From Planoprotostelium fungivorum (lineage: Eukaryota; Evosea; Variosea; Cavosteliida; Cavosteliaceae): DNA of 64,000 nt. The DNA lies in contig MDYQ01000081.1 of NCBI GenBank assembly GCA_003024175.1, positions 124,001 through 188,000 of the forward strand. The letters are read 5' to 3'. The translations under genes were made by a program, and so were the position numbers. Under the pieces are notes generated by a model that was given only the letters and a program-made list of their open reading frames with translations, was not told the origin of the DNA and made no database searches. Shown here one piece after another: positions 1 through 64,000 of this stretch. The number at the start of each line of letters is the position of its first letter. Positions within the stretch are counted from its first letter, which is position 1.

Positions 1-435
1 GACATGCAATCTCTCCGGGCCTCTGTATACAGGTGCACTCTGATTGGACTGAGCCCTGAGGCTAGCCTTCCTCACTTCAGGTGATCTATCCATCACTACG
101 CTCATGGTGTTCACCAAAGAATGAGATGGAATTGCGGAAGGGTAACGCGGAGAAACGTGGTTTGTAAAATTCCGGGACCGGATAAAGTGGCCGAGTTTAT
201 CCGCTCTTAGGAGAGTACAATTGAGACAGGAACAATGCTTTGGAGGAAGTCTAGAAACGAAGCGAATTACCAGGAAGAATACAAAGTTGATCCGGGATGA
301 TAGGTAGTGACAACTTACTCGTCTTGGTCTTCGTGTGTCACCTGATTCGTCATCATCATGTCGAGACATCATCACGATCACCTCTACGCTCGATGTCATC
401 ACACGATGTAGACTCTTAACACACATTTCTTCATT
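1..435. other. No gene assigned
   Basis: This stretch lies downstream of the RasGEF stop on the minus strand. I see short open pieces but no start, splice pattern or recognisable protein. It may hold the end of a gene that begins outside the window. Confidence 0.5.
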
Positions 436-3400
436 TCAAATCAAACTCTTGGCCGTTGCATTCCTCGGCTCGGCCAACAGCGACATCTCGTACAACTTGC
501 TGTCTGATGTCTGAGGCAGCTGCTCCAAGATGTCCGACAGCATCTTACTCCTCTGCAAGTTGTAGCCGATGGTCTGGTTCTGCTCGATCCTAGACAGAAT
601 CTTGTAGACGAGCTTCCTCTTCTCAAAGTTGATCCTGCCCGGTGTCACAAAGTCGGGCGTCTCATCGATGAAGGTCAAGTCCATGAGGTACGTGCCGCTG
701 TGGAGATTTAGAAGAGAGAAATGGAATGGATGGAGGGTGAGAGAGACAGGAGAGAGATGCGGAAATGTCCGCGAGGCTCACATGTAAGGCACGCAGGGAG
801 GAACGGCCATATCTACGGCCTGCCTGGCGTACTTGAAAGAAGATTCCATGCTCGTGAGCTTCTCAAGATTGGCTAGACTGGCCTCCACCCTCTTTGGTAG
901 ACTTCCCCTCGTCCATTTCAGACGAAGTGTAGACGAATGGTTGAGTCCAGAGATGACTGCAGTTAAGAGGTGGTAGTTCTGCAGCTCTTTCAGGCACTCG
1001 GCCAATCTGACGACCTGACAGAAGCGCTGATGAGGTCAGAAAATCGATCTACAACGAGGCGATGACATTCAGAGAGAACATCTCACGTTGCGGCGGTGCT
1101 TCAGCTTCTTCTCGTTGACGACGGCTGTGGCGACCCAATTTGCAGTGTAGTTGAACGTGTTGATGAGGTTGATGACGTTCGGTGCCAAGTGTTGCAATTT
1201 GGGACGACTCCAGGCCTGGTTGAAAAGCTCGATGGGCTGGAAGGCCGTCAATCTACAACGAGCCACTCCCGACCCCCACCTTGATGCTACTGTACAGGTC
1301 GAAGGTGCGCAGGGTGAGCTGTCGGGCGATCTCCATGGCATCTGCAATGTCTAAAATGCCCCCCTCTCTACCCTCTTTTCCTTCCTTTGGAGGTACGAGC
1401 GGCTGAACTCGTTTCAGTTCCCGCCACGAGACACTTTTCAAATTTCAAATCTTCTCACGATGATGTCGGGCGGTGGGGTGAGGTACTTGTGACCTTCTCC
1501 TGGTTTGTTGAGCTTGTTAGCGATGGACTTCTTCAGACGAGCTCGAATGCTGTCCAATTGATTGAAAGAGGCGACGTCGGTTTCGATCATGTGAGAGATG
1601 TTCGACATGACCTGAGTCCTTCAGAAACAATAAAATAAGATGTACAACGAAAGATTTCGAGTGTAGAGTGAAGATGAAAGAAGTGAGAGATGCACCTGAG
1701 GGTGGATCTGTTGAGTTGTAGACAGCCAGTGCTTCAGACAAGTGCACACTCTCATCCTGATCAGATTCTTCTTCTCCTCTGGAAATTCCAAACTGTCGGG
1801 TATCTTGAACCTCTCCCACAACTTTTTCAGCAGTTTCTCTTGCGTACAGAACGACTCGAAGGTGGACAAGAAGGTCTTCAGATAAGACATGTCGAAGCCT
1901 TCGTTCGTGTCTGATGTCAGTTGGATGACGAGCTCGTTGAGGGTGAAACCTCCCTCCGTTGTCTTGAGAACGTCTTTCGGTGAGCTCTCGTCCCAAATGT
2001 TGATGTCGTCCTGCTCGCCTGCGATCGCGTCGGTGAAAAATGGCGGGTTGTAGATGGAATCGTTGTAGATGAACTCACTCTGGGCGTTGATATTTTCGTT
2101 CTTGCTGATGTAGATGGTGGTCGTGGTGGGACCGATCTGATCGTAGAGGGGGGCCCATGGTAGCAGGGAGATGACTTTGCCGCTCTCCATGACCTACACG
2201 GGAACGTCAGGGAAGTCGGTTCTACAACGAGTCACTCACCTGCATGTCGTATTCAGATGAAACGCCGGGCAGCTGAAGGGCCTCGTGGATTTCGTTCAAG
2301 ATCTGGCTGACGTGATTTGCAAAGAATATTTCTTTCTGCTTTTCTTCAGTTTTCTTCAATGTGATAAAAAACAAAAAATGACTTGACATAAATTTTCGAA
2401 GAAAATATTTCAAAACAATTCTTCTATTGAAATATGAAAAGAGAAAAGAGAAATCACCTCTTCGTGTGGCCCTTGTAGATGTTCGGGGTTGTTCATGTCA
2501 GCGTTGATGTATATGCTCGCTATCTTCGGTCGAGGGTGGGGAGCGTACAGTACCGTGATCTACAACGAGTCACATCTTTCCCGCCAAAATGTGTCCTCAC
2601 GTTTCCCTTCTTCTTCGTGTACTGACTCAGCTTGCTGTCTCCGTCCAACCACATGTACTTTCCTTCATCCTGCTTGATTCCGATGGCAAACTGTGCAAAT
2701 TGTTTCATCGAATTGGGGTTCAACTTGAAAGCGATGGAGGCTATGAATTCCTACGTTTTTCATCAGAATCCTCATTTCATTTCTTCTATTTCGAGAAAAA
2801 TTTTAATATTTTCCTGTGAAATTAATTCTCTCGAAAATTTTCAAATTTCAAATTTTTCTCACTTTGACTGGCCGTTCACCGTTGGCCTCTAATACCAGAG
2901 GAGGCTTCTCATCCGTAAAGGTCACCGTGACGACGGGAGGCTTACGTGCCATGTCTAAGACGTTCTTGTTCTCTTCGATGAGAGTTTGATACTGAGACAG
3001 ACGACTGGAATCGCCGAACCAAGTCACGCGATCGGCATTCGCTCGCACGCAGAGTCCGAAATCGGCATCTTCGGAATCCCGATCGGGGTATTTCTTGAGA
3101 ATGGTTGCCACGGCATCCACCGTGGTCGTGTTGGGGTCGAGTGAGACCTGGCGCGTTGTAGATGAATCCTCCGCTAGATCTCTCACCATCTCTGGGGACT
3201 GTCCTCCGTCTTCGAAACGTATCGTTACGTTCCACCACTGTTGTTTCATCTCCAAGATCTGCTCTCCTGAATTCACGTCAGATCCATCTACAACGAGCCG
3301 TACATCGATCTACAACGAGACGGACGTCCATCTACAACGATTCTCACCCTTGATGTTGTAGTCTTTCATGATGAATTTCGATTCATCCATCCAAGTGGAA

Positions 3401-5588
3401 AGGAAGACGAGAGATTGTCCTTCCAGAGAACCTGCGGGATAGAGCCTCTTTACGCTCGATACGACATCTTTCACCGTTGTCGTATCGCTGTAAGGTACGA
3501 CACAGGTAGAGCCTCTACCTCCGTTGAAGACTAAAACCCTATGATATCATGAGAATCTCCACGACATCACTTGTGATCATCATCATGATCGCGATCGTCA
3601 TGACAGAAACTCACTTTAAGAGGTGGCTGTTGTTGTCACCAAAGACGGGATAAGCGTCTTTACTGTCTAAATGTTCTTCCTCAGCCAACTCCTTCAGCTC
3701 ATCCATACTCTGCTCTAAAATATCCAATTGCAATTGTACCTCCGTGTCTCGATTGTCTCTCATATCCTACCCCCATCAGTCTTCACGTTACGTTACGTTA
3801 CGTACCGCCGTCAGGCTGTTGAGATTTAATTCGAGTAATTGGGACCGTACGGTCTGTCTCAATCGATTGTCCTCTAAATTGTTGAGGAGGGTAGAGAGGA
3901 TGCACATGCAGAAGACAGTGCATTGATTGTCTCCCGCTCTCATGATACGAGACAGCACTTCGAATTGATTCATTTTCCCGTGATTCTGTGCGTATTCTTG
4001 CAGGGCACCGGTCACGTATCTACAACGAGTCAATCGTGACGTGGGGCGACGAAAGATCGGCGGGTTGTAGATGGAAAACTCACAGGTAACCCGTGGGGAA
4101 TAGAAAGAATTCGTTCAGTACATCGAGGACGTTGATTCTCAAGTCTTCGTGCTCGATCTGTGCGACGACTGTCTTCAGGAGAGAGCTGCGGCTCCCACTG
4201 ATTCCCAGGTATTTCCTCACATCCTGGCAATCCTGGTGTTTCCGTGAGATGAAGGTCGTTCCCGGGAAAACCTCACATCGCGGGAAATGACGATACGGAT
4301 GCAAGTCAAGGCCATCTTCTGTTTCAGAATGTCCATGGAGTGATCCTCCCTGTCATCATCATCAGCTCATGATGTGTCTTAAGAGGAGACCCACGTCGGG
4401 GAGTCGGTGAAGATCGTCAAGAGGGTGCCCATTCCATCCTCTTCTAGGAATTTGTTGACCCACTTGATGGGTTCTTTCTCGATGGCCTGGCTGAGGTCTC
4501 TCAGCATGTCCACTACCTGTCATCGCGTCATCATCTACCTTCTATATCTCTCGGTTCGTGATGATGATGAGAATCATCAGAGTGATGAGAGGAGTGGATG
4601 ATGGACCTCACCTCCTCTGGAAGTTGGGCGTTCTTTCTAAGTGTCTCGACGAATTCTTTTGGTTTCGTGTTGTCGTTGCCCAAGACCTTTCGAATGGACA
4701 ATTTGTTCCATCGGACTGTCCCAATCAGTTTCGAATAAAATGAAATAAAATGACGTCGAGACCGATGGGAGGTGAGATGGATGGAGATGATGACACACCG
4801 GATTTGCTGTTGTTTGAGATGGAGCGGCTCTTCTTTAGCTTCTCCTTCCCGGTGGATACTACAACTCCCAAACCGAGACCTGGTGATGTTGGCGGGGAGC
4901 CCTCTCCTGGTAAGTTTGTGAAATCATCACTGGGTGGAGCTGCAAGGGTCAGATATAGAGGTAGGGATTGAAGGATTCACTGGATAAGAGGTTCATAACG
5001 GAATGATGCTTCGTCAAAGTGAACTGTCGGAGTTGTCTCATGCGCTCTTCGCGACGACCTGTGAGGGTGAGAAGAGGAAAGAAGGATTCTCGTGTCGATG
5101 GATCGTTATGTCATTCGATAAAGTGAAAAATGACAAAACATCGGGAGGACCACGTGGAATAGAGAAATCATGTGTCTCACCCGTAGGTGATGTCTGAGCA
5201 CTTAGATTAAAGTCTATATCGGTATTACTTGGTTTTCTATGAGGGGAGTTTGGATCGAGGGAGGCATCCTCCAGCGACATGCTGCCCATTCGGAGAGAGC
5301 TTCGGAGTGTCTTCTTTCCCTCGTTGTCTCTGATGTCTTTGAGTCTACCGTATGGGACATTTTCCACCTCTTTTGAGATGTGTGTGGTGGAAGGACTCAC
5401 TTCTTATCTTCACTACTGAAATCATGGCTCATCTTGTCTTCCGAACGAGATCGACCGGCCGCAATGGTGCCCGATCTCGAAAGCGACAGCTTCTTCTCGG
5501 AAGACAGCGATGGCTTCACTCCTCGAACGTATGTATTCGAGGGTGCATTGTTGGTGTTGGACATTGCCTCTGTTATAGACACTCCCAC
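436..5588 (-). CDS. GBD/FH3-RasGEF fusion protein, multi-exon
   Basis: Predicted guanine nucleotide exchange factor for Ras-family GTPases. The C-terminal catalytic CDC25 domain (exons about 436-1440) shows RQLTLRTFDLYSSIK, PIELFNQAW, NVINLINTFNYTANWV and FIDETPDF. An N-terminal REM domain lies at about 1690-1960 (GGFTLNELVIQLTSD). Upstream, exons at about 3790-4750 give a formin-type GTPase-binding/FH3 armadillo module (FVETLRKNAQLPEEV, AIEKEPIKWVNKFLEEDG). Two or three ubiquitin-like or RA-like segments lie between (about 2520-3560). Introns are short; several junctions resolve in frame, for example 2535-2600 and 4020-4083. The first exon and start (about 5588) are uncertain because the junction near 5400 does not resolve cleanly. 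The layout suggests a Rho-type GTPase or scaffold input controlling Ras activation. Domain calls are from family resemblance. Confidence 0.85.
3285..3347 (-). repeat. Intron with three direct copies of CGTTGTAGAT
   Basis: On the minus strand this RasGEF intron carries CGTTGTAGAT three times within about 60 nt, in the same orientation as the transcript. The likely acceptor is the later GTGAATTCAG, so the motif is not simply the splice acceptor here. Confidence 0.6.
4020..4083 (-). repeat. Intron with terminal inverted repeats
   Basis: A 64-nt intron of the RasGEF gene. On the coding strand it opens GTGAGTTTTCCATCTACAAC and closes GACTCGTTGTAG, so CTACAAC near the donor is mirrored by GTTGTAG at the acceptor. 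The splice joins ...GYL to YVTGALQ in phase. The same motif recurs in other introns of the window. Confidence 0.7.
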
Positions 5589-5813
5589 CGATGATGCTGC
5601 AGCAGCCGTGAATCTTGAAGAGTAGTTTTATTTCCATTTTAAACGCGGAACTGGGTTCGCTGCTCAAAACTGGAACACGTTCTATAAGGAGGCACAAAGT
5701 AGTCCATTCGAGTGTGACGTATCGAATGGCCAGTAGGGTGTTCATTTATCAAAACTGGTTCTCTGTGATACATAGGGCCCTATTCCGTGGCCCCTCGTTA
5801 CTTCTATTTACAC

Positions 5814-6650
5814 GACGAATTGCAGGCTGTACCTTCATGATCGATCGACTTCGAATAGACATGGATTCTCTTCCTCTTCGTACATCTCTCTCGCCCACAC
5901 GACCTGAATTCGCGTTGGTTCATTTTCGCACGCCGCATTAGACAATCACCTCTAACCGAGATCGCGGTGGGGTAGGGAAGATCTTTAGCACTGCGTCTCT
6001 CATCGACCTCCTGTCCTTTCGGCTCAGATGTCTCCTCTTCAGCGACAAGTCTTTCATCTCTTCCTCTAAAGGTTTCACTTCTCTGCTGGGCATGTTGATC
6101 TAGGTCGTCTTAGATGATAATGATCATACGGTGTGACTACCCACCGTCCGGGTGTATGAAGATTGGAAACGTCAAATTTGGGAGCCGAACACATGCCGAA
6201 TAATGAGGCAGCGATGCTCTATCCAATTCCTGGAGGTTTTGATAGAGGTTTTGATAGGTCGTGGAAGAGATGTGCTTTATAATCGTACAAATGTCCCACT
6301 AGATAGTCATCTAACTGTACAGTCGATGACCATCGTTCTATGTCCCTGACAGCTTAAGATGATCTAAGATGGAAGCTGGAGCGACGAACATGACAACGAC
6401 TGGTGGACGTCCTCCGTTTGAATCGAGATCGCTGCCATCTCGAAAAGAATGTACGACGTCCACTTTTCCTCTGGTCGTGTCTTCCTCTCCCACTCTGAGG
6501 TGGTAGGAGATATTGGAGCGGTCGGTACGTTTCGCTTGGAATATCCTTACTTCGAGTGGTGTTGGACGATGATGATGATGATGATTGTGATCTTCTCTTT
6601 ATTCTCTCGCAGAGGTTCTGTACAATTAGACCATCTCGGCTACAGTTCTC
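5814..6650 (-). CDS. Hypothetical gene, exon structure uncertain
   Basis: Two exon-like pieces are visible on the minus strand. One (about 6145-6290) reads LDRASLPHYSACVRLPNL then FPIFIHPDG before a GTGGGTAG donor. The next (about 5814-6105) reads DQHAQQRSETFRGRDERL and is rich in charged residues. A further piece near 6400-6560 includes ISYHLRVGEEDTTRGK. I do not recognise the family, and the start is not fixed. It may be one small gene between the RasGEF and palmitoyltransferase genes, or untranslated sequence. Confidence 0.3.
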
Positions 6651-6672
6651 GTGTGGTATGGATCTATTGGGG

Positions 6673-7914
6673 TCAGACTTGACCTAATGTGACGTCGTCA
6701 CCTTGGAACTTGGAATTGATTCGGTAATAGACACCATCACCGGGGACGACTGAGGGTATGATCCATCTACAATCAGTCAATTCTCCGACGCTAAACCTTA
6801 AATCCGGTGTACAAGCGAGATTCTCACGTCCACACGGGTGATCCCAGGTTCTCTTTGATATTTTCCACTGAATTTCCAAGGTCGTACAGTGTGTCGGTCG
6901 TGTACGTCTGTGAGGTTTCATTTTGATGGAACATCTAAGAGGCTCACCTCATGATTGACTGCTGCCTCCCTCATCTGACTGTCGTATTCCATCCTCTCTG
7001 ATGATCGCGATGAGACGAAGAATGAAAGACGATGTGGAGGGTTCACCTATGGTGGTGCTATTGTTGAAGAAGCCCATGATGTGTTCGGCAGTCAGAGCCA
7101 TCAATGACATGTGCAAGATACCGATCAAGAAGAACATGAAGCCATTGATGAAGAGGAATGGTTTCTGTGTATCGCATGAGAAGAGGGTGGGTTGTGAAAT
7201 CCACATTACCTCCGCACCGATCTTGATGAGAAAGATGAAGAGGAGGGCCATCTCGATGAGAGCGTAAGAGAGGGTCAAGATGAGCCACACTAATAATTGT
7301 ACGAATAATTTGTGATTTCTGTGACCTACGATGCAGATTGAGAACATGTTGTCGTCTCTGGTTGACTCCCCACCGATGCAATTGCCCACCCAAGGACAGT
7401 GATGATCCATCTTGGCTATACATCTTCCGCAGTGTCGGCAGTGATGAGCTCGTGGTGGTTTGTCTGCACTGCATTTACTGCAGTGTGTGTTCCTCTCCAA
7501 ACTGTCCGGCGAGAATCGGTATCGAACTGCTGGTCCTTGACTTTGAACGTCTGGTGTCTTATATCTGTCAGAGGCGACTCGATGGACTCGTAGATCATAC
7601 CCAAGATAATGGAATGTAACCCGGCTCGGTTAAATAACACTTGATATATAGAAATAGTAACACAGAGACGATACCGGTCGTAAAAAGGGCGTGCCACGTG
7701 AAATTGGATGGATCGTGAAAGAAGTAAAGAGGGCCCAAGATGCAGGTCACTCCTAATACGTAGAGGACCAAAATGAGCATCACGGTGGCAAGGATAACGA
7801 CCTTCGCCGGAATCGAATCATCCTTCATGATGGTGTGGGACGTTGATCACAACAGGCTGAGTTGTAGATACATACAGCATCACCCTCTAAGACTTTGCTC
7901 TTCTTTTGTCGCAT
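6673..7914 (-). CDS. DHHC-type protein S-acyltransferase
   Basis: Palmitoyltransferase that moves fatty acyl groups to cysteines of target proteins in endomembranes. The likely start is [10 protein letters not shown] at 7914. Two membrane segments follow ([18 protein letters not shown] and a second ending in [10 protein letters not shown]), then [10 protein letters not shown], the cysteine-rich core ([19 protein letters not shown]), the catalytic DHHC tetrapeptide in [14 protein letters not shown], two more membrane segments, and the conserved TTxE motif as TTIE. The last exons give [16 protein letters not shown] and WTWIIPS, matching the family C-terminal helix, and stop at 6673. Introns at about 7342-7390 (after CIG) and 7570-7620 resolve in phase. 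The first exon boundary is inferred. Confidence 0.88.
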
Positions 7915-7959
7915 TGTCGCTTCAAATTCCTCTTCACTGTAACACCGCAAGTTCTTGGA

Positions 7960-8978
7960 AAGACTCACCCGGGTCGAGCACCACACCTGATGACTTTGAG
8001 TCAGACAATGCGCATGATGAGAATCCGCCACAAGTGGTGAAACCCCCTCTCCACCTCACTCCCCTACACGCCAGAATTGTAGACTCCAAGAGGTACCTCT
8101 CCTGGGCCTCTTCCTCAGGTCCACACCTCTCGTCCTCCTGAGAGCCTCTCCCACACTCAGAATGGGCTACGACCGGAGCCCAGCCCATAGACCTCTTCGA
8201 CGCAAACACATTGTTCCTGTCACGAGGAGCATCATTGTACAGAGGTTACGCAAATTCCCAACAGGAATGTCTAAAGAACAGACGTTGGGCCTTCACCGCT
8301 TCCCAGTTCTCGTTCAACCTGCGAAAACTCTGAAACTTCCGGTTGTGCGTCAGAGTTGTCTCAAACGAGAAACCACAAAGAGGAGCAAGCGATGAACATC
8401 ACGACGAGGGGAGAGAGATACCAGTGGATGCAGCCGGTACAGTTGGACAACTTGTTATTAGAGAACCCGCAGGTGGGGAATTAAATAGAGATCATGTGGG
8501 CTGATCGTGGCAGATGTTTCATGCGTTGAGGCGGAAGTTGAAGAGACACGGCAGCAACAAGTCGAAGGAATACAATTGGGTCGTAGATAGACCCATCATA
8601 AAGAGGAGGACGTCCTCCTCATGCTCAATGAAGTTTCCGTTGGAAGATCGCGAGAAGGATCAACAACACACTCTTAGCCAAAGGAGGATAGAGATCAGAA
8701 ATCTGCTGGTTTGAGCGAAGGAGAAGACTGTACAGGTCACATTTGTAAATAAAGTACAGTGTAGATGATCACGTCGTGATGTCTTGACGAGACTCAAATG
8801 TGCCAATTCTAAGCGTCGCACAACAGAAAGGAGTCGTTCCCTCTTCTGTACCATTGGAATCCGATGGATCAGAATGAAGTAGAAGGAGATAATCTGCATC
8901 AAATAAATTGGATATGTGTACTCTCCAACTCTCAATCGTGGTGAATGATGATGACATCAGGGCTTGTAGAGAAGCCAC
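7960..8978 (-). CDS. Putative membrane protein, unresolved exons
   Basis: Minus-strand exon-like pieces include MASLQALMSSSFTTIESW (from 8978), a hydrophobic LIHWYLSPLVV-like stretch near 8410-8450, and a soluble piece FETTLTHNRKFQSFRRLN then NENWEAVKAQRLFFRHSC near 8270-8370. The last appears spliced in phase to NNVFASKRSMGWAPVVAH. I cannot assign a family or a full exon chain. Only 49 bp separate 8978 from the divergent nucleoporin gene, so a start near 8978 is reasonable. Confidence 0.3.
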
Positions 8979-9027
8979 GAGTTTTTTGAATTTTAAAACG
9001 AATCATCTGATCTGATCAACATCCAAG

Positions 9028-10140
9028 ATGGACAACAACCCTTACCAACGAAGAAATGGACGGTTTGTGGCTGATACACCTTCAAACTTTGATCGTAATG
9101 CATCCCACACACCCATCAGCCCTCTGTTGTCTACTCCAACACAGTCCAACTCCACCCACATGCCTAACTACATTCTATCTACGCCTTTGGGAAACAGTAG
9201 ATCCTCGGACTATTCTCAGTGAGTTACATTTGATTTGAAATGATGGTGGTCGAATGACTTCTCGGTAGGTTCAGTAGGATTCTCACCACTGAACATTATC
9301 CAACATTCACACAAGAGGAGACTCCAAAGACAAGAGAAAACATGGGTAACAGACCACCCATTGCGAGTCTCGGAGACGATATGAACTTTCGCCCCTCGAC
9401 TACCGTGTCACCTCCCGTTCAAGGACTTGCCACTCCCACCAGAGACTATAATGCATCCAACTTTGGCCAAAGCCCATTCAGAAACGACTCACACCTCATG
9501 TCCCAACAGAAAGACGTGCAGAGATCGACGCTCAATACGATTCACTCTTACGATAACAAAACCTCAGGTGGTACATACACATATATGATCTCTCTCATTT
9601 GACCGACCGTCTTATAGAAGGAAAATGGATCAGTGTATACATCCATAACAACAACCCGATCGCCACGGAAGACGTCGTCACTTATCTGTCCAAATACGGA
9701 CAGGTATCACAACACATTGTGGAGGGTGATTACGTTCACATCAAGTACAGAGACTCCGTTCAGGCAGAAGCAGCTCTTCATCAGGAGATGAAGACCCTAG
9801 GTCGCAACATGATCAGCGTCATCCCATACACCAAGGTGATGAACAACCTCTATATCCATCATCAACGCGAAGAAGTATCTCGAAACACATTGATCATTTT
9901 ATTCATTGTGAATTGAGACTGATCTACAACCAGCCGGACCAACCTCGTGTACTGGGTGGAAAGACTGGTGGAGACACCACCACGAGCACTCAGAAGGGGT
10001 GAGAGACTTTTCTCAGAATCTTCCATCTACAACGGCGGTCTGATGAGAACCACAGCTACTACGTGAAGCCTTTGGACAACTATTCTGTGGAGGATAGTTC
10101 TTTCTGGGACAAAATGGTTCGTTACCTCTTCAACCTGTGA
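9028..10140 (+). CDS. Nup35/Nup53-like nucleoporin
   Basis: Predicted nuclear pore component that links inner-ring nucleoporins to the pore membrane. It starts MDNNPYQRRNGRFV with a polar Ser/Thr/Asn/Pro-rich N-terminus. A central Nup35-type RRM (MPPN) spans about 9620-9835: KWISVYIHNNNPIATEDV, YLSKYGQVSQHIVEGDYV, HIKYRDSVQAEAALHQEM. The protein ends SFWDKMVRYLFNL, an amphipathic tail like the membrane-binding helix of Nup53. There are four short introns. Two downstream introns carry ATCTACAAC, one (ending near 9931) right at its acceptor. The family assignment rests on the RRM and the tail together. Confidence 0.75.
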
Positions 10141-10596
10141 AGAATCTTTTGATAAAGAGCTTGACGTGGAGGCATGTGAACATCTTGTCGATGACGAATC
10201 CCCGTTTGTGGTCAGAGATGATCCTCATTCAGAAGATGATCGTGCGTCACTTTCGGGGAGACATCGAGCGAGTGCCTTCTGAGATGAGCATGCATCTCGC
10301 CGTCACCTTCTATGCACAATGAATGTCATATCTTTCATCTTCGTCATCCATCATGTTCACATCTGCCGTTCGAAACAATCTATTGACGCTGGATAGCCCA
10401 TTCGATGCGTCTGGAGGGTGAAGGAGAAGAATTGAATCCTGATCTGAGATGACCCAGACGTCAACGGAAATTTCGAAATTTTTCACGTTTTTTGAATGGC
10501 GTTGTAATTTGCCGTTGGTCCGCAACGGTCGTTCACTTTTGCCACCACCAACAATTGTCAAGTGCTCGTATAGACTTGACCCCATCCCATTCAACC
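10141..10596. other. Intergenic, nothing assigned
   Basis: The first 145 nt are open in one + frame (an acidic peptide beginning ESFDKELDVEACEHL) with no obvious start, perhaps 3' UTR or a missed exon. Around 10460-10490 lies an A+T-rich imperfect palindrome, gaaatttcgaaattttt, which could belong to the promoter of the next gene. Confidence 0.4.
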
Positions 10597-12686
10597 ATGC
10601 AAATCGAATTCTTAATCAGAATCATCATCACAGTGATCAACTGCCTCTTCGGTAGCACCGTCCACACCCAGACCACCCAAGAGTACGAAAAGGAAAAGAG
10701 AGAGCTGTTTCTGGCTGAAGAAAATGCTTGCGAAGAGAAGAAGCATCTCGAGGCGTCCTGGCTCAAGCTACAGAAGGTGTGATCATCGAGATGATTCGCA
10801 CTACTTGATCTCATTTTGTACAGGAACGTCAACTACTGGAAGAAAGAGCTGAGACAGAGCATTCACTTCGAGTCAAAGAGGCCGAAGCTCATCGCCAACA
10901 AGTGAAGGATTTCCACAAGGTATCATCCATTGCATTCACCATCCGACCATTAACTGACGCACTATCAGGCTCTCTCGGGCCAGAACTTTCAAGCCAAGAG
11001 AAGGGACAACGAGAACAAAAAGCTGAAAGAGGTGGGGGAATCTTCATTACAAACGTCTCAACTGACGTAACGTAGGAGATCTCCAAGTTACAGATGGCCA
11101 GAGAGAAAGACGAAGCGACCCACCAAGCCGAGAGGAAACGACTCCAGAAGGTGTCATTCGAGATCATATCATCCAACCCCCAACTCACATCACACAGAGG
11201 ATCACTCAATCCGAAGAGGCGACTGCTTCTTTGAATAAGACGATCGAGAAGCTCAAGAACGAACATGAATTTGAGATCTTCTACAAGAACTGTGTCATCA
11301 AGAGTATCACCCGGCAAGCCACGGCCGAGAACGAAAGAAGGAAGTCCGAAGCCGAGGCGTACAAGGAGGAGATCGAGGACCTCTCCGAAGAGCTGGCCAA
11401 CTGTATGAACAAGTACCTGGTCCTCCTCCAGAGAGTCAAAGATTCGCAGGCCAAGAGGGTCTCAGTTCAAGTCCAGACAGAGCCCGTCCACGCCACCGAC
11501 GCCTCCTGTGGAACAGACACCGTCACAACTGCCGATGTCTCATGCGGAACAGAGACCATCACCTTCGCCGATGCCTCCTGCGGAACAGACATCGCTACAA
11601 CTGCCGAGGTCGCTTGTGGAACAGAGGACATCAACATCACACAAGAAGCCCCCACTCCCATCTCCTACGAGAACAACCGAGAGTCCTCCACCAAGTGTCC
11701 TCTTTGTACGTATCATACTCTTCCCGTCTGATCTTCACCCAGGTCACTCGTCCATTAACAAGGACGCTCATATGAAGGAAGATGCCACCCACCGTGCACC
11801 ATCACAGAAGACAGAACTTACGTCCGAGACCCCCTCTGGTATGTCATCTTCTCTCCACCTGATTGACAACATTGCAGGTGACTCTCAAAAGGCGGCCGAG
11901 GACACAACATGGGAGGCGACAACAGACTTTACCTCTGATTGTGAGTCGTCACCCATCACCATCATCTGAACATCTTCTCAGTTTCCGAATCGATTTCGAC
12001 CGACGAAGCCACACAAGAAGACAAAGACGAAGAGAAAGACCCAACAGGTGCGTTCCACCCTCATCACCTCTACATCTGACTCACTTGCGACAGACGACTA
12101 CGACCCCATGGACATGTCAGACGGTGAGCACAGAGAAACAGTCGAACTGATCCATCATGCAGATGAGATCGCAGACGAAGACATCGAGCCGTTCGAGCGT
12201 CCCTCCCCCCCACCCACCTTCTACGAAGACGTTCCTCCCGGTGAGTACCCTCTCCCTCCCTCCCCCTCTGACCCACACTCAGGCACAGAGTTGACTCCCC
12301 TTCGCTACCTCTCCGAGCTGTTTCACCTCTTTCCTTACGGCCGCAATCGCCTCGTAGAGACGTTAGAGCCCCTCTATGAATTCAGCGACTTTGCCGCAGA
12401 AGGTGATGGAGATGATGTGGATCACATCGAGGCGGTCAGGGAGTATTACACGAGTCATCGTAAGGAGTTGGAGAAGCCAGAGCACATGCTGAAGAAGCAC
12501 ATGGAGTGGACGGGTCACCTCTACAACAGCTTCAAGAGGGAGATGAGGTTGCAGAACAGAGCGACGGCGACGTACAGGGACATGGCCGAATTGTACGAAC
12601 AATTCATCGAAGAAAACCACGACCTCATTCCTCTGTACGAGGACTGCCTCTTATGGAAGGAGAAGCTGATGCAGCGACAGTGCTGA
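10597..12686 (+). CDS. Coiled-coil protein with 12-residue tandem repeat
   Basis: Multi-exon gene of unknown function. The first exons encode a long charged helix (TTQEYEKEKRELFLAEEN, ERQLLEERAETEHSLRV, EISKLQMAREKDEATHQA, NKTIEKLKNEHEFEIFYK), a predicted coiled coil. A four-unit repeat based on ASCGTDTVTTAD follows, then acidic, Pro-rich linker exons. The C-terminal helical region includes LRYLSELFHLFPYGRNRL and HMEWTGHLYNSFKREMRL and stops at 12686. Many introns of about 45-60 nt separate small exons. The start is uncertain: ATG at 10597 is in frame, but its N-terminus is hydrophobic and the first true exon may lie elsewhere. Confidence 0.6.
11501..11644 (+). repeat. 36-bp coding tandem repeat, four units
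   Basis: Four in-frame 36-bp units encode variants of ASCGTDTVTTAD (VSCGTETITFAD, ASCGTDIATTAE, VACGTEDINITQ). The invariant core is (S/A)CGT(D/E). The units have diverged, so the array is not recent. Confidence 0.85.
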
Positions 12687-12830
12687 AGATGGATGATATA
12701 TAATAAATAGATATAGACGTTTCACGGGTGAAGATGATGAAGACATCGTGTGGGATGGAGAATGAAGAGAAGACATTGAAAGCGATTTCTTCTCTCTGCT
12801 GTGAAGGTCTTCCGATCCTGCTTTGGAACG

Positions 12831-12857
12831 CGGCCCCTATGGAAAGCACAGGGGCCG
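12831..12857. repeat. Small hairpin upstream of secreted-family gene A
   Basis: CGGCCCCT at 12831-12838 is mirrored by AGGGGCCG at 12850-12857 with an 11-nt loop, 150 bp before the ATG at 13007. Gene B and gene C of the same family also have G+C inverted repeats just upstream. Confidence 0.55.
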
Positions 12858-13006
12858 AAACGTCTTTGCCATGGTTTTCGGCTGCTTCCTTACCGTGATC
12901 GGATATATACCGCGCGGAAAGTGCTTGCTGTGTATCTCAACAACGCAGACATTTCAGCCACATCGGTATATCATTTAATCCCGAGTCGTCGCCCACAGCA
13001 GCCGCC

Positions 13007-14223
13007 ATGCTCAAGTCCATTGTATTCTGTATCCTCTTGGTGTCCTCCGCCGTCGCTCAGACCTCAGCTCAGGCTAACGCGAACTTCGCACTATCCACGA
13101 GTGACCTGCTCAACCAGCTCTCGTACCAGAGCTCTTCGGCCAGCAATGTCAGGACCTTCTCTCAGTTCAATTTGGGAAATTCCATCACTTCCAACAGTGC
13201 CTCGGTCAGCACCGGCTCTGGCTCGGCCTCCATCAACGACATCTTCTTCCAGTCTTCCCCCTCTGGACTCATCTGGGGAGTCCTTGGTGCTAATGTGAAC
13301 GGCAACGGTAACTTCGGCAATGGCGCGTGTGAGATTCGAATGATGTCATAACCTACTCAATTGACATTACACGCAGTCGACTTCTCGGCTTCTCTCATCA
13401 CCAGCGCTTTCAACCCTCTCGCTATTGTCTATTACACCGACAAGAACGGAAACAATGTATACGACGAGGGTGAAGAGTTGCAGGCACCCACTAAGACCTA
13501 CTCTCTGTCTTACAATACCAACACTCAACTCACAACCAATTCTGGATCCGCTGGAGTGAGATGGACGATGTTCAGTCGCATGCTGACGTCCATTTCAGAT
13601 ACAAGTCAACTCTCAAGTTTCTGGAACATTTAACTTCCGTTACACTGTGGCCAACAAGCCCTACGTCAACCAAGGAGTCAATGTCAAGGACGATACCACC
13701 AAGATCGACATCCAGATCAACCCCAACTACCCCGCTAACGCTCCTAGCAACACACGCGTGGCTCTCGTCGCTTTCTTCGGTGTCCTCCAGTCCTCTTCCA
13801 GCTTGTGAGATCATCCGATCTCCATCACATCTCCATTCTGACATCCTCTTCAGCCACGGCTCTGCCAGCAACGGTAACGCCACCTTCAATGGAAAGGCCG
13901 GAATCTCCTTCAGCAACAACGGCAACAACGGAGGACTCTCGTGGGCCGGCTCTGCATCTGTGACCTCTAGCTCTGGCGCCAGCAGCAGCGCCAACGTGGC
14001 AACCTCTGCCCTTCAAGTCCACGGATCTGCCAGCGTCCAATTCGGCGGTGCTTCTCTGAACGTGGACTCTTCCTACAAGAACACTCGTGTCCTCGTCTTC
14101 AATTTCCAGAGTGACAAGCCTGCCTCCATCTACTGGGATCCTCAGTTGGGAGCTTCTACCGGAAGTGCCTCTGCCATCGTCGTGTCTTTCATGATGATCG
14201 CCATCCTTGCCATCTTCTTCTGA
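13007..14223 (+). CDS. Secreted, probably GPI-anchored family protein A
   Basis: Surface protein of unknown role. The signal peptide is MLKSIVFCILLVSSAVAQ. The body is rich in Ser, Asn, Gly and Ala. Blocks shared with the two paralogues in this window include YYTDKNGNNVYDEGEE, FRYTVANKPYVNQGVNVK, GGLSWAGSASV and PASIYWDPQLGA. It ends in a hydrophobic tail (SAIVVSFMMIAILAIFF) directly before the stop, typical of a GPI signal. Short introns follow positions 13331, 13555 and 13807. NGNNVYDEGEE resembles short Asp/Asn-rich calcium-binding loops, but this is only suggestive. Confidence 0.75.
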
Positions 14224-14626
14224 AGACGTAACTGTGATATAAAAGTAGATGTGTAGATGTTTTCATCTTTCATTGACGATGTGCGAGTGATGATCGTATT
14301 TGGATCGTCAATCGAAGTGGTTTCATCGCGAGAGATTAGACGGATGATTTCGTCATTTTGATGAAATAATGTACTATCATCCAGATGGCGTCGTCACCAC
14401 CGTGTGCCCACTCCTCCTCCATCCGTTGGTGGAGACGTACTCCAACAGGGAGACGACAAACACATCCTCTATCAACTCAAAACATGCTCGCGACGTCTTC
14501 TCCTTATAGACCCAGGCTTTGATAGTCTCCACTCGCCAAGAGAAGTCAGCCAAACTCTCTGCCGCTTTCATCCAATTTTCCTTCGGGCTGTTTCAATTTA
14601 TTTCATCTCACACGCAAAAGAGAGAA
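14224..14626. other. Intergenic stretch
   Basis: It lies between gene A and the cyclin-like gene. A 64-codon minus-strand frame (14377-14571) is open but unsupported. The rest looks like 3' UTR and promoter. Confidence 0.5.
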
Positions 14627-15357
14627 ATGTTGTCCAACGAATGGGCCTCCGTGGCTGATCATGTGAATGAGTCAGCTGAGATTGGAGAGACAACCCTGAG
14701 GGGTAAGAAGAGAAGCATGAAAGGAGTACGCACGAGGAGTCTGAAGAGGGTGAGCATCAATTACTGACGAGATCGCATGTTGTACCTTTCCAATCTTTTT
14801 CTGATCTGAGTCTATAGTCATGTGTCAGAGAGACCCCATATTCTTACTCCTCCGACCCTTCTACCGAGCCAGAAGTATCACCTCCCCCCTCTGCAACAGA
14901 AAATGACATCGAATTACATCTTGATCCAACACAAACCCCTCGAGGCAACAAGAGAGAGGTCATCTATAAGTTAATACAACCGCTACTCCTTCATCCACCG
15001 TCAGACAATACATTGTACGTCCACATCGATCGAATGAGAAAGCTCGTCTCCCGCATGCGCTACTCCTTCACACGGCACCTCTATGTCCCCACCATCGTCT
15101 ACCTCCAACGACACACTTCACTCTGGGGAAAGTTGCATGGGGAGGACCTGTGGCCGAAGCTCCTCGCCGCTCTCCTGTGTTCCATCAAGATGAACGAGTG
15201 TGATGGTACTATTGAGACCGATGTAGAGGAGCTGTGCAACATGCAGAGGTCAGACATCAACAAGATGGTCTTAGATTTTTGGGAGTCTATCGATTATAGA
15301 CTATACATCACAGAAGAACAGTTTCATGATGCAGAGAGAGGGAGAGTGTGTAAATAA
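14627..15357 (+). CDS. Cyclin-like (PHO80-type) protein
   Basis: Two exons (14627-14749 and 14818-15357) join in phase across a 68-nt intron to give 220 residues. The C-terminal half matches the PHO80-type cyclin box: VPTIVYLQRHTSL, WPKLLAALLCSIKMNEC, then MQRSDINKMVLDFWESID and YRLYITEEQF. These correspond to the family pattern of a helix, a 'lla...K' helix and the 'ld..fLLDfrLyvs.eef' ending. It probably binds a Pho85-like kinase, but the partner is not visible here. The N-terminus is basic and the middle is Ser/Pro/Thr-rich (SYSSDPSTEPEVSPPPS). Confidence 0.7.
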
Positions 15358-15395
15358 ATGTTGTGTGTGACGGTGTCTTCATATAAAATAAAGGT

Positions 15396-16193
15396 TTATT
15401 GCTGTGGTGCAACGGTTTCTGTTTGAATCTGAGCGGTGACGTCCACAGAACCTCTTCTGGATCCCATCGCATCAGGTGTGTTCTTCTTCACGATCATGAC
15501 TGGAACGGGGGAGAACTTGACGCAGTATTCGGTGGTAGAGCCTGTGGTATCATCAGTATATAATGTATACGATGAAGAGACGACCACTCACCCAATAAGA
15601 TCTTGTTCAAAAGATTGCCCATTCCTCTCGAACCCATGACTAGATAGTTGACTTCCAACTGAGTGCACTCTCTGATGATTTCCTCTTTCACATCTTCGGC
15701 CTCTCTGTTCTGGCTGGTAATGGTATTCACCTTTTCAACATCAGATTTGTATGCATCCAACGTCATATATATCAGATTCGTATATATCATGTCCACAAAC
15801 CTTCTCGTCTCTCGCGATACGTTCGGCCTTCCACATGATGTCTTCTCCTTGGGCGATAGTCTGTCTTCTGGCTTCTTCAATCTGCTCAGCAGTGAGAGTC
15901 ATTCGGCTGAGCGCAGATGGCTTTGTCAAGCAGACGTGGAGGAGAATGAGGTGGTCGTCGTGCTTATTCATCAACTTCACGGCATGGTTTAGCGCCTCGA
16001 ACGATTGCTCGCTGTTTGGATCAATGGGACGAAGGAATGGAACGTGCAAGACTCACCTTCCATCGAGAGCCACCATCCATTTTGTCTTGTTCTGAATGAT
16101 GTTCTCTGATAGCTGATAGACAACCTTCTCATCTACGGGAGATGCAGCCGGGTGTGAGACAGATAAACGTCGCTCTTGTGGAATAGAAGCCAT
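15396..16193 (-). CDS. Universal stress protein (UspA domain)
   Basis: It starts MASIPQERRLSVSHPAAS at 16193. Exon 1 ends KWMVALDG and splices in phase to SEQSFEALNHAVKLMNKH, then DDHLILLHVCL. This is the first strand and helix of the Usp fold. A later exon carries the nucleotide-binding signature VNYLVMGSRGMG followed by NLLNKILLG, and the last gives CVKFSPVPVMIVKKN, the final family strand. The likely role is ATP-binding stress signalling. It is transcribed divergently from lipoate ligase across about 170 bp. Confidence 0.85.
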
Positions 16194-16365
16194 TATATGA
16201 GATGTGTGTTGGTCCTGTTGTTTCTTCGTATGAAATCAAATCTTGTGACCCCAAATTGTAGAACGAGATCGCTAACTGTGAGGAGACGACATCAAGAAGC
16301 CCATTCGAAGAGGTAGATTTGGGTCTCATGCTAGCATCGTAGCTATCTTCTTCAGAACCGTAATT

Positions 16366-17886
16366 TTGATGATGTATCGTATGATGACATCATCTCGAAT
16401 CATGCGCCAGATCTCTCCTCTGTCTAGAAGATCATTTACAACTACGTCAGCTCCACAACCTGTGTGTTCTTCCATCCGATTTCATCACGTGAAGATCGTC
16501 AGGTTCGAGTCCTGTTGTCAAAATCCACAGATCCGTATCTCAACTTGGCCATCGAAGATTGGTTGTTTCATCATGGTCAATATGACAAGCAGACCCTCTA
16601 TCTGTGGCGGAATGAGCCCACGGTAAATACACCTTCTCACGTCCACTCGACGAACGATACTTGACACCGTCTTCATTGGAACTGATCGAGATGGTCAGGT
16701 CGTGATCGGAAGGAATCAGAATCCGTGGAAAGAATGTGACGTCAAAGCTTTAGAGAGAGATTCAATTCATCTCGTCAGAAGATCATCGGGCGGTGGTGCC
16801 GTCTATCACGTGAGCTCCTTCACGCCGTCCATCCTCCATCAACTGATGTGCGGACAAGGATCTCGGTAACTCTTGTTTCTCTTTCTTCTCAGACAAATCA
16901 TCCTACGACAAGAACAAGAATTCTCTCATCATCTGTGATGCCCTCCGTCACTTCAACATCACGGCATCTCCCAATACTCGTAACGATATTCTTGTCAACG
17001 ACAGAAAGGTAGGCACACAGATCACTTTTAGAGTCTAAATCTCTCAGATATCAGGGTCCGCCTATAGATTATCTGGAAAGAGATGCCTGCATCACGGAAC
17101 TCTTCTGATCTCAACTCATCTGCACAATCTCCAAAAGTATCTCTACGTTGGAAATCCATACATCAAGAGTGCAGGTGATCCTTCATCTCATCAACTCCCG
17201 AATCATGTGATGTCTGATGTGATCGATCAGGTGTGGCCAGTGTCAGAAGTCCAGTTCAGAATCTGAGTCATTACGCCCCCATGTTAACGCATGACCTTCT
17301 CATGAATGCCATCACGAAGGAGTTCTTTCACCATTACGGCCACCGATGCGGAGTGATATGAGACGTGTCCAATGATGTGATTCGAACATGGACAGGTGGA
17401 ACTGTTAGACGAAGAAGAGATGAAGAAGATTCCGCAGTTGTCTGAGGCATACGAGGTGAAGCATGTGTCATTGATCGAGACATGATGGACTCAACATGTC
17501 GAATAGAACCTGAGAAAATGGGGGTGGCGATTTGGAGAGACACCTTCTTTCGAACACAAGTTACAATACACTTTCCTCTGGGGCACTGTTGTGAGTTCTC
17601 ACGTCCATCTTCTCATCCTCCGATCGTCTCGATCTCGTCTTCTCATCCACCATCTCAACTCATTTGTCTTCAGTCCATCCATCTGCATTCAGAGGAGGGA
17701 AGGTTTAAGAAGGTGGAAGCATCGAGTGAGCCACCGGAGGTTTTAGAGGGTCTGTCCTCTCTCTTGGAGGGAAAAGCTTACGATCGGCATGGACTGTCGG
17801 AGGCGATGGAGATGATGGAAGATCGAGGATCAACAGTGACACAGAGGAGGAGAGAAGTAGAGGAGTGGCTGGTTCGTGAAATGTGA
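16366..17886 (+). CDS. Lipoate-protein ligase, mitochondrial
   Basis: Attaches lipoate to E2 subunits and H-protein, probably in mitochondria. The N-terminus ([25 protein letters not shown]) is basic and hydroxylated like a targeting peptide. It splices from APQP to [18 protein letters not shown] across a 40-nt intron. Signature residues follow: [38 protein letters not shown] and [16 protein letters not shown], with the catalytic lysine expected in the NDILVNDRK segment. HHGTLLI closes the core. The C-terminal part carries the accessory domain ([12 protein letters not shown]) and stops at 17886. At least seven short introns are present. Confidence 0.87.
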
Positions 17887-18104
17887 AGACGTATCGGAAT
17901 ATATTTAGAGGCGTGTGCCCGTCTTCGTTTCCTGTGATGTGGATCATGGAATCACATGATTGTATTCAAAGGACCAGACCTTGTTATAGTGTGAGTGTAT
18001 GATGTAAAGACCTCTTTGATATTCACTTTTGTGGATCACCTACATGATGCATTCATTACAAGACAAATAAAGAGATATGAAATAGGATGACTTCATGATC
18101 TCCA

Positions 18105-18480
18105 TTATTTATCAGAAGAGATGACGGATGTAACAGCTGATCCGGCCCCAGTGATGGCCTTAATGATTGCCCAGTTTCTGATCGTCAAAGCGGAAACATC
18201 GTACAGGGCGTATCCTGATCACGTTCAGGTCGAAATTTGCCATGATGTTCAAGTAATCGACTTCATTTCGTTCCAACTTACCGAAACTGACTCCAAAGGA
18301 TCCGGCGGCTCCATAAAAGAAGGGCTTGACGATGTAATCTCTGACTGATCCCAGAAATCTCTTCCAGGCGGTTGGCTCCGCGACGATTCGAGTATTAGTC
18401 GTCTCTTCTATTTCTTCAACTTCTTCGTCGTCATATTCTGTCTCCTCTTCTACTCGTCTGACCCTTCGCTTGCCAGTCAT
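18105..18480 (-). CDS. Small acidic protein with a membrane-like segment
   Basis: Two exons (18282-18480 and 18105-18214) join in phase to give 102 residues. The N-terminus is very acidic after a basic start (MTGKRRVRRVEEETEYDDEE). A central aromatic and glycine segment follows (YIVKPFFYGAAGSFGVSFG), then YALYDVSALTIRNWAII. The layout is reminiscent of small outer-membrane receptors such as Tom22, but I cannot confirm this from sequence. It is divergent from the RING gene, with 107 bp between starts. Confidence 0.65.
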
Positions 18481-18587
18481 TTTCGTAATCTGATGTGCCC
18501 TTGTTCGAAAATGAGAGAAAATAATTCTACAACGCCTCGATTTGGGCATTACGAACAAGGTCGTCACACACAAAACATCGTATCGAG

Positions 18588-19855
18588 ATGAGCACATACT
18601 GGTGCCATCAATGCCGAAAGACGATAACACCCATCAGTAATAATGGAATGAATACGTGCCCGGAGTGCCAAGGCGATTTCATTGAGATGATCGAAGATGA
18701 GAGAGCCTCCAACCCGACCGATCACCCATCTCAATTTATCATGGCTTCTGAGCCTTCCAACGTCCCACAGAGTGGTCAGATGCCACGACCAATGTTCTTC
18801 CCATTCCCTGGCCCTCAAAGACAACAACCGGTCGAAGGACAACCTCAAGTCCAACAGATCAATTTCTCACCGTTCCCATTTCTCATGCCTCCCAATGTAC
18901 AACAAGGAGGAGGTCAACCATCAGCTGGAGGTGTCGAGGGTGTTCAAGTTGTTAATTTAGACACGTGAGTCAACCGGACTTTGTGCGACACTCTCGTTGT
19001 CCTTCATCAATATCACATCATTTTCATCCACCAACACACACAAGAGAGACCTTATTTTTCGAGATATATAATCCTCACTCTAATGACTATCCTCTTACAC
19101 GATGCAGGATGTTGAATCAGCTCTTTGGAGCTCCACCACCATCAGCTAATGGACAGGGTGGTGGCCCAAACAATGGAGCCGATCCCCTCCAAAGCTTTCT
19201 GCAGAGAGCACTTGGCATCCACGGTAACATCGGCGACTACGCTTTTGGGCCACAATTTGAGCACCTGATGAACAACTACTTCAACAGCGCAGGGTGAGCC
19301 CCTACATTTCTATTTTCGATTTCAAGAGAATGCGATAGAAGATAGAAAATCATCATCGACAATTACATAAAAGAAAATAGAGATGAAAAATAGATTGTCC
19401 GAAAGAAAATAGAAAGACAGCAATAGAAGAGATGGAAATAGTAAAAAGACGAAGAAAAGATTGCACATAAACTGAATGCAAATTAGAGGAAACGGTAATC
19501 CACCAGCGTCAGAGAAAGAGATCAACAGCCTCCCCACGGAAACCATTGTACAGCACCACATCGGTGAGTCTATCTACAACGAGCCAAACCTGACTCGACC
19601 AGATACTGCCACGGACTGCAGCATCTGCAAAGAAGAATACACGCTGGGTGAGAACGTGATCAAACTACCTTGCAATCACCTCTATCACAAAGACTGCATC
19701 GTTCAATGGCTCAAGATGGTGAGTCACCCATCATCCTTCTCATTTCCATCATGATGCTGATCGATCGACAGCACAATCAGTGTCCAGTCTGTCGCCACGA
19801 ACTGCCGACGGACGATGCTCAATACGAAGAGAAGAGAAAGAGTCAGAATCAATAA
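18588..19855 (+). CDS. RING-H2 E3 ubiquitin ligase, RNF126/RNF115 type
   Basis: It starts MSTYWCHQCRKTITPI; with CPECQGDFIEMIED this forms the N-terminal BCA2-type zinc finger of the RNF115/126 family. A Pro/Gln/Gly-rich linker follows, then the C-terminal RING-H2: CSICKEEYTLGENVIKLP, CNHLYHKDCIVQWL, CPVCRHELP. All eight ligands are present. The last intron interrupts after WLKM, and an earlier 39-nt intron (19564-19602) contains ATCTACAACGAG near its donor. Because 39 is a multiple of three, that intron could be retained without a frameshift. Expected role: ubiquitylation of membrane or chaperone clients. Confidence 0.88.
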
Positions 19856-19984
19856 AGAGACTTGATGTCGAACGTGTACTGTTCTTGGTCTTCGTGCTGA
19901 ATGTCAAAGACATGAAAAGAGGATGAATGACATGGATCGATGATGATGGAGAGAGACGTATAAAGAAATGTTTCCTATTTATTG

Positions 19985-20731
19985 TTACAGAAGGAGGCCG
20001 AGGAGGAAGAGTCCAGCGAAGAGGAACATGGACACGACGTGCTGAGATGCATCTCCCTGGTTGTTGTTGTTGTTTGCGTTGGGGTTCGAGCCGGCAGTGT
20101 AACCAGAGGGACAAGAGTTGGCCCTGCGATAGTTAACATGAGATCATGATCTTCCCATTTTGAAGACTCACGCGCAGACTCCGGTAGTATTCTTATTGCA
20201 CCAGACGCAATTAGAGACGCTCCAGCACGACGCTGACGTTAGAAAGGAAGGACAAGGTTGTGTGCAGACACTCTCTGGCTGAAACTGAGTGAGGGGACAG
20301 CTAGAAGGTGTCATAGTTCCATTGTTGCAATCGTATGAAGAGCATTGAGAGGTTGAAAAGCAGTAACCGCAGTGAGGTAGATTGGTACAATCCGAACAGC
20401 TGGCCGAGTTCGCCTGACAATTATTGCATGATTCTTTCGTGGTATGCTGATGCGATCGATCAGGAGAAGAAAGGTACATGAATCGTCTCACAAATTTGGC
20501 GGGGGTTCCATCCAATTGAGGAAGACTCGTACAAGGAGTCGGGTCTGAGCTGCTGTTGCAATATGATTGAGCACCATTGGGTGCCTCACAGTAGTAACAT
20601 CCGATCTTGAGGCATGTCCAGCAGTCTCCCTTATCCACGGCGGCACATGATTTGGGAAGAGGCTTGGTGGAGCACACCTGAGATAAACCTAGAGCCAATA
20701 CGGAGAGGAAGATGAGGACGGTGCTTCTCAT
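19985..20731 (-). CDS. Cysteine-rich PSI-like surface protein
   Basis: Signal peptide MRSTVLIFLSVLALGLSQVC, then two cysteine-rich units of plexin/semaphorin/integrin style: CWTCLKIGCYYCEAPNGA and CSDCTNLPHCGYCFSTSQC, followed by SASCWSVSNCVWCNKNTTG. One intron near 20120-20170 splices in phase to NSCPSGYTAGSNPN. The end is a hydrophobic tail, VSMFLFAGLFLLGLLL, directly before the stop, which fits a GPI anchor or single membrane span. Function unknown; probably exposed at the cell surface. Confidence 0.75.
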
Positions 20732-21080
20732 CGTGTTGATGCGGAAATGATGCTCTCGGAAAAAGTCAAATGTGTACCGCGAACAAATTTTGGAGAGGAA
20801 AATGTCATCCTACTACAACACTATCCCCGAAATTGTCTATCGATCAAGCCGTACAACGACCGTTTCTCTCCAAAATCTGCCGACCCCTCTACACAGCCGG
20901 AGATACTCCGTGTAATCCGAGTGGGCACTTTTGGCTTGTAATTTGCATACAGGGGGCTCGGCAACTATCGGAGAAAAACGGTCAACATGATCATATTGAC
21001 ACTAGACGTAGGTCCGCATTATCATCAATAATTTCGCCTGAAGTAAAATACATTTGTGAAAGCGGCGCGCTCTACAACAA
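20732..21080. other. Intergenic, nothing assigned
   Basis: Contains the promoter side of the minus-strand PSI gene and the 5' flank of tRNA-Ser. A tctacaacaag stretch directly precedes the tRNA and is partly shared with the flank of the second tRNA-Ser copy. Confidence 0.5.
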
Positions 21081-21162
21081 GACACCTTGGCCGAGTTGGT
21101 TATGGCGGTAGACTAGAAATCTACTTCCTTCGGGAGCACAGGTTCGAGTCCTGTAGGTGTCG
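21081..21162 (+). tRNA. tRNA-Ser(AGA), copy 1
   Basis: 82 nt. Anticodon stem GTAGA/TCTAC with loop CTAGAAA gives anticodon AGA. It has a long variable arm, T-arm ACAGGTTCGAGTCCTGT, acceptor GACACCT/AGGTGTC and discriminator G. A T-run terminator follows. There is no intron. Confidence 0.95.
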
Positions 21163-21317
21163 GTTTTGCTGATTTTAAGTCATCTCTATGACGTCTCCTC
21201 TTCTCGTCTCTCCCGCATCACCTCACACGATCGCTCATTCATCGGTGTCCCTGTCTCCTCACACGAAATGAACATTTCATCACGATTGATTCTAATTTAT
21301 TACATTCATCCCTATGT

Positions 21318-22615
21318 TCAGAAGAGGAGGGCGAGCACAGCGATCATGAGGCAAGATGCGGCCAAGGCGGTGGCTGAGCTGGGGTTGGCACCGAGCTGAG
21401 GGTCCCAGTAGATCTGCTGGGGCTTCTTGGCATCAAAGTTGAAGACGAGAAGACGGCCGAGACCTCCTTGCTGTTCCGTCGATCAGCATCATAATCGTTT
21501 CCATCACATTAGACTCACAGTCTTGGCATTCCAGCCGAGGCTGACACCGGCGAAGCGGAAGGTACCAGATGTCTGGATGTTGAGGATGTTGGAGGTGACG
21601 GAAGTGGATCCCTTTGAATTGTCAGAGTTGAGAACATCGGCATGATTGGCCCAGGTGAGTCCAGCTCCTGCGTTGGTGTCTCCGGTGGCTTGGATTTTGC
21701 CGGCACCGCTGATGGTGATGTTGCCGTTCGCAATGTTTCCAGATCTGATGATGTCAGATGGTAATGTCTCTGTGATTCGATCTCACAAAGAGGCGCTGGC
21801 CTGCTTGACGGAGAAGAGGGCGATGAGTGCCACCTTGGTGTTGGCGTCGGCGTTGTTGGGGTACTTGGGAGTCAACCACACGTCAATCTTGACGGTGTCT
21901 TCCTTGACGTTGGATCCTTGGTTTGAGAGGGGCTTGCCAGAGACAGTGTATCTCATTCCAAACTCGTTATCGGCGGAGGCAGAAGCGGCGATGCTGACCT
22001 GTAGACGTGACTCAGACACGATGTAGAGATGGAACGTCGTTACCCCACTGGCACTAGTGGAGGGAGTGATGGATGTGGACAGTCCGATGGTGTTGAGAGG
22101 AACGACGCTGGTCTCTTCTCCTTGGTCGTAGACGTTGTTACCATTGTTGTCTACGTAGGTGATGTAAGCGAGAGCGCTGAAAGAGTTGTACACGGCGGTG
22201 GCATTGGCGTTGATACCGTTGTTACCTACCCATCATCAGATTTACGCTTCTGCAGTTTGATGATGGTCTCACCGACGGAGAGCTGAGAGGTGGAGTAGCC
22301 CCAGTTGACGAAGGGAAAGGTCTTGAGGAATCCAAGAAGACCGTTTCCGTTGGACTCGAGGGTCATGGTGTCAACCTTGGCGTTGGAATTTCCAGAGGAA
22401 GAAGAAGTCTCAACGTTGACACCGATGAACGAGGTACCAAAGTCGTTGGATCTTTGAGTCCACGTTCTCACGTTGTTGGCTGAGTCGCTGACGTACTTGA
22501 CTGCCTTGGACAGAGCGTCGGTCGAGACGATCACAGATGCAGACGCGCTGACGTCAGCTGCTGCCGCTGAGAAGAGGAGGACGCAGAGGACCAGAGAGAA
22601 GAGAGCTCTTGCCAT
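21318..22615 (-). CDS. Secreted, probably GPI-anchored family protein B
   Basis: Paralogue of gene A. The signal peptide is MARALFSLVLCVLLFSAA. Shared blocks are ITYVDNNGNNVYDQGEE, RYTVSGKPLSNQGSNVK, IDVWLTPKYPNNADANTK, LTWANHADV and KKPQQIYWDPQLGA. It ends LAASCLMIAVLALLF before the stop. A 47-nt intron after QLSVG joins to NNGINANATAVYN in phase. Sequence identity with A looks moderate, so the duplication is not recent. Function unknown. Confidence 0.75.
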
Positions 22616-23102
22616 GATGGTACTTGCTCGTGTGCCGAAGCCGAAGATAATGCCAGAGACCTCTGATAAATAGAACGAAGACCGCGGACCACGCGGGCGC
22701 GACGTCTATCCCCTGTTGAAGGGGGCAGGGGCAGCCCTATCTCACAGATACTCGAATTTCTTCACGATTCGGCTGGGCGAGTGACACGAACTGGATGACC
22801 GCCCTTCAGAGACGAGCTTCCAGAGTGACAGGGCGGCTCTCTTTGTGCCGAAGTCACAGGCATCACTTCTCGGCGTGAGAGTCTCGATGCGCATTTTTGT
22901 GCTTTGACTCGGCCGTCTGGCGCACGATATGGAGGATAGGAGGTGACAGTGGAATATAAAATGGACACTGACGCCCGAGGTGGAACGCGGGTGTTCCTTC
23001 TATAGGAGATATCGCGTCAGAGGCTCTCTAAGATGAGATGTTCGGATATAAGGTGTGTGAACTCAAGAGTAAAAGCGTAAATCCGACGTCGGGTTGCAAA
23101 AA
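22616..23102. other. Promoter side of gene B and spacer
   Basis: CCCCTG at 22710-22715 is mirrored by CAGGGG at 22726-22731, about 95 bp before the gene B start. The rest is unassigned. Confidence 0.4.
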
Positions 23103-23184
23103 CCGACACCTACAGGACTCGAACCTGTGCTCCCGAAGGAAGTAGATTTCTAGTCTACCGCCATAACCAACTCGGCCAAGGTGT
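23103..23184 (-). tRNA. tRNA-Ser(AGA), copy 2
   Basis: Identical over the 82-nt body to the copy at 21081, in the opposite orientation. The 5' flank acaacaa just before the gene is also shared. Confidence 0.95.
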
Positions 23185-23479
23185 CTTGTTGTGCATCGCA
23201 CCAGGTGATGTCGTAATATATATGATCGCCACTAGTTCGAAGTCTCTTGAGAAGTAGAAGAGGTCTGATAAGAAGTGTATGGATTGCTCTGCAATTACTG
23301 GTGTATCAATGCACTGGACGATGTTACGATATTACCCAGGTGACAGTCACTAACACAAGCAGATTCATTTGTCTCGGGCTGGTCACGTGATACTTCGGAC
23401 CTCCCCGAAACTCGGCAGCGTTATCAGCTAGAGCTGCATCATTTATAAGACAAACCTTACCTCACACCTTCGATTCAAC

Positions 23480-23932
23480 ATGGGCGCTAAAGTTTTCAAG
23501 GTGCACCTCATTTGCTTCATCATGCAATGCTGACGTCAGTACAGGCTAACGGATTCTTCCTCGCAGCTGAGGAGGGAGAGCTCGTGGGTTCCACTGAGAA
23601 GAGCCACAAGACTTCTTTCCACATCGATCAGCATGACGGAGGAAAGAAGGTCTCTCTCAAGACTCACAATGGACACTACGTCGCCGTCAACAACCAGCGC
23701 CAGATTTACATCTCTCACACGCACGAAATAGATGAAGCCAAGTTCTTCCTGGGTGAGTCACAACAGATGACCATGCATGCTGGAGTTCTGATGGATCGTA
23801 GAACAACACCCTGGAGAGAAGGTCGCTTTGGCTGCACACCATGGAGGATACCTTGGCATCGATCACGAGGGAAGAGTTGGCATCTCTCACAATTTGGGCC
23901 AGTCTGAGCTCTTCGAGGAGCACAAGGCTTAA
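23480..23932 (+). CDS. Hisactophilin-like actin-binding protein
   Basis: Three exons (23480-23500, 23545-23752, 23802-23932) join in phase to give 119 residues, almost the 118 of Dictyostelium hisactophilin. It starts MGAKVFK-ANGFFLAAEEGE, like the family start MGNRAFK...FLSAEGE, and Gly2 fits N-myristoylation. Three beta-trefoil repeats are visible: KVSLKTHNGHYVAVNNQ, QIYISHTHEIDEAKFFL and KVALAAHHGGYLGIDHEG. It has fewer histidines than the Dictyostelium protein, so the pH-switch behaviour may be weaker. Expected role: pH-sensitive actin and membrane binding at the cortex. A fascin-like trefoil is the alternative, but length, start and repeat spacing favour hisactophilin. Confidence 0.82.
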
Positions 23933-24131
23933 CATGTAGAATACAACATCTTGTATTCTGTCTCTCTTCATCACGTGATCGCGACGGTGATTCATTTTGA
24001 GATGTGATTCAAGTAGTCTATCTATCTTTTATCTATCTCTACTATGGTCATCTGCATCGATGACGAGCGGTTCTATCACGGAGCGTGAACTCGTGTCTAT
24101 CTTCTGTGCCTCCCTCTATACTATCTACACA

Positions 24132-26707
24132 TCATCTGATCGCGACACGCGGAGCTCTTCGGACCAGACAAGCCAATATCTCCTTCACTCTTCCGCTCTG
24201 ATAAAAGTGGCTGTTGGAATAATTACAGTAGCTGTTCCAGAGTCCAGACAGAGAGGTTGAGTAGTCCGGCGGCGGCTGCATCTGTCCTCCATCTGCGATG
24301 AGCACGATGACGTCATCGACGAGATCGATTCGAGAGAGTTGGTCGATGGACATGGAGTGGCAGACTTCTCTCGTGATGGGGTCCAATCGTCTGACGTGTG
24401 TCGGTGTGACCTAAGAGGATGAGTCGCTGCGTGTCGGTGTCGTTGTCACCTGCAAGATTCTCTCTTGCTGTTTCCAGTACCAATTCGTTCTCTTCACGAG
24501 GAATTCTTCAACATCCTCTTCATCCTGATCCAATGTCAGTCGTCACGCGAGAGCGTCAGGCACCTGATCGACCTGCTGCCTCGTTGTAGAATAACCCAGG
24601 TAGGTAGAGACTGTGGTCAGAGTGGAAGAGAGTGAGCTCATCTTGGACGTCACCACTTCTGCCGCCTTTCCCACCAGTTCTCCATACGCGGTATTCTGTG
24701 ACGTCATCAGGGTCGCATTCGAATGAAACTCACCTGGAAGCCAGAGTACATGTCCACAATGGTCTCGAAATGGACCGCGGAGGATTCACCGTCGCAGAAC
24801 AAATCGTCACCGCACAAGTCCATCATTTCCTGCTGGCTCAGTTGTAGATCGACGGTTTTGGGACCTCCCCCCTATGGCGTTGAGAGACATCATCACGATG
24901 CGATCTCACCCCAAATTTCTCCTTGTCGACAAAACGGTCGTCGACAGCCATGAAAAGCCAGGCCACGTAGTTTTCCCGCCCGATGAATTCCCCACGGGTG
25001 GGTCTGCTCGCGAGGCCGGGGAAACAGTTGGAGTCCGTGAGGAATTGGTCCATGTGCTCTAAGAGGTAAGAAGAGCAGAAGCGGTTGATGTATCTTGCCC
25101 CCTTCCTGTGTGCTAATTCGAAGATGTCTTTCATCTCTTTGAATTTGCCGCCGTCGTGGTGGCGAGAGACCGTCTCAGTTAAACTCTTGACGAGTTTCTT
25201 CTGGCTTTCGCGTTGTAGATCGCGCATTTCGTATTTGATGGAAGCACGCCACAGCTCTAAGAGGTGGGAGACGGAGGAGATGTTGATCTCGTTGCTATAC
25301 ATCCTGTGGAGTGTGAATAAAATACAATCAATCGTCTTCTCTCGTCGGGGAAAAAGTGAGATGGATTTTAAATGATTTTAAAGTTTCTCACCATTCGATG
25401 AGACTGTAAAAGACTCTGAATTCGACTTGGTTGATCTTCACCTTCTTCACTTTCGTCTGGTGTTCCTACTATCATGAACATCCGAACGAAATTCCATCTC
25501 ACCTTGTCTGCTTCGTCCCTCTTCTTCTGCAACAAGAGGTGATATAGACTCTCCGATCTCCTCTGGATGACCTCCGAGTGAGCCCATAGAGTCTTGCTTC
25601 CGATGATGAACATGACATCACTCGATGTCTCGTCGTTAAACATCTTGCGGTCTAGGAATTGACTACCGTAGCCAGACGCTCCCAGCTGTGCGTTGTACAT
25701 GGTCGAAGCGGCCAGTGGAGGTAAGTCAAACTCCTGAGAGGGAGGCAGGTGGGCTCCTTTGGTCACGAGATACGTCACGAGGAATGAACTGTGCCTCCTC
25801 TCCACAGAGAGTGACAGAGGAGTTCGACCGTAGGCATCGGTGGAGTTCAGCTGCATCTCATTTTCAATCGTCCATCTTCTTCGATGAAGAGACTCACAAC
25901 ATCTTGGGTGTGGATTCTTCGGAGGGGGTTAAGATGACCCAGGTAGCCGCCGAGATTGACCGCGAATCGAGTGAGCGTGATTGCGGTTCTGATCTTTCCA
26001 TTGAAGCATGCGATGTGGAGAGGCGTGTAGCCCATGGTCGACTCTTGCATCGTGAGGAGAGACTCCAAGCGAGTCGAGGGATAGAAGTAAGATGCAGAGT
26101 ACGTGCGAATGTATTCGAATGAAGATAGGGAGAGGCTGGAAGAAGATGAGGAGGAAATTGAGCGAGATGAATCGTCTCACTCGTCTTCGGCATCGGATAG
26201 AGATGGATTGTAATCTTCCAAGATCGATTCGGATGGGTTGTGTGATGCTCCGTTTTCGTCTGAGATGAATGAGTGACTCGTAACTCTTCGAGTGTTGAGA
26301 TGGTGGATGATGTCTATTCACCTTGTTTGAGGAGGTAGTTGATGCTCAATATGGCCTCCCAGTTGTCTGATTGAGCTAATATGTGAAGGAAAGTCTCTCC
26401 CTTCTTGTTGGCTGCATCGAGAGGTGCACCTTTTTGGATGAGAAACTGCAAGGCATCGGCACTCGAGTTTACAGCGGCATGGTGAAGTAGCGACCAACCG
26501 TCTACGTCTTTACGATATAGAACATCGGGCTGAGCATCGTGTCAAAAGATGGATCGCTATCGATTGAGAGGATGCAATATCATTCTTCACCTGACTATTA
26601 CACATTTCACGAAGGTCGTGAACGTTTCCTCTCGCGGCTGCTTCGAAGAAAAACTCTGTGGCTGCATCCAGCCGTGAGCTCATCATTTTGGCAGAGAAGA
26701 AGAGCAC
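24132..26707 (-). CDS. Ankyrin-repeat and BTB-domain protein
   Basis: Multi-exon minus-strand gene. The N-terminal exons hold ankyrin repeats (DGWSLLHHAAVNSSADAL, KKGETFLHILAQSDNWEA, MGYTPLHIACFNGKIRTA, AYGRTPLSLSVERRHSSF). A BTB/POZ domain follows: SSDVMFIIGSKTLWAHSE, VIQRRSESLYHLLL, then EFRVFYSLIEWMYSNEIN. A BACK-like helical region comes after (KFKEMKDIFELAHRKGAR, YINRFCSSYLLEHMDQFL). C-terminal exons reach 24132 and end LVRRAPRVAIR. The combination suggests a Cullin-3 substrate adaptor. The start is at 26686 (MMSSRLDAATEFFFEAAA) or the in-frame ATG at 26707. Confidence 0.8.
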
Positions 26708-26965
26708 AGCTCAGACGTTGTGTGATGACAGAAGAGAGGGGTGTAAACTGGACGTCTTTGTGATGTTTGTGATGTGAGATTCAATGAATCGGTTGGCCAA
26801 ACTTTTAAGAGGAAATTTCGGAAAACAAGAGACCCAGCTCCCATTGAATGGACCACGGTCTTCCGCTCTATGTGTCCGCTGAAGAGGGTGGCGGACAAGA
26901 AGAGCGAGCATGTACACAGAAAGGGGTGAGGGGGGTGTGCATGTGGGGGACTAAATATTTGTGAC

Positions 26966-27546
26966 AGGGTCACTCATCGTCGCACGTATCGTGGACATCA
27001 GCTTCAGAAACTTCGAAGAAAGTTCGTCGAAATTGTGTGTCACGTTACTGCAGGAGGTACTCAGACCCATCTTGATCTGGTCAGGTGAGGATAAATGGCG
27101 AGTTGTAGATGAATGATGGTAAGGGGTCGTAATCTGCAGAGCGTCTCTTCTCTCTCACTCACAATATCCCCTCCCCCCGCAGGTGATCTCATCCATCTAC
27201 AACCTACCACTGACCCATTCAGACACGAGACATCACCTGACAGAGATTCCATCAAAACGCTTCAACGACCAAGATGAAGCCGTGAGGATCTCGGCCGTCC
27301 ATTTGTTAGCCCCTCTGGACACCCACAGCCCCCACGGTGAATCTACAACTGTGTGGATCGCTGGTAATGCGCTTGGACGATACCCGTGGCAGTGTGCAGA
27401 AGGCCGTTACCACGTCTTGAGCGAGGTGCGTTGTAGATGGATGATTCTTCTGGGATTTTGACGGAGCGTTGTAGATGATGGCGGAGGGAAGAGTGAGGGA
27501 GGCAGTCAGGAGTGATCTGGAAGATGCGATGAAAAGTCAACGGTAG
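26966..27546 (+). CDS. HEAT-like fragment or small gene
   Basis: Exon pieces read LCVTLLQEVLRPILIWS, then across a 138-nt intron (27085-27222) HLTEIPSKRFNDQDEAVR and ISAVHLLAPLDTHSP, then LVMRLDDTRGSVQKAV, and a last piece REAVRSDLEDAMKSQR ending at 27546. The pattern 'D.de.VRisAv.lL' resembles a HEAT repeat. No convincing start was found, so it may be a partial gene or a gene with a missed first exon. Its introns contain five copies of the GTTGTAGAT motif. Confidence 0.4.
27102..27203 (+). repeat. Inverted intronic motif pair
   Basis: GTTGTAGATG at 27102-27111, about 17 nt after the donor, is mirrored exactly by CATCTACAAC at 27194-27203, about 19 nt before the acceptor of the same intron. 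This is the second intron in the window with such an arrangement. Confidence 0.65.
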
Positions 27547-27710
27547 AGCCTCCTTCAACGGAAATCTCGGTCGTTACGTAGAGCCACTGTTGAAGAAGAC
27601 ACAAGAGAAATAAAAAGGAAGAGACGAAGAGATGATCTGTGCTGATGATGATGATGTTGATAGAGAATGTCTCTGACGTTCTCGTCTACTTTTATATCAC
27701 AGCCAAGTCT

Positions 27711-29356
27711 TCAGAAGCTGGCGAGGACAGTCATCACCACGAAAGAGAGGACCGTGACCAAGGGGGCAACCAACTGAGAGGAAGTACCCGAGTGAGGAGA
27801 ACCACCCAACTGAGAAGAAATATCCAACTGAGGAGAACCACCAAATTGGGTGTGCCAGTAGATGGAGGCAGGTTTGTCACCCTGGAAGTTGAAGACGAGC
27901 TCGCGGACGTTGGCGTAGCTGGGGGACGGAGAAGCAAATGCAGCCACGTTGGCGCTGCTGCTGACGCCAGAGCTAGAGTTCATAGAGGCAGAGCCGGCCC
28001 ACGAGAGACCTCCACTCTGGCCGTTGTTGCTGAAGGTGATACCGGCGTTACCGTTGAAGGAGGCTCTACCGCTGTTGACAGCGCCGTTGCTGAAGATGAT
28101 GTCAGAAACGGTGACGTGATGAGAGATCTCACAAGCTGGATGAGGTCTGGAGGACTCCAAGGGAGGCAATGAGAGCCACACGGGTGTTAGAAGAAGCGTA
28201 ATCGGGATAGACGGGGTTGATCTGGATGTCTATCATGGTGGTATCGTCCTTGACAGTGACTCCTTGATTGATGTAGGGCTTGTTGGCCACAGTGTAACGG
28301 AAGTTCAGGGTTCCAGATAGTTGAGCATTTACTTGCACCTGGAAGATGAGTTAGATTAAGATGTGAGCGTCATCCATCTCACAAAACCTCCAATGACAAA
28401 TGTACCCTCAGAGTCGGTGGCATGATAGAGAGAAGAGGTCTGGGTCGGTGACTGCAACTCCTCCCCCTTATCATAGACATTGTTTCTGTTCTGGTCAATG
28501 TAGTAGACAACGGCCGTAGGGTTGAAAGCAGCGGCGATGCGAGAAAACAGGAAATTAGTGGCTGGTAGATCGTCACTCGTGACATCAAGATGGTGAGATG
28601 GAATGACTCACCCGAATCCCTGTTACCATTGACGTCGAACACCCCCCAGATGATTCCATTGGGGGAAGATTGGAAGCAAACATCGTTGAGAGGGGTCGAT
28701 CCAGACTCGAGCACTGCGGTGCCGTAGGAAGTGATGGTATTTCCTTCTTTGACATGAGAAGGGGATCTAACATCGTTGGCTGATGGAGTCTGGAATGAGA
28801 GAAGCTGAAACAAGCTATCCACGGCAAACTCCGTCCCCTGTTGAGCATTGTAAGTCTGTCCCTGAGCCAGACAGACTCCTCTGGAGAAAAATTCACTAGT
28901 TTTTGCGGCGCTGCAAAAACTAGTGGTGCATCCAGTGCCGTATGTGATAAATGCGTGTGCGACGCCACCACAAGTGGAGCTTAAATAGTATTCGGTGATC
29001 TGATCGTTGGGTCCAGGAGGCGGGAAGATCCACGGTCCAAAGTATGCCTTGTAGTAGGTAGATCCACCAGGCGGATCACGGGTGCATGTGTCGAGCTCGT
29101 AGGTCCTGGTGTAGCTGGCATTTCCCTCACAGGACCCGCTATTGGAAAACACTTTGTAGGTGGCAGTGAAATCCGCTGTGATACCGTCGAAGAGAGTCTG
29201 AAGAGAGTTCTGTCCGCTGCCTTGGCATCCGGTGGGATAACTTGTAGTCTGGATTGGGTTCGTGCAGCTGCTGGTGGAGTAGGTGGTGACTACGAGAACG
29301 GCTGCCCGAGAGGAGGCCAGAAGAGAGAGGAGCGCGATGACGACGAAGGACTGCAT
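27711..29356 (-). CDS. Secreted family protein C with extra Cys-rich N-domain
   Basis: Third paralogue. The signal peptide is MQSFVVIALLSLLASSRA (ATG 29356; an in-frame ATG at 29389 is upstream). Unlike A and B it has an extra cysteine-rich region first (TSSCTNPIQTTSYPTGCQ, GSCEGNASYTRTYELDTC, STCGGVAHAFITYGTGC). The shared body follows (FRYTVANKPYINQGVTVK, GGLSWAGSASM, KPASIYWHTQFGG), then a Gln/Leu/Gly/Ser-rich stretch and a hydrophobic tail ending VVMTVLASF. YWHTQFGG departs from the YWDPQLGA of A and B. The exon junctions between about 28130 and 28650 were not all fixed. Confidence 0.7.
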
Positions 29357-29400
29357 TGCTGAATTTTTTGTGGCCACAATGATTTCCAACTGAGGCGGCT

Positions 29401-29456
29401 GTCAGCAGGGAGGCTCTTTACCACGTAGAGGGGTGGTGAAGAGCCTCCCTGCTGAC
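29401..29456. repeat. 56-bp inverted repeat upstream of gene C
   Basis: An 18-bp perfect arm (29401-29418, GTCAGCAGGGAGGCTCTT) is mirrored at 29439-29456, with an additional near-complementary TACCAC/GTGGTG inside. It lies 45 bp upstream of the gene C start. It could form a strong stem in DNA or in the 5' leader. Confidence 0.9.
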
Positions 29457-29625
29457 ACTTTGGCGGGGACTTTTTGCCGAACTGACAGGGAATCACAGCC
29501 GCAAGGCCAAGAGCACGCTCAAGATGCCGGCTCTTAAATCAGAATAAGAACGCGGAATCTGCTTGACTCCCTTAGGTCGCTGGGCTGCAGTGTAACGTTG
29601 GGTCATCCCTAAAATCAGCAAAAAC

Positions 29626-29707
29626 CGACACCTACAGGACTCGAACCTGTGCTCCCGAAGGAAGTAGATTTCTAGTCTACCGCCATAACCAACTCGGCCA
29701 AGGTGTC
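29626..29707 (-). tRNA. tRNA-Ser(AGA), copy 3
   Basis: Same 82-nt body as the copies at 21081 and 23103. The 3' flank, read along the tRNA (GGTTTTTGCTGATTTT), is nearly shared with copy 1 (one T shorter there), so the duplicated unit extends past the gene. Confidence 0.95.
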
Positions 29708-29783
29708 TAGCGCTATTCGATTATTCATATAAAACTATAGCGAATCTCAAACAAGGGATAACTTGGATGCTTTTACTCCCGTG

Positions 29784-30008
29784 ATGGAGGGAATTATTGA
29801 CCTTCACACGTATATTATGTTTTACCTAGTTGGTATTGTTGTGTTTGTGTTTGTGGCGGTAGGCCTTACTCTTCAGGAATTTTACTACAACACCCCGTAC
29901 CGGGGCCGCCCCAAACGAATGGCGGTAGCCCGGGTAGTTCATTCTACCTGGTTGGAACTTGTTTGGACGTTAACCCCGTTGTTGGTACTTGTGTCAATTG
30001 CGGTTCCA
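29784..30008 (+). pseudogene. NUMT: 5' end of mitochondrial cox2 in nuclear DNA
   Basis: 225 bp align without gaps to the mitochondrial cox2 start at 31069, with seven differences, all transitions. Two change residues in RPERMAAARV (Glu to Lys, Ala to Val). Similarity stops at 30008, inside the gene, and A+T-richer non-mitochondrial sequence follows. No N separates it from the tRNA-Ser at 29626-29707, so it appears to lie physically in the nuclear contig. It is too short to encode a functional subunit. Confidence 0.85.
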
Positions 30009-30446
30009 GAATCAGACCGAACTTGCGACGTCAGTTTCCGGAAATGACATGGGTAGAATTTATTTAATGGTGGTCCATTTATTGTTTATTGATTATCCAT
30101 CCTATGCATGTCGCGTTTTTCATCGCATTGAGCAAACATGGCATGAAATGAATATAATTTAATACAAAGCAGCTCATCGTGTCTTTAGATAACAACAGTT
30201 CTATGGTACAGGAGGAACGAGAGATTCTATATTCCGCTAGAGAGCCTGGTCTCCAAGGACGACTGTATCATGGGGGTGAAGGAGAAACACGCTCCATAAT
30301 GCTCTCACCTCAAGACAATAATATACACCCCCAATAGGGCTTCTAGTGGCGAGTGGAGGAATTGTGATGCGTGTGTAAGACGTGATGTGTGCGTGCCAAA
30401 AAAGTCACAAACAGTTCAAGGAAAATTACTCCAGCACGCATCACTC
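30009..30446 (+). other. Nuclear flank of the NUMT
   Basis: No gene recognised. Base composition resembles the nuclear part rather than the mitochondrial part. It ends at the first N (30447). Confidence 0.6.
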
Positions 30447-30447
30447 N

Positions 30448-31059
30448 GGTAGGCCTTACTCTTCAGGAATTTTACTATAACACCCCGTACCGGGGCCGTC
30501 CCGAACGAATGGCGGCAGCCCGGGTAGTTCATTCTACCTGGTTGGAACTTGTTTGGACGTTAACCCCATTGTTGGTACTTGTGTCGATTGCGGTTCCATC
30601 TTTTGCGTTGCTATACTCAATGGAAGAAAAATTTGACGTTGCTCTTACCCTTAAGGTGGTGGGCCACCAGTGGTACTGGGAGTATCAATATGCGTTTACT
30701 GACGCGGTACACGGCGATGTATACTTTGGGTTTGACTCGTATATGATTCCGGAGGGGGACTTACCAACTGGGGGTTACGTCTACTTGAAACCGACACAAC
30801 CGTAGTACTTCCGGTGTACCACCGGCTTCGGGTGTTGACTACCTCGAACGATGTAATTCACTCGTGGGCGCTACCCGCGGCGGGAGTAAAAATGGATGCT
30901 ATCCCCGGTCGGTTAAACCAGGTTAACCTTTATTTTAATCGACCTGGTCTTTTTTACGGTCAGTGTTCTGAGTTGTGCGGAGTAAACCACGGGTTTATGC
31001 CGATCGCGGTAAAAGCGTTAGAAGTGTCGCGGTTTCGAGAGTGGGCCCACAATGTTTAA
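30448..31059 (+). CDS. cox2, partial overlap copy
   Basis: Internal start to stop of cox2. It has one G fewer than the full copy in the run near 30773, which breaks the frame here. This looks like a run-length error, because the other copies are open. Confidence 0.85.
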
Positions 31060-31068
31060 GGCTGCCGN

Positions 31069-31755
31069 ATGGAGGGAATTATTGACCTCCACACGTATAT
31101 TATGTTTTACCTAGTTGGTATTGTTGTGTTTGTGTTTGTGGCGGTAGGCCTTACTCTTCAGGAATTTTACTATAACACCCCGTACCGGGGCCGTCCCGAA
31201 CGAATGGCGGCAGCCCGGGTAGTTCATTCTACCTGGTTGGAACTTGTTTGGACGTTAACCCCATTGTTGGTACTTGTGTCGATTGCGGTTCCATCTTTTG
31301 CGTTGCTATACTCAATGGAAGAAAAATTTGACGTTGCTCTTACCCTTAAGGTGGTGGGCCACCAGTGGTACTGGGAGTATCAATATGCGTTTACTGACGC
31401 GGTACACGGCGATGTATACTTTGGGTTTGACTCGTATATGATTCCGGAGGGGGACTTACCAACTGGGGGGTTACGTCTACTTGAACCCGACACAACCGTA
31501 GTACTTCCGGTGTACCACCGGCTTCGGGTGTTGACTACCTCGAACGATGTAATTCACTCGTGGGCGCTACCCGCGGCGGGAGTAAAAATGGATGCTATCC
31601 CCGGTCGGTTAAACCAGGTTAACCTTTATTTTAATCGACCTGGTCTTTTTTACGGTCAGTGTTCTGAGTTGTGCGGAGTAAACCACGGGTTTATGCCGAT
31701 CGCGGTAAAAGCGTTAGAAGTGTCGCGGTTTCGAGAGTGGGCCCACAATGTTTAA
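31069..31755 (+). CDS. Cytochrome c oxidase subunit II
   Basis: Mitochondrial complex IV subunit carrying the CuA electron-entry centre. 228 residues. Two membrane helices lie in the N-terminal part (IMFYLVGIVVFVFVAVGL and the following TWLELVWTLTPLLVLVSI). The aromatic region is VVGHQWYWEYQYAF. The CuA ligands are in CSELCGVNHGFMPI. The segment begins exactly at this ATG, so a slightly longer N-terminus (MDAFTPV, seen in the nuclear copy) cannot be excluded. The last 8 nt overlap the nad4L start. Confidence 0.96.
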   Translation: MEGIIDLHTYIMFYLVGIVVFVFVAVGLTLQEFYYNTPYRGRPERMAAARVVHSTWLELVWTLTPLLVLVSIAVPSFALLYSMEEKFDVALTLKVVGHQWYWEYQYAFTDAVHGDVYFGFDSYMIPEGDLPTGGLRLLEPDTTVVLPVYHRLRVLTTSNDVIHSWALPAAGVKMDAIPGRLNQVNLYFNRPGLFYGQCSELCGVNHGFMPIAVKALEVSRFREWAHNV

Positions 31756-32038
31756 GGCTGCCGCCGCGGGGGTGTTTACTGTTGGGTTATGGGGTTTTTT
31801 GGTAAATCCGTATACCTTGTTAACAAATTTTGTTGCGTTAGAATACATGTTTTTAGGAGTGGCCCTTCTGGGGGGGGCCACCGCGCTGGGGGTAGACGAC
31901 CTAGAAGGTCAGGTGTACTTGTTGGTGGTGTTGGGGGTGGCGGCGGCGGAGTCCGCCCTGGGCCTAGCCTTGTTGGTGCAGTTCTATCGACTTCGGGGTG
32001 AAGTTCAAACCCTGTCGTACCCCCTAGTTAAAGCGTGA
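31748..32038 (+). CDS. NADH dehydrogenase subunit 4L
   Basis: Small membrane subunit of complex I, 96 residues with three helices. The conserved core reads LEYMFLGVALLGGATALG and VLGVAAAESALGLALLV, with the family's membrane glutamates. It overlaps cox2 by 8 nt and the nad5 start by 4 nt (GTGA). This copy has Gly where the other two have Val at residue 8 (GGG against GTG), consistent with a base-call error. Confidence 0.93.
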   Translation: MFKAAAAGVFTVGLWGFLVNPYTLLTNFVALEYMFLGVALLGGATALGVDDLEGQVYLLVVLGVAAAESALGLALLVQFYRLRGEVQTLSYPLVKA

Positions 32039-32101
32039 TTACCCTACTAGTGTTTTTACCGGTGTTGGCTCTTGGGCTAAGTTTTGCCCGAGTGGAACCT
32101 C
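32035..32101 (+). CDS. nad5, 5' fragment
   Basis: GTG start within the nad4L stop (GTGA). The reading [15 protein letters not shown] is cut by the N at 32102. Confidence 0.85.
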
Positions 32102-32102
32102 N

Positions 32103-32488
32103 ACTGGGAGTATCAATATGCGTTTACTGACGCGGTACACGGCGATGTATACTTTGGGTTTGACTCGTATATGATTCCGGAGGGGGACTTACCAACTGGG
32201 GGGTTACGTCTACTTGAAACCGACACAACCGTAGTACTTCCGGTGTACCACCGGCTTCGGGTGTTGACTACCTCGAACGATGTAATTCACTCGTGGGCGC
32301 TACCCGCGGCGGGAGTAAAAATGGATGCTATCCCCGGTCGGTTAAACCAGGTTAACCTTTATTTTAATCGACCTGGTCTTTTTTACGGTCAGTGTTCTGA
32401 GTTGTGCGGAGTAAACCACGGGTTTATGCCGATCGCGGTAAAAGCGTTAGAAGTGTCGCGGTTTCGAGAGTGGGCCCACAATGTTTAA
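32103..32488 (+). CDS. cox2, 3' overlap copy
   Basis: Repeats the C-terminal 128 residues of cox2 in frame through the CuA site to the stop. Confidence 0.9.
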
Positions 32489-32771
32489 GGCTGCCGCCGC
32501 GGTGGTGTTTACTGTTGGGTTATGGGGGTTTTTGGTAAATCCGTATACCTTGTTAACAAATTTTGTTGCGTTAGAATACATGTTTTTAGGAGTGGCCCTT
32601 CTGGGGGGGGCCACCGCGCTGGGGGTAGACGACCTAGAAGGTCAGGTGTACTTGTTGGTGGTGTTGGGGGTGGCGGCGGCGGAGTCCGCCCTGGGCCTAG
32701 CCTTGTTGGTGCAGTTCTATCGACTTCGGGGTGAAGTTCAAACCCTGTCGTACCCCCTAGTTAAAGCGTGA
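32481..32771 (+). CDS. nad4L, overlap copy 2
   Basis: Same 96-residue protein as at 31748, with Val at residue 8. Confidence 0.92.
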   Translation: MFKAAAAVVFTVGLWGFLVNPYTLLTNFVALEYMFLGVALLGGATALGVDDLEGQVYLLVVLGVAAAESALGLALLVQFYRLRGEVQTLSYPLVKA

Positions 32772-33115
32772 TTACCCTACTAGTGTTTTTACCGGTGTTG
32801 GCTCTTGGGCTAAGGTTTGCCCGAGTGGAACCTCGTTATCTTTTTGGTGGGTCCATGGGGGTGGCCGTTGGGGTGGCCGGCCTAAACCTTTACGAGGTAG
32901 TTTTGTGTGGCGGGGTAAAACAGGTAACCCTCGCCAGTCAATTTCTAGTGTACCCCACCGGGTTGGGTTGGGAATCAGTTACCTTGGGGGTGTACATGGA
33001 CGCCACCACCGCGCACATGGTGTTTATTGTTTTTGTAATTTCATTTCTTGTTCACCTGTATTCAACTGTGTACATGGGGGGCGACCCACGATTGTATCTT
33101 TTTTTGGGTTATCTT
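32768..33115 (+). CDS. nad5, 5' part
   Basis: Starts GTG in the GTGA overlap with nad4L. The hydrophobic N-terminus is followed by [18 protein letters not shown] and [17 protein letters not shown], typical for nad5. Cut at the N. Confidence 0.92.
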
Positions 33116-33116
33116 N

Positions 33117-33184
33117 GGTTTATGCCGATCGCGGTAAAAGCGTTAGAAGTGTCGCGGTTTCGAGAGTGGGCCCACAATGTTTAA
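33117..33184 (+). CDS. cox2, 3' tail overlap copy
   Basis: Last 21 residues of cox2 (FMPIAVKALEVSRFREWA...). Confidence 0.9.
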
Positions 33185-33467
33185 GGCTGCCGCCGCGGTG
33201 GTGTTTACTGTTGGGTTATGGGGTTTTTTGGTAAATCCGTATACCTTGTTAACAAATTTTGTTGCGTTAGAATACATGTTTTTAGGAGTGGCCCTTCTGG
33301 GGGGGGCCACCGCGCTGGGGGTAGACGACCTAGAAGGTCAGGTGTACTTGTTGGTGGTGTTGGGGGTGGCGGCGGCGGAGTCCGCCCTGGGCCTAGCCTT
33401 GTTGGTGCAGTTCTATCGACTTCGGGGTGAAGTTCAAACCCTGTCGTACCCCCTAGTTAAAGCGTGA
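33177..33467 (+). CDS. nad4L, overlap copy 3
   Basis: Identical in protein to the copy at 32481. Confidence 0.92.
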   Translation: MFKAAAAVVFTVGLWGFLVNPYTLLTNFVALEYMFLGVALLGGATALGVDDLEGQVYLLVVLGVAAAESALGLALLVQFYRLRGEVQTLSYPLVKA

Positions 33468-34210
33468 TTACCCTACTAGTGTTTTTACCGGTGTTGGCTC
33501 TTGGGCTAAGTTTTGCCCGAGTGGAACCTCGTTATCTTTTTGGTGGGTCCATGGGGTGGCCGTTGGGGTGGCCGGCCTAAACCTTTACGAGGTAGTTTTG
33601 TGTGGCGGGGTAAAACAGGTAACCCTCGCCAGTCAATTTCTAGTGTACCCCACCGGGTTGGGTTGGGAATCAGTTACCTTGGGGGTGTACATGGACGCCA
33701 CCACCGCGCACATGGTGTTTATTGTTTTTGTAATTTCATTTCTTGTTCACCTGTATTCAACTGTGTACATGGGGGCGACCCACGATTGTATCTTTTTTTG
33801 GGTTATCTTACCCTTTTTACTTTTTTCATGGTTGTTCTACTTGTTTCACCAAATTACATTCAACTTTTTATGGGGTGGGAAGGTGTTGGCCTAACAAGTT
33901 ACCTACTTGTTAACTTTTGGCATACCCGGGCCGCCGCAAATAAGTCAGCCCTTAAAGCGTTGCTTGTAAATCGGGTGGGCGATTTTTTCCTTTTGTACTT
34001 TCTGTTTGTAGCAATTCACTATGGAGGGGGAATTTACTTTCCCGAAGGGGAAGCCCTACGCCATCCAGCAATGGGAATTTTTCTTGTGGGGGCCGCCGCG
34101 GCAAAATCGGCTCAACTTGGTCTTCATACGTGGTTACCCGACGCCATGGAGGGACCTACCCCGGTGTCCGCCCTTATTCATGCGGCCACCATGGTAACGG
34201 CAGGGGTGTT
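33464..34210 (+). CDS. nad5, 5' half with run-length shifts
   Basis: Covers the start through [12 protein letters not shown]-type core sequence ([18 protein letters not shown]). At least two G runs (near 33552 and 33771) are one base shorter than in the neighbouring copies and break the frame. These are very probably sequencing errors. Confidence 0.88.
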
Positions 34211-34211
34211 N

Positions 34212-35552
34212 GCTAAGTTTTGCCCGAGTGGAACCTCGTTATCTTTTTGGTGGGTCCATGGGGGTGGCCGTTGGGGTGGCCGGCCTAAACCTTTACGAGG
34301 TAGTTTTGTGTGGCGGGGTAAAACAGGTAACCCTCGCCAGTCAATTTCTAGTGTACCCCACCGGGTTGGGTTGGGAATCAGTTACCTTGGGGGTGTACAT
34401 GGACGCCACCACCGCGCACATGGTGTTTATTGTTTTTGTAATTTCATTTCTTGTTCACCTGTATTCAACTGTGTACATGGGGGGCGACCCACGATTGTAT
34501 CTTTTTTGGGTTATCTTACCCTTTTTACTTTTTTCATGGTTGTTCTACTTGTTTCACCAAATTACATTCAACTTTTTATGGGGTGGGAAGGTGTTGGCCT
34601 AACAAGTTACCTACTTGTTAACTTTTGGCATACCCGGGCCGCCGCAAATAAGTCAGCCCTTAAAGCGTTGCTTGTAAATCGGGTGGGCGATTTTTTCCTT
34701 TTGTACTTTCTGTTTGTAGCAATTCACTATGGAGGGGGAATTTACTTTCCCGAAGGGGAAGCCCTACGCCATCCAGCAATGGGAATTTTTCTTGTGGGGC
34801 CGCCGCGGCAAAATCGGCTCAACTTGGTCTTCATACGTGGTTACCCGACGCCATGGAGGGACCTACCCCGGTGTCCGCCCTTATTCATGCGGCCACCATG
34901 GTAACGGCAGGGGTGTTTCTACTTCTTCGTTCGGGGCCGTACCTTGGTGAAGTACGAGAAATTCTTCTTTTTTTGGGTGCGACCACCGCGGTGTTTGCTG
35001 GATCGGTCGCTCTGTTTCAGTACGATCTTAAACGAATTATCGCGTATTCCACGTGTGCTCAACTTGGGTACATGGTGACCGCGGTGGGGGGGGGTCACCC
35101 CGATCTTGGGTTGTACCACTTAGTAAATCACGCCTATTTTAAAGCGTTACTTTTTTTGTTGGCGGGACTAGTAATTCATGCCCTAGCCGACGAACAAGAC
35201 ACCCGCCGAATGGGTGGGTTGATTAACGTGTTACCTGTTACCTATACCCTGTTTGGGGTGGGTTCTCTTGCGTTGGGCGGGTTTCCTTTTTTGTCGGGTT
35301 ACTACTCCAAAGAAAACATTCTGGAGGTTCTCTACGCTACCGGCCAGTGGTACGGGTACACCGCGTGTGTTGCCGCTGCGTATTTTACGGTGTACTACTC
35401 GGTTCGTGTTGTAATTCTTGTTTTTTTGGGCCGTCCCCGTGGACCGAAGCCGGTGTACCTGGCCGCGGCCGAAGCGGATCCACTATCTTTGGGGGTGGTC
35501 ACCACCTTGGGGGCCGCCGCGGTACTTCACGGGTGGATGGCTCGTGACGTTT
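34212..35552 (+). CDS. nad5, central part
   Basis: Contains the proton-pumping core: [36 protein letters not shown] and [17 protein letters not shown]. Run-length differences early in the segment interrupt the frame. Confidence 0.9.
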
Positions 35553-35553
35553 N

Positions 35554-36791
35554 AGGGAATTTTTCTTGTGGGGGCCGCCGCGGCAAAATCGGCTCAACTT
35601 GGTCTTCATACGTGGTTACCCGACGCCATGGAGGGACCTACCCCGGTGTCCGCCCTTATTCATGCGGCCACCATGGTAACGGCAGGGGTGTTTCTACTTC
35701 TTCGTTCGGGGCCGTACCTTGGTGAAGTACGAGAAATTCTTCTTTTTTTGGGTGCGACCACCGCGGGGTTTGCTGGATCGGTCGCTCTGTTTCAGTACGA
35801 TCTTAAACGAATTATCGCGTATTCCACGTGTGCTCAACTTGGGTACATGGTGACCGCGGTGGGGGTGGGTCACCCCGATCTTGGGTTGTACCACTTAGTA
35901 AATCACGCCTATTTTAAAGCGTTACTTTTTTTGTTGGCGGGACTAGTAATTCATGCCCTAGCCGACGAACAAGACACCCGCCGAATGGGTGGGTTGATTA
36001 ACGTGTTACCTGTTACCTATACCCTGTTTGGGGGGGGTTCTCTTGCGTTGGGCGGGTTTCCTTTTTTGTCGGGTTACTACTCCAAAGAAAACATTCTGGA
36101 GGTTCTCTACGCTACCGGCCAGTGGTACGGGTACACCGCGTGTGTTGCCGCTGCGTATTTTACGGTGTACTACTCGGTTCGTGTTGTAATTCTTGTTTTT
36201 TTGGGCCGCCCCCGTGGACCGAAGCCGGTGTACCTGGCCGCGGCCGAAGCGGATCCACTATCTTTGGGGGTGGTCACCACCTTGGGGGCCGCCGCGGTAC
36301 TTCACGGGTGGATGGCTCGTGACGTTTTTGTTGGGTGGGGAACCACCCGGGGGTGGTCCACCCCCGGGGTGGAAGCTGAGTTTGCCGTTCCCCTGGGGGT
36401 AAAACTTTTCCCCTTGGCCGTGGCGGTGGCGGCCACCTTGGGGGTGACCCTAGTGGAACGGTATGGGTTACCCCGGGTGGTGGGAATTCACTATTTTTTT
36501 GCCAAACGTTGGTGGTGGGACTTTCTAGACGGGTCCCTTGCTCGACGGTCCCTAACCCAGGGGTACTACCTTTATGTTGACCTTGAACGAGGTCTACTTG
36601 AGTGGGTAGGTCCACGTGGAGTTCGCTGGGGGGTGGCCCGGGTGTACGAGGTAACCCGAAATCGGGGGTGGTTTCCTCTTTTTTTTGTTCTCCTACCCGC
36701 CGGGGTGGCTCTTGCTGTTGCTACCGCGGGGGTTCCCGGTGGGATTACCGTGTTACTAGTTTCGTGGTGGGGGTGGACTCGTCGGGGATGA
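35554..36791 (+). CDS. NADH dehydrogenase subunit 5, 3' part to stop
   Basis: Complex I proton-pump subunit of the membrane arm. It runs from [18 protein letters not shown] through the conserved core to the C-terminal lateral-helix region and ends VSWWGWTRRG. The stop TGA overlaps the ATG of orfA by 4 nt. Assembled over all segments the gene would be about 33464-36791 less the overlaps. Confidence 0.95.
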
Positions 36792-37060
36792 TCGTTCGGG
36801 TACGTCGTGACGGTTTATTTACGTGGCGGCGATGGGCCACCGCGTGGGTTAACGGTGGAATTCCGGCGGTCCCCACCCGGGGGGTTCACCCCCTTACTCA
36901 CGCGGGGGTAGCTTACCGAGCCGCAGGAGATGAGCCTACCTACCAGGGAGGCCCGGGCCATCTATATAACCGATTTTATTACCTGCGAACTCCCCCTACT
37001 CGAAACCTAGTCCGTACCGATGGGGTTCCCCCGGTGGGGGACACTATTCCTGTTTGGGTT
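36788..37060 (+). CDS. orfA, 5' fragment
   Basis: First 91 residues of the unassigned reading frame that is more complete at 37508. Cut by the N. Confidence 0.6.
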
Positions 37061-37061
37061 N

Positions 37062-37511
37062 ACCACCCGGGGGTGGTCCACCCCCGGGGTGGAAGCTGAG
37101 TTTGCCGTTCCCCTGGGGGTAAAACTTTTACCCTTGGCCGTGGCGGTGGCGGCCACCTTGGGGGTGACCCTAGTGGAACGGTATGGGTTACCCCGGGTGG
37201 TGGGAATTCACTATTTTTTTGCCAAACGTTGGTGGTGGGACTTTCTAGACGGGTCCCTTGCTCGACGGTCCCTAACCCAGGGGTACTACCTTTATGTTGA
37301 CCTTGAACGAGGTCTACTTGAGTGGGTAGGTCCACGTGGAGTTCGCTGGGGGGTGGCCCGGGTGTACGAGGTAACCCGAAATCGGGGGTGGTTTCCTCTT
37401 TTTTTTGTTCTACTACCCGCCGGGGTGGCGCTTGCTGTTGCTACCGCGGGGGTTCCCGGTGGGATTACCGTGTTACTAGTTTCGTGGTGGGGGTGGACTC
37501 GTCGGGGATGA
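37062..37511 (+). CDS. nad5, 3' overlap copy
   Basis: Repeats the last 149 residues of nad5 and its stop. Confidence 0.92.
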   Translation, partial: TTRGWSTPGVEAEFAVPLGVKLLPLAVAVAATLGVTLVERYGLPRVVGIHYFFAKRWWWDFLDGSLARRSLTQGYYLYVDLERGLLEWVGPRGVRWGVARVYEVTRNRGWFPLFFVLLPAGVALAVATAGVPGGITVLLVSWWGWTRRG

Positions 37512-40050
37512 TCGTTCGGGTACGTCGTGACGGTTTATTTACGTGGCGGCGATGGGCCACCGCGTGGGTTAACGGTGGAATTCCGGCGGTCCCCACCCGG
37601 GGGGTTCACCCCCTTACTCACGCGGGGGTAGCTTACCGAGCCGCAGGAGATGAGCCTACCTACCAGGGAGGCCCGGGCCATCTATATAACCGATTTTATT
37701 ACCTGCGAACTCCCCCTACTCGAAACCTAGTCCGTACCGATGGGGTTCCCCCGGTGGGGGACACTATTCCTGTTTGGGTTTCCCCACCGGGGGGGCGCCG
37801 TCACCGGCTTGGGTGGTGGTTAACTTGGGGAGCGGGGTGGCCCGACCTAGTAGCAACTAGGTCTCTTTTTGACCGGTGGTGGTACCGACCGGTGGCCCCC
37901 CCCGTGGTGGAGGATCCAAACAAAGTACTTGATCGACGAGCGGATTGGTACCACCGTGACTGGTGGGACTGGCGTCGCTGGCGGTTGTGGTCTAGCTTGC
38001 CTCGAGGGTATTATGGACGGTGGTGGTCAGCGGGTGAGTACGCCCCTGGATGGGACTACGCTCATCGACGGTGGCAGTGGCTTCACACCCGGGGGTCACC
38101 CCGGTGGGTCGCTCCGGGGTGGTCCACCCCGGGGTGGACCACCTGTCCCGGGTGGATCGAGCTCTTCACCGACGAGCCCGTCGAGTTCAAACTGAGCGGT
38201 ACGGTGCATATCGAGCTGCCCGACACCGTCGGTATCTTTTTGAACGAATCCCTCGGCGAACCCGGCGGTGGCGCCCCCGCCGGGGTTGGCGTCGCTGGTG
38301 TCGGTTTCGTCGAACTCGGCTGGAACGCTACCAGGCGGAACCTACCTCCCTGGAGTATTACTCCCGGGTTACCCGTGGTCTATTCCAACGGTGGACTTAT
38401 CGAGGTACCCTTCTTGAACGGGTAAGCACGGCCCGTCCGGAAGGGTCCTACCTTGGGGAGATGTACACCTGGGTTCGAACCTTATTAGCTCCTCGGGTGG
38501 GGTCACCCCTTGAGTATAACCTTTTTAAAGCGGGGTGGGGATATCTTCGGTTTCGTGATCGAAAAGGTTATAAAGCTCGACGCTGGCGTTTAGGAGATCA
38601 CCCCCGATTTCGGGTTCCCTTTCGCGAGGCGGCAACCCACCGGTGGGGCTGGTTTAACCGGGGAGGTCTCCAAGGCGAGCGTGCCGCCGCCGCCGCCGAG
38701 GTAAAAACTTCCCCGTTGTACAACGGGGAAACACCCCCGTTGGTGGGAGGTCCCTACGCGGCGGTTTACTGGTCGCTTCAACCTTGGGGGCGAGGCTCGC
38801 GTTGGCGAACTCGACCTACTGATCGAGCTCGCTATGTGTGGATTCAAACGGTGAAGAGCGGGTACGCCCAGGAGCATGACGCAACCGGATGGTCGACCGC
38901 GTGTACCGGCCCGACCGGGGTGAATTACTCCTTGTTGGGGGAGGTTGAGTTTCCGGTGGTGGCCCCCCCCGACGAGTATGTTCGACCCTGGCGGCCGGAC
39001 CCACCCGAGGTAGTTATCCCCCATCCGGGGGCTCCGCTTCGGTGTCGTTTAGTTCGGTGGGTTTCCCCGGTGTGGCGGGTGTACTGGGTGTTTGCAACTT
39101 TGTGGTCTACCTTATTCACTATGGTTACCTGGATGGTAGGGCGAGTTCTTCTGTGGGGGGGTGCCACTCCGGTGTTACTGGTGTGGTACACTCTTCAGGA
39201 GGGGTGGTCCACCCTGCGGGGGTGGGCCGCCCGGGCGGGGTGGGCGTCCCCCGGGTTTCAAACTCTACGTTGGACCTACACCGCGTGGGTGCTAGCGTAC
39301 AACGTGGAAGACGAAACAACCGACCTGATGGTTAACCACCCCGACGAGGAAGCGGACGACAACTACGCGGACGACGATGATGACCCCGCGGGTGAGCAGA
39401 TGACACCCGAAGCCGCGGGGGCTGCCGGCCTACTCCGGGAGGACCCCAACGTTCCGTGGGAGTGGTGGTGGTACAAAGATTTTGACGAGTTCTACGAGGA
39501 GGGTCTTGAGATGGCAATGGAGATTTTAACCGAAGACCTTCCCCACGGGGCTCGCCTTGTATGGGGGCCGTGGGGTGATTTTTGGTTTCGTCTTCCATTG
39601 TGGGGGGTTCTTGACGGGGTTGCTGCCCTTGCTGTTGCGGCCAAACTAGATTATCAACGGTGGTGGTGGCGGGTTCTTTCCCGGGGGAACACCCCGGGTC
39701 GGGTAGTCGGCCGGTGGTGGAAGGTTCCGGTTGTACTAGGGGTAAACACCCTTCACATGGGGATGGCCCTACTGGTGGGGGCCACCGCCGCCGGGGTGTT
39801 AGATCCATCTACCCTTCGGGTGTGGGTGGTTTATTCGTGTGGGTTACCCTGGCATGAAGAATACTACTGGGGATGGGGGGTGGGTTGGCTTTTAACCTCG
39901 ATGGCCGTTCTAGGTCCCCGGGGGTGGCGTCGCTATCTAGAGGGGTTAGGCTGGGGAAACCTTGTTTACCTACTAGTGGGGGGTCCTCTCTCGTGTACCC
40001 TGAAGACTATTATCCTCACCGGGCCGCCACCGTGGTTCGTTCTGGATTGA
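37508..40050 (+). CDS. orfA: large unassigned mitochondrial protein
   Basis: Sits between nad5 and orfB, overlapping the nad5 stop by ATGA. The first part (37508-38160) reads MIVRVRRDGLFTWRRWATAW onward and is rich in Trp and Arg. The rest continues in another frame (about 38170-40050), so a single run-length shift in the G/C-rich 38090-38160 stretch is likely. The second part has an Arg-rich region, several hydrophobic helices (VYWVFATLWSTLFTMVTW, VPVVLGVNTLHMGMALLV), and an acidic loop (HPDEEADDNYADDDDDPA). At about 845 residues it is the largest unknown here. I recognise no family. A lineage-specific respiratory-chain or ATP synthase subunit is one possibility. Confidence 0.55.
38121..38144. 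repeat. 24-nt perfect palindrome in orfA
   Basis: GTGGTCCACCCC followed by its exact reverse complement. It lies where the orfA frame appears to shift. Confidence 0.85.
38709..38730. repeat. 22-nt perfect palindrome in orfA
   Basis: TTCCCCGTTGT followed by its exact reverse complement, ACAACGGGGAA. Confidence 0.85.
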
Positions 40051-40068
40051 ACAACCGAACCCTTGGTA

Positions 40069-40476
40069 TGTACTTTAAGGTGGCGTACGTTCCGGAGGAG
40101 GCCGACCGTCCCGGAACCGGAGTGTTACCGTACGCCCGGGTTGACTCGGCCCGGGTGGTTCCCGCCGCGGTGGTGGGATACAATCAAACACCTTGGGAGC
40201 TTGACGCCGATGACGGGGGTACCGATTTCAAACGGTTCCCCACCTAGTCGACCGGGAGGAGGAGGAAACTCCGGAGTACCCCGTTTTATTGGGGGGCGTT
40301 GGGCGCAGGACATGGCCCTGCGCCATCCGAGCCGCCGACGAAACAATTTTTACGATGTGGACTACGTGACGGATTTAGGGTCCCCCAGTTATACTTGGCC
40401 GACCTACTATATGAACGCACGTAATCGAACCACCCAACACGAAGCAAACACCAGCGAAACAACTACGTATGAGTAA
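40069..40476 (+). CDS. orfB: small unassigned frame before nad4
   Basis: Starts MYFKVAYVPEEADRPGTG; a frame change near 40200-40245 is needed to reach PRFIGGRWAQDMALRHPS and the stop at 40476. No family recognised. Its stop lies 8 nt before the preferred nad4 start. It could be an N-terminal extension or a separate small protein. Confidence 0.4.
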   Translation, partial: CTLRWRTFRRRPTVPEPECYRTPGLTRPGWFPPRWWDTIKHLGSLTPMTGVPISNGSPPSRPGGGGNSGVPRFIGGRWAQDMALRHPSRRRNNFYDVDYVTDLGSPSYTWPTYYMNARNRTTQHEANTSETTTYE

Positions 40477-40485
40477 CCTTTTTGG

Positions 40486-41240
40486 ATGGGATACCAAAAT
40501 GGAACGGTTAACTTTTTGGGAGAACTGGTTTTCCCCCTTGGGGAACAACTTGGGTACCCGCTATCGGCGGGGGTATGGTTTTTGGTTTTACCACGTGGGA
40601 TGGGTCTACCTGGGGTGGCCGTTGCCGCGTGGGCGGGGGTGTGGTGGATCCCCACGGGGGTGGTTTACTTTCCGGTGGGGGCCGCCCTAGTGTATGTTGG
40701 TATTTTTACTCCTGCCGTACTTGGGGGATGGACTCCTCGTTCCGCTCCTGGGGTGGTAGCCCTGTGGTTAACCTTGGTTACCACCCTACTAGTGGGGACC
40801 GCCGGAGTCACCCAGGTGGTATGGTCCACCACGGGGGTGGGTTCCGGCTGGGTTCTAGACGAGGTTTCTACCCCGTTTGTACTTTTAACGGTGGGGTTAG
40901 CCCCCGTGGTGGTGCTAGCGTCATTGGACGGAGTTCGAGGTAACCAACACTGGTACTATGGGTTGCTACTTGTGCTACTGGGGTTACTTGTTCCGGTTTT
41001 TTGTGTTACTCATTTTCTGGTGTTTTACGTTTTGTTTGAGGTACTAGGATTTCCAATGTTTTTACTAGTTGGGGTGTACGGTCCCCGTACCCAGCGGGTA
41101 GACGCGGCGTATAAGTTTTTTATCTACACGTTTGTTGGGTCCGCCGCGGTGTTGCCCGTGTTGGTGTACTTGTACACCCGGGTGGGTACCACCGAGGTAT
41201 CCCATCTAGTTCGATACCAGTTTACCGACTTAGAACAAAC
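40486..41240 (+). CDS. nad4, 5' part
   Basis: Preferred start is the ATG at 40486 (MGYQNGTVNFLGELVFPL), which stays open with the four-G run at 40612-40615. The copy at 41255 has five Gs there, which would instead favour the ATG at 40469. Core: FLVFYVLFEVLGFPMFLL and QRVDAAYKFFIYTFVGSA. Confidence 0.88.
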
Positions 41241-41254
41241 NGTAACCTTTTTGG

Positions 41255-42266
41255 ATGGGATACCAAAATGGAACGGTTAACTTTTTGGGAGAACTGGTTT
41301 TCCCCCTTGGGGAACAACTTGGGTACCCGCTATCGGCGGGGGTATGGTTTTTGGTTTTACCACGTGGGATGGGTCTACCTGGGGGTGGCCGTTGCCGCGT
41401 GGGCGGGGGTGTGGTGGATCCCCACGGGGGTGGTTTACTTTCCGGTGGGGGCCGCCCTAGTGTATGTTGGTATTTTTACTCCTGCCGTACTTGGGGGATG
41501 GACTCCTCGTTCCGCTCCTGGGGTGGTAGCCCTGTGGTTAACCTTGGTTACCACCCTACTAGTGGGGACCGCCGGAGTCACCCAGGTGGTATGGTCCACC
41601 ACGGTGGTGGGTTCCGGCTGGGTTCTAGACGAGGTTTCTACCCCGGTTGTACTTTTAACGGTGGGGTTAGCCCCCGTGGTGGTGCTAGCGTCATTGGACG
41701 GAGTTCGAGGTAACCAACACTGGTACTATGGGTTGCTACTTGTGCTACTGGGGTTACTTGTTCCGGTTTTTTGTGTTACTCATTTTCTGGTGTTTTACGT
41801 TTTGTTTGAGGTACTAGGATTTCCAATGTTTTTACTAGTTGGGGTGTACGGTCCCCGTACCCAGCGGGTAGACGCGGCGTATAAGTTTTTTATCTACGCG
41901 TTTGTTGGGTCCGCCGCGGTGTTGCCCGTGTTGGTGTACTTGTACACCCGGGTGGGTACCACCGAGGTATCCCATCTAGTTCGATACCAGTTTACCGACT
42001 TAGAACAAACCCTGTTTTTTGGGCTAGGGGCGTTACCCTTTGCGGTTAAGATTCCGGTGATGCCGGTTCACCTGTGGCTTCCTGAAGCCCATGTTGAAGC
42101 GCCAACTCCGGTGTCCATGGTGTTAGCGGCGTTACTACTTAAAACCGGTGGGTACGCGTTTGTTCGATTTTTAGTTCCGGTCTGGCCGTGGGGGGCTTAC
42201 GTGTGGGGTCCGGCCGCCACCACGGTGGGGGTGTTGTCCGTTTTGTGGGGGTCCGTTTACGCTCTA
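41255..42266 (+). CDS. nad4, overlap copy extending further
   Basis: Continues past the previous segment to VMPVHLWLPEAHVEAPTP and SMVLAALLLKTGGYAFVR. One Phe-to-Val difference (VSTPVV against VSTPFV) matches the GTT/TTT noise between copies. Confidence 0.9.
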
Positions 42267-42267
42267 N

Positions 42268-43471
42268 CCGCTCCTGGGGTGGTAGCCCTGTGGTTAACCT
42301 TGGTTACCACCCTACTAGTGGGGACCGCCGGAGTCACCCAGGTGGTATGGTCCACCACGGTGGTGGGTTCCGGCTGGGTTCTAGACGAGGTTTCTACCCC
42401 GTTTGTACTTTTAACGGTGGGGTTAGCCCCCGTGGTGGTGCTAGCGTCATTGGACGGAGTTCGAGGTAACCAACACTGGTACTATGGGTTGCTACTTGTG
42501 CTACTGGGGTTACTTGTTCCGGTTTTTTGTGTTACTCATTTTCTGGTGTTTTACGTTTTGTTTGAGGTACTAGGATTTCCAATGTTTTTACTAGTTGGGG
42601 TGTACGGTCCCCGTACCCAGCGGGTAGACGCGGCGGATAAGTTTTTTATCTACACGTTTGTTGGGTCCGCCGCGGTGTTGCCCGTGTTGGTGTACTTGTA
42701 CACCCGGGTGGGTACCACCGAGGTATCCCATCTAGTTCGATACCAGTTTACCGACTTAGAACAAACCCTGTTTTTTGGGCTAGGGGCGTTACCCTTTGCG
42801 GTTAAGATTCCGGTGATGCCGGTTCACCTGTGGCTTCCTGAAGCCCATGTTGAAGCGCCAACTCCGGTGTCCATGGTGTTAGCGGCGTTACTACTTAAAA
42901 CCGGTGGGTACGCGGTTGTTCGATTTTTAGTTCCGGTCTGGCCGTGGGGGGCTTACGTGTGGGGTCCGGCCGCCACCACGGTGGGGGTGTTGTCCGTTTT
43001 GTGGGGGTCCGTTTACGCTCTAGTCCAGGTGGACACCAAACGTATGATTGCGTACGCCTCGGTGGCGCACATGAGCCTTGTTTTTGTGGGGCTGCTATCC
43101 GGCCCGGCCGCCACCGCGGGTGGGGTGTACCTTATGTTGGCGCATGGTTGGATTTCCGCGGGGTTGTTCGCCGGGATTGGGGTGTTGTACGATCGTTACC
43201 ACACCCGAACCATTCGGTATCTTGGGGGGTTAGCCGGGGTGATGCCCGTTTTTGGGGTTTTATTTTTTGTTTGTACCTTGGGTAATTTTAGTTTTCCCTT
43301 TACCGCGGGGTTTACCGGTGAATTTCTTTTGTTGTCGGGAATTGCCCAGTACAACCTGGGAGTTGCCCTAGCGGGGGGGTCCACTGTGTTGTTAAGTTTG
43401 GCCTATTCGGTTTGGTTGTATAACCGAGTTTTTTACGGGGTGGTGAACCCCACCGTGGTGGTCCATCAGGA
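42268..43471 (+). CDS. nad4, central to 3' part
   Basis: Contains VQVDTKRMIAYASVAHMS, AHGWISAGLFAGIGVLYD and the later helices. Copy differences such as AYKFF/ADKFF and AFVRF/AVVRF are single-base calls. Confidence 0.92.
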
Positions 43472-43472
43472 N

Positions 43473-44460
43473 TACCCAGCGGGTAGACGCGGCGTATAAG
43501 TTTTTTATCTACACGTTTGTTGGGTCCGCCGCGGTGTTGCCCGTGTTGGTGTACTTGTACACCCGGGTGGGTACCACCGAGGTATCCCATCTAGTTCGAT
43601 ACCAGTTTACCGACTTAGAACAAACCCTGTTTTTTGGGCTAGGGGCGTTACCCTTTGCGGTTAAGATTCCGGTGATGCCGGTTCACCTGTGGCTTCCTGA
43701 AGCCCATGTTGAAGCGCCAACTCCGGTGTCCATGGTGTTAGCGGCGTTACTACTTAAAACCGGTGGGTACGCGTTTGTTCGATTTTTAGTTCCGGTCTGG
43801 CCGTGGGGGGCTTACGTGTGGGGTCCGGCCGCCACCACGGGGGGGGTGTTGTCCGTTTTGTGGGGGTCCGTTTACGCTCTAGTCCAGGTGGACACCAAAC
43901 GTATGATTGCGTACGCCTCGGTGGCGCACATGAGCCTTGTTTTTGTGGGGCTGCTATCCGGACCGGCCGCCACCGCGGGTGGGGTGTACCTTATGTTGGC
44001 GCATGGTTGGATTTCCGCGGGGTTGTTCGCCGGGATTGGGGTGTTGTACGATCGTTACCACACCCGAACCATTCGGGATCTTGGGGGGTTAGCCGGGGTG
44101 ATGCCCGTTTTTGGGGTTTTATTTTTTGTTTGTACCTTGGGTAATTTTAGTTTTCCCTTTACCGCGGGGTTTACCGGTGAATTTCTTTTGTTGTCGGGAA
44201 TTGCCCAGTACAACCTGGGAGTTGCCCTGGCGGGGGGGTCCACTGTGTTGTTAAGTTTGGCCTATTCGGTTTGGTTGTATAACCGAGTTTTTTACGGGGT
44301 GGTGAACCCCACCGTGGTGGTCCATCAGGACTTAACTTCAATTGAGCTAGCGGTACTAGGTTGGTGTACCGTAGGGGTAATTCTACTTGGGTGGACCGGA
44401 GGGTATTGGGGGGTATACGCAAACTATGATGAGGTGGTCTACACCACCTTGGGGGGATGA
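43473..44460 (+). CDS. NADH dehydrogenase subunit 4, 3' part to stop
   Basis: Complex I membrane pump subunit, last 328 residues. Conserved VHLWLPEAHVEAPTPVSM with the pump-channel glutamate, VDTKRMIAYASVAHMS and GNFSFPFTAGFTGEFLLL. It ends DEVVYTTLGG; the TGA overlaps the nad2 ATG by 4 nt. Confidence 0.95.
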
Positions 44461-45287
44461 TTGAGTTGTCTCTTTTGGGTGGGTTATTAGCCGGGTTGTT
44501 TGGGGCCGCCCTGTGGGGGGGTCCTGGGGTGTGGCCGTTATGGGGGGTCACCCTAGTGGTGTGGGCCACCGTGGTGGTTCCCACCGGGAACTGGGGAACC
44601 ACCGTGGGGGTGGACCCCCCCACGGTGTACTGGGGGGCCCCCCACGGGGGGACTACCCTGGCCGATTTTACTTTTTTGTTAGTAGTTGCCACCGCCGGGG
44701 TGGCCGGGGTAGTTCTCCAGGGGCGTCCCCACGGGGTAGAACAACTACTTCTTGGTGGGATCGCGGTGGGGGCGGGCTGGGCCACCCTCCACACGGACCA
44801 TCTTGTAGTGTTGTATCTTAACCTCGAGTTGCAAGCGCTTGCGTTGTACACCCTTGTTGGGTATCACCGTCACCACACCCCCGCCATGGACGCGGCTCTT
44901 CGATACCTACTGGCGGGGCCGTTAGTTTCTGGGTTTACCCTGTACGGATTTGTTGGGGTGTACCTCCACACCGGTGGGTTTACCCTTGGGGAGGGAACCC
45001 CACCGGAAAGTCCTTGGATTACCGCGATGGTTCTGTTTAAGTTAGGAGCTTTTCCATTTTGGTTTTGGACACCTCCGGTGTATGACCCCCTTGACTGGGG
45101 AACTCTTGCCCTAGTGGTAGGCCCGGCAAAGGTTAACCTTTGGTGGCTGGCCACGGTGGGGTTAGCTCCGGTAGTGGGGACCACTACGGTAGCCGTCGCC
45201 GCGGTGGGCTCGGTGGTGGTTGGCGCGGTTGGAGGATACTTTCAGGTGACTGCGGCGGGAGTTCTAGCGTATTCCGGGGTGATCAAC
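44457..45287 (+). CDS. nad2, 5' two thirds
   Basis: Starts MIELSLLGGLLAGLFGAA. Conserved LYLNLELQALALYTLVGY, AALRYLLAG and MVLFKLGAFPFWFWTPPV match nad2. Cut at the N. Confidence 0.92.
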
Positions 45288-45288
45288 N

Positions 45289-45976
45289 CCCACCGGGAAC
45301 TGGGGAACCACCGTGGGGGTGGACACCCCCACGGTGTACTGGGGGGCCCCCCACGGGGGGACTACCCTGGCCGATTTTACTTTTTTGTTAGTAGTTGCCA
45401 CCGCCGGGGTGGCCGGGGTAGTTCTCCAGGGGCGTCCCCACGGGGTAGAACAACTACTTCTTGGTGGGATCGCGGTGGGGGCGGGCTGGGCCACCCTCCA
45501 CACGGACCATCTTGTAGTGTTGTATCTTAACCTCGAGTTGCAAGCGCTTGCGTTGTACACCCTTGTTGGGTATCACCGTCACCACACCCCCGCCATGGAC
45601 GCGGCTCTTCGATACCTACTGGCGGGGTCGTTAGTTTCTGGGTTTACCCTGTACGGGTTTGTTGGGGTGTACCTCCACACCGGTGGGTTTACCCTTGGGG
45701 AGGGAACCCCACCGGAAAGTCCTTGGATTACCGCGATGGTTCTGTTTAAGTTAGGAGCTTTTCCATTTTGGTTTTGGACACCTCCGGTGTATGACCCCCT
45801 TGACTGGGGAACTCTTGCCCTAGTGGTAGGCCCGGCAAAGGTTAACCTTTGGTGGCTGGCCACGGTGGGGTTAGCTCCGGTAGTGGGGACCACTACGGTA
45901 GCCGTCGCCGCGGTGGGCTCGGTGGTGGTTGGCGCGGTTGGAGGATACTTTCAGGTGACTGCGGCGGGAGTTCTAG
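45289..45976 (+). CDS. nad2, contained overlap copy
   Basis: A segment wholly contained in the following one; internal nad2 sequence only. Confidence 0.85.
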
Positions 45977-45977
45977 N

Positions 45978-47218
45978 GGGGCCGCCCTGTGGGGGGGTCC
46001 TGGGGTGTGGCCGTTATGGGGGGTCACCCTAGTGGTGTGGGCCACCGTGGTGGTTCCCACCGGGAACTGGGGAACCACCGTGGGGGTGGACACCCCCACG
46101 GTGTACTGGGGGGCCCCCCACGGGGGGACTACCCTGGCCGATTTTACTTTTTTGTTAGTAGTTGCCACCGCCGGGGTGGCCGGGGTAGTTCTCCAGGGGC
46201 GTCCCCACGGGGTAGAACAACTACTTCTTGGTGGGATCGCGGTGGGGGCGGGCTGGGCCACCCTCCACACGGACCATCTTGTAGTGTTGTATCTTAACCT
46301 CGAGTTGCAAGCGCTTGCGTTGTACACCCTTGTTGGGTATCACCGTCACCACACCCCCGCCATGGACGCGGCTCTTCGATACCTACTGGCGGGGACGTTA
46401 GTTTCTGGGTTTACCCTGTACGGATTTGTTGGGGTGTACCTCCACACCGGTGGGTTTACCCTTGGGGAGGGAACCCCACCGGAAAGTCCTTGGATTACCG
46501 CGATGGTTCTGTTTAAGTTAGGAGCTTTTCCATTTTGGTTTTGGACACCTCCGGTGTATGACCCCCTTGACTGGGGAACTCTTGCCCTAGTGGTAGGCCC
46601 GGCAAAGGTTAACCTTTGGTGGCTGGCCACGGTGGGGTTAGCTCCGGTAGTGGGGACCACTACGGTAGCCGTCGCCGCGGTGGGCTCGGTGGGGGTTGGC
46701 GCGGTTGGAGGATACTTTCAGGTGACTGCGGCGGGAGTTCTAGCGTATTCCGGGGTGATCAACGCGGGGTATCTTTTAGTTTTAACTTGGGCGGGCACCC
46801 CCTGGGGGTTGCGTACTACTTGGGGGTGTACCTGGTAGGAACCGCCCTTGTGGTGGCGGTTGCCTCCCCTATGGTGGCGACCGGGGTGGCCCACCTGTCG
46901 GGGTGGGTCGCTCTTGGAGCGGCCACCCCACTACTTTTGTACTACGGGGTACTTAACCTGGGTGGGCTTCCGGTGTGGCCCGGATTTTTTGGTAAAATCT
47001 GGCTTGTTACCTGGGGGGTTACCCTGGGGTGGGGTCTAGTAGTTGTAGTAGTAGCGGCTTCTATCTTACCGGCGGTATACTACGTGGGGCTAGCGGTGGC
47101 CGCCCTCTTTGAGGGGGGCCGACCCGGCCGACCTGGGCGGTGGTCTCCCCTGACGGGGGTGGCTCTTACCCTTGGGGGGACCGCTCTTGTTGCTAGTGTA
47201 ACCGTTTTTGTAACGTAG
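45978..47218 (+). CDS. NADH dehydrogenase subunit 2, to stop
   Basis: Complex I membrane subunit. Runs to AYSGVINAGYLLVLTWAG, then changes frame at a G/C run near 46790 (probable run-length error) and continues GVAYYLGVYLVGTALVVA to [11 protein letters not shown]. The TAG stop (47216-47218) lies inside the following tRNA-Ser. Confidence 0.92.
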
Positions 47219-47283
47219 CTCAATGGCTCCAAGAGCATCGGCTTGCTACGCCGGTGGCACAGGTTCAATTCCTGTCGTTTTGG
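47209..47283 (+). tRNA. tRNA-Ser(GCU), mitochondrial
   Basis: 75 nt. D-stem GCTC/GAGC, anticodon stem TCGGC/GCCGG with loop TTGCTAC (anticodon GCT), T-arm ACAGG/CCTGT, discriminator G. The variable loop is only 4 nt, unlike the long arm usual for Ser. The acceptor (TGTAACG/CGTTTTG) pairs at positions 4-7, but the first three pairs are T-G, G-T and a T-T mismatch. It overlaps the nad2 end by 10 nt. Confidence 0.75.
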
Positions 47284-47284
47284 A

Positions 47285-47711
47285 ATGAACTCAACCGAAT
47301 TAACACGTTTTATCACCGGGTGGCGCGGGTATCTTCTAGGTCAGCGACACCAATGGTACCCACATCAACGAGTGGGGGGAACCCGTACGGGTTGGCTTGT
47401 TGCCGCTCCGGTGCACCAGGTGCACCAGTTTAAACGGGTGGCACATCTTTTGGGAGGGTTATTTGTTGGTGGGGCAACCTTGTGGTTGTACGGAGTGGCT
47501 CAGATCAACATGGGAGAACGACCTCGTCGGGAGTCTGACTACCAAGACCATCCTAACGAGTTTTGTTGGGGACGATCTTGGGCGTTGTGGTGGTCCGGCC
47601 AATTAAGTAACTCGGTCTATATTCGTTGGCGTCGATCCCGAACAGATCGAGCGGCTGTACGACTAGGTCGACCCTACCCGTATCGTCGGGTGGTCCGCCG
47701 CCGGCGAAGTC
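47285..47711 (+). CDS. rps2, 5' overlap copy
   Basis: Starts [18 protein letters not shown] right after the tRNA. This copy has six Gs at about 47375 and is open, whereas the copy at 47954 has five and shifts. Confidence 0.55.
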
Positions 47712-47712
47712 N

Positions 47713-47887
47713 TGTAGTAGTAGCGGCTTCTATCTTACCGGCGGTATACTACGTGGGGCTAGCGGTGGCCGCCCTCTTTGAGGGGGGCCGACCCGGCCGA
47801 CCTGGGCGGTGGTCTCCCCTGACGGGGGTGGCTCTTACCCTTGGGGGGACCGCTCTTGTTGCTAGTGTAACCGTTTTTGTAACGTAG
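47713..47887 (+). CDS. nad2, 3' overlap copy
   Basis: Last 57 residues of nad2 with the stop. Confidence 0.9.
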
Positions 47888-47952
47888 CTCAATGGCTCCA
47901 AGAGCATCGGCTTGCTACGCCGGTGGCACAGGTTCAATTCCTGTCGTTTTGG
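47878..47952 (+). tRNA. tRNA-Ser(GCU), overlap copy
   Basis: Identical to the gene at 47209. Confidence 0.75.
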
Positions 47953-47953
47953 A

Positions 47954-49060
47954 ATGAACTCAACCGAATTAACACGTTTTATCACCGGGTGGCGCGGGTA
48001 TCTTCTAGGTCAGCGACACCAATGGTACCCACATCAACGAGTGGGGGAACCCGTACGGGTTGGCTTGTTGCCGCTCCGGTGCACCAGGTGCACCAGTTTA
48101 AACGGGTGGCACATCTTTTGGGAGGGTTATTTGTTGGTGGGGCAACCTTGTGGTTGTACGGAGTGGCTCAGATCAACATGGGAGAACGACCTCGTCGGGA
48201 GTCTGACTACCAAGACCATCCTAACGAGTTTTGTTGGGGACGATCTTGGGCGTTGTGGTGGTCCGGCCAATTAAGTAACTCGGTCTATATTCGTTGGCGT
48301 CGATCCCGAACAGATCGAGCGGCTGTACGACTAGGTCGACCCTACCCGTATCGTCGGGTGGTCCGCCGCCGGCGAAGTCGACGGCGACCTCGCCTAACTC
48401 GACGGTGGGCTCGCCTTCGCCGGGGGGGGCGATTACCTCGTGGGTGTTACCGGGCGCCCCCCGTGGTTCAAGCGTTGACCCGATGGTGGCGTCAACGTGT
48501 GCGTCAACCCGGGTGGGACCACCCTGTTGAATCAACCCCGTTGTACCGACGTCGTTGGGGAGGTTTCCCGGTGGTGGGCCCAGCTGGGCTAACACCCGGG
48601 TGGGTTCGAATTTGGACCACCCGGGTGGTCCAACGCCATCGTCGACGTCGTGGGTGGACCCCCCCTGGTGGGGTTCGCCGGTGGGGTACCCCGGTGGGGT
48701 GGACTCGACCGACTTATCGTCCGCGTCGGCCGGCTCGTCGCCACCGTCGGCGAACATCTCGAACTACTCGGTGGTTGTCACGGTTTCAACAATGGCCTAG
48801 CTTTTTTCCCGGGGTGGTAGCCACTACCGCGACTGGGGTAACTTCTGTTTTGATGGAGGAAGCTCACGCGGTGGGATTGCCCACGGTGTTGTGGGCCACC
48901 GGGGTGGCCCCCGGACTAACTCCGTGGGCGGTGGCATGGCCGGCCACCCGGTTAGACGGGCTAGCTCGGTGGTTAACCCTCGTTTGGGGGTGGTTTCGAG
49001 GAGCTGCCCTAGTGGGGGCTGCCGTTCGCCGCCTAAGCGTGGGTCTTTCTCACCGGAGTA
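47954..49060 (+). CDS. Probable ribosomal protein uS2, Arg-rich
   Basis: Likely small-subunit ribosomal protein. Early region: [18 protein letters not shown] and [18 protein letters not shown], comparable with the S2 'fvgTK' and 'RWlGGtLtN' regions. C-terminal region: [18 protein letters not shown] followed by [16 protein letters not shown], matching the S2 pattern 'av.EA..lgIPvv...D......ipgND'. Between them lies a long arginine-rich insertion not usual in S2. The frame shows no stop before trnL and stays open through it into atp9, so the true 3' end is unclear. One G-run shift lies near the start. Confidence 0.55.
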
Positions 49061-49142
49061 GTGCGCCTGGCGAAATGGTAGACGCGATGGACTTAAAATC
49101 CATTCAGACTTACTGGTGTCGGTTCAAGTCCGACGGCGACGA
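49061..49142 (+). tRNA. tRNA-Leu(UAA), mitochondrial
   Basis: 82 nt with the class II long variable arm. Loop CTTAAAA gives anticodon TAA. D-region TGGCGAAATGGTAGACGC and T-arm GTCGG/CCGAC are standard. Acceptor GTGCGCC/GGCGACG pairs at positions 4-7, while pairs 1-3 are G-G, T-C and G-A mismatches. This fits a precursor that needs 5' editing. Confidence 0.93.
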
Positions 49143-49203
49143 ATCCGGACGGTCCGGGGAAGTCCCTGGCCGGCACGGTCACGACGTACACACACACGAG
49201 TAT

Positions 49204-49425
49204 ATGGCAGAATTAGGAAAATTAGTTGGAGCAGGACTGGCCACCATCGGCCTTGTTGGAGCAGGAGCAGGGGTAGGTATTGTTTTTGGATCTTTGATTT
49301 TGGCAACTTCACGAAATCCGTCTCTTCGGGCAGAACTATTTCGCTTGGCTATTCTAGGGTTTGCCCTTACCGAAGCGGTTGGACTACTTGCGTTGATGAT
49401 GGCGTTTTTGATTCTATTCCGGTAG
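49204..49425 (+). CDS. ATP synthase subunit c
   Basis: c-ring subunit of the F0 proton rotor, 73 residues in two helices. [20 protein letters not shown] is the glycine-rich first helix; [18 protein letters not shown] is the loop; the second helix carries the proton-binding glutamate in [21 protein letters not shown] 49204 is chosen by family length. The upstream frame is open from rps2 through trnL. Confidence 0.97.
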
Positions 49426-50568
49426 GTGCGTATTAAAAACGGATTTTTAACTCGGGCGTTGTACTACGCCGGAGTAAACCATACCACTCCGGCAAACCTA
49501 ACCTACGCGTGGAACTTCGGCTCTCTTGCGGTGTTGTGTTTGGTGTTTCAAATTGTAACAGGGGTTTCCCTTGCAATGCATTATCCCCCTGATGTGGACC
49601 TAGCGTTTGCCTCGGTTGAACACATTATGCGGGACGTTCCAGGAGGGTGGCTTGTTCGTTACATGCACTCTAACGGGGCGTCAATGTTTGTTATTATTGT
49701 GTACGCCCATATCGGACGTGGATTGTACTACACCTCGTACGTGTGGCCTCGACAAGGGGCTTGGGCGTTAGGAGTAATTTTATTCTTACTAATGATTGTT
49801 ACCGCCTTTTTGGGGTACGTTCTACCGTGGGGTCAGATGTCTTTTTGGGGGGCAACCGTAATTACTAACTTAGTGGGAGCGGTTCCCGTGTTGGGGGGTG
49901 ATATTTTAATTTGGTTGTGGGGTGGTTTTTCCCTAGGTAACGCCGCCCTAACTAGATTTTTTGCTCTTCATTTTGCGTTACCCTTTGTTATTGCTGGGGT
50001 GGCTGCCGTTCACATTGGTTTAGTTCAACATTTTAGTTCAAATAATCCGTTAGGGGTTCCCTTTATGGTGGACTCTATTCCGTTTACTCCGTACTACTTG
50101 GTAAAAGATGTGTGGGGGTTTGTTTTGTTTGGATTTTTCTATGGCTTCTTTGTTTTTTTTGCCCCTAACTTGTTAGGTCACCCGGACAACTACATTTTAG
50201 CTAACCCGATGGTGACTCCAGCACATATTGTGCCGGGGTGGTATTTTTTACCCTTTTACGCTATTCTACGAGCGGTTCCCGACAAGTTTGGGGGTGTACT
50301 TGCGATGGCGGGGGGAATCCTAGTTCTTTTGGCGTTGCCTTACCTTTCGGTGGCAGATCTTCGAAGCATGCAGTTTCGTCCTTTGTCTCGGGTGGTATTC
50401 TGGCTGTGGGTTGGAAACTTTTTATTTCTAGGACTTATTGGTGGACTTCCAGCGAAGGCGGTTCTTGCGCCAACCCTTATTGTTGCGGGGTTGGTGTATT
50501 TCGGGTATCTACTAGTAGTTCAGCCTGGACTAGACCGTTTAGAAAACTTTCTAGGTCGTCATCGTTAA
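49426..50568 (+). CDS. Cytochrome b
   Basis: Complex III core subunit with two heme b sites, 380 residues. It starts at a GTG directly after the atp9 stop (no spacer). Heme-region motifs: GSLAVLCLVFQIVTGVSL, MHSNGASMFVIIVYAHIG, GYVLPWGQMSFWGATVIT and FALHFALPFVIAGVAAVH. The Qo-site motif, normally PEWY, reads PGWY in this copy but PEWY in the overlap copy at 50908, so the Gly is almost certainly a base-call error. Ends LENFLGRHR. Confidence 0.97.
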   Translation: MRIKNGFLTRALYYAGVNHTTPANLTYAWNFGSLAVLCLVFQIVTGVSLAMHYPPDVDLAFASVEHIMRDVPGGWLVRYMHSNGASMFVIIVYAHIGRGLYYTSYVWPRQGAWALGVILFLLMIVTAFLGYVLPWGQMSFWGATVITNLVGAVPVLGGDILIWLWGGFSLGNAALTRFFALHFALPFVIAGVAAVHIGLVQHFSSNNPLGVPFMVDSIPFTPYYLVKDVWGFVLFGFFYGFFVFFAPNLLGHPDNYILANPMVTPAHIVPGWYFLPFYAILRAVPDKFGGVLAMAGGILVLLALPYLSVADLRSMQFRPLSRVVFWLWVGNFLFLGLIGGLPAKAVLAPTLIVAGLVYFGYLLVVQPGLDRLENFLGRHR

Positions 50569-50586
50569 TCACGGTGTACATGTATG

Positions 50587-50658
50587 GGGGGTGTAGTTTA
50601 CCTGGTAAAACGGTTGATTTGCAGTCAGTAGAAACGAGTTCAAGTCTCGTCACCTCCA
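50587..50658 (+). tRNA. tRNA-Ala(UGC), mitochondrial
   Basis: 72 nt. Loop TTTGCAG gives anticodon TGC. Acceptor GGGGGTG/CACCTCC is fully paired and contains G3-T70, the universal alanine identity pair. D-stem GTTT/AAAC, T-arm ACGAG/CTCGT. Two wobble pairs sit in the anticodon stem. Confidence 0.88.
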
Positions 50659-50698
50659 GGGTTGTTTAGGTTACTACTTGGTTTGGGTTTACCCACAC

Positions 50699-50906
50699 AT
50701 GAAAAATAAATTTAGCAAACTTTTCGAAAAAGAAGTAACTCAGCTTTTTGAAGGTTGGGAAAAAGCCGATGTTGGACGAGTAGTTTCCGTGGGAGACGGA
50801 ATTGTTCGAGTAGCCGGTGTAGCTGGAGTTCGCTCGGGGGAGCTACTTCACATTGACACCCGAACCGGGGTGGTAAGTGCGATGGCTCTTAACCTTGAAA
50901 AAGATT
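50699..50906 (+). CDS. atp1, 5' overlap copy
   Basis: First 69 residues of atp1, [18 protein letters not shown] onward, cut by the N. Confidence 0.9.
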
Positions 50907-50907
50907 N

Positions 50908-51415
50908 CTTTATGGTGGACTCTATTCCGTTTACTCCGTACTACTTGGTAAAAGATGTGTGGGGGTTTGTTTTGTTTGGATTTTTCTATGGCTTCTTTGT
51001 TTTTTTTGCCCCTAACTTGTTAGGTCACCCGGACAACTACATTTTAGCTAACCCGATGGTGACTCCAGCACATATTGTGCCGGAGTGGTATTTTTTACCC
51101 TTTTACGCTATTCTACGAGCGGTTCCCGACAAGTTTGGGGGTGTACTTGCGATGGCGGGGGGAATCCTAGTTCTTTTGGCGTTGCCTTACCTTTCGGTGG
51201 CAGATCTTCGAAGCATGCAGTTTCGTCCTTTGTCTCGGGTGGTATTCTGGCTGTGGGTTGGAAACTTTTTATTTCTAGGACTTATTGGTGGACTTCCAGC
51301 GAAGGCGGTTCTTGCGCCAACCCTTATTGTTGCGGTGTTGGTGTATTTCGGGTATCTACTAGTAGTTCAGCCTGGACTAGACCGTTTAGAAAACTTTCTA
51401 GGTCGTCATCGTTAA
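50908..51415 (+). CDS. cob, 3' overlap copy
   Basis: Last 168 residues of cytochrome b, here with the normal PEWY motif. Confidence 0.93.
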
Positions 51416-51433
51416 TCACGGTGTACATGTATG

Positions 51434-51505
51434 GGGGGTGTAGTTTACCTGGTAAAACGGTTGATTTGCAGTCAGTAGAAACGAGTTCAAGTCTCGTCAC
51501 CTCCA
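51434..51505 (+). tRNA. tRNA-Ala(UGC), overlap copy
   Basis: Identical to the gene at 50587. Confidence 0.88.
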
Positions 51506-51545
51506 GGGTTGTTTAGGTTACTACTTGGTTTGGGTTTACCCACAC

Positions 51546-53051
51546 ATGAAAAATAAATTTAGCAAACTTTTCGAAAAAGAAGTAACTCAGCTTTTTGAAG
51601 GTTGGGAAAAAGCCGATGTTGGACGAGTAGTTTCCGTGGGGGACGGAATTGTTCGAGTAGCCGGTGTAGCTGGAGTTCGCTCGGGGGAGCTACTTCACAT
51701 TGACACCCGAACCGGGGTGGTAAGTGCGATGGCTCTTAACCTTGAAAAAGATTCAGTTGGAGCGGTAGTGTTGGGAAAAGACGCAGAAATTGCTCAAGAT
51801 GACCCGGTTCGTCGATCAGGAGCTCTACTTTCCGTTCCGGTGGGACCCGCCCTTGCGGGTCGGGTAATTGATCCACTTGGACGCCCTCTTGATGGGGCCG
51901 GCCCGATTCAGTCGGCCGCCACCGCCCCGGTAGAGACTAAGGCGCCCGGTATTCTTCAGCGAAAATCAGTGCACCAACCTTGTCAAACCGGAATCAAAGC
52001 TATTGACAGTTTGACTCCGATTGGTAAGGGTCAGCGTGAACTAATTATTGGGGATCGCCAAACCGGAAAAACCGCTCTTGCGGTGGACACTATCATTAAC
52101 CAACGGGGTGATCACGACGCTGGACATACATCAGCGTTGTGGTGTGTGTACGTTTCGGTAGGACAAAAACGTTCTACCCTAGTTCAAATTGTTGAGGCCC
52201 TACGTGGGGCGCGTGCCCTTGAGTATACCACCGTGGTGGCCGCCACCGCGTCGGAGGCGGCCTCACTCTTGTATTTGGCGCCTTATGCGGGGGCGGCGGT
52301 AGCAGAGTGGTACCGAGATAACGGGCGCCACGCGGTAATCGTGTACGATGATCTTTCTAAGCAGGCGGTTGCCTACCGGGAGATGTCTCTACTTCTACGA
52401 CGGCCACCTGGCCGGGAAGCTTACCCCGGGGACGTGTTTTATCTTCACTCTCGGTTGTTGGAAAGAGCAGCTAAATTGTCCGACGCGTTAGGAGCTGGGT
52501 CGCTTACTGCGTTACCCGTGGTAGAAACCCAAGCCGGGGACGTTTCCGCTTACATTCCAACCAACGTAATCTCGATTACTGACGGTCAGGTTTTTCTTGA
52601 AACCGAGATCTTCTACCGAGGAATTCGCCCTGCAATTAACCCGGGTCTTTCAGTTAGCCGGGTGGGATCTGCCGCCCAGGTAAAATCGATGAAACGGGTT
52701 TCAGGATCATTGAAGCTAGATCTAGCCCAATATCGTGAGATTGCGGCGTTCAGCCAGTTTGGATCGGACCTTGATGAGTCAACTACCCGGCTACTAAACC
52801 GAGGGGTGCGCTTGACCGAGATGTTAAAGCAACCTCAGTATCAGCCGCTGCCTGTAGCCGATCAAATGGTAACCATTTTTGCTGGAACTAATGGATATTT
52901 TGACGGATATCCAGTGGCCGAGGTAGGCGGGGTAGAACGTTACCTACGAGAGGTAACTGGCCGACCTTTCTGGCGGGGGCTGCTAACCCAGATGGGGGCC
53001 GCCGACGTGGACACCACCCTAATGCGAGTGGTGTGTGATACCCTTCTGTAA
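51546..53051 (+). CDS. ATP synthase F1 subunit alpha
   Basis: Non-catalytic nucleotide-binding subunit of F1, 501 residues. Start [18 protein letters not shown]; a GTG at 51525 is an alternative. Walker [16 protein letters not shown], then [36 protein letters not shown] and the arginine-finger region [19 protein letters not shown]-terminal helices end [11 protein letters not shown]. Complete and uninterrupted, with less G+C-biased wording than its ribosomal neighbours. Confidence 0.98.
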
Positions 53052-53072
53052 AGCGTGAGGTTTTTTTCTTCT

Positions 53073-53143
53073 AGTAAAGTAGTTCAAAGGTAGAACAACG
53101 GTCTCCAAAACCGTCGATAGGGGTTCAACTCCCCTCTTTGGTG
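53073..53143 (+). tRNA. tRNA-Trp(CCA), mitochondrial
   Basis: 71 nt. Anticodon stem ACGGT/ACCGT with loop CTCCAAA gives CCA. D-stem GTTC/GAAC, T-arm AGGGG/CCCCT. The acceptor AGTAAAG/CTTTGGT is paired except a G-G mismatch at position 2 and a T-G at position 3. Anticodon CCA with UGA used as a stop supports the standard code. Confidence 0.92.
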
Positions 53144-53197
53144 TGCAGTTCGCACGGTGAGTCCCCAACGAATTTGTTTTTTAAAATAACCTATTTA

Positions 53198-53572
53198 ATG
53201 CCTTCTAGAAAACCTCGACCAAAACGTATCGATCCGACATTTCTTCCTCGACGGTGGCTTTCTTGGATTGTTCTTGAGCTTGCTATCGCAGCTGTGGCTT
53301 TGGAATTTCCTGTTAACGAAGTGCGCTTACTAGCGGCAGCACTCTTTTTGAGTTGGTTTCTAGTTAGCTCGATTTACATGTTTGCTACTCTTCACGAGAT
53401 CGACCGAAGAACTTGGAACCAACGTGTTACATGGGTTACTTGTTGGACGTGGGTTAACCTGTTTGTTTTAGTGTGTTTGCAATATCCGTACGACGATAAC
53501 TTTCGCCCAACGTGGGGGGGCGCCTACAAAATCTGGATCTGGATTGTAGTACATCTTGGTCCATGGGCTTAA
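53198..53572 (+). CDS. orfC: unassigned membrane protein
   Basis: 124 residues from the ATG at 53198 (MPSRKPRPKRIDPTFLPRRW). A basic N-terminus is followed by about three hydrophobic segments (WIVLELAIAAVALEF, LAAALFLSWFLVSSIYMF, CWTWVNLFVLVCLQYPY). It overlaps the rpl11 start by 10 nt. It lies beside atp1, so a small ATP synthase or respiratory subunit is plausible, but I recognise no family. Confidence 0.7.
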   Translation: MPSRKPRPKRIDPTFLPRRWLSWIVLELAIAAVALEFPVNEVRLLAAALFLSWFLVSSIYMFATLHEIDRRTWNQRVTWVTCWTWVNLFVLVCLQYPYDDNFRPTWGGAYKIWIWIVVHLGPWA

Positions 53573-53922
53573 CCCGGTTAACCGCCCCCGCTGGTGAAGC
53601 CCGTCCGGGAGCGCCACTTACTCCAATCCTAGGTCAACAACAAATTAAACCGGCCGACTTTATTGCAGAGTTTCACCGACTGTCGGTGGGGTATACCCCT
53701 GGAGTACCTCTTGGATGTCGAATTTATAAAACTGGAGCCAACAAGTTCACCCTTCGGGTGGCCCCCCCCACTTGGACTACTCTTTTTACTTCGGCTGCAA
53801 CCGGCCGAGTTGTAACCCGAGAGGATGTTTACCATCTTGCTCACTACCGGGCGATGGCCACCCCCACGGGGGTGGCCACCTTACTTGGAACTCTAAAGTC
53901 ACTCGGATTTCGTCTCAACTAA
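53563..53922 (+). CDS. Ribosomal protein uL11
   Basis: Large-subunit protein of the GTPase-associated centre, 119 residues. GEARPGAPLTPILGQQQI matches the family 'GkA.P.pPvGpaLGq.g', followed by KPADFIAEFH and a strand region KTGANKFTLRVAPPTWTT. The ATG at 53563 lies within the end of orfC. A 22-nt palindrome lies near its 3' end. Confidence 0.9.
   Translation: MGLTRLTAPAGEARPGAPLTPILGQQQIKPADFIAEFHRLSVGYTPGVPLGCRIYKTGANKFTLRVAPPTWTTLFTSAATGRVVTREDVYHLAHYRAMATPTGVATLLGTLKSLGFRLN
53856..53877. repeat. 22-nt palindrome in rpl11
   Basis: Arms GGCCACCCCC and GGGGGTGGCC around a 2-nt AC spacer, within codons for MATPTGVAT. A similar G+C inverted sequence recurs in orfD near 54090. Confidence 0.7.
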
Positions 53923-54197
53923 CTCAAGCGGGCGGTTGGTCTAGATGGTCCACCCTGGTAGTTCCGGTTCGTATTCAACCGGGGACCACTCTTCGAGAAA
54001 ACTTTTTCCACGGCCACTCCAGAACAACCGGCTTGTGTTCACCTAAATTTGGTTGGGGAACTAGTTTAACTCGGGTGGGTTCTGCTCTGTGGGTGGCCAC
54101 CCCCACGGGGTGGGATGTTCTTCGCCCGGCGGGGTGGTTTACCCCGGCGGGGTGGCTATGGCGGTTGGCCCAAACCTTAAGCTATGCCCACCCTTAA
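53922..54197 (+). CDS. orfD: unassigned short frame
   Basis: Open frame between rpl11 and rps12 reading WSTLVVPVRIQPGTTLRE, FFHGHSRTTGLCSPKFGW, and ending RLAQTLSYAHP at 54197. It overlaps the rps12 start by 14 nt. No ATG start was found in the spacer, so a non-ATG start or start inside rpl11 would be needed. The content is moderately basic. I cannot assign it to a ribosomal protein. Confidence 0.4.
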   Translation, partial: TQAGGWSRWSTLVVPVRIQPGTTLRENFFHGHSRTTGLCSPKFGWGTSLTRVGSALWVATPTGWDVLRPAGWFTPAGWLWRLAQTLSYAHP

Positions 54198-54711
54198 TCA
54201 GGTGCTCCGCCAGGGTCGACGACGCCCTCGCCGGTACAACCGAAGTCCCAAGATGGAGGGTTGTCCCCAAAAAACAGGAATCTGTCTTAAAGTTGGTACT
54301 ACTAAACCTAAAAAACCAAACTCTGCCGTTCGTAAAATTGCAAAGGTTCGTCTTCCCACTGGGCATAACGTTCGAGCGGTAATCCCGGGAGCTGGTTTTG
54401 ACCTTATGGAACATAACACCGTACTAGTTCGGGCTGGACGAGTACGTGACATTCCAGGAGTTCACTATCGGTTGGTTCGAAATAAATACGATCTAGGTCC
54501 ACCCCACGGGTTTCAACGTCAACAGCGTCGGTCTAAATTTGGGGTAGTGAACTGGGTTTACCTTATCAGAACCCCAACGGGTGAGCCTCTTCAAGTTGTT
54601 TCTTCTCTTCGGTCACGCCGTCAGATGGCTCAGGCTGAATGGGGGTTACCCCAAACGTGGGAACGAGGAAAATTTAAGCTTAACCCCCGTGCAATCCCGG
54701 AACCTAAGTAA
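54184..54711 (+). CDS. Ribosomal protein uS12
   Basis: Decoding-centre protein. MPTLNQVLRQGRRRPRRY, CPQKTGICLKVGTTKPKK, PNSAVRKIAKVRLPTGHN, VRDIPGVHYRLVRNKYDL and QQRRSKFG match S12 strongly. It is 175 residues, about 50 longer than usual, because of a C-terminal extension after RSKFG (VVNWVYLIRTPTGEPLQV onward). Confidence 0.96.
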   Translation: MPTLNQVLRQGRRRPRRYNRSPKMEGCPQKTGICLKVGTTKPKKPNSAVRKIAKVRLPTGHNVRAVIPGAGFDLMEHNTVLVRAGRVRDIPGVHYRLVRNKYDLGPPHGFQRQQRRSKFGVVNWVYLIRTPTGEPLQVVSSLRSRRQMAQAEWGLPQTWERGKFKLNPRAIPEPK

Positions 54712-54790
54712 CCCGGTGTTTCCTCCTTCACCGGTGTGGTCTACCGGAGTGTTTTTGGGACGACCTATCCCTCGTGGCGGTCCTCGTTTA

Positions 54791-57165
54791 ATGCCGGCCT
54801 ACCCGGCCGGACCCACCCGGGTGGTTCTAGCTCGACCTCGGCGTCACCACCGTCGGCTCGTGGTTGATCTTCCTCCGCCGGACGCGGGGGTGGAACACCC
54901 TCGGCGGTTGCCTAACACCTTGTTGGTATGGACCACTATGGTGGCAGCTCATCGGGGTGGTCGAACAGGGGCCGGCTTTCTTCGAGGGTTCACCCCGGTG
55001 GACACCACTCAGCGAGGGTGGATCTCCACCGGGGTGCCCTGTTGGTTTCGAGGCCGTCACCCTCGGTGGACTCCCACCCGGGTAGGCCGAGTAACCACCC
55101 GGGTGGGTCGACTTACCCCGTGGGTGGGGGTGACCCACCCGGCGCGAAAAACCTATTTAGCAACACGTTGGCGTCGGCGTCGAGTTTGGACGGTACCGGG
55201 TTGGCCTACCCCGGGGGTTCGCCGACGACGGGGGGCCCCCCGTCGTCGGCAAACCCCCGGGGGGTATCGCCGAGTTCGTGGTTGGGGCTTTAACTTAGAA
55301 ACCTACTGGATCCCTCGTGAAACATGGGTGCCCGACCCCGCTCGAGATTTTGAAATCACTAAAGTTCACACCCGCCGCTGGCGGATGGGGGTTACCTTTC
55401 CAGACTGTGAATTTACTTATCTTCGAACGCCTGGTGGTCGGCGGGGAGTCCCCCCCCGTCGCTGGCGAGGAGCCCCTACCGTTCCGGATGGAGGTCCCAT
55501 CCCTCGGGGGTGGTACTCCTACCTTCGGCCAACCCGTCGTTACCTTCGATGGAGTCGACAACGTTCCAAATGGAGAGGAACCACCCTGCCGGGCGGTCCC
55601 ACCCGGGTGGTATGGTCCGCCGGGGTTCCCCCGTTGGTTAGTTCTCCTGGGTGGCGCCGAATTTGTAAGGGGTTTACCCCAACCGCGAACCCTGTTCGTC
55701 GCCGACCCCGGTGGTGGTGGCGCCGAGGAATTTCTTGTGTGTGGGATCGCCACGGGGTTCGAGCCACCACCGGGGTACCCCGGGGGTGGCGAGGTACCGC
55801 CCGGCACCGGGCGGTACCTCGCCGTTGGGTTCACCGGTGGAACACCACGGTGGGGGCCGCCCTCCAAGTAGGGGTGGGACTCACCCGGGTGGGAGTAGCA
55901 TTTCCTACTGTGTGGACTTCCTTAAAGGGGAGTTCTCGCTCGACCCGTCGAGTTACTCGTACTCAGTTACCAACCCATTTGGAATGGACCCGAAAAACAA
56001 CTCATTACCAAGGCGAGGAGCCCCTACCGTTCCGGATGGAGGTCCCATCCCTCGGGGGTGGTACTCCTACCTTCGGCCAACCCGTCGTTACCTTCGATGG
56101 AGTCGACAACGTTCCAAATGGAGAGGAACCACCCTGCCGGGCGGTCCCACCCGGGTGGTATGGTCCGCCGGGGTTCCCCCGTTGGTTAGTTCTCCTGGGT
56201 GGCGCCGAATTTGTAAGGGGTTTACCCCAACCGCGACCCCTGTTCGTCGCCGACCCCGGTGGTGGTGGCGCCGAGGAATTTCTTGTGTGTGGGATCGCCA
56301 CGGGGTTCGAGCCACCACCGGGGTACCCCGGTGGTGGCGAGGTACCGCCCGGCACCGGGCGGTACCTCGCCGTTGGGTTCACCGGTGGAACACCACGGTG
56401 GGGGCCGCCCTCCAAGTAGGGGTGGGACTCACCCGGGTGGGAGTAGCATTTCCTACTGTGTGGACTTCCTTAAAGGGGAGTTCTCGCTCGACCCGTCGAG
56501 TTACTCGTACTCAGTTACCAACCCATTTGGAATGGACCCGAAAAACAACTCATTACCAAGGCGAGGAACACCCCGACTGGGGGGGACCACCCGGGTGGTC
56601 CCACCCGGGTGGTCCCACCCACCATCGACGACCGGCCCGGGTTGCCCCCCAGTGGGGGGGCGCTCCCACACGGTGGCTTCGTCATAAGTCAGGTCAAAAT
56701 CATCTTCGCCAGGGAATTCTACTTCGAGTGGCCCGTACCGTTCGATCTGGGTTTGAATATCAAAGAGCTAACGTTCGACGGTGGTACCGACCGGAAGATC
56801 GACCTCTCCGGGGGGGGGCTCTTAACCAGTACCGCCTTCGTGAGGAGATGTTATCCCAGTTGACAACGGCTATTCGTGGGTTGCCCGGCCACCCGTGGGG
56901 AATCACCCGATGGGGTCGCTACCGTGGTCGTATTCAAGACACGGTGGAAGCCTACCAGGAGAAGTGGGTTCCTGTTCGGCCGGCTCGGCCGGCCCGACCT
57001 CCCCAGCCGGGTTCCTGGGAATGGTGGCGTCGCCTTGCCTATTCGGATCACCCCCGTCCTCGGGGGGCTCCCCAACGCCGTCGTCCGTGGATTCCATGGG
57101 AGATTTATCGTAAGGTGATGAACCCGCCTCGAGGGTGGAAAGTTTACGCCGCGGCAGCCCTATAC
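54791..57165 (+). CDS. orfE: long Arg-rich frame, 5' part
   Basis: An open frame downstream of rps12 from MPAYPAGPTRVVLARPRR onward, very rich in Arg, Pro, Gly and Trp. The position (after rps12, before rps7) suggests an inserted or expanded ribosomal gene, but G+C-rich DNA can stay open by chance, and other frames are also partly open. It contains a 50-nt palindrome and an internal 0.55-kb duplication without an N. I do not assign a function. Confidence 0.3.
55211..55260. repeat. 50-nt near-perfect palindrome
   Basis: Two 25-nt arms with one mismatch. The inner 30 nt (55221-55250) are perfect: GCCGACGACGGGGGG followed by its reverse complement. The outer arms are CCGGGGGTT and AACCCCCGG. 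It resembles the G+C clusters or hairpin elements of some fungal mitochondrial genomes. Confidence 0.9.
55466..56554 (+). repeat. 0.55-kb duplication in orfE without an N
   Basis: The block from GGCGAGGAGCCCCTACC at about 55466 recurs from about 56012. The second copy then leaves through GGCGAGGAACACC, the path also seen in the next segment at 57385. Both junctions share GGCGAGGA. The copies differ at a few positions. It is either a genuine tandem duplication or a misjoin at the shared octamer; the next segment contains only the second path. Confidence 0.7.
55789..55825. repeat. Hairpin in orfE
   Basis: GGCGAGGTACCGCCCG and CGGGCGGTACCTCGCC flank a short loop. It occurs again at about 56337 and partly at 57167 in the overlap copies. 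Confidence 0.8.
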
Positions 57166-57166
57166 N

Positions 57167-58440
57167 CGCCCGGCACCGGGCGGTACCTCGCCGTTGGGTT
57201 CACCGGTGGAACACCACGGTGGGGGCCGCCCTCCAAGTAGGGGTGGGACTCACCCGGGTGGGAGTAGCATTTCCTACTGTGTGGACTTCCTTAAAGGGGA
57301 GTTCTCGCTCGACCCGTCGAGTTACTCGTACTCAGTTACCAACCCATTTGGAATGGACCCGAAAAACAACTCATTACCAAGGCGAGGAACACCCCGACTG
57401 GGTGGGACCACCCGGGTGGTCCCACCCGGGTGGTCCCACCCACCATCGACGACCGGCCCGGGTTGCCCCCCAGTGGGGGGGCGCTCCCACACGGTGGCTT
57501 CGTCATAAGTCAGGTCAAAATCATCTTCGCCAGGGAATTCTACTTCGAGTGGCCCGTACCGTTCGATCTGGGTTTGAATATCAAAGAGCTAACGTTCGAC
57601 GGTGGTACCGACCGGAAGATCGACCTCTCCGGGGGGGGGCTCTTAACCAGTACCGTCTTCGTGAGGGGATGTTATCCCAGTTGACAACGGCTATTCGTGG
57701 GTTGCCCGGCCACCCGTGGGGAATCACCCGATGGGGTCGCTACCGTGGTCGTATTCAAGACACGGTGGAAGCCTACCAGGAGAAGTGGGTTCCTGTTCGG
57801 CCGGCTCGGCCGGCCCGACCTCCCCAGCCGGGTTCCTGGGAATGGTGGCGTCGCCTTGCCTATTCGGATCACCCCCGTCCTCGGGGGGCTCCCCAACGCC
57901 GTCGTCCGTGGATTCCATGGGAGATTTATCGTAAGGTGATGAACCCGCCTCGAGGGTGGAAAGTTTACGCCGCGGCAGCCCTATCCCGGTGGCGTCATCT
58001 TCGAGGAACCCCATCGGCTAATCCTCGGCGGCCCCGCCGGTTTTGGGTTCCAAAACCTCATTACAAGTGGCGACGAAAGATTCGTCCTCGCCGTCGGTAC
58101 CTTGCAATTCGCGGGGAATACCCGTTGGGTCGTCGTCGGCGACCCAACGCAACGTACAACCCGATTCACGGGTTTACCGTTCGTTTTCGACGAATGCCCA
58201 CCCCGTACCGACGGCGCCGGCTTCGTCTGCGCCGGATGTACGGGGTGTACTACAAGCTTCGTTGTCGGCACCACTGGCCTGCCACCACGGTGAAACAGTT
58301 TCTTTTTCGGCGTGGGCGCGGACCCCGTCGTCGCCGCCCCCGCCGGGGGCGTCGACGACTTCGGGCAACCGAGTATGAGGTACGCCAGTTAGGTCGCCCC
58401 GTGAAGGCCAATACCACCGAAATCAGCCTACCCACCTCGC
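57167..58440 (+). CDS. orfE: long Arg-rich frame, 3' part
   Basis: Continues the same frame from the previous segment through WGRYRGRIQDTVEAYQEKW, GWKVYAAAALSRWRHLRG and RRLRLRRMYGVYYKLRCR then HHWPATTVKQFL. The last piece faintly recalls uS4 N-terminal sequence, but there is no S4 domain that I can see. The 3' limit is unknown because rps7 is read in another frame from about 58445. Confidence 0.35.
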
Positions 58441-58459
58441 CGGTGCATGGGGAGTTCGT

Positions 58460-58804
58460 TTGTGGGGGCTTTTTATTCGGGCCGGCCGAAAAACCCGAGT
58501 GGAAACCCTTTGTCATCGGCTTCGACGAAAAGGGTTTCACCCTTGGACGTTGTACCTGGGGGGGTGGTCCCACCTTGGAACTAGAAACCACCGCCGAGGA
58601 GGTGCCACCCTTAAGGTCCCCACTATGGTAACTCCTAACAAGGCGGCTGCAACCGTTCGGCGGTGGCTCACCCGGGTGATCAACACCCGGGGAGAGCGAA
58701 CTTGGACCGCTCGGGTGACTACCGTGTTGGATGACCCCACCGGGGTGGTAAAACTGCGTGACACCCACAACGGGGGTGCCCTCTTCAATGTTGCTCTTCT
58801 CTAG
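58460..58804 (+). CDS. Ribosomal protein uS7
   Basis: Small-subunit head protein. LFIRAGRKTRVETLCHRL fits the S7 'lm.dGKkskAe.il..al' region. RGGATLKVPTMVTPNKAA matches 'rvGGatYqVPveV.p.r...la'. LTRVINTRGERTWTARVT and VVKLRDTHNGGALFNVAL match the 'aa...gk.m...La.El..a...G.avkkredthrmAeanrafah' end. The start is uncertain: TTG at 58460, or further upstream since the frame is open to about 58420. In bacteria it directly follows rps12; here orfE intervenes. Confidence 0.75.
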   Translation: MWGLFIRAGRKTRVETLCHRLRRKGFHPWTLYLGGWSHLGTRNHRRGGATLKVPTMVTPNKAAATVRRWLTRVINTRGERTWTARVTTVLDDPTGVVKLRDTHNGGALFNVALL

Positions 58805-59446
58805 GGTGGTGGCCACTCGGGTGGTTCGCGGAGCCGGCCGGGCCCGCACGGGGCACACCTCCGTGTGGGGCGAACCGCGGTTACTCGACCCACCGGGTTA
58901 ACCCCACCCCGCCGGTGGTGGGGAACTCACCGGGTGTGGTCAACTCACCCGGACACCCTAACAGTGGGACCCGGTGGTCTTTTATCTCGGGTCACCCCGG
59001 TGGCCGGGGTGACCCCCGGAGGGTATATCACCACCGGGGTGACCCCGACCCCCCCCGCCCCCGGTACTGCAACTCTACTTCGGTGGATCCCTGTTGGAAC
59101 ACGGGTGTCCCAGTTGGGCTGGGTTGCCCGAGCTCGGGGAACTTCCGTGTTAGTTCTTCGTCATCGGGAGGGTCTTACCGAGTGTCGTTTTCCCTCGAAA
59201 ATTTCCCGATGGATCTCTTCGGAGTGGTTTACCACCGTTGGTGTTCGTACCGGGTTGTCTCACAAGTGGGGGGTGGCCACCCCCGCGGGGGACGCCGTGT
59301 GGGCGGGACAACGCCCCCGGGTTCGAGGAACCGCGATGAACCCGGTTGACCACCCCCATGGGGGTGGTCAAGGAAAAACCGCGGGTGGCCGTCCCGGGGT
59401 GACCCCGTGGGGTCGACTAACGAAGGGGTACCGTACCGTTCGGTGA
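58788..59446 (+). CDS. Ribosomal protein uL2
   Basis: Large-subunit protein near the peptidyl-transferase centre. C-terminal signature [18 protein letters not shown] then [18 protein letters not shown] is unmistakable. Middle region: [16 protein letters not shown] matches 'lrnIPvGt.vhnie'. The N-terminus probably begins MLLFSRVVATRVVRGAGR at 58788, where GRARTGHTSVWG resembles the 'GRNn.GriT.rhrGgg' start. It then needs a one-base shift in the G run near 58867 to join the main frame. The start overlaps rps7. The stop TGA overlaps the rps19 GTG. Confidence 0.9.
59345..59370. repeat. 26-nt perfect palindrome in the rpl2 signature
   Basis: TTGACCACCCCCA and its reverse complement TGGGGGTGGTCAA encode the invariant VDHPHGGG. 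The overlap copy at about 60142 has one G fewer and is therefore out of frame. Confidence 0.85.
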
Positions 59447-59685
59447 GGTCCACCTGGAAGGGTACCCCTCTGGGATGGGACCACCCGGTGGGTCACCCTC
59501 GGATGACCCCGTGGAGTCACACCGTCGGGGTGGGAATTGCCTTGTACAACGGTCGTCGCTGGAGAACCACCCGGGTTCGCCCCGCGTTTGTGGGGTGGTC
59601 CTACAGTTACCATCTGTGGTCTGGTCCGGGTGGTCGTCCTATTCGGGCTAAGTTTGTGGTAAAAAAGAAAAAAACCCGAAAATAA
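59443..59685 (+). CDS. Ribosomal protein uS19
   Basis: Small-subunit head protein, 80 residues from a GTG start within the rpl2 stop. [15 protein letters not shown] fits 'RS.wKgPfvd'. [18 protein letters not shown] fits 'TwSR.s.i.p...g....vynG'. [18 protein letters not shown] with a lysine-rich KKKKTRK end fits the family tail. Order rpl2-rps19-rps3 supports the call. Confidence 0.85.
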   Translation: MRSTWKGTPLGWDHPVGHPRMTPWSHTVGVGIALYNGRRWRTTRVRPAFVGWSYSYHLWSGPGGRPIRAKFVVKKKKTRK

Positions 59686-59692
59686 AGTATCN

Positions 59693-60242
59693 GGTTAACC
59701 CCACCCCGCCGGTGGTGGGGAACTCACCGGGTGTGGTCAACTCACCCGGACACCCTAACAGTGGGACCCGGTGGTCTTTTATCTCGGGTCACCCCGGTGG
59801 CCGGGGTGACCCCCGGAGGGTATATCACCACCGGGGTGACCCCGACCCCCCCCGCCCCGGGTACTGCAACTCTACTTCGGTGGATCCCTGTTGGAACACG
59901 GGTGTCCCAGTTGGGCTGGGTTGCCCGAGCTCGGGGAACTTCCGTGTTAGTTCTTCGTCATCGGGAGGGTCTTACCGAGTGTCGTTTTCCCTCGAAAATT
60001 TCCCGATGGATCTCTTCGGAGTGGTTTACCACCGTTGGTGTTCGTACCGGGTTGTCTCACAAGTGGGGGGTGGCCACCACCGCGGGGGACGCCGTGTGGG
60101 CGGGACAACGCCCCCGGGTTCGAGGAACCGCGATGAACCCGGTTGACCACCCCCATGGGGTGGTCAAGGAAAAACCGCGGGTGGCCGTCCCGGGGTGACC
60201 CCGTGGGGTCGACTAACGAAGGGGTACCGTACCGTTCGGTGA
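59693..60242 (+). CDS. rpl2, overlap copy
   Basis: Repeats most of rpl2. A missing G at the palindrome near 60157 breaks the frame before the end. Confidence 0.88.
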
Positions 60243-60481
60243 GGTCCACCTGGAAGGGTACCCCTCTGGGATGGGACCACCCGGTGGGTCACCCTCGGAT
60301 GACCCCGTGGAGTCACACCGTCGGGGTGGGAATTGCCTTGTACAACGGTCGTCGCTGGAGAACCACCCGGGTTCGCCCCGCGGTTGTGGGGTGGTCCTAC
60401 AGTTACCATCTGTGGTCTGGTCCGGGTGGTCGTCCTATTCGGGCTAAGTTTGTGGTAAAAAAGAAAAAAACCCGAAAATAA
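60239..60481 (+). CDS. rps19, overlap copy
   Basis: Same protein as at 59443 apart from one Phe/Val difference (RPAFVGW against RPAVVGW). Confidence 0.85.
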
Positions 60482-60483
60482 AG

Positions 60484-61293
60484 TATCCTGCTCTTTCCTA
60501 CGGGGTAACTCATCGATACCCTCGGGGGTGGCCGGTGTTGGGTCGGTCTGGGTTAGTTCATGACTATCCTCGATTTTTTCGGGTGGCTCACCACCTTGTT
60601 GGTGGAGTTCGCCGGGTCCTATCTCATCCTCGGTGGTGGCGCTCCCACAAGGTGTACTCACACACCACGGCGGTGTGGTCGGCCGGGTGGACTGTAAACG
60701 TGTACGTAGTAGGTCGTCCTCGTCGGCGGCGCCCCCGCCGGGTGACCCCCCCGGGGCGGCGGCGACCCTGGCGGACTACCCCGGGGGGCCACCCACGGTG
60801 GTGGCGGCGACCCCTTGGTAAGGCCCCCCGGGGGGAAGAACTTCCTGGATTGTGGCACCGTTTAGTACGGGTGGTCCGCCGTCGGCGGGGTTACCTTCTA
60901 GCGGCGGGGGCAGCTACCTGGGCAGCAGAAGCAACCACCCGGGTGGGTCACCCGGTTCGTTGGCGATGGTGTCGGCTACGAAATTCGTACCAGGGTGGAG
61001 TTTTAACTCTTTTGGCGGCGGTTCGCTATAGCCTTCGAGGACGGGGTTACCGAGGTATGGCCGGGGTAGTTCGTCCGTTGTTACGGGCTACCCGGCGGGC
61101 ACCCCATGCGGTGGGTGCGTCCATTCGGTGTGCAGGCCGATTTGGCCGAAAACAACGAGCCGAATATAAGGTTTACGGTTGGGGACGTTTAACCCGGTCT
61201 GGGGTGGGCGCCCCGGTTGAGCAGAGCCGGTTAACCCTTCCCCTTAAGTTTGGGGTAGTCGCGGTGACCCTAACGGGTAGTTTTGCTGGGTAA
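60484..61293 (+). CDS. Ribosomal protein uS3
   Basis: Small-subunit mRNA-entry protein. N-terminal YGVTHRYPRGWPVLGRSG then LVHDYPRFFRVAHHLVGG matches the 'nPig.Rlgi...w.s.Wy' start. The C-terminal domain is clear: ASIRCAGRFGRKQRAEYK, YGWGRLTRSG and LKFGVVAVTLTGSF, corresponding to 'i.vsGRlgga.rar...'. The middle is a long arginine-rich insertion. No ATG start: the frame is open from the rps19 stop, and a GTG/TTG near 60532-60535 is possible. Confidence 0.82.
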   Translation, partial: YPALSYGVTHRYPRGWPVLGRSGLVHDYPRFFRVAHHLVGGVRRVLSHPRWWRSHKVYSHTTAVWSAGWTVNVYVVGRPRRRRPRRVTPPGRRRPWRTTPGGHPRWWRRPLGKAPRGEELPGLWHRLVRVVRRRRGYLLAAGAATWAAEATTRVGHPVRWRWCRLRNSYQGGVLTLLAAVRYSLRGRGYRGMAGVVRPLLRATRRAPHAVGASIRCAGRFGRKQRAEYKVYGWGRLTRSGVGAPVEQSRLTLPLKFGVVAVTLTGSFAG

Positions 61294-61699
61294 CTCTCAC
61301 GGAACGTTTCGTCCCCGGGGTGGATCAGCAACCCGTCCTCGATGGGTTACCCTGGGAGAAGCTCTCCCCCACGGGGGGGGGCACACCGGGTGGGCGTTGG
61401 TAGCGGTGGGAGCCACTCGGGTGACCACCCCCGCTCGGGCGGCGTTTGTAAAACTAGCTCGTCGCCTAACCCGAAAGGTAGCTCGTTTAACGGTGGTGGC
61501 CGGCCCCGGCCGGCCGTGGTCAACCAAACCGGGGGGAACCCGAATGGGAAAAGGAAAAGGTAAACCTACCGGTCGGGTGGCGTGGCTTCCCCGGGGGGCA
61601 GCCCTAGTCGAGGTGGTTGCTCATCCCACCGCGGCGGCCCGCCTCCGGCCGCTCACCCGGCGTGATGGACGATGGCGGTTAATTTCCACCTGGTGGTAG
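61283..61699 (+). CDS. Ribosomal protein uL16
   Basis: Large-subunit protein binding the A-site region. GEALPHGGGHTGWALVA and KPGGTRMGKGKGKPTGRV match the family 'RMG.GKG.p..wva', followed by the usual C-terminal strand. TTG start at 61283 inside the rps3 end (11-nt overlap). The 3' end overlaps rpl14 by 28 nt. Confidence 0.88.
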   Translation: MLGNSHGTFRPRGGSATRPRWVTLGEALPHGGGHTGWALVAVGATRVTTPARAAFVKLARRLTRKVARLTVVAGPGRPWSTKPGGTRMGKGKGKPTGRVAWLPRGAALVEVVAHPTAAARLRPLTRRDGRWRLISTWW

Positions 61700-62044
61700 C
61701 GGCTCCACGTCGGTCAGCTTGGGTCACCCGTGACAACGCGGGGTACTTGCCGCACGAAGTGTTCATTTTGTTCGAGTGGCCGGCTCGTTTGGCCATCTAC
61801 TAGTAAGTTTAACTCGGGTGACCCCACGTTTTCGACGGGGCGACCTTTTAGGGGTGGTGACAATTGGTGATCGTTCCGGTACCGTTCGTCGGGGTGGAAT
61901 TCGTTCGGCCCTAGGGTACAACGGGGTGATCCCAACTAAAAGGACGGTTCCCCCGTGGGGACCCGGGTGTACGGTCCCACCCTGTTGGAGGCTCGCCACC
62001 ACGGGTACCTTCGGCTAGCGATGTTGTCGCGCGGGGTCGTTTGA
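61672..62044 (+). CDS. rpl14, copy with run-length errors
   Basis: Starts MAVNFHLVVAAPRRSAWV. Two runs (near 61741 and 61940) are one base shorter than in the copy at 62451 and break the frame. Confidence 0.85.
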
Positions 62045-62220
62045 ACCGAGGAGTTCACTGGATTCTACAGTGGGACCCCCCCGCGGGGGCGGCTTGGGCG
62101 GTTACCCCCCGGGTGGGGGCCGCTCCCACCCGGGTGACTCTTCACTTTGGTCGACCTCACCCCGCGGCCCTAGCCAAAGGGGCCGCCTTACTAGCGGGGT
62201 GGACCCGTACCCCACCCACC
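62041..62220 (+). CDS. rpl5, 5' overlap copy
   Basis: TTG start within the rpl14 stop; 60 residues before the N. Confidence 0.55.
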
Positions 62221-62221
62221 N

Positions 62222-62478
62222 CGTTTGTAAAACTAGCTCGTCGCCTAACCCGAAAGGTAGCTCGTTTAACGGTGGTGGCCGGCCCCGGCCGGCCGTGGTC
62301 AACCAAACCGGTGGGAACCCGAATGGGAAAAGGAAAAGGTAAACCTACCGGTCGGGTGGCGTGGCTTCCCCGGGGGGCAGCCCTAGTCGAGGTGGTTGCT
62401 CATCCCACCGCGGCGGCCCGCCTCCGGCCGCTCACCCGGCGTGATGGACGATGGCGGTTAATTTCCACCTGGTGGTAG
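62222..62478 (+). CDS. rpl16, 3' overlap copy
   Basis: Last 84 residues of rpl16. Confidence 0.87.
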
Positions 62479-62825
62479 CGGCTCCACGTCGGTCAGCTTG
62501 GGTCACCCGTGACAACGCGGGGGTACTTGCCGCACGAAGTGTTCATTTTGTTCGAGTGGCCGGCTCGTTTGGCCATCTACTAGTAAGTTTAACTCGGGTG
62601 ACCCCACGTTTTCGACGGGGCGACCTTTTAGGGGTGGTGACAATTGGTGATCGTTCCGGTACCGTTCGTCGGGGGGGAATTCGTTCGGCCCTAGGGTACA
62701 ACGGGGTGATCCCAACTAAAAAGGACGGTTCCCCCGTGGGGACCCGGGTGTACGGTCCCACCCTGTTGGAGGCTCGCCACCACGGGTACCTTCGGCTAGC
62801 GATGTTGTCGCGCGGGGTCGTTTGA
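62451..62825 (+). CDS. Ribosomal protein uL14
   Basis: Large-subunit interface protein, 124 residues, complete in this copy. AWVTRDNAGVLAARSVHF matches 'l.vaDNSGa'. FRRGDLLGVVTIGDRSGT matches 'kkGdvv.aviv'. GYNGVIPTKKDGSPVGTR then VYGPTLLEARHHGYLRLA matches 'naavl.n..geP.GTRifGpva.Elr...f.ki.slA'. Confidence 0.93.
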   Translation: MAVNFHLVVAAPRRSAWVTRDNAGVLAARSVHFVRVAGSFGHLLVSLTRVTPRFRRGDLLGVVTIGDRSGTVRRGGIRSALGYNGVIPTKKDGSPVGTRVYGPTLLEARHHGYLRLAMLSRGVV

Positions 62826-63046
62826 ACCGAGGAGTTCACTGGATTCTACAGTGGGACCCCCCCGCGGGGGCGGCTTGGGCGGTTACCCCCCGGGTGGGGG
62901 CCGCTCCCACCCGGGTGACTCTTCACTTTGGTCGACCTCACCCCGCGGCCCTAGCCAAAGGGGCCGCCTTACTAGCGGGGTGGACCCGTACCCCACCCAC
63001 CGCGTGGGCCACCCGTCGGTGGGTCACGGTAGGAACGACCGCCACC
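62822..63046 (+). CDS. Probable ribosomal protein uL5, 5' part
   Basis: TTG start overlapping the rpl14 stop. TRVTLHFGRPHPAALAKG followed by AALLAGWTRTPPTAWATR resembles the uL5 start 'v.n.gvGea..d.k.le.a...l..itgQkPv.t.ark'. Synteny after rpl14 supports uL5. Cut at the N at 63047, where there is no overlap with the next segment, so an internal piece is probably missing. Confidence 0.65.
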
Positions 63047-63047
63047 N

Positions 63048-63229
63048 GGGCCGAAAACATGTACCTTCAAGGGTCCGGTTGGGTGGGGACCACCCGGGGA
63101 GTTCGCTATTTAGTTCCCCGGGGCTGGGACATCACCCGGTGGGCCCACCCGGTGCGGGGGTCCGCTCGGGCAATCGGATGGAGCTGGTTAACCGTGGAGG
63201 ACCATCTTAACCGGCCGCACTACGTGTAG
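63048..63229 (+). CDS. Probable rpl5, 3' part
   Basis: GVRYLVPRGWDITRWAHP then VRGSARAIGWSWLTVEDH resembles the uL5 end 'GmdI.ivtta.t..ea..LL...g.pf'. Ends HLNRPHYV. Its frame relative to the 5' part cannot be set across the gap. Confidence 0.5.
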
Positions 63230-63249
63230 TCCACCCCGGGGTGTTCCCC

Positions 63250-63470
63250 ACCTGGGGGGGGTCACCGGCCCTGCCCGGTGGGCCCGACCGGGGGTACCCG
63301 GCGGGCACCGCCGGTGTTGGATCACCGGGCGGGGCCGGTCGGTAACTCGAACCACCGGGTTAAACCGAATGGGTTTTCGTCGGGCTGCCCTAGCAGGTTG
63401 GTGTTGGGGGGTCACCCAGCCTCGTGGTAAGCGGTCGCCGCCCGGTGGGGTTATCCCCGGTGGGGTCTAG
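63250..63470 (+). CDS. Ribosomal protein uS14
   Basis: RRCWITGRGRSVTRTTGL then NRMGFRRAALAGWCWGVT matches the S14 C-terminal signature 'C.ltGRprgv.r.fglsR...Re.a..g.lpGv'. The N-terminal part is short and its start is not visible; a G-run shift near 63265 may hide it. The 3' end overlaps rpl6. Confidence 0.8.
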
Positions 63471-63720
63471 AGTGGTTCGTTTGGCTGGGGTTGGATTTAA
63501 AGGTTTTCACCAGGGGGGTACCCTAGTAATGGGGTTGGGCTACTCCCACTACGTGGCAACCGCCACGGTGGGGGTAGTTCGAGCCCGAACCGCCGGGGTG
63601 GTGGCCCCCACCGGGGTGGCAGCCCGGGTGGTTCATCTTCGTCGGCCGGACCCGTACAAAGGACGTGGTTTATACCTGGATGGTCAAAAACCAACTACCA
63701 AAGCGGGTAAGCGGCGCTAG
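63424..63720 (+). CDS. Ribosomal protein uL6, C-terminal domain only
   Basis: 98 residues from a GTG start within rps14. VVRLAGVGFKGFHQGGTL, VMGLGYSHYV, RRPDPYKGRGLYLDGQKP and TTKAGKRR match the uL6 C-terminal domain ('L.GvGyra...g..l.l.lGySHpv', 'r.pdpYkGKGi.y'). The N-terminal uL6 domain is absent. rps8, which normally separates rps14 and rpl6, is also absent. Confidence 0.88.
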   Translation: MVSGRRPVGLSPVGSRVVRLAGVGFKGFHQGGTLVMGLGYSHYVATATVGVVRARTAGVVAPTGVAARVVHLRRPDPYKGRGLYLDGQKPTTKAGKRR

Positions 63721-63752
63721 TTTGTGGTGGCGCCCCACCCGGGGTGGGCGTN

Positions 63753-63919
63753 ACCTTCAAGGGTCCGGTTGGGTGGGGACCACCCGGGGAGTTCGCTATT
63801 TAGTTCCCCGGGGCTGGGACATCACCCGGTGGGCCCACCCGGTGCGGGGGTCCGCTCGGGCAATCGGATGGAGCTGGTTAACCGTGGAGGACCATCTTAA
63901 CCGGCCGCACTACGTGTAG
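63753..63919 (+). CDS. rpl5, 3' overlap copy
   Basis: Repeats 63061-63229. The segment continues into the start of the rps14 region and is cut by the window end. Confidence 0.5.
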
Positions 63920-64000
63920 TCCACCCCGGGGTGTTCCCCACCTGGGGGGGGTCACCGGCCCTGCCCGGTGGGCCCGACCGGGGGTACCCGGCGGGCACCG

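Follow-up and report, generated by a model that had tools for sequence, protein, structure and literature searches.

The tRNA genes located in a mitochondrial stretch of the window (i.e., the 64,000 nucleotides of DNA analyzed here) raise the question of how acceptor stems with mispaired outer ends are turned into usable tRNAs. Judging from the sequence evidence presented here, these mitochondrial tRNA genes are very likely genuine, with transcripts that are corrected by a predicted 5' editing of the Acanthamoeba type. 5' editing of mitochondrial tRNAs has been documented in Amoebozoa (PMC4284800), and a probable amoebozoan with G+C-rich mtDNA would now be added to the lineages for which 5' editing of tRNAs is predicted, with candidate enzymes named. 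More importantly, overlaps between the genes trnM, trnK, and trnC offer a test of 5' editing on overlapping tRNAs; it is this overlap that represents the new element, as 5' editing in Amoebozoa is already known.

The mitochondrial stretch and its tRNA genes

The window is contained in a eukaryote assembly of 36.9 Mb, and its second half consists of mtDNA attached to nuclear DNA. This mitochondrial stretch is flanked by nuclear DNA at both ends, with pieces of cox2 (225 nt) and rns (348 nt) that resemble nuclear copies of mtDNA (numts) at the joints; as joints at numt-like pieces and at an 'n' represent the pattern expected from misjoining, the junction between mtDNA and nuclear DNA is apparently a misassembly. 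The mtDNA examined has a G+C content of 57%, and the frames of cob (49426..50568, + strand) and atp1 (51525..53051, + strand), both in mitochondrial context, are open under the standard code. Another contig (C425) was found to contain the N-terminal end of cox1 and the 3' end of rns, and its first 10 kb yielded no tRNA with our mitochondrial tRNA model (R1). In the mtDNA examined, nad1 had no match, rnl had no match to a typed probe (an empty answer that proves little), and cox1 is represented by its N-terminal part only; the mtDNA examined is thus incomplete, and the tRNA set may be larger than the one described here. A myosin II fragment present in the genome points to Amoebozoa, the group to which the host appears to belong; such a kinship would be consistent with Protostelium aurantium, which is said to be mislabelled as Planoprotostelium fungivorum in NCBI (PMC10639083).

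Thirteen distinct mitochondrial tRNAs were identified in the window and the stretch just past its end; in model R1, the genes retained reach at least 28.8 bits, compared with 11.2 bits for the best other match in the window. The original prediction had described three mismatches at pairs 1-3 of trnL, a G-G at pair 2 of trnW, and a T-T at pair 3 of trnS, with perfect pairs 4-7 in all three genes, as well as a fully paired trnA with no need for editing, and our analysis reproduced each of these observations. Specifically, trnL(UAA) (49061..49142, + strand) has G-G, U-C, and G-A mismatches at pairs 1, 2, and 3, respectively; trnW(CCA) (53073..53143, + strand) combines the G-G at pair 2 with a U-G wobble at pair 3; and trnS(GCU) (47209..47283, + strand) combines a U-U at pair 3 with wobbles at pair 1 (U-G) and pair 2 (G-U). 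In these three tRNAs, which are predicted editing substrates, all of pairs 4-7 are Watson-Crick. Editing is not expected for trnA(UGC) (50587..50658, + strand), which is paired throughout and keeps a G3-U70 wobble, the alanine identity element. Nine further mitochondrial tRNAs are located downstream of the window (L001 3009-3665, corresponding to C11:191009-191665); among these, tRNA-Pro, tRNA-Lys, and tRNA-Glu have three acceptor mismatches each and tRNA-Cys has two, while tRNA-Met, tRNA-Leu(CAA), tRNA-Arg, tRNA-His, and tRNA-Gln have none.

A number of other candidates were not retained. A second trnS (47878..47952, + strand) and a second trnA (51434..51505, + strand) are located past joints at 47712 and 50907, respectively, each of which consists of a single 'n'; the sequence preceding the joint recurs after it over 667 bases with 0 substitutions and 1 indel base in the first case and over 846 bases with 3 substitutions in the second, and these near-identical repeats are very probably assembly duplicates rather than extra genes. 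ARAGORN calls for tRNA-Val (48553) and tRNA-Gly (63246) were dropped as they were absent from both the Rfam tRNA matches and the model R1 matches, and the same applies to a 21-bit minus-strand match to model R1 in L001, which is antisense to the Gln and Glu genes and was not kept. A code change at AGY codons was suspected because the variable loop of trnS(GCU) is short (4 nt), and was rejected since atp1 codon 378, the single codon among the AGC/AGT codons of cob and atp1 that was compared in an alignment, aligns with a position at which both 6tmh and 6yny have the conserved serine.

Distribution of the acceptor mismatches

Across the mitochondrial tRNAs, 16 acceptor mismatches occur in 7 of the 13 tRNAs, all within pairs 1-3 (16/39 pairs), while pairs 4-7 are Watson-Crick in 52/52 cases; by chance, all 16 mismatches would land among the 39 outer pairs (of 91 in total) with a probability of 1.4e-7. 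Mismatches are also far rarer in the other stem pairs (7/234; Fisher p 1.7e-10), with 0/65 in the T-stem, 4/52 in the D-stem, and 3/65 in the anticodon stem, and this otherwise nearly perfect cloverleaf indicates that the genes are not decaying pseudogenes. Confinement of mismatches to the first three acceptor positions, which the original prediction had taken as the mark of Acanthamoeba-type 5' editing, is true of all 13 mitochondrial tRNAs and is absent in two control sets. Nuclear tRNAs of the same genome (12 distinct among 17 sequences, 16 of which were chosen from 63 well-scoring matches) show the reverse pattern, with 36/36 outer pairs Watson-Crick and 3 mismatches and 9 G-U among 48 inner pairs. 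The second control relied on a model of positions 4-69, which is blind to pairs 1-3, and on 64 viral_contigs loci that are cob homologs and were used solely as a tRNA control; the 19 tRNAs obtained, which come from 4 of these loci, have 1 mismatch and 7 G-U in 57 outer pairs. Finally, substitutions between duplicated stretches amount to approximately 0.35% (41 across the 11,559 bases of 16 duplicated pairs, after exclusion of one numt entry and one redundant entry), which is too low to account for 16 mismatches among the 182 acceptor bases; such errors also have no cause to strike pairs 1-3 alone.

Thg1 family genes and the predicted repair

The original prediction also called for a search for Thg1-like proteins (TLPs) in the nuclear genome, and this search identified three Thg1 family genes, i.e., one bona fide Thg1 (C181) and two TLPs (C119 and C451). 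Assignment of the C181 gene as bona fide Thg1 is based on the HINNLYN motif and the Thg1C domain of its predicted protein. HINNLYN is missing from the C119 and C451 gene models, which have the Thg1 catalytic domain, contain the catalytic LDG and SDEIS motifs, and have 4kgk as their nearest solved structure; by best match, these two genes are TLPs that resemble a bacterial TLP more closely than Thg1. The first 24 residues of the C451 frame, the predicted start of which was set from an upstream in-frame stop, include 4 K/R and zero D/E, a composition compatible with mitochondrial import, while the isoleucine-rich start could represent a membrane or secretory signal instead. The N-termini of the C119 TLP and the C181 Thg1 contain acidic residues. 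Together with the mismatch pattern and the apparent amoebozoan kinship, the TLP genes support the reading of Acanthamoeba-type 5' editing.

In the predicted pathway, a putative nuclease would trim the 5' end post-transcriptionally by up to three mismatched nucleotides, and a nuclear-encoded and presumably imported TLP, for which the gene on C451 appears to be the best candidate, would then rebuild this end by 3'-to-5' extension, templated by positions 70-72. The predicted substrates are seven of the 13 tRNAs (Leu-UAA, Ser, Trp, Pro, Lys, Cys, and Glu), while Ala, Met, Leu-CAA, Arg, His, and Gln would not need mismatch repair; tRNA-His, which has C73 and does not encode G-1, may depend on the same TLP or on the other one for a separate addition of G-1. 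A faint hint that the 3' strand serves as the template comes from tRNA-Glu, which shares A71-C72 with two E. coli tRNA-Glu genes and has lost their 5' G-T start, although both E. coli copies used have odd stem lengths. An E. coli relative of the mitochondrial tRNA-Pro was searched for and not found.

The closest parallel is provided by Acanthamoeba castellanii, where mismatches in mitochondrial tRNAs are likewise found at pairs 1-3 (12/15 tRNAs, vs. 7/13 here; PMC4284800) and where the genome contains two TLPs, the same count as here. By contrast, A. castellanii is described, in the account given in PMC4284800, without a bona fide Thg1, while one is present here, where the mtDNA furthermore has 57% G+C and where 2 and 7 nt are shared between neighboring tRNA genes. 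In Dictyostelium discoideum, mitochondrial tRNA 5' editing is assigned to DdiTLP3 and G-1 of mitochondrial tRNA-His to DdiTLP2 (PMC4284800, PMC6471195); Thg1 along with several TLPs, a trnA G3-U70 that is left alone, and overlapping tRNA genes with editing of the downstream tRNA (predicted here) are shared features (PMC4284800, PMC6471195), while a 1-nt overlap and three TLPs there compare with 2- and 7-nt overlaps and two TLPs found here. Mispairing of the first 1-3 acceptor pairs has likewise led to a prediction of 5' editing for 8/11 tRNAs in Acrasis kona and 8/20 in Naegleria (PMC4202320). These represent a different lineage, with an A+T-rich mtDNA in Acrasis.

Overlapping tRNA genes and competing explanations

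trnM and trnK overlap by 2 nt and trnK and trnC by 7 nt (Lys 67-73 = Cys 1-7), and in both overlaps the mismatched 5' end belongs to the downstream tRNA (Lys and Cys, respectively). A 2014 review left open whether overlapping tRNAs can be freed through 5' editing, citing on this point only the 1-nt Dictyostelium overlap (PMC4284800). As the trnM/trnK overlap is located inside the editable positions, it could be resolved by cutting trnM whole and rebuilding Lys 1-3. The 7-nt sharing makes both tRNA-Lys and tRNA-Cys unobtainable from a single transcript; we thus tentatively propose, as a possibility somewhat short of even, that either more than 3 nt of the tRNA-Cys 5' end (up to the whole strand) would be rebuilt or the tRNA-Lys 3' end would also be repaired, the latter of which, if true, would place 5' and 3' editing within one organelle. 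Separate processing of different transcripts is the more mundane alternative for trnK/trnC. Copying from positions 70-72 would free the Lys 3' end to drift until able to serve as the Cys 5' end. However, Cys pairs 3-7 are intact despite their position in the overlap, which counts against the editing reading as this would not be required if the strand were fully rebuilt; as position 3 is the only one in Cys that is constrained by pairing in Lys, intact Cys 4-7 weighs more strongly against a full rebuild.

The overlaps also bear on 3' editing of the Lithobius or Seculamonas type, in which positions 70-72 would be replaced to match the encoded 5' end and which we consider very improbable here. 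Mismatches by themselves are silent on which strand changes, intact Cys 3-7 would allow 3' editing, and tRNA gene overlap (by 1-6 nt) is tied to 3' editing in animal mitochondria (PMC4284800); in the animal cases described there, however, the downstream tRNA is freed in full and repair takes place at the 3' end of the upstream one, while the mismatched downstream 5' ends of Lys and Cys are the mirror image and argue against 3' editing. Confinement of the mismatches to three pairs is consistent with 5' editing, as are the two TLPs, and the resemblance of Glu A71-C72 to its bacterial relative points weakly in the same direction. Trp G73 and Cys U73, which look like canonical identities, also speak against 3' changes.

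Slightly less probable still are nuclear copies or pseudogenes with mismatches that reflect decay; while nuclear DNA on both sides and the numt-like pieces would suit such an origin, decay would not spare 52/52 inner pairs and 65/65 T-stem pairs or leave the cob and atp1 frames open, the placement of the joints is that predicted by misjoining, no further copy of the stretch from trnS to trnW turned up, and the stretch from the trn cluster to rns recurs only as 348 nt of rns. Function of the mismatched ends without any editing has an equally slim chance; single mismatches or G-U, as in Ser and Trp, might be tolerated, but all three terminal pairs are broken in four tRNAs and two in one tRNA, and acceptor stems of this kind would presumably impede 5' processing, CCA addition, and charging.

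Mismatches in mitochondrial acceptor stems

We detected 13 distinct mitochondrial tRNAs, four in the window and nine in L001 (the stretch of contig C11 just beyond it, where adding 188000 to a position gives the C11 coordinate), and all 16 of their acceptor mismatches, as well as four G-U pairs, fall in the outer pairs 1-3; the inner pairs 4-7 contain neither. At the level of primary sequence, this distribution supports the original prediction of Acanthamoeba-type 5' editing, and the four stems on which that prediction was built were read correctly: tRNA-Leu(UAA) is mismatched at pairs 1-3, tRNA-Trp at pair 2 (with a G-U at pair 3) and tRNA-Ser(GCU) (window 47209-47283) at pair 3 (with G-U at pairs 1 and 2), all with perfect pairs 4-7, and tRNA-Ala has G3-U70 in an otherwise Watson-Crick stem and would require no repair. 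In L001, tRNA-Pro (3009-3079), tRNA-Lys (3153-3224) and tRNA-Glu (3592-3665) are mismatched at all three outer pairs and tRNA-Cys (3218-3288) at pairs 1 and 2, with Watson-Crick pairs in the remainder of each stem; tRNA-Met (3083-3154), tRNA-Leu(CAA) (3290-3371), tRNA-Arg (3374-3446), tRNA-His (3447-3519) and tRNA-Gln (3520-3591) show Watson-Crick acceptor pairs throughout. tRNA-Cys was called by ARAGORN and by hand because its Rfam match was weak, and as tRNA-Sec. The probability of all 16 acceptor mismatches falling in outer pairs by chance is 1.4e-7, and comparison of the outer pairs with all other stem pairs gave a p of 1.7e-10; outside the acceptor stem, mismatches affect 4/52 D-stem, 3/65 anticodon-stem and 0/65 T-stem pairs.

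Nuclear tRNAs from the same genome (17 sequences, 12 of them distinct and some near-copies, 16 hand-picked from 63 genome hits and one from the window, hence biased to good scores) have Watson-Crick outer pairs in 36/36 cases, with three mismatches and nine G-U in pairs 4-6. We built a covariance model on positions 4-69 from 11 mitochondrial tRNAs, leaving out the two tRNA-Leu. It matches those 11 by construction, recovered both tRNA-Leu at 28.8 and 29.3 bits and found no further convincing tRNA gene in the mitochondrial DNA analysed. In viral_contigs, we applied this model to 64 loci that surround homologs of cob; four of them yielded 19 tRNAs, in which one mismatch and seven G-U occur among 57 outer pairs, and two G-U but zero mismatches among 76 inner pairs.

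In Acanthamoeba castellanii, mismatches at pairs 1-3 occur in 12 of 15 mitochondrial tRNAs and are removed and replaced by pairing nucleotides, as outlined in a review (PMC4284800); in Dictyostelium discoideum, accounts of the system attribute 5' repair to DdiTLP3 and addition of G-1 to mitochondrial tRNA-His to DdiTLP2 (PMC4284800, PMC6471195). The mitochondrial tRNAs of Planoprotostelium fungivorum fit this scheme, in which the 3' acceptor strand would serve as template for rebuilding the 5' ends. tRNA-His has C73 and would require addition of G-1, unless its synthetase manages without; as the encoded nucleotide at -1 is an A, the discriminator of tRNA-Arg, any G-1 would be added post-transcriptionally. 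tRNA-Ser(GCU) lacks the usual long serine variable arm, having a variable loop of 4 nt and a D-loop of 11 nt, yet an AGC codon of atp1 occupies a conserved serine position. The nuclear part of the window carries three equally scoring tRNA-Ser(AGA) genes in a span of 9 kb (21081-21162, 23104-23185 and 29626-29707).

Overlapping tRNA genes

We consider editing of this kind ordinary for Amoebozoa and the overlap of tRNA genes unusual. trnM and trnK share 2 nt, which is within reach of ordinary three-nucleotide editing; trnK and trnC share 7 nt (Lys 67-73 being Cys 1-7), which is beyond it. In both overlaps it is the downstream member whose 5' end carries mismatches (Lys 1-3, Cys 1-2), unlike in animal overlaps, where the review describes repair of the upstream 3' end, release of a complete downstream tRNA and exclusion of alternative processing (PMC4284800). 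A 5' rebuild of tRNA-Cys longer than three nucleotides, seven for the whole overlap, is possible: Cys 1-2 are mismatched, and an Ignicoccus Thg1-like protein (TLP) is described as adding up to 13 nt in vitro (PMC6471195). The perfect pairing of Cys 3-7 speaks against this, as a full rebuild would make it unnecessary. Cys 3 is constrained, being also Lys 69, the partner of Lys 4. Cys 4-7, however, correspond to Lys 70-73, on which editing would place no constraint, so that their intact pairing suggests use of these letters in tRNA-Cys. Part of the match may be historical: a 19-nt T-arm stretch is common to trnK and trnC (within L001 3153-3288), perhaps a trace of recombination or conversion between the two neighbours. 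The overlap could also be handled by 3' repair of tRNA-Lys, or the two tRNAs could be processed separately from different transcripts. The assembly may also be wrong here by several bases, the tRNA cluster being single-copy in it. The review records no organism with both 5' and 3' editing and treats as unsettled whether 5' editing serves overlapping tRNAs (PMC4284800); we recognised no later work settling the latter in the open-licence literature, most subscription papers lying outside this scope; the trnK/trnC overlap makes the question testable.

Thg1-family enzymes and kinship

Searching with profile PF04446 identified three Thg1-family loci in the nuclear genome, for which gene models were spliced by hand without transcripts, the searched C451 model lacking its first residues and last exon. 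The predicted product of contig C181, with the HINNLYN motif and Thg1C and with 3otb as closest chain, is by sequence a bona fide Thg1. The predicted products of contigs C119 and C451 are by the same measure TLPs; among solved structures both are closest to 4kgk, a TLP from Bacillus thuringiensis, and both keep the LDG and SDEIS motifs, which contain the metal-binding carboxylates. The TLP genes anticipated in the original prediction were found, and the N-terminal composition of one would be compatible with mitochondrial import. A stop precedes the C451 frame, and the 24 residues from the first ATG of this frame include four K/R and no D/E; acidic residues occur early in C119 and in the C181 Thg1. 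Because its start is basic and without acids, the C451 TLP appears the best candidate for an imported editing enzyme, and the C119 TLP, with its early acids, may be cytosolic. We place the organism in Amoebozoa on one 167-residue fragment of its myosin II, which matches Dictyostelium myosin II at 254 bits, versus 204 for the best vertebrate myosin; the assembly also contains an 18S gene.

Mitochondrial DNA and its joints

Mitochondrial DNA occupies the window (C11 124001-188000) from 30448 onward and includes atp1, atp9, cob, an antiporter-type nad subunit and cox2, the last identified by eye rather than by family search; L001 continues it with the tRNA cluster and small rRNA (rns). Nothing suggests an altered genetic code, as cob, atp1 and cox2 lack TGA codons and the sole Trp tRNA detected reads UGG. 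The assembly (36.9 Mb, 471 contigs) has 19 single 'n' letters within window 30447-63752, and at most of these the DNA before the joint recurs after it, written twice. We counted 16 such pairs of 248-858 bases (the last clipped by the window end), setting aside the 'n' at 30447, where the repeat is the cox2 numt, and one row repeating its neighbour, and found 41 substitutions (about 0.35%) and 13 indel bases over 11,559 aligned bases; the 'n' at 63047 has no repeat of this kind. With as many as 858 bases present in duplicate at a joint, many genes of this mitochondrial DNA seem duplicated or frameshifted. The trnS-trnW stretch turned up only once in the assembly, and 348 nt alone of the stretch from the tRNA cluster to rns recur.

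Those 348 nt of rns match at 95% between C11 (L001 4826-5173) and contig C425 (1925-2272), and in both contigs one edge marks the switch from mitochondrial to apparently nuclear sequence. On the left flank, a 225-nt numt-like piece of cox2 (window 29784-30008, seven differences) lies in nuclear sequence ahead of the 'n' at 30447. The simplest reading is that two chimeric contigs were assembled through one nuclear rns numt; the nuclear flanks look artefactual, and the two numt-like pieces at the joints would account for a chimeric scaffold.

Across window 30448-64000 and L001 1-4825, with duplicated stretches counted twice, the palindrome CCACCCGGGTGG occurs 10 times versus 0.05 expected under a first-order model and GGGTGG 199 times versus 71, an excess representing a dispersed G+C-rich repeat. 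The G+C content is 63-67% in the kilobases before L001 2001-3000 and 44% at about that interval, upstream of the tRNA cluster, where an open frame terminates at window-equivalent 66800.
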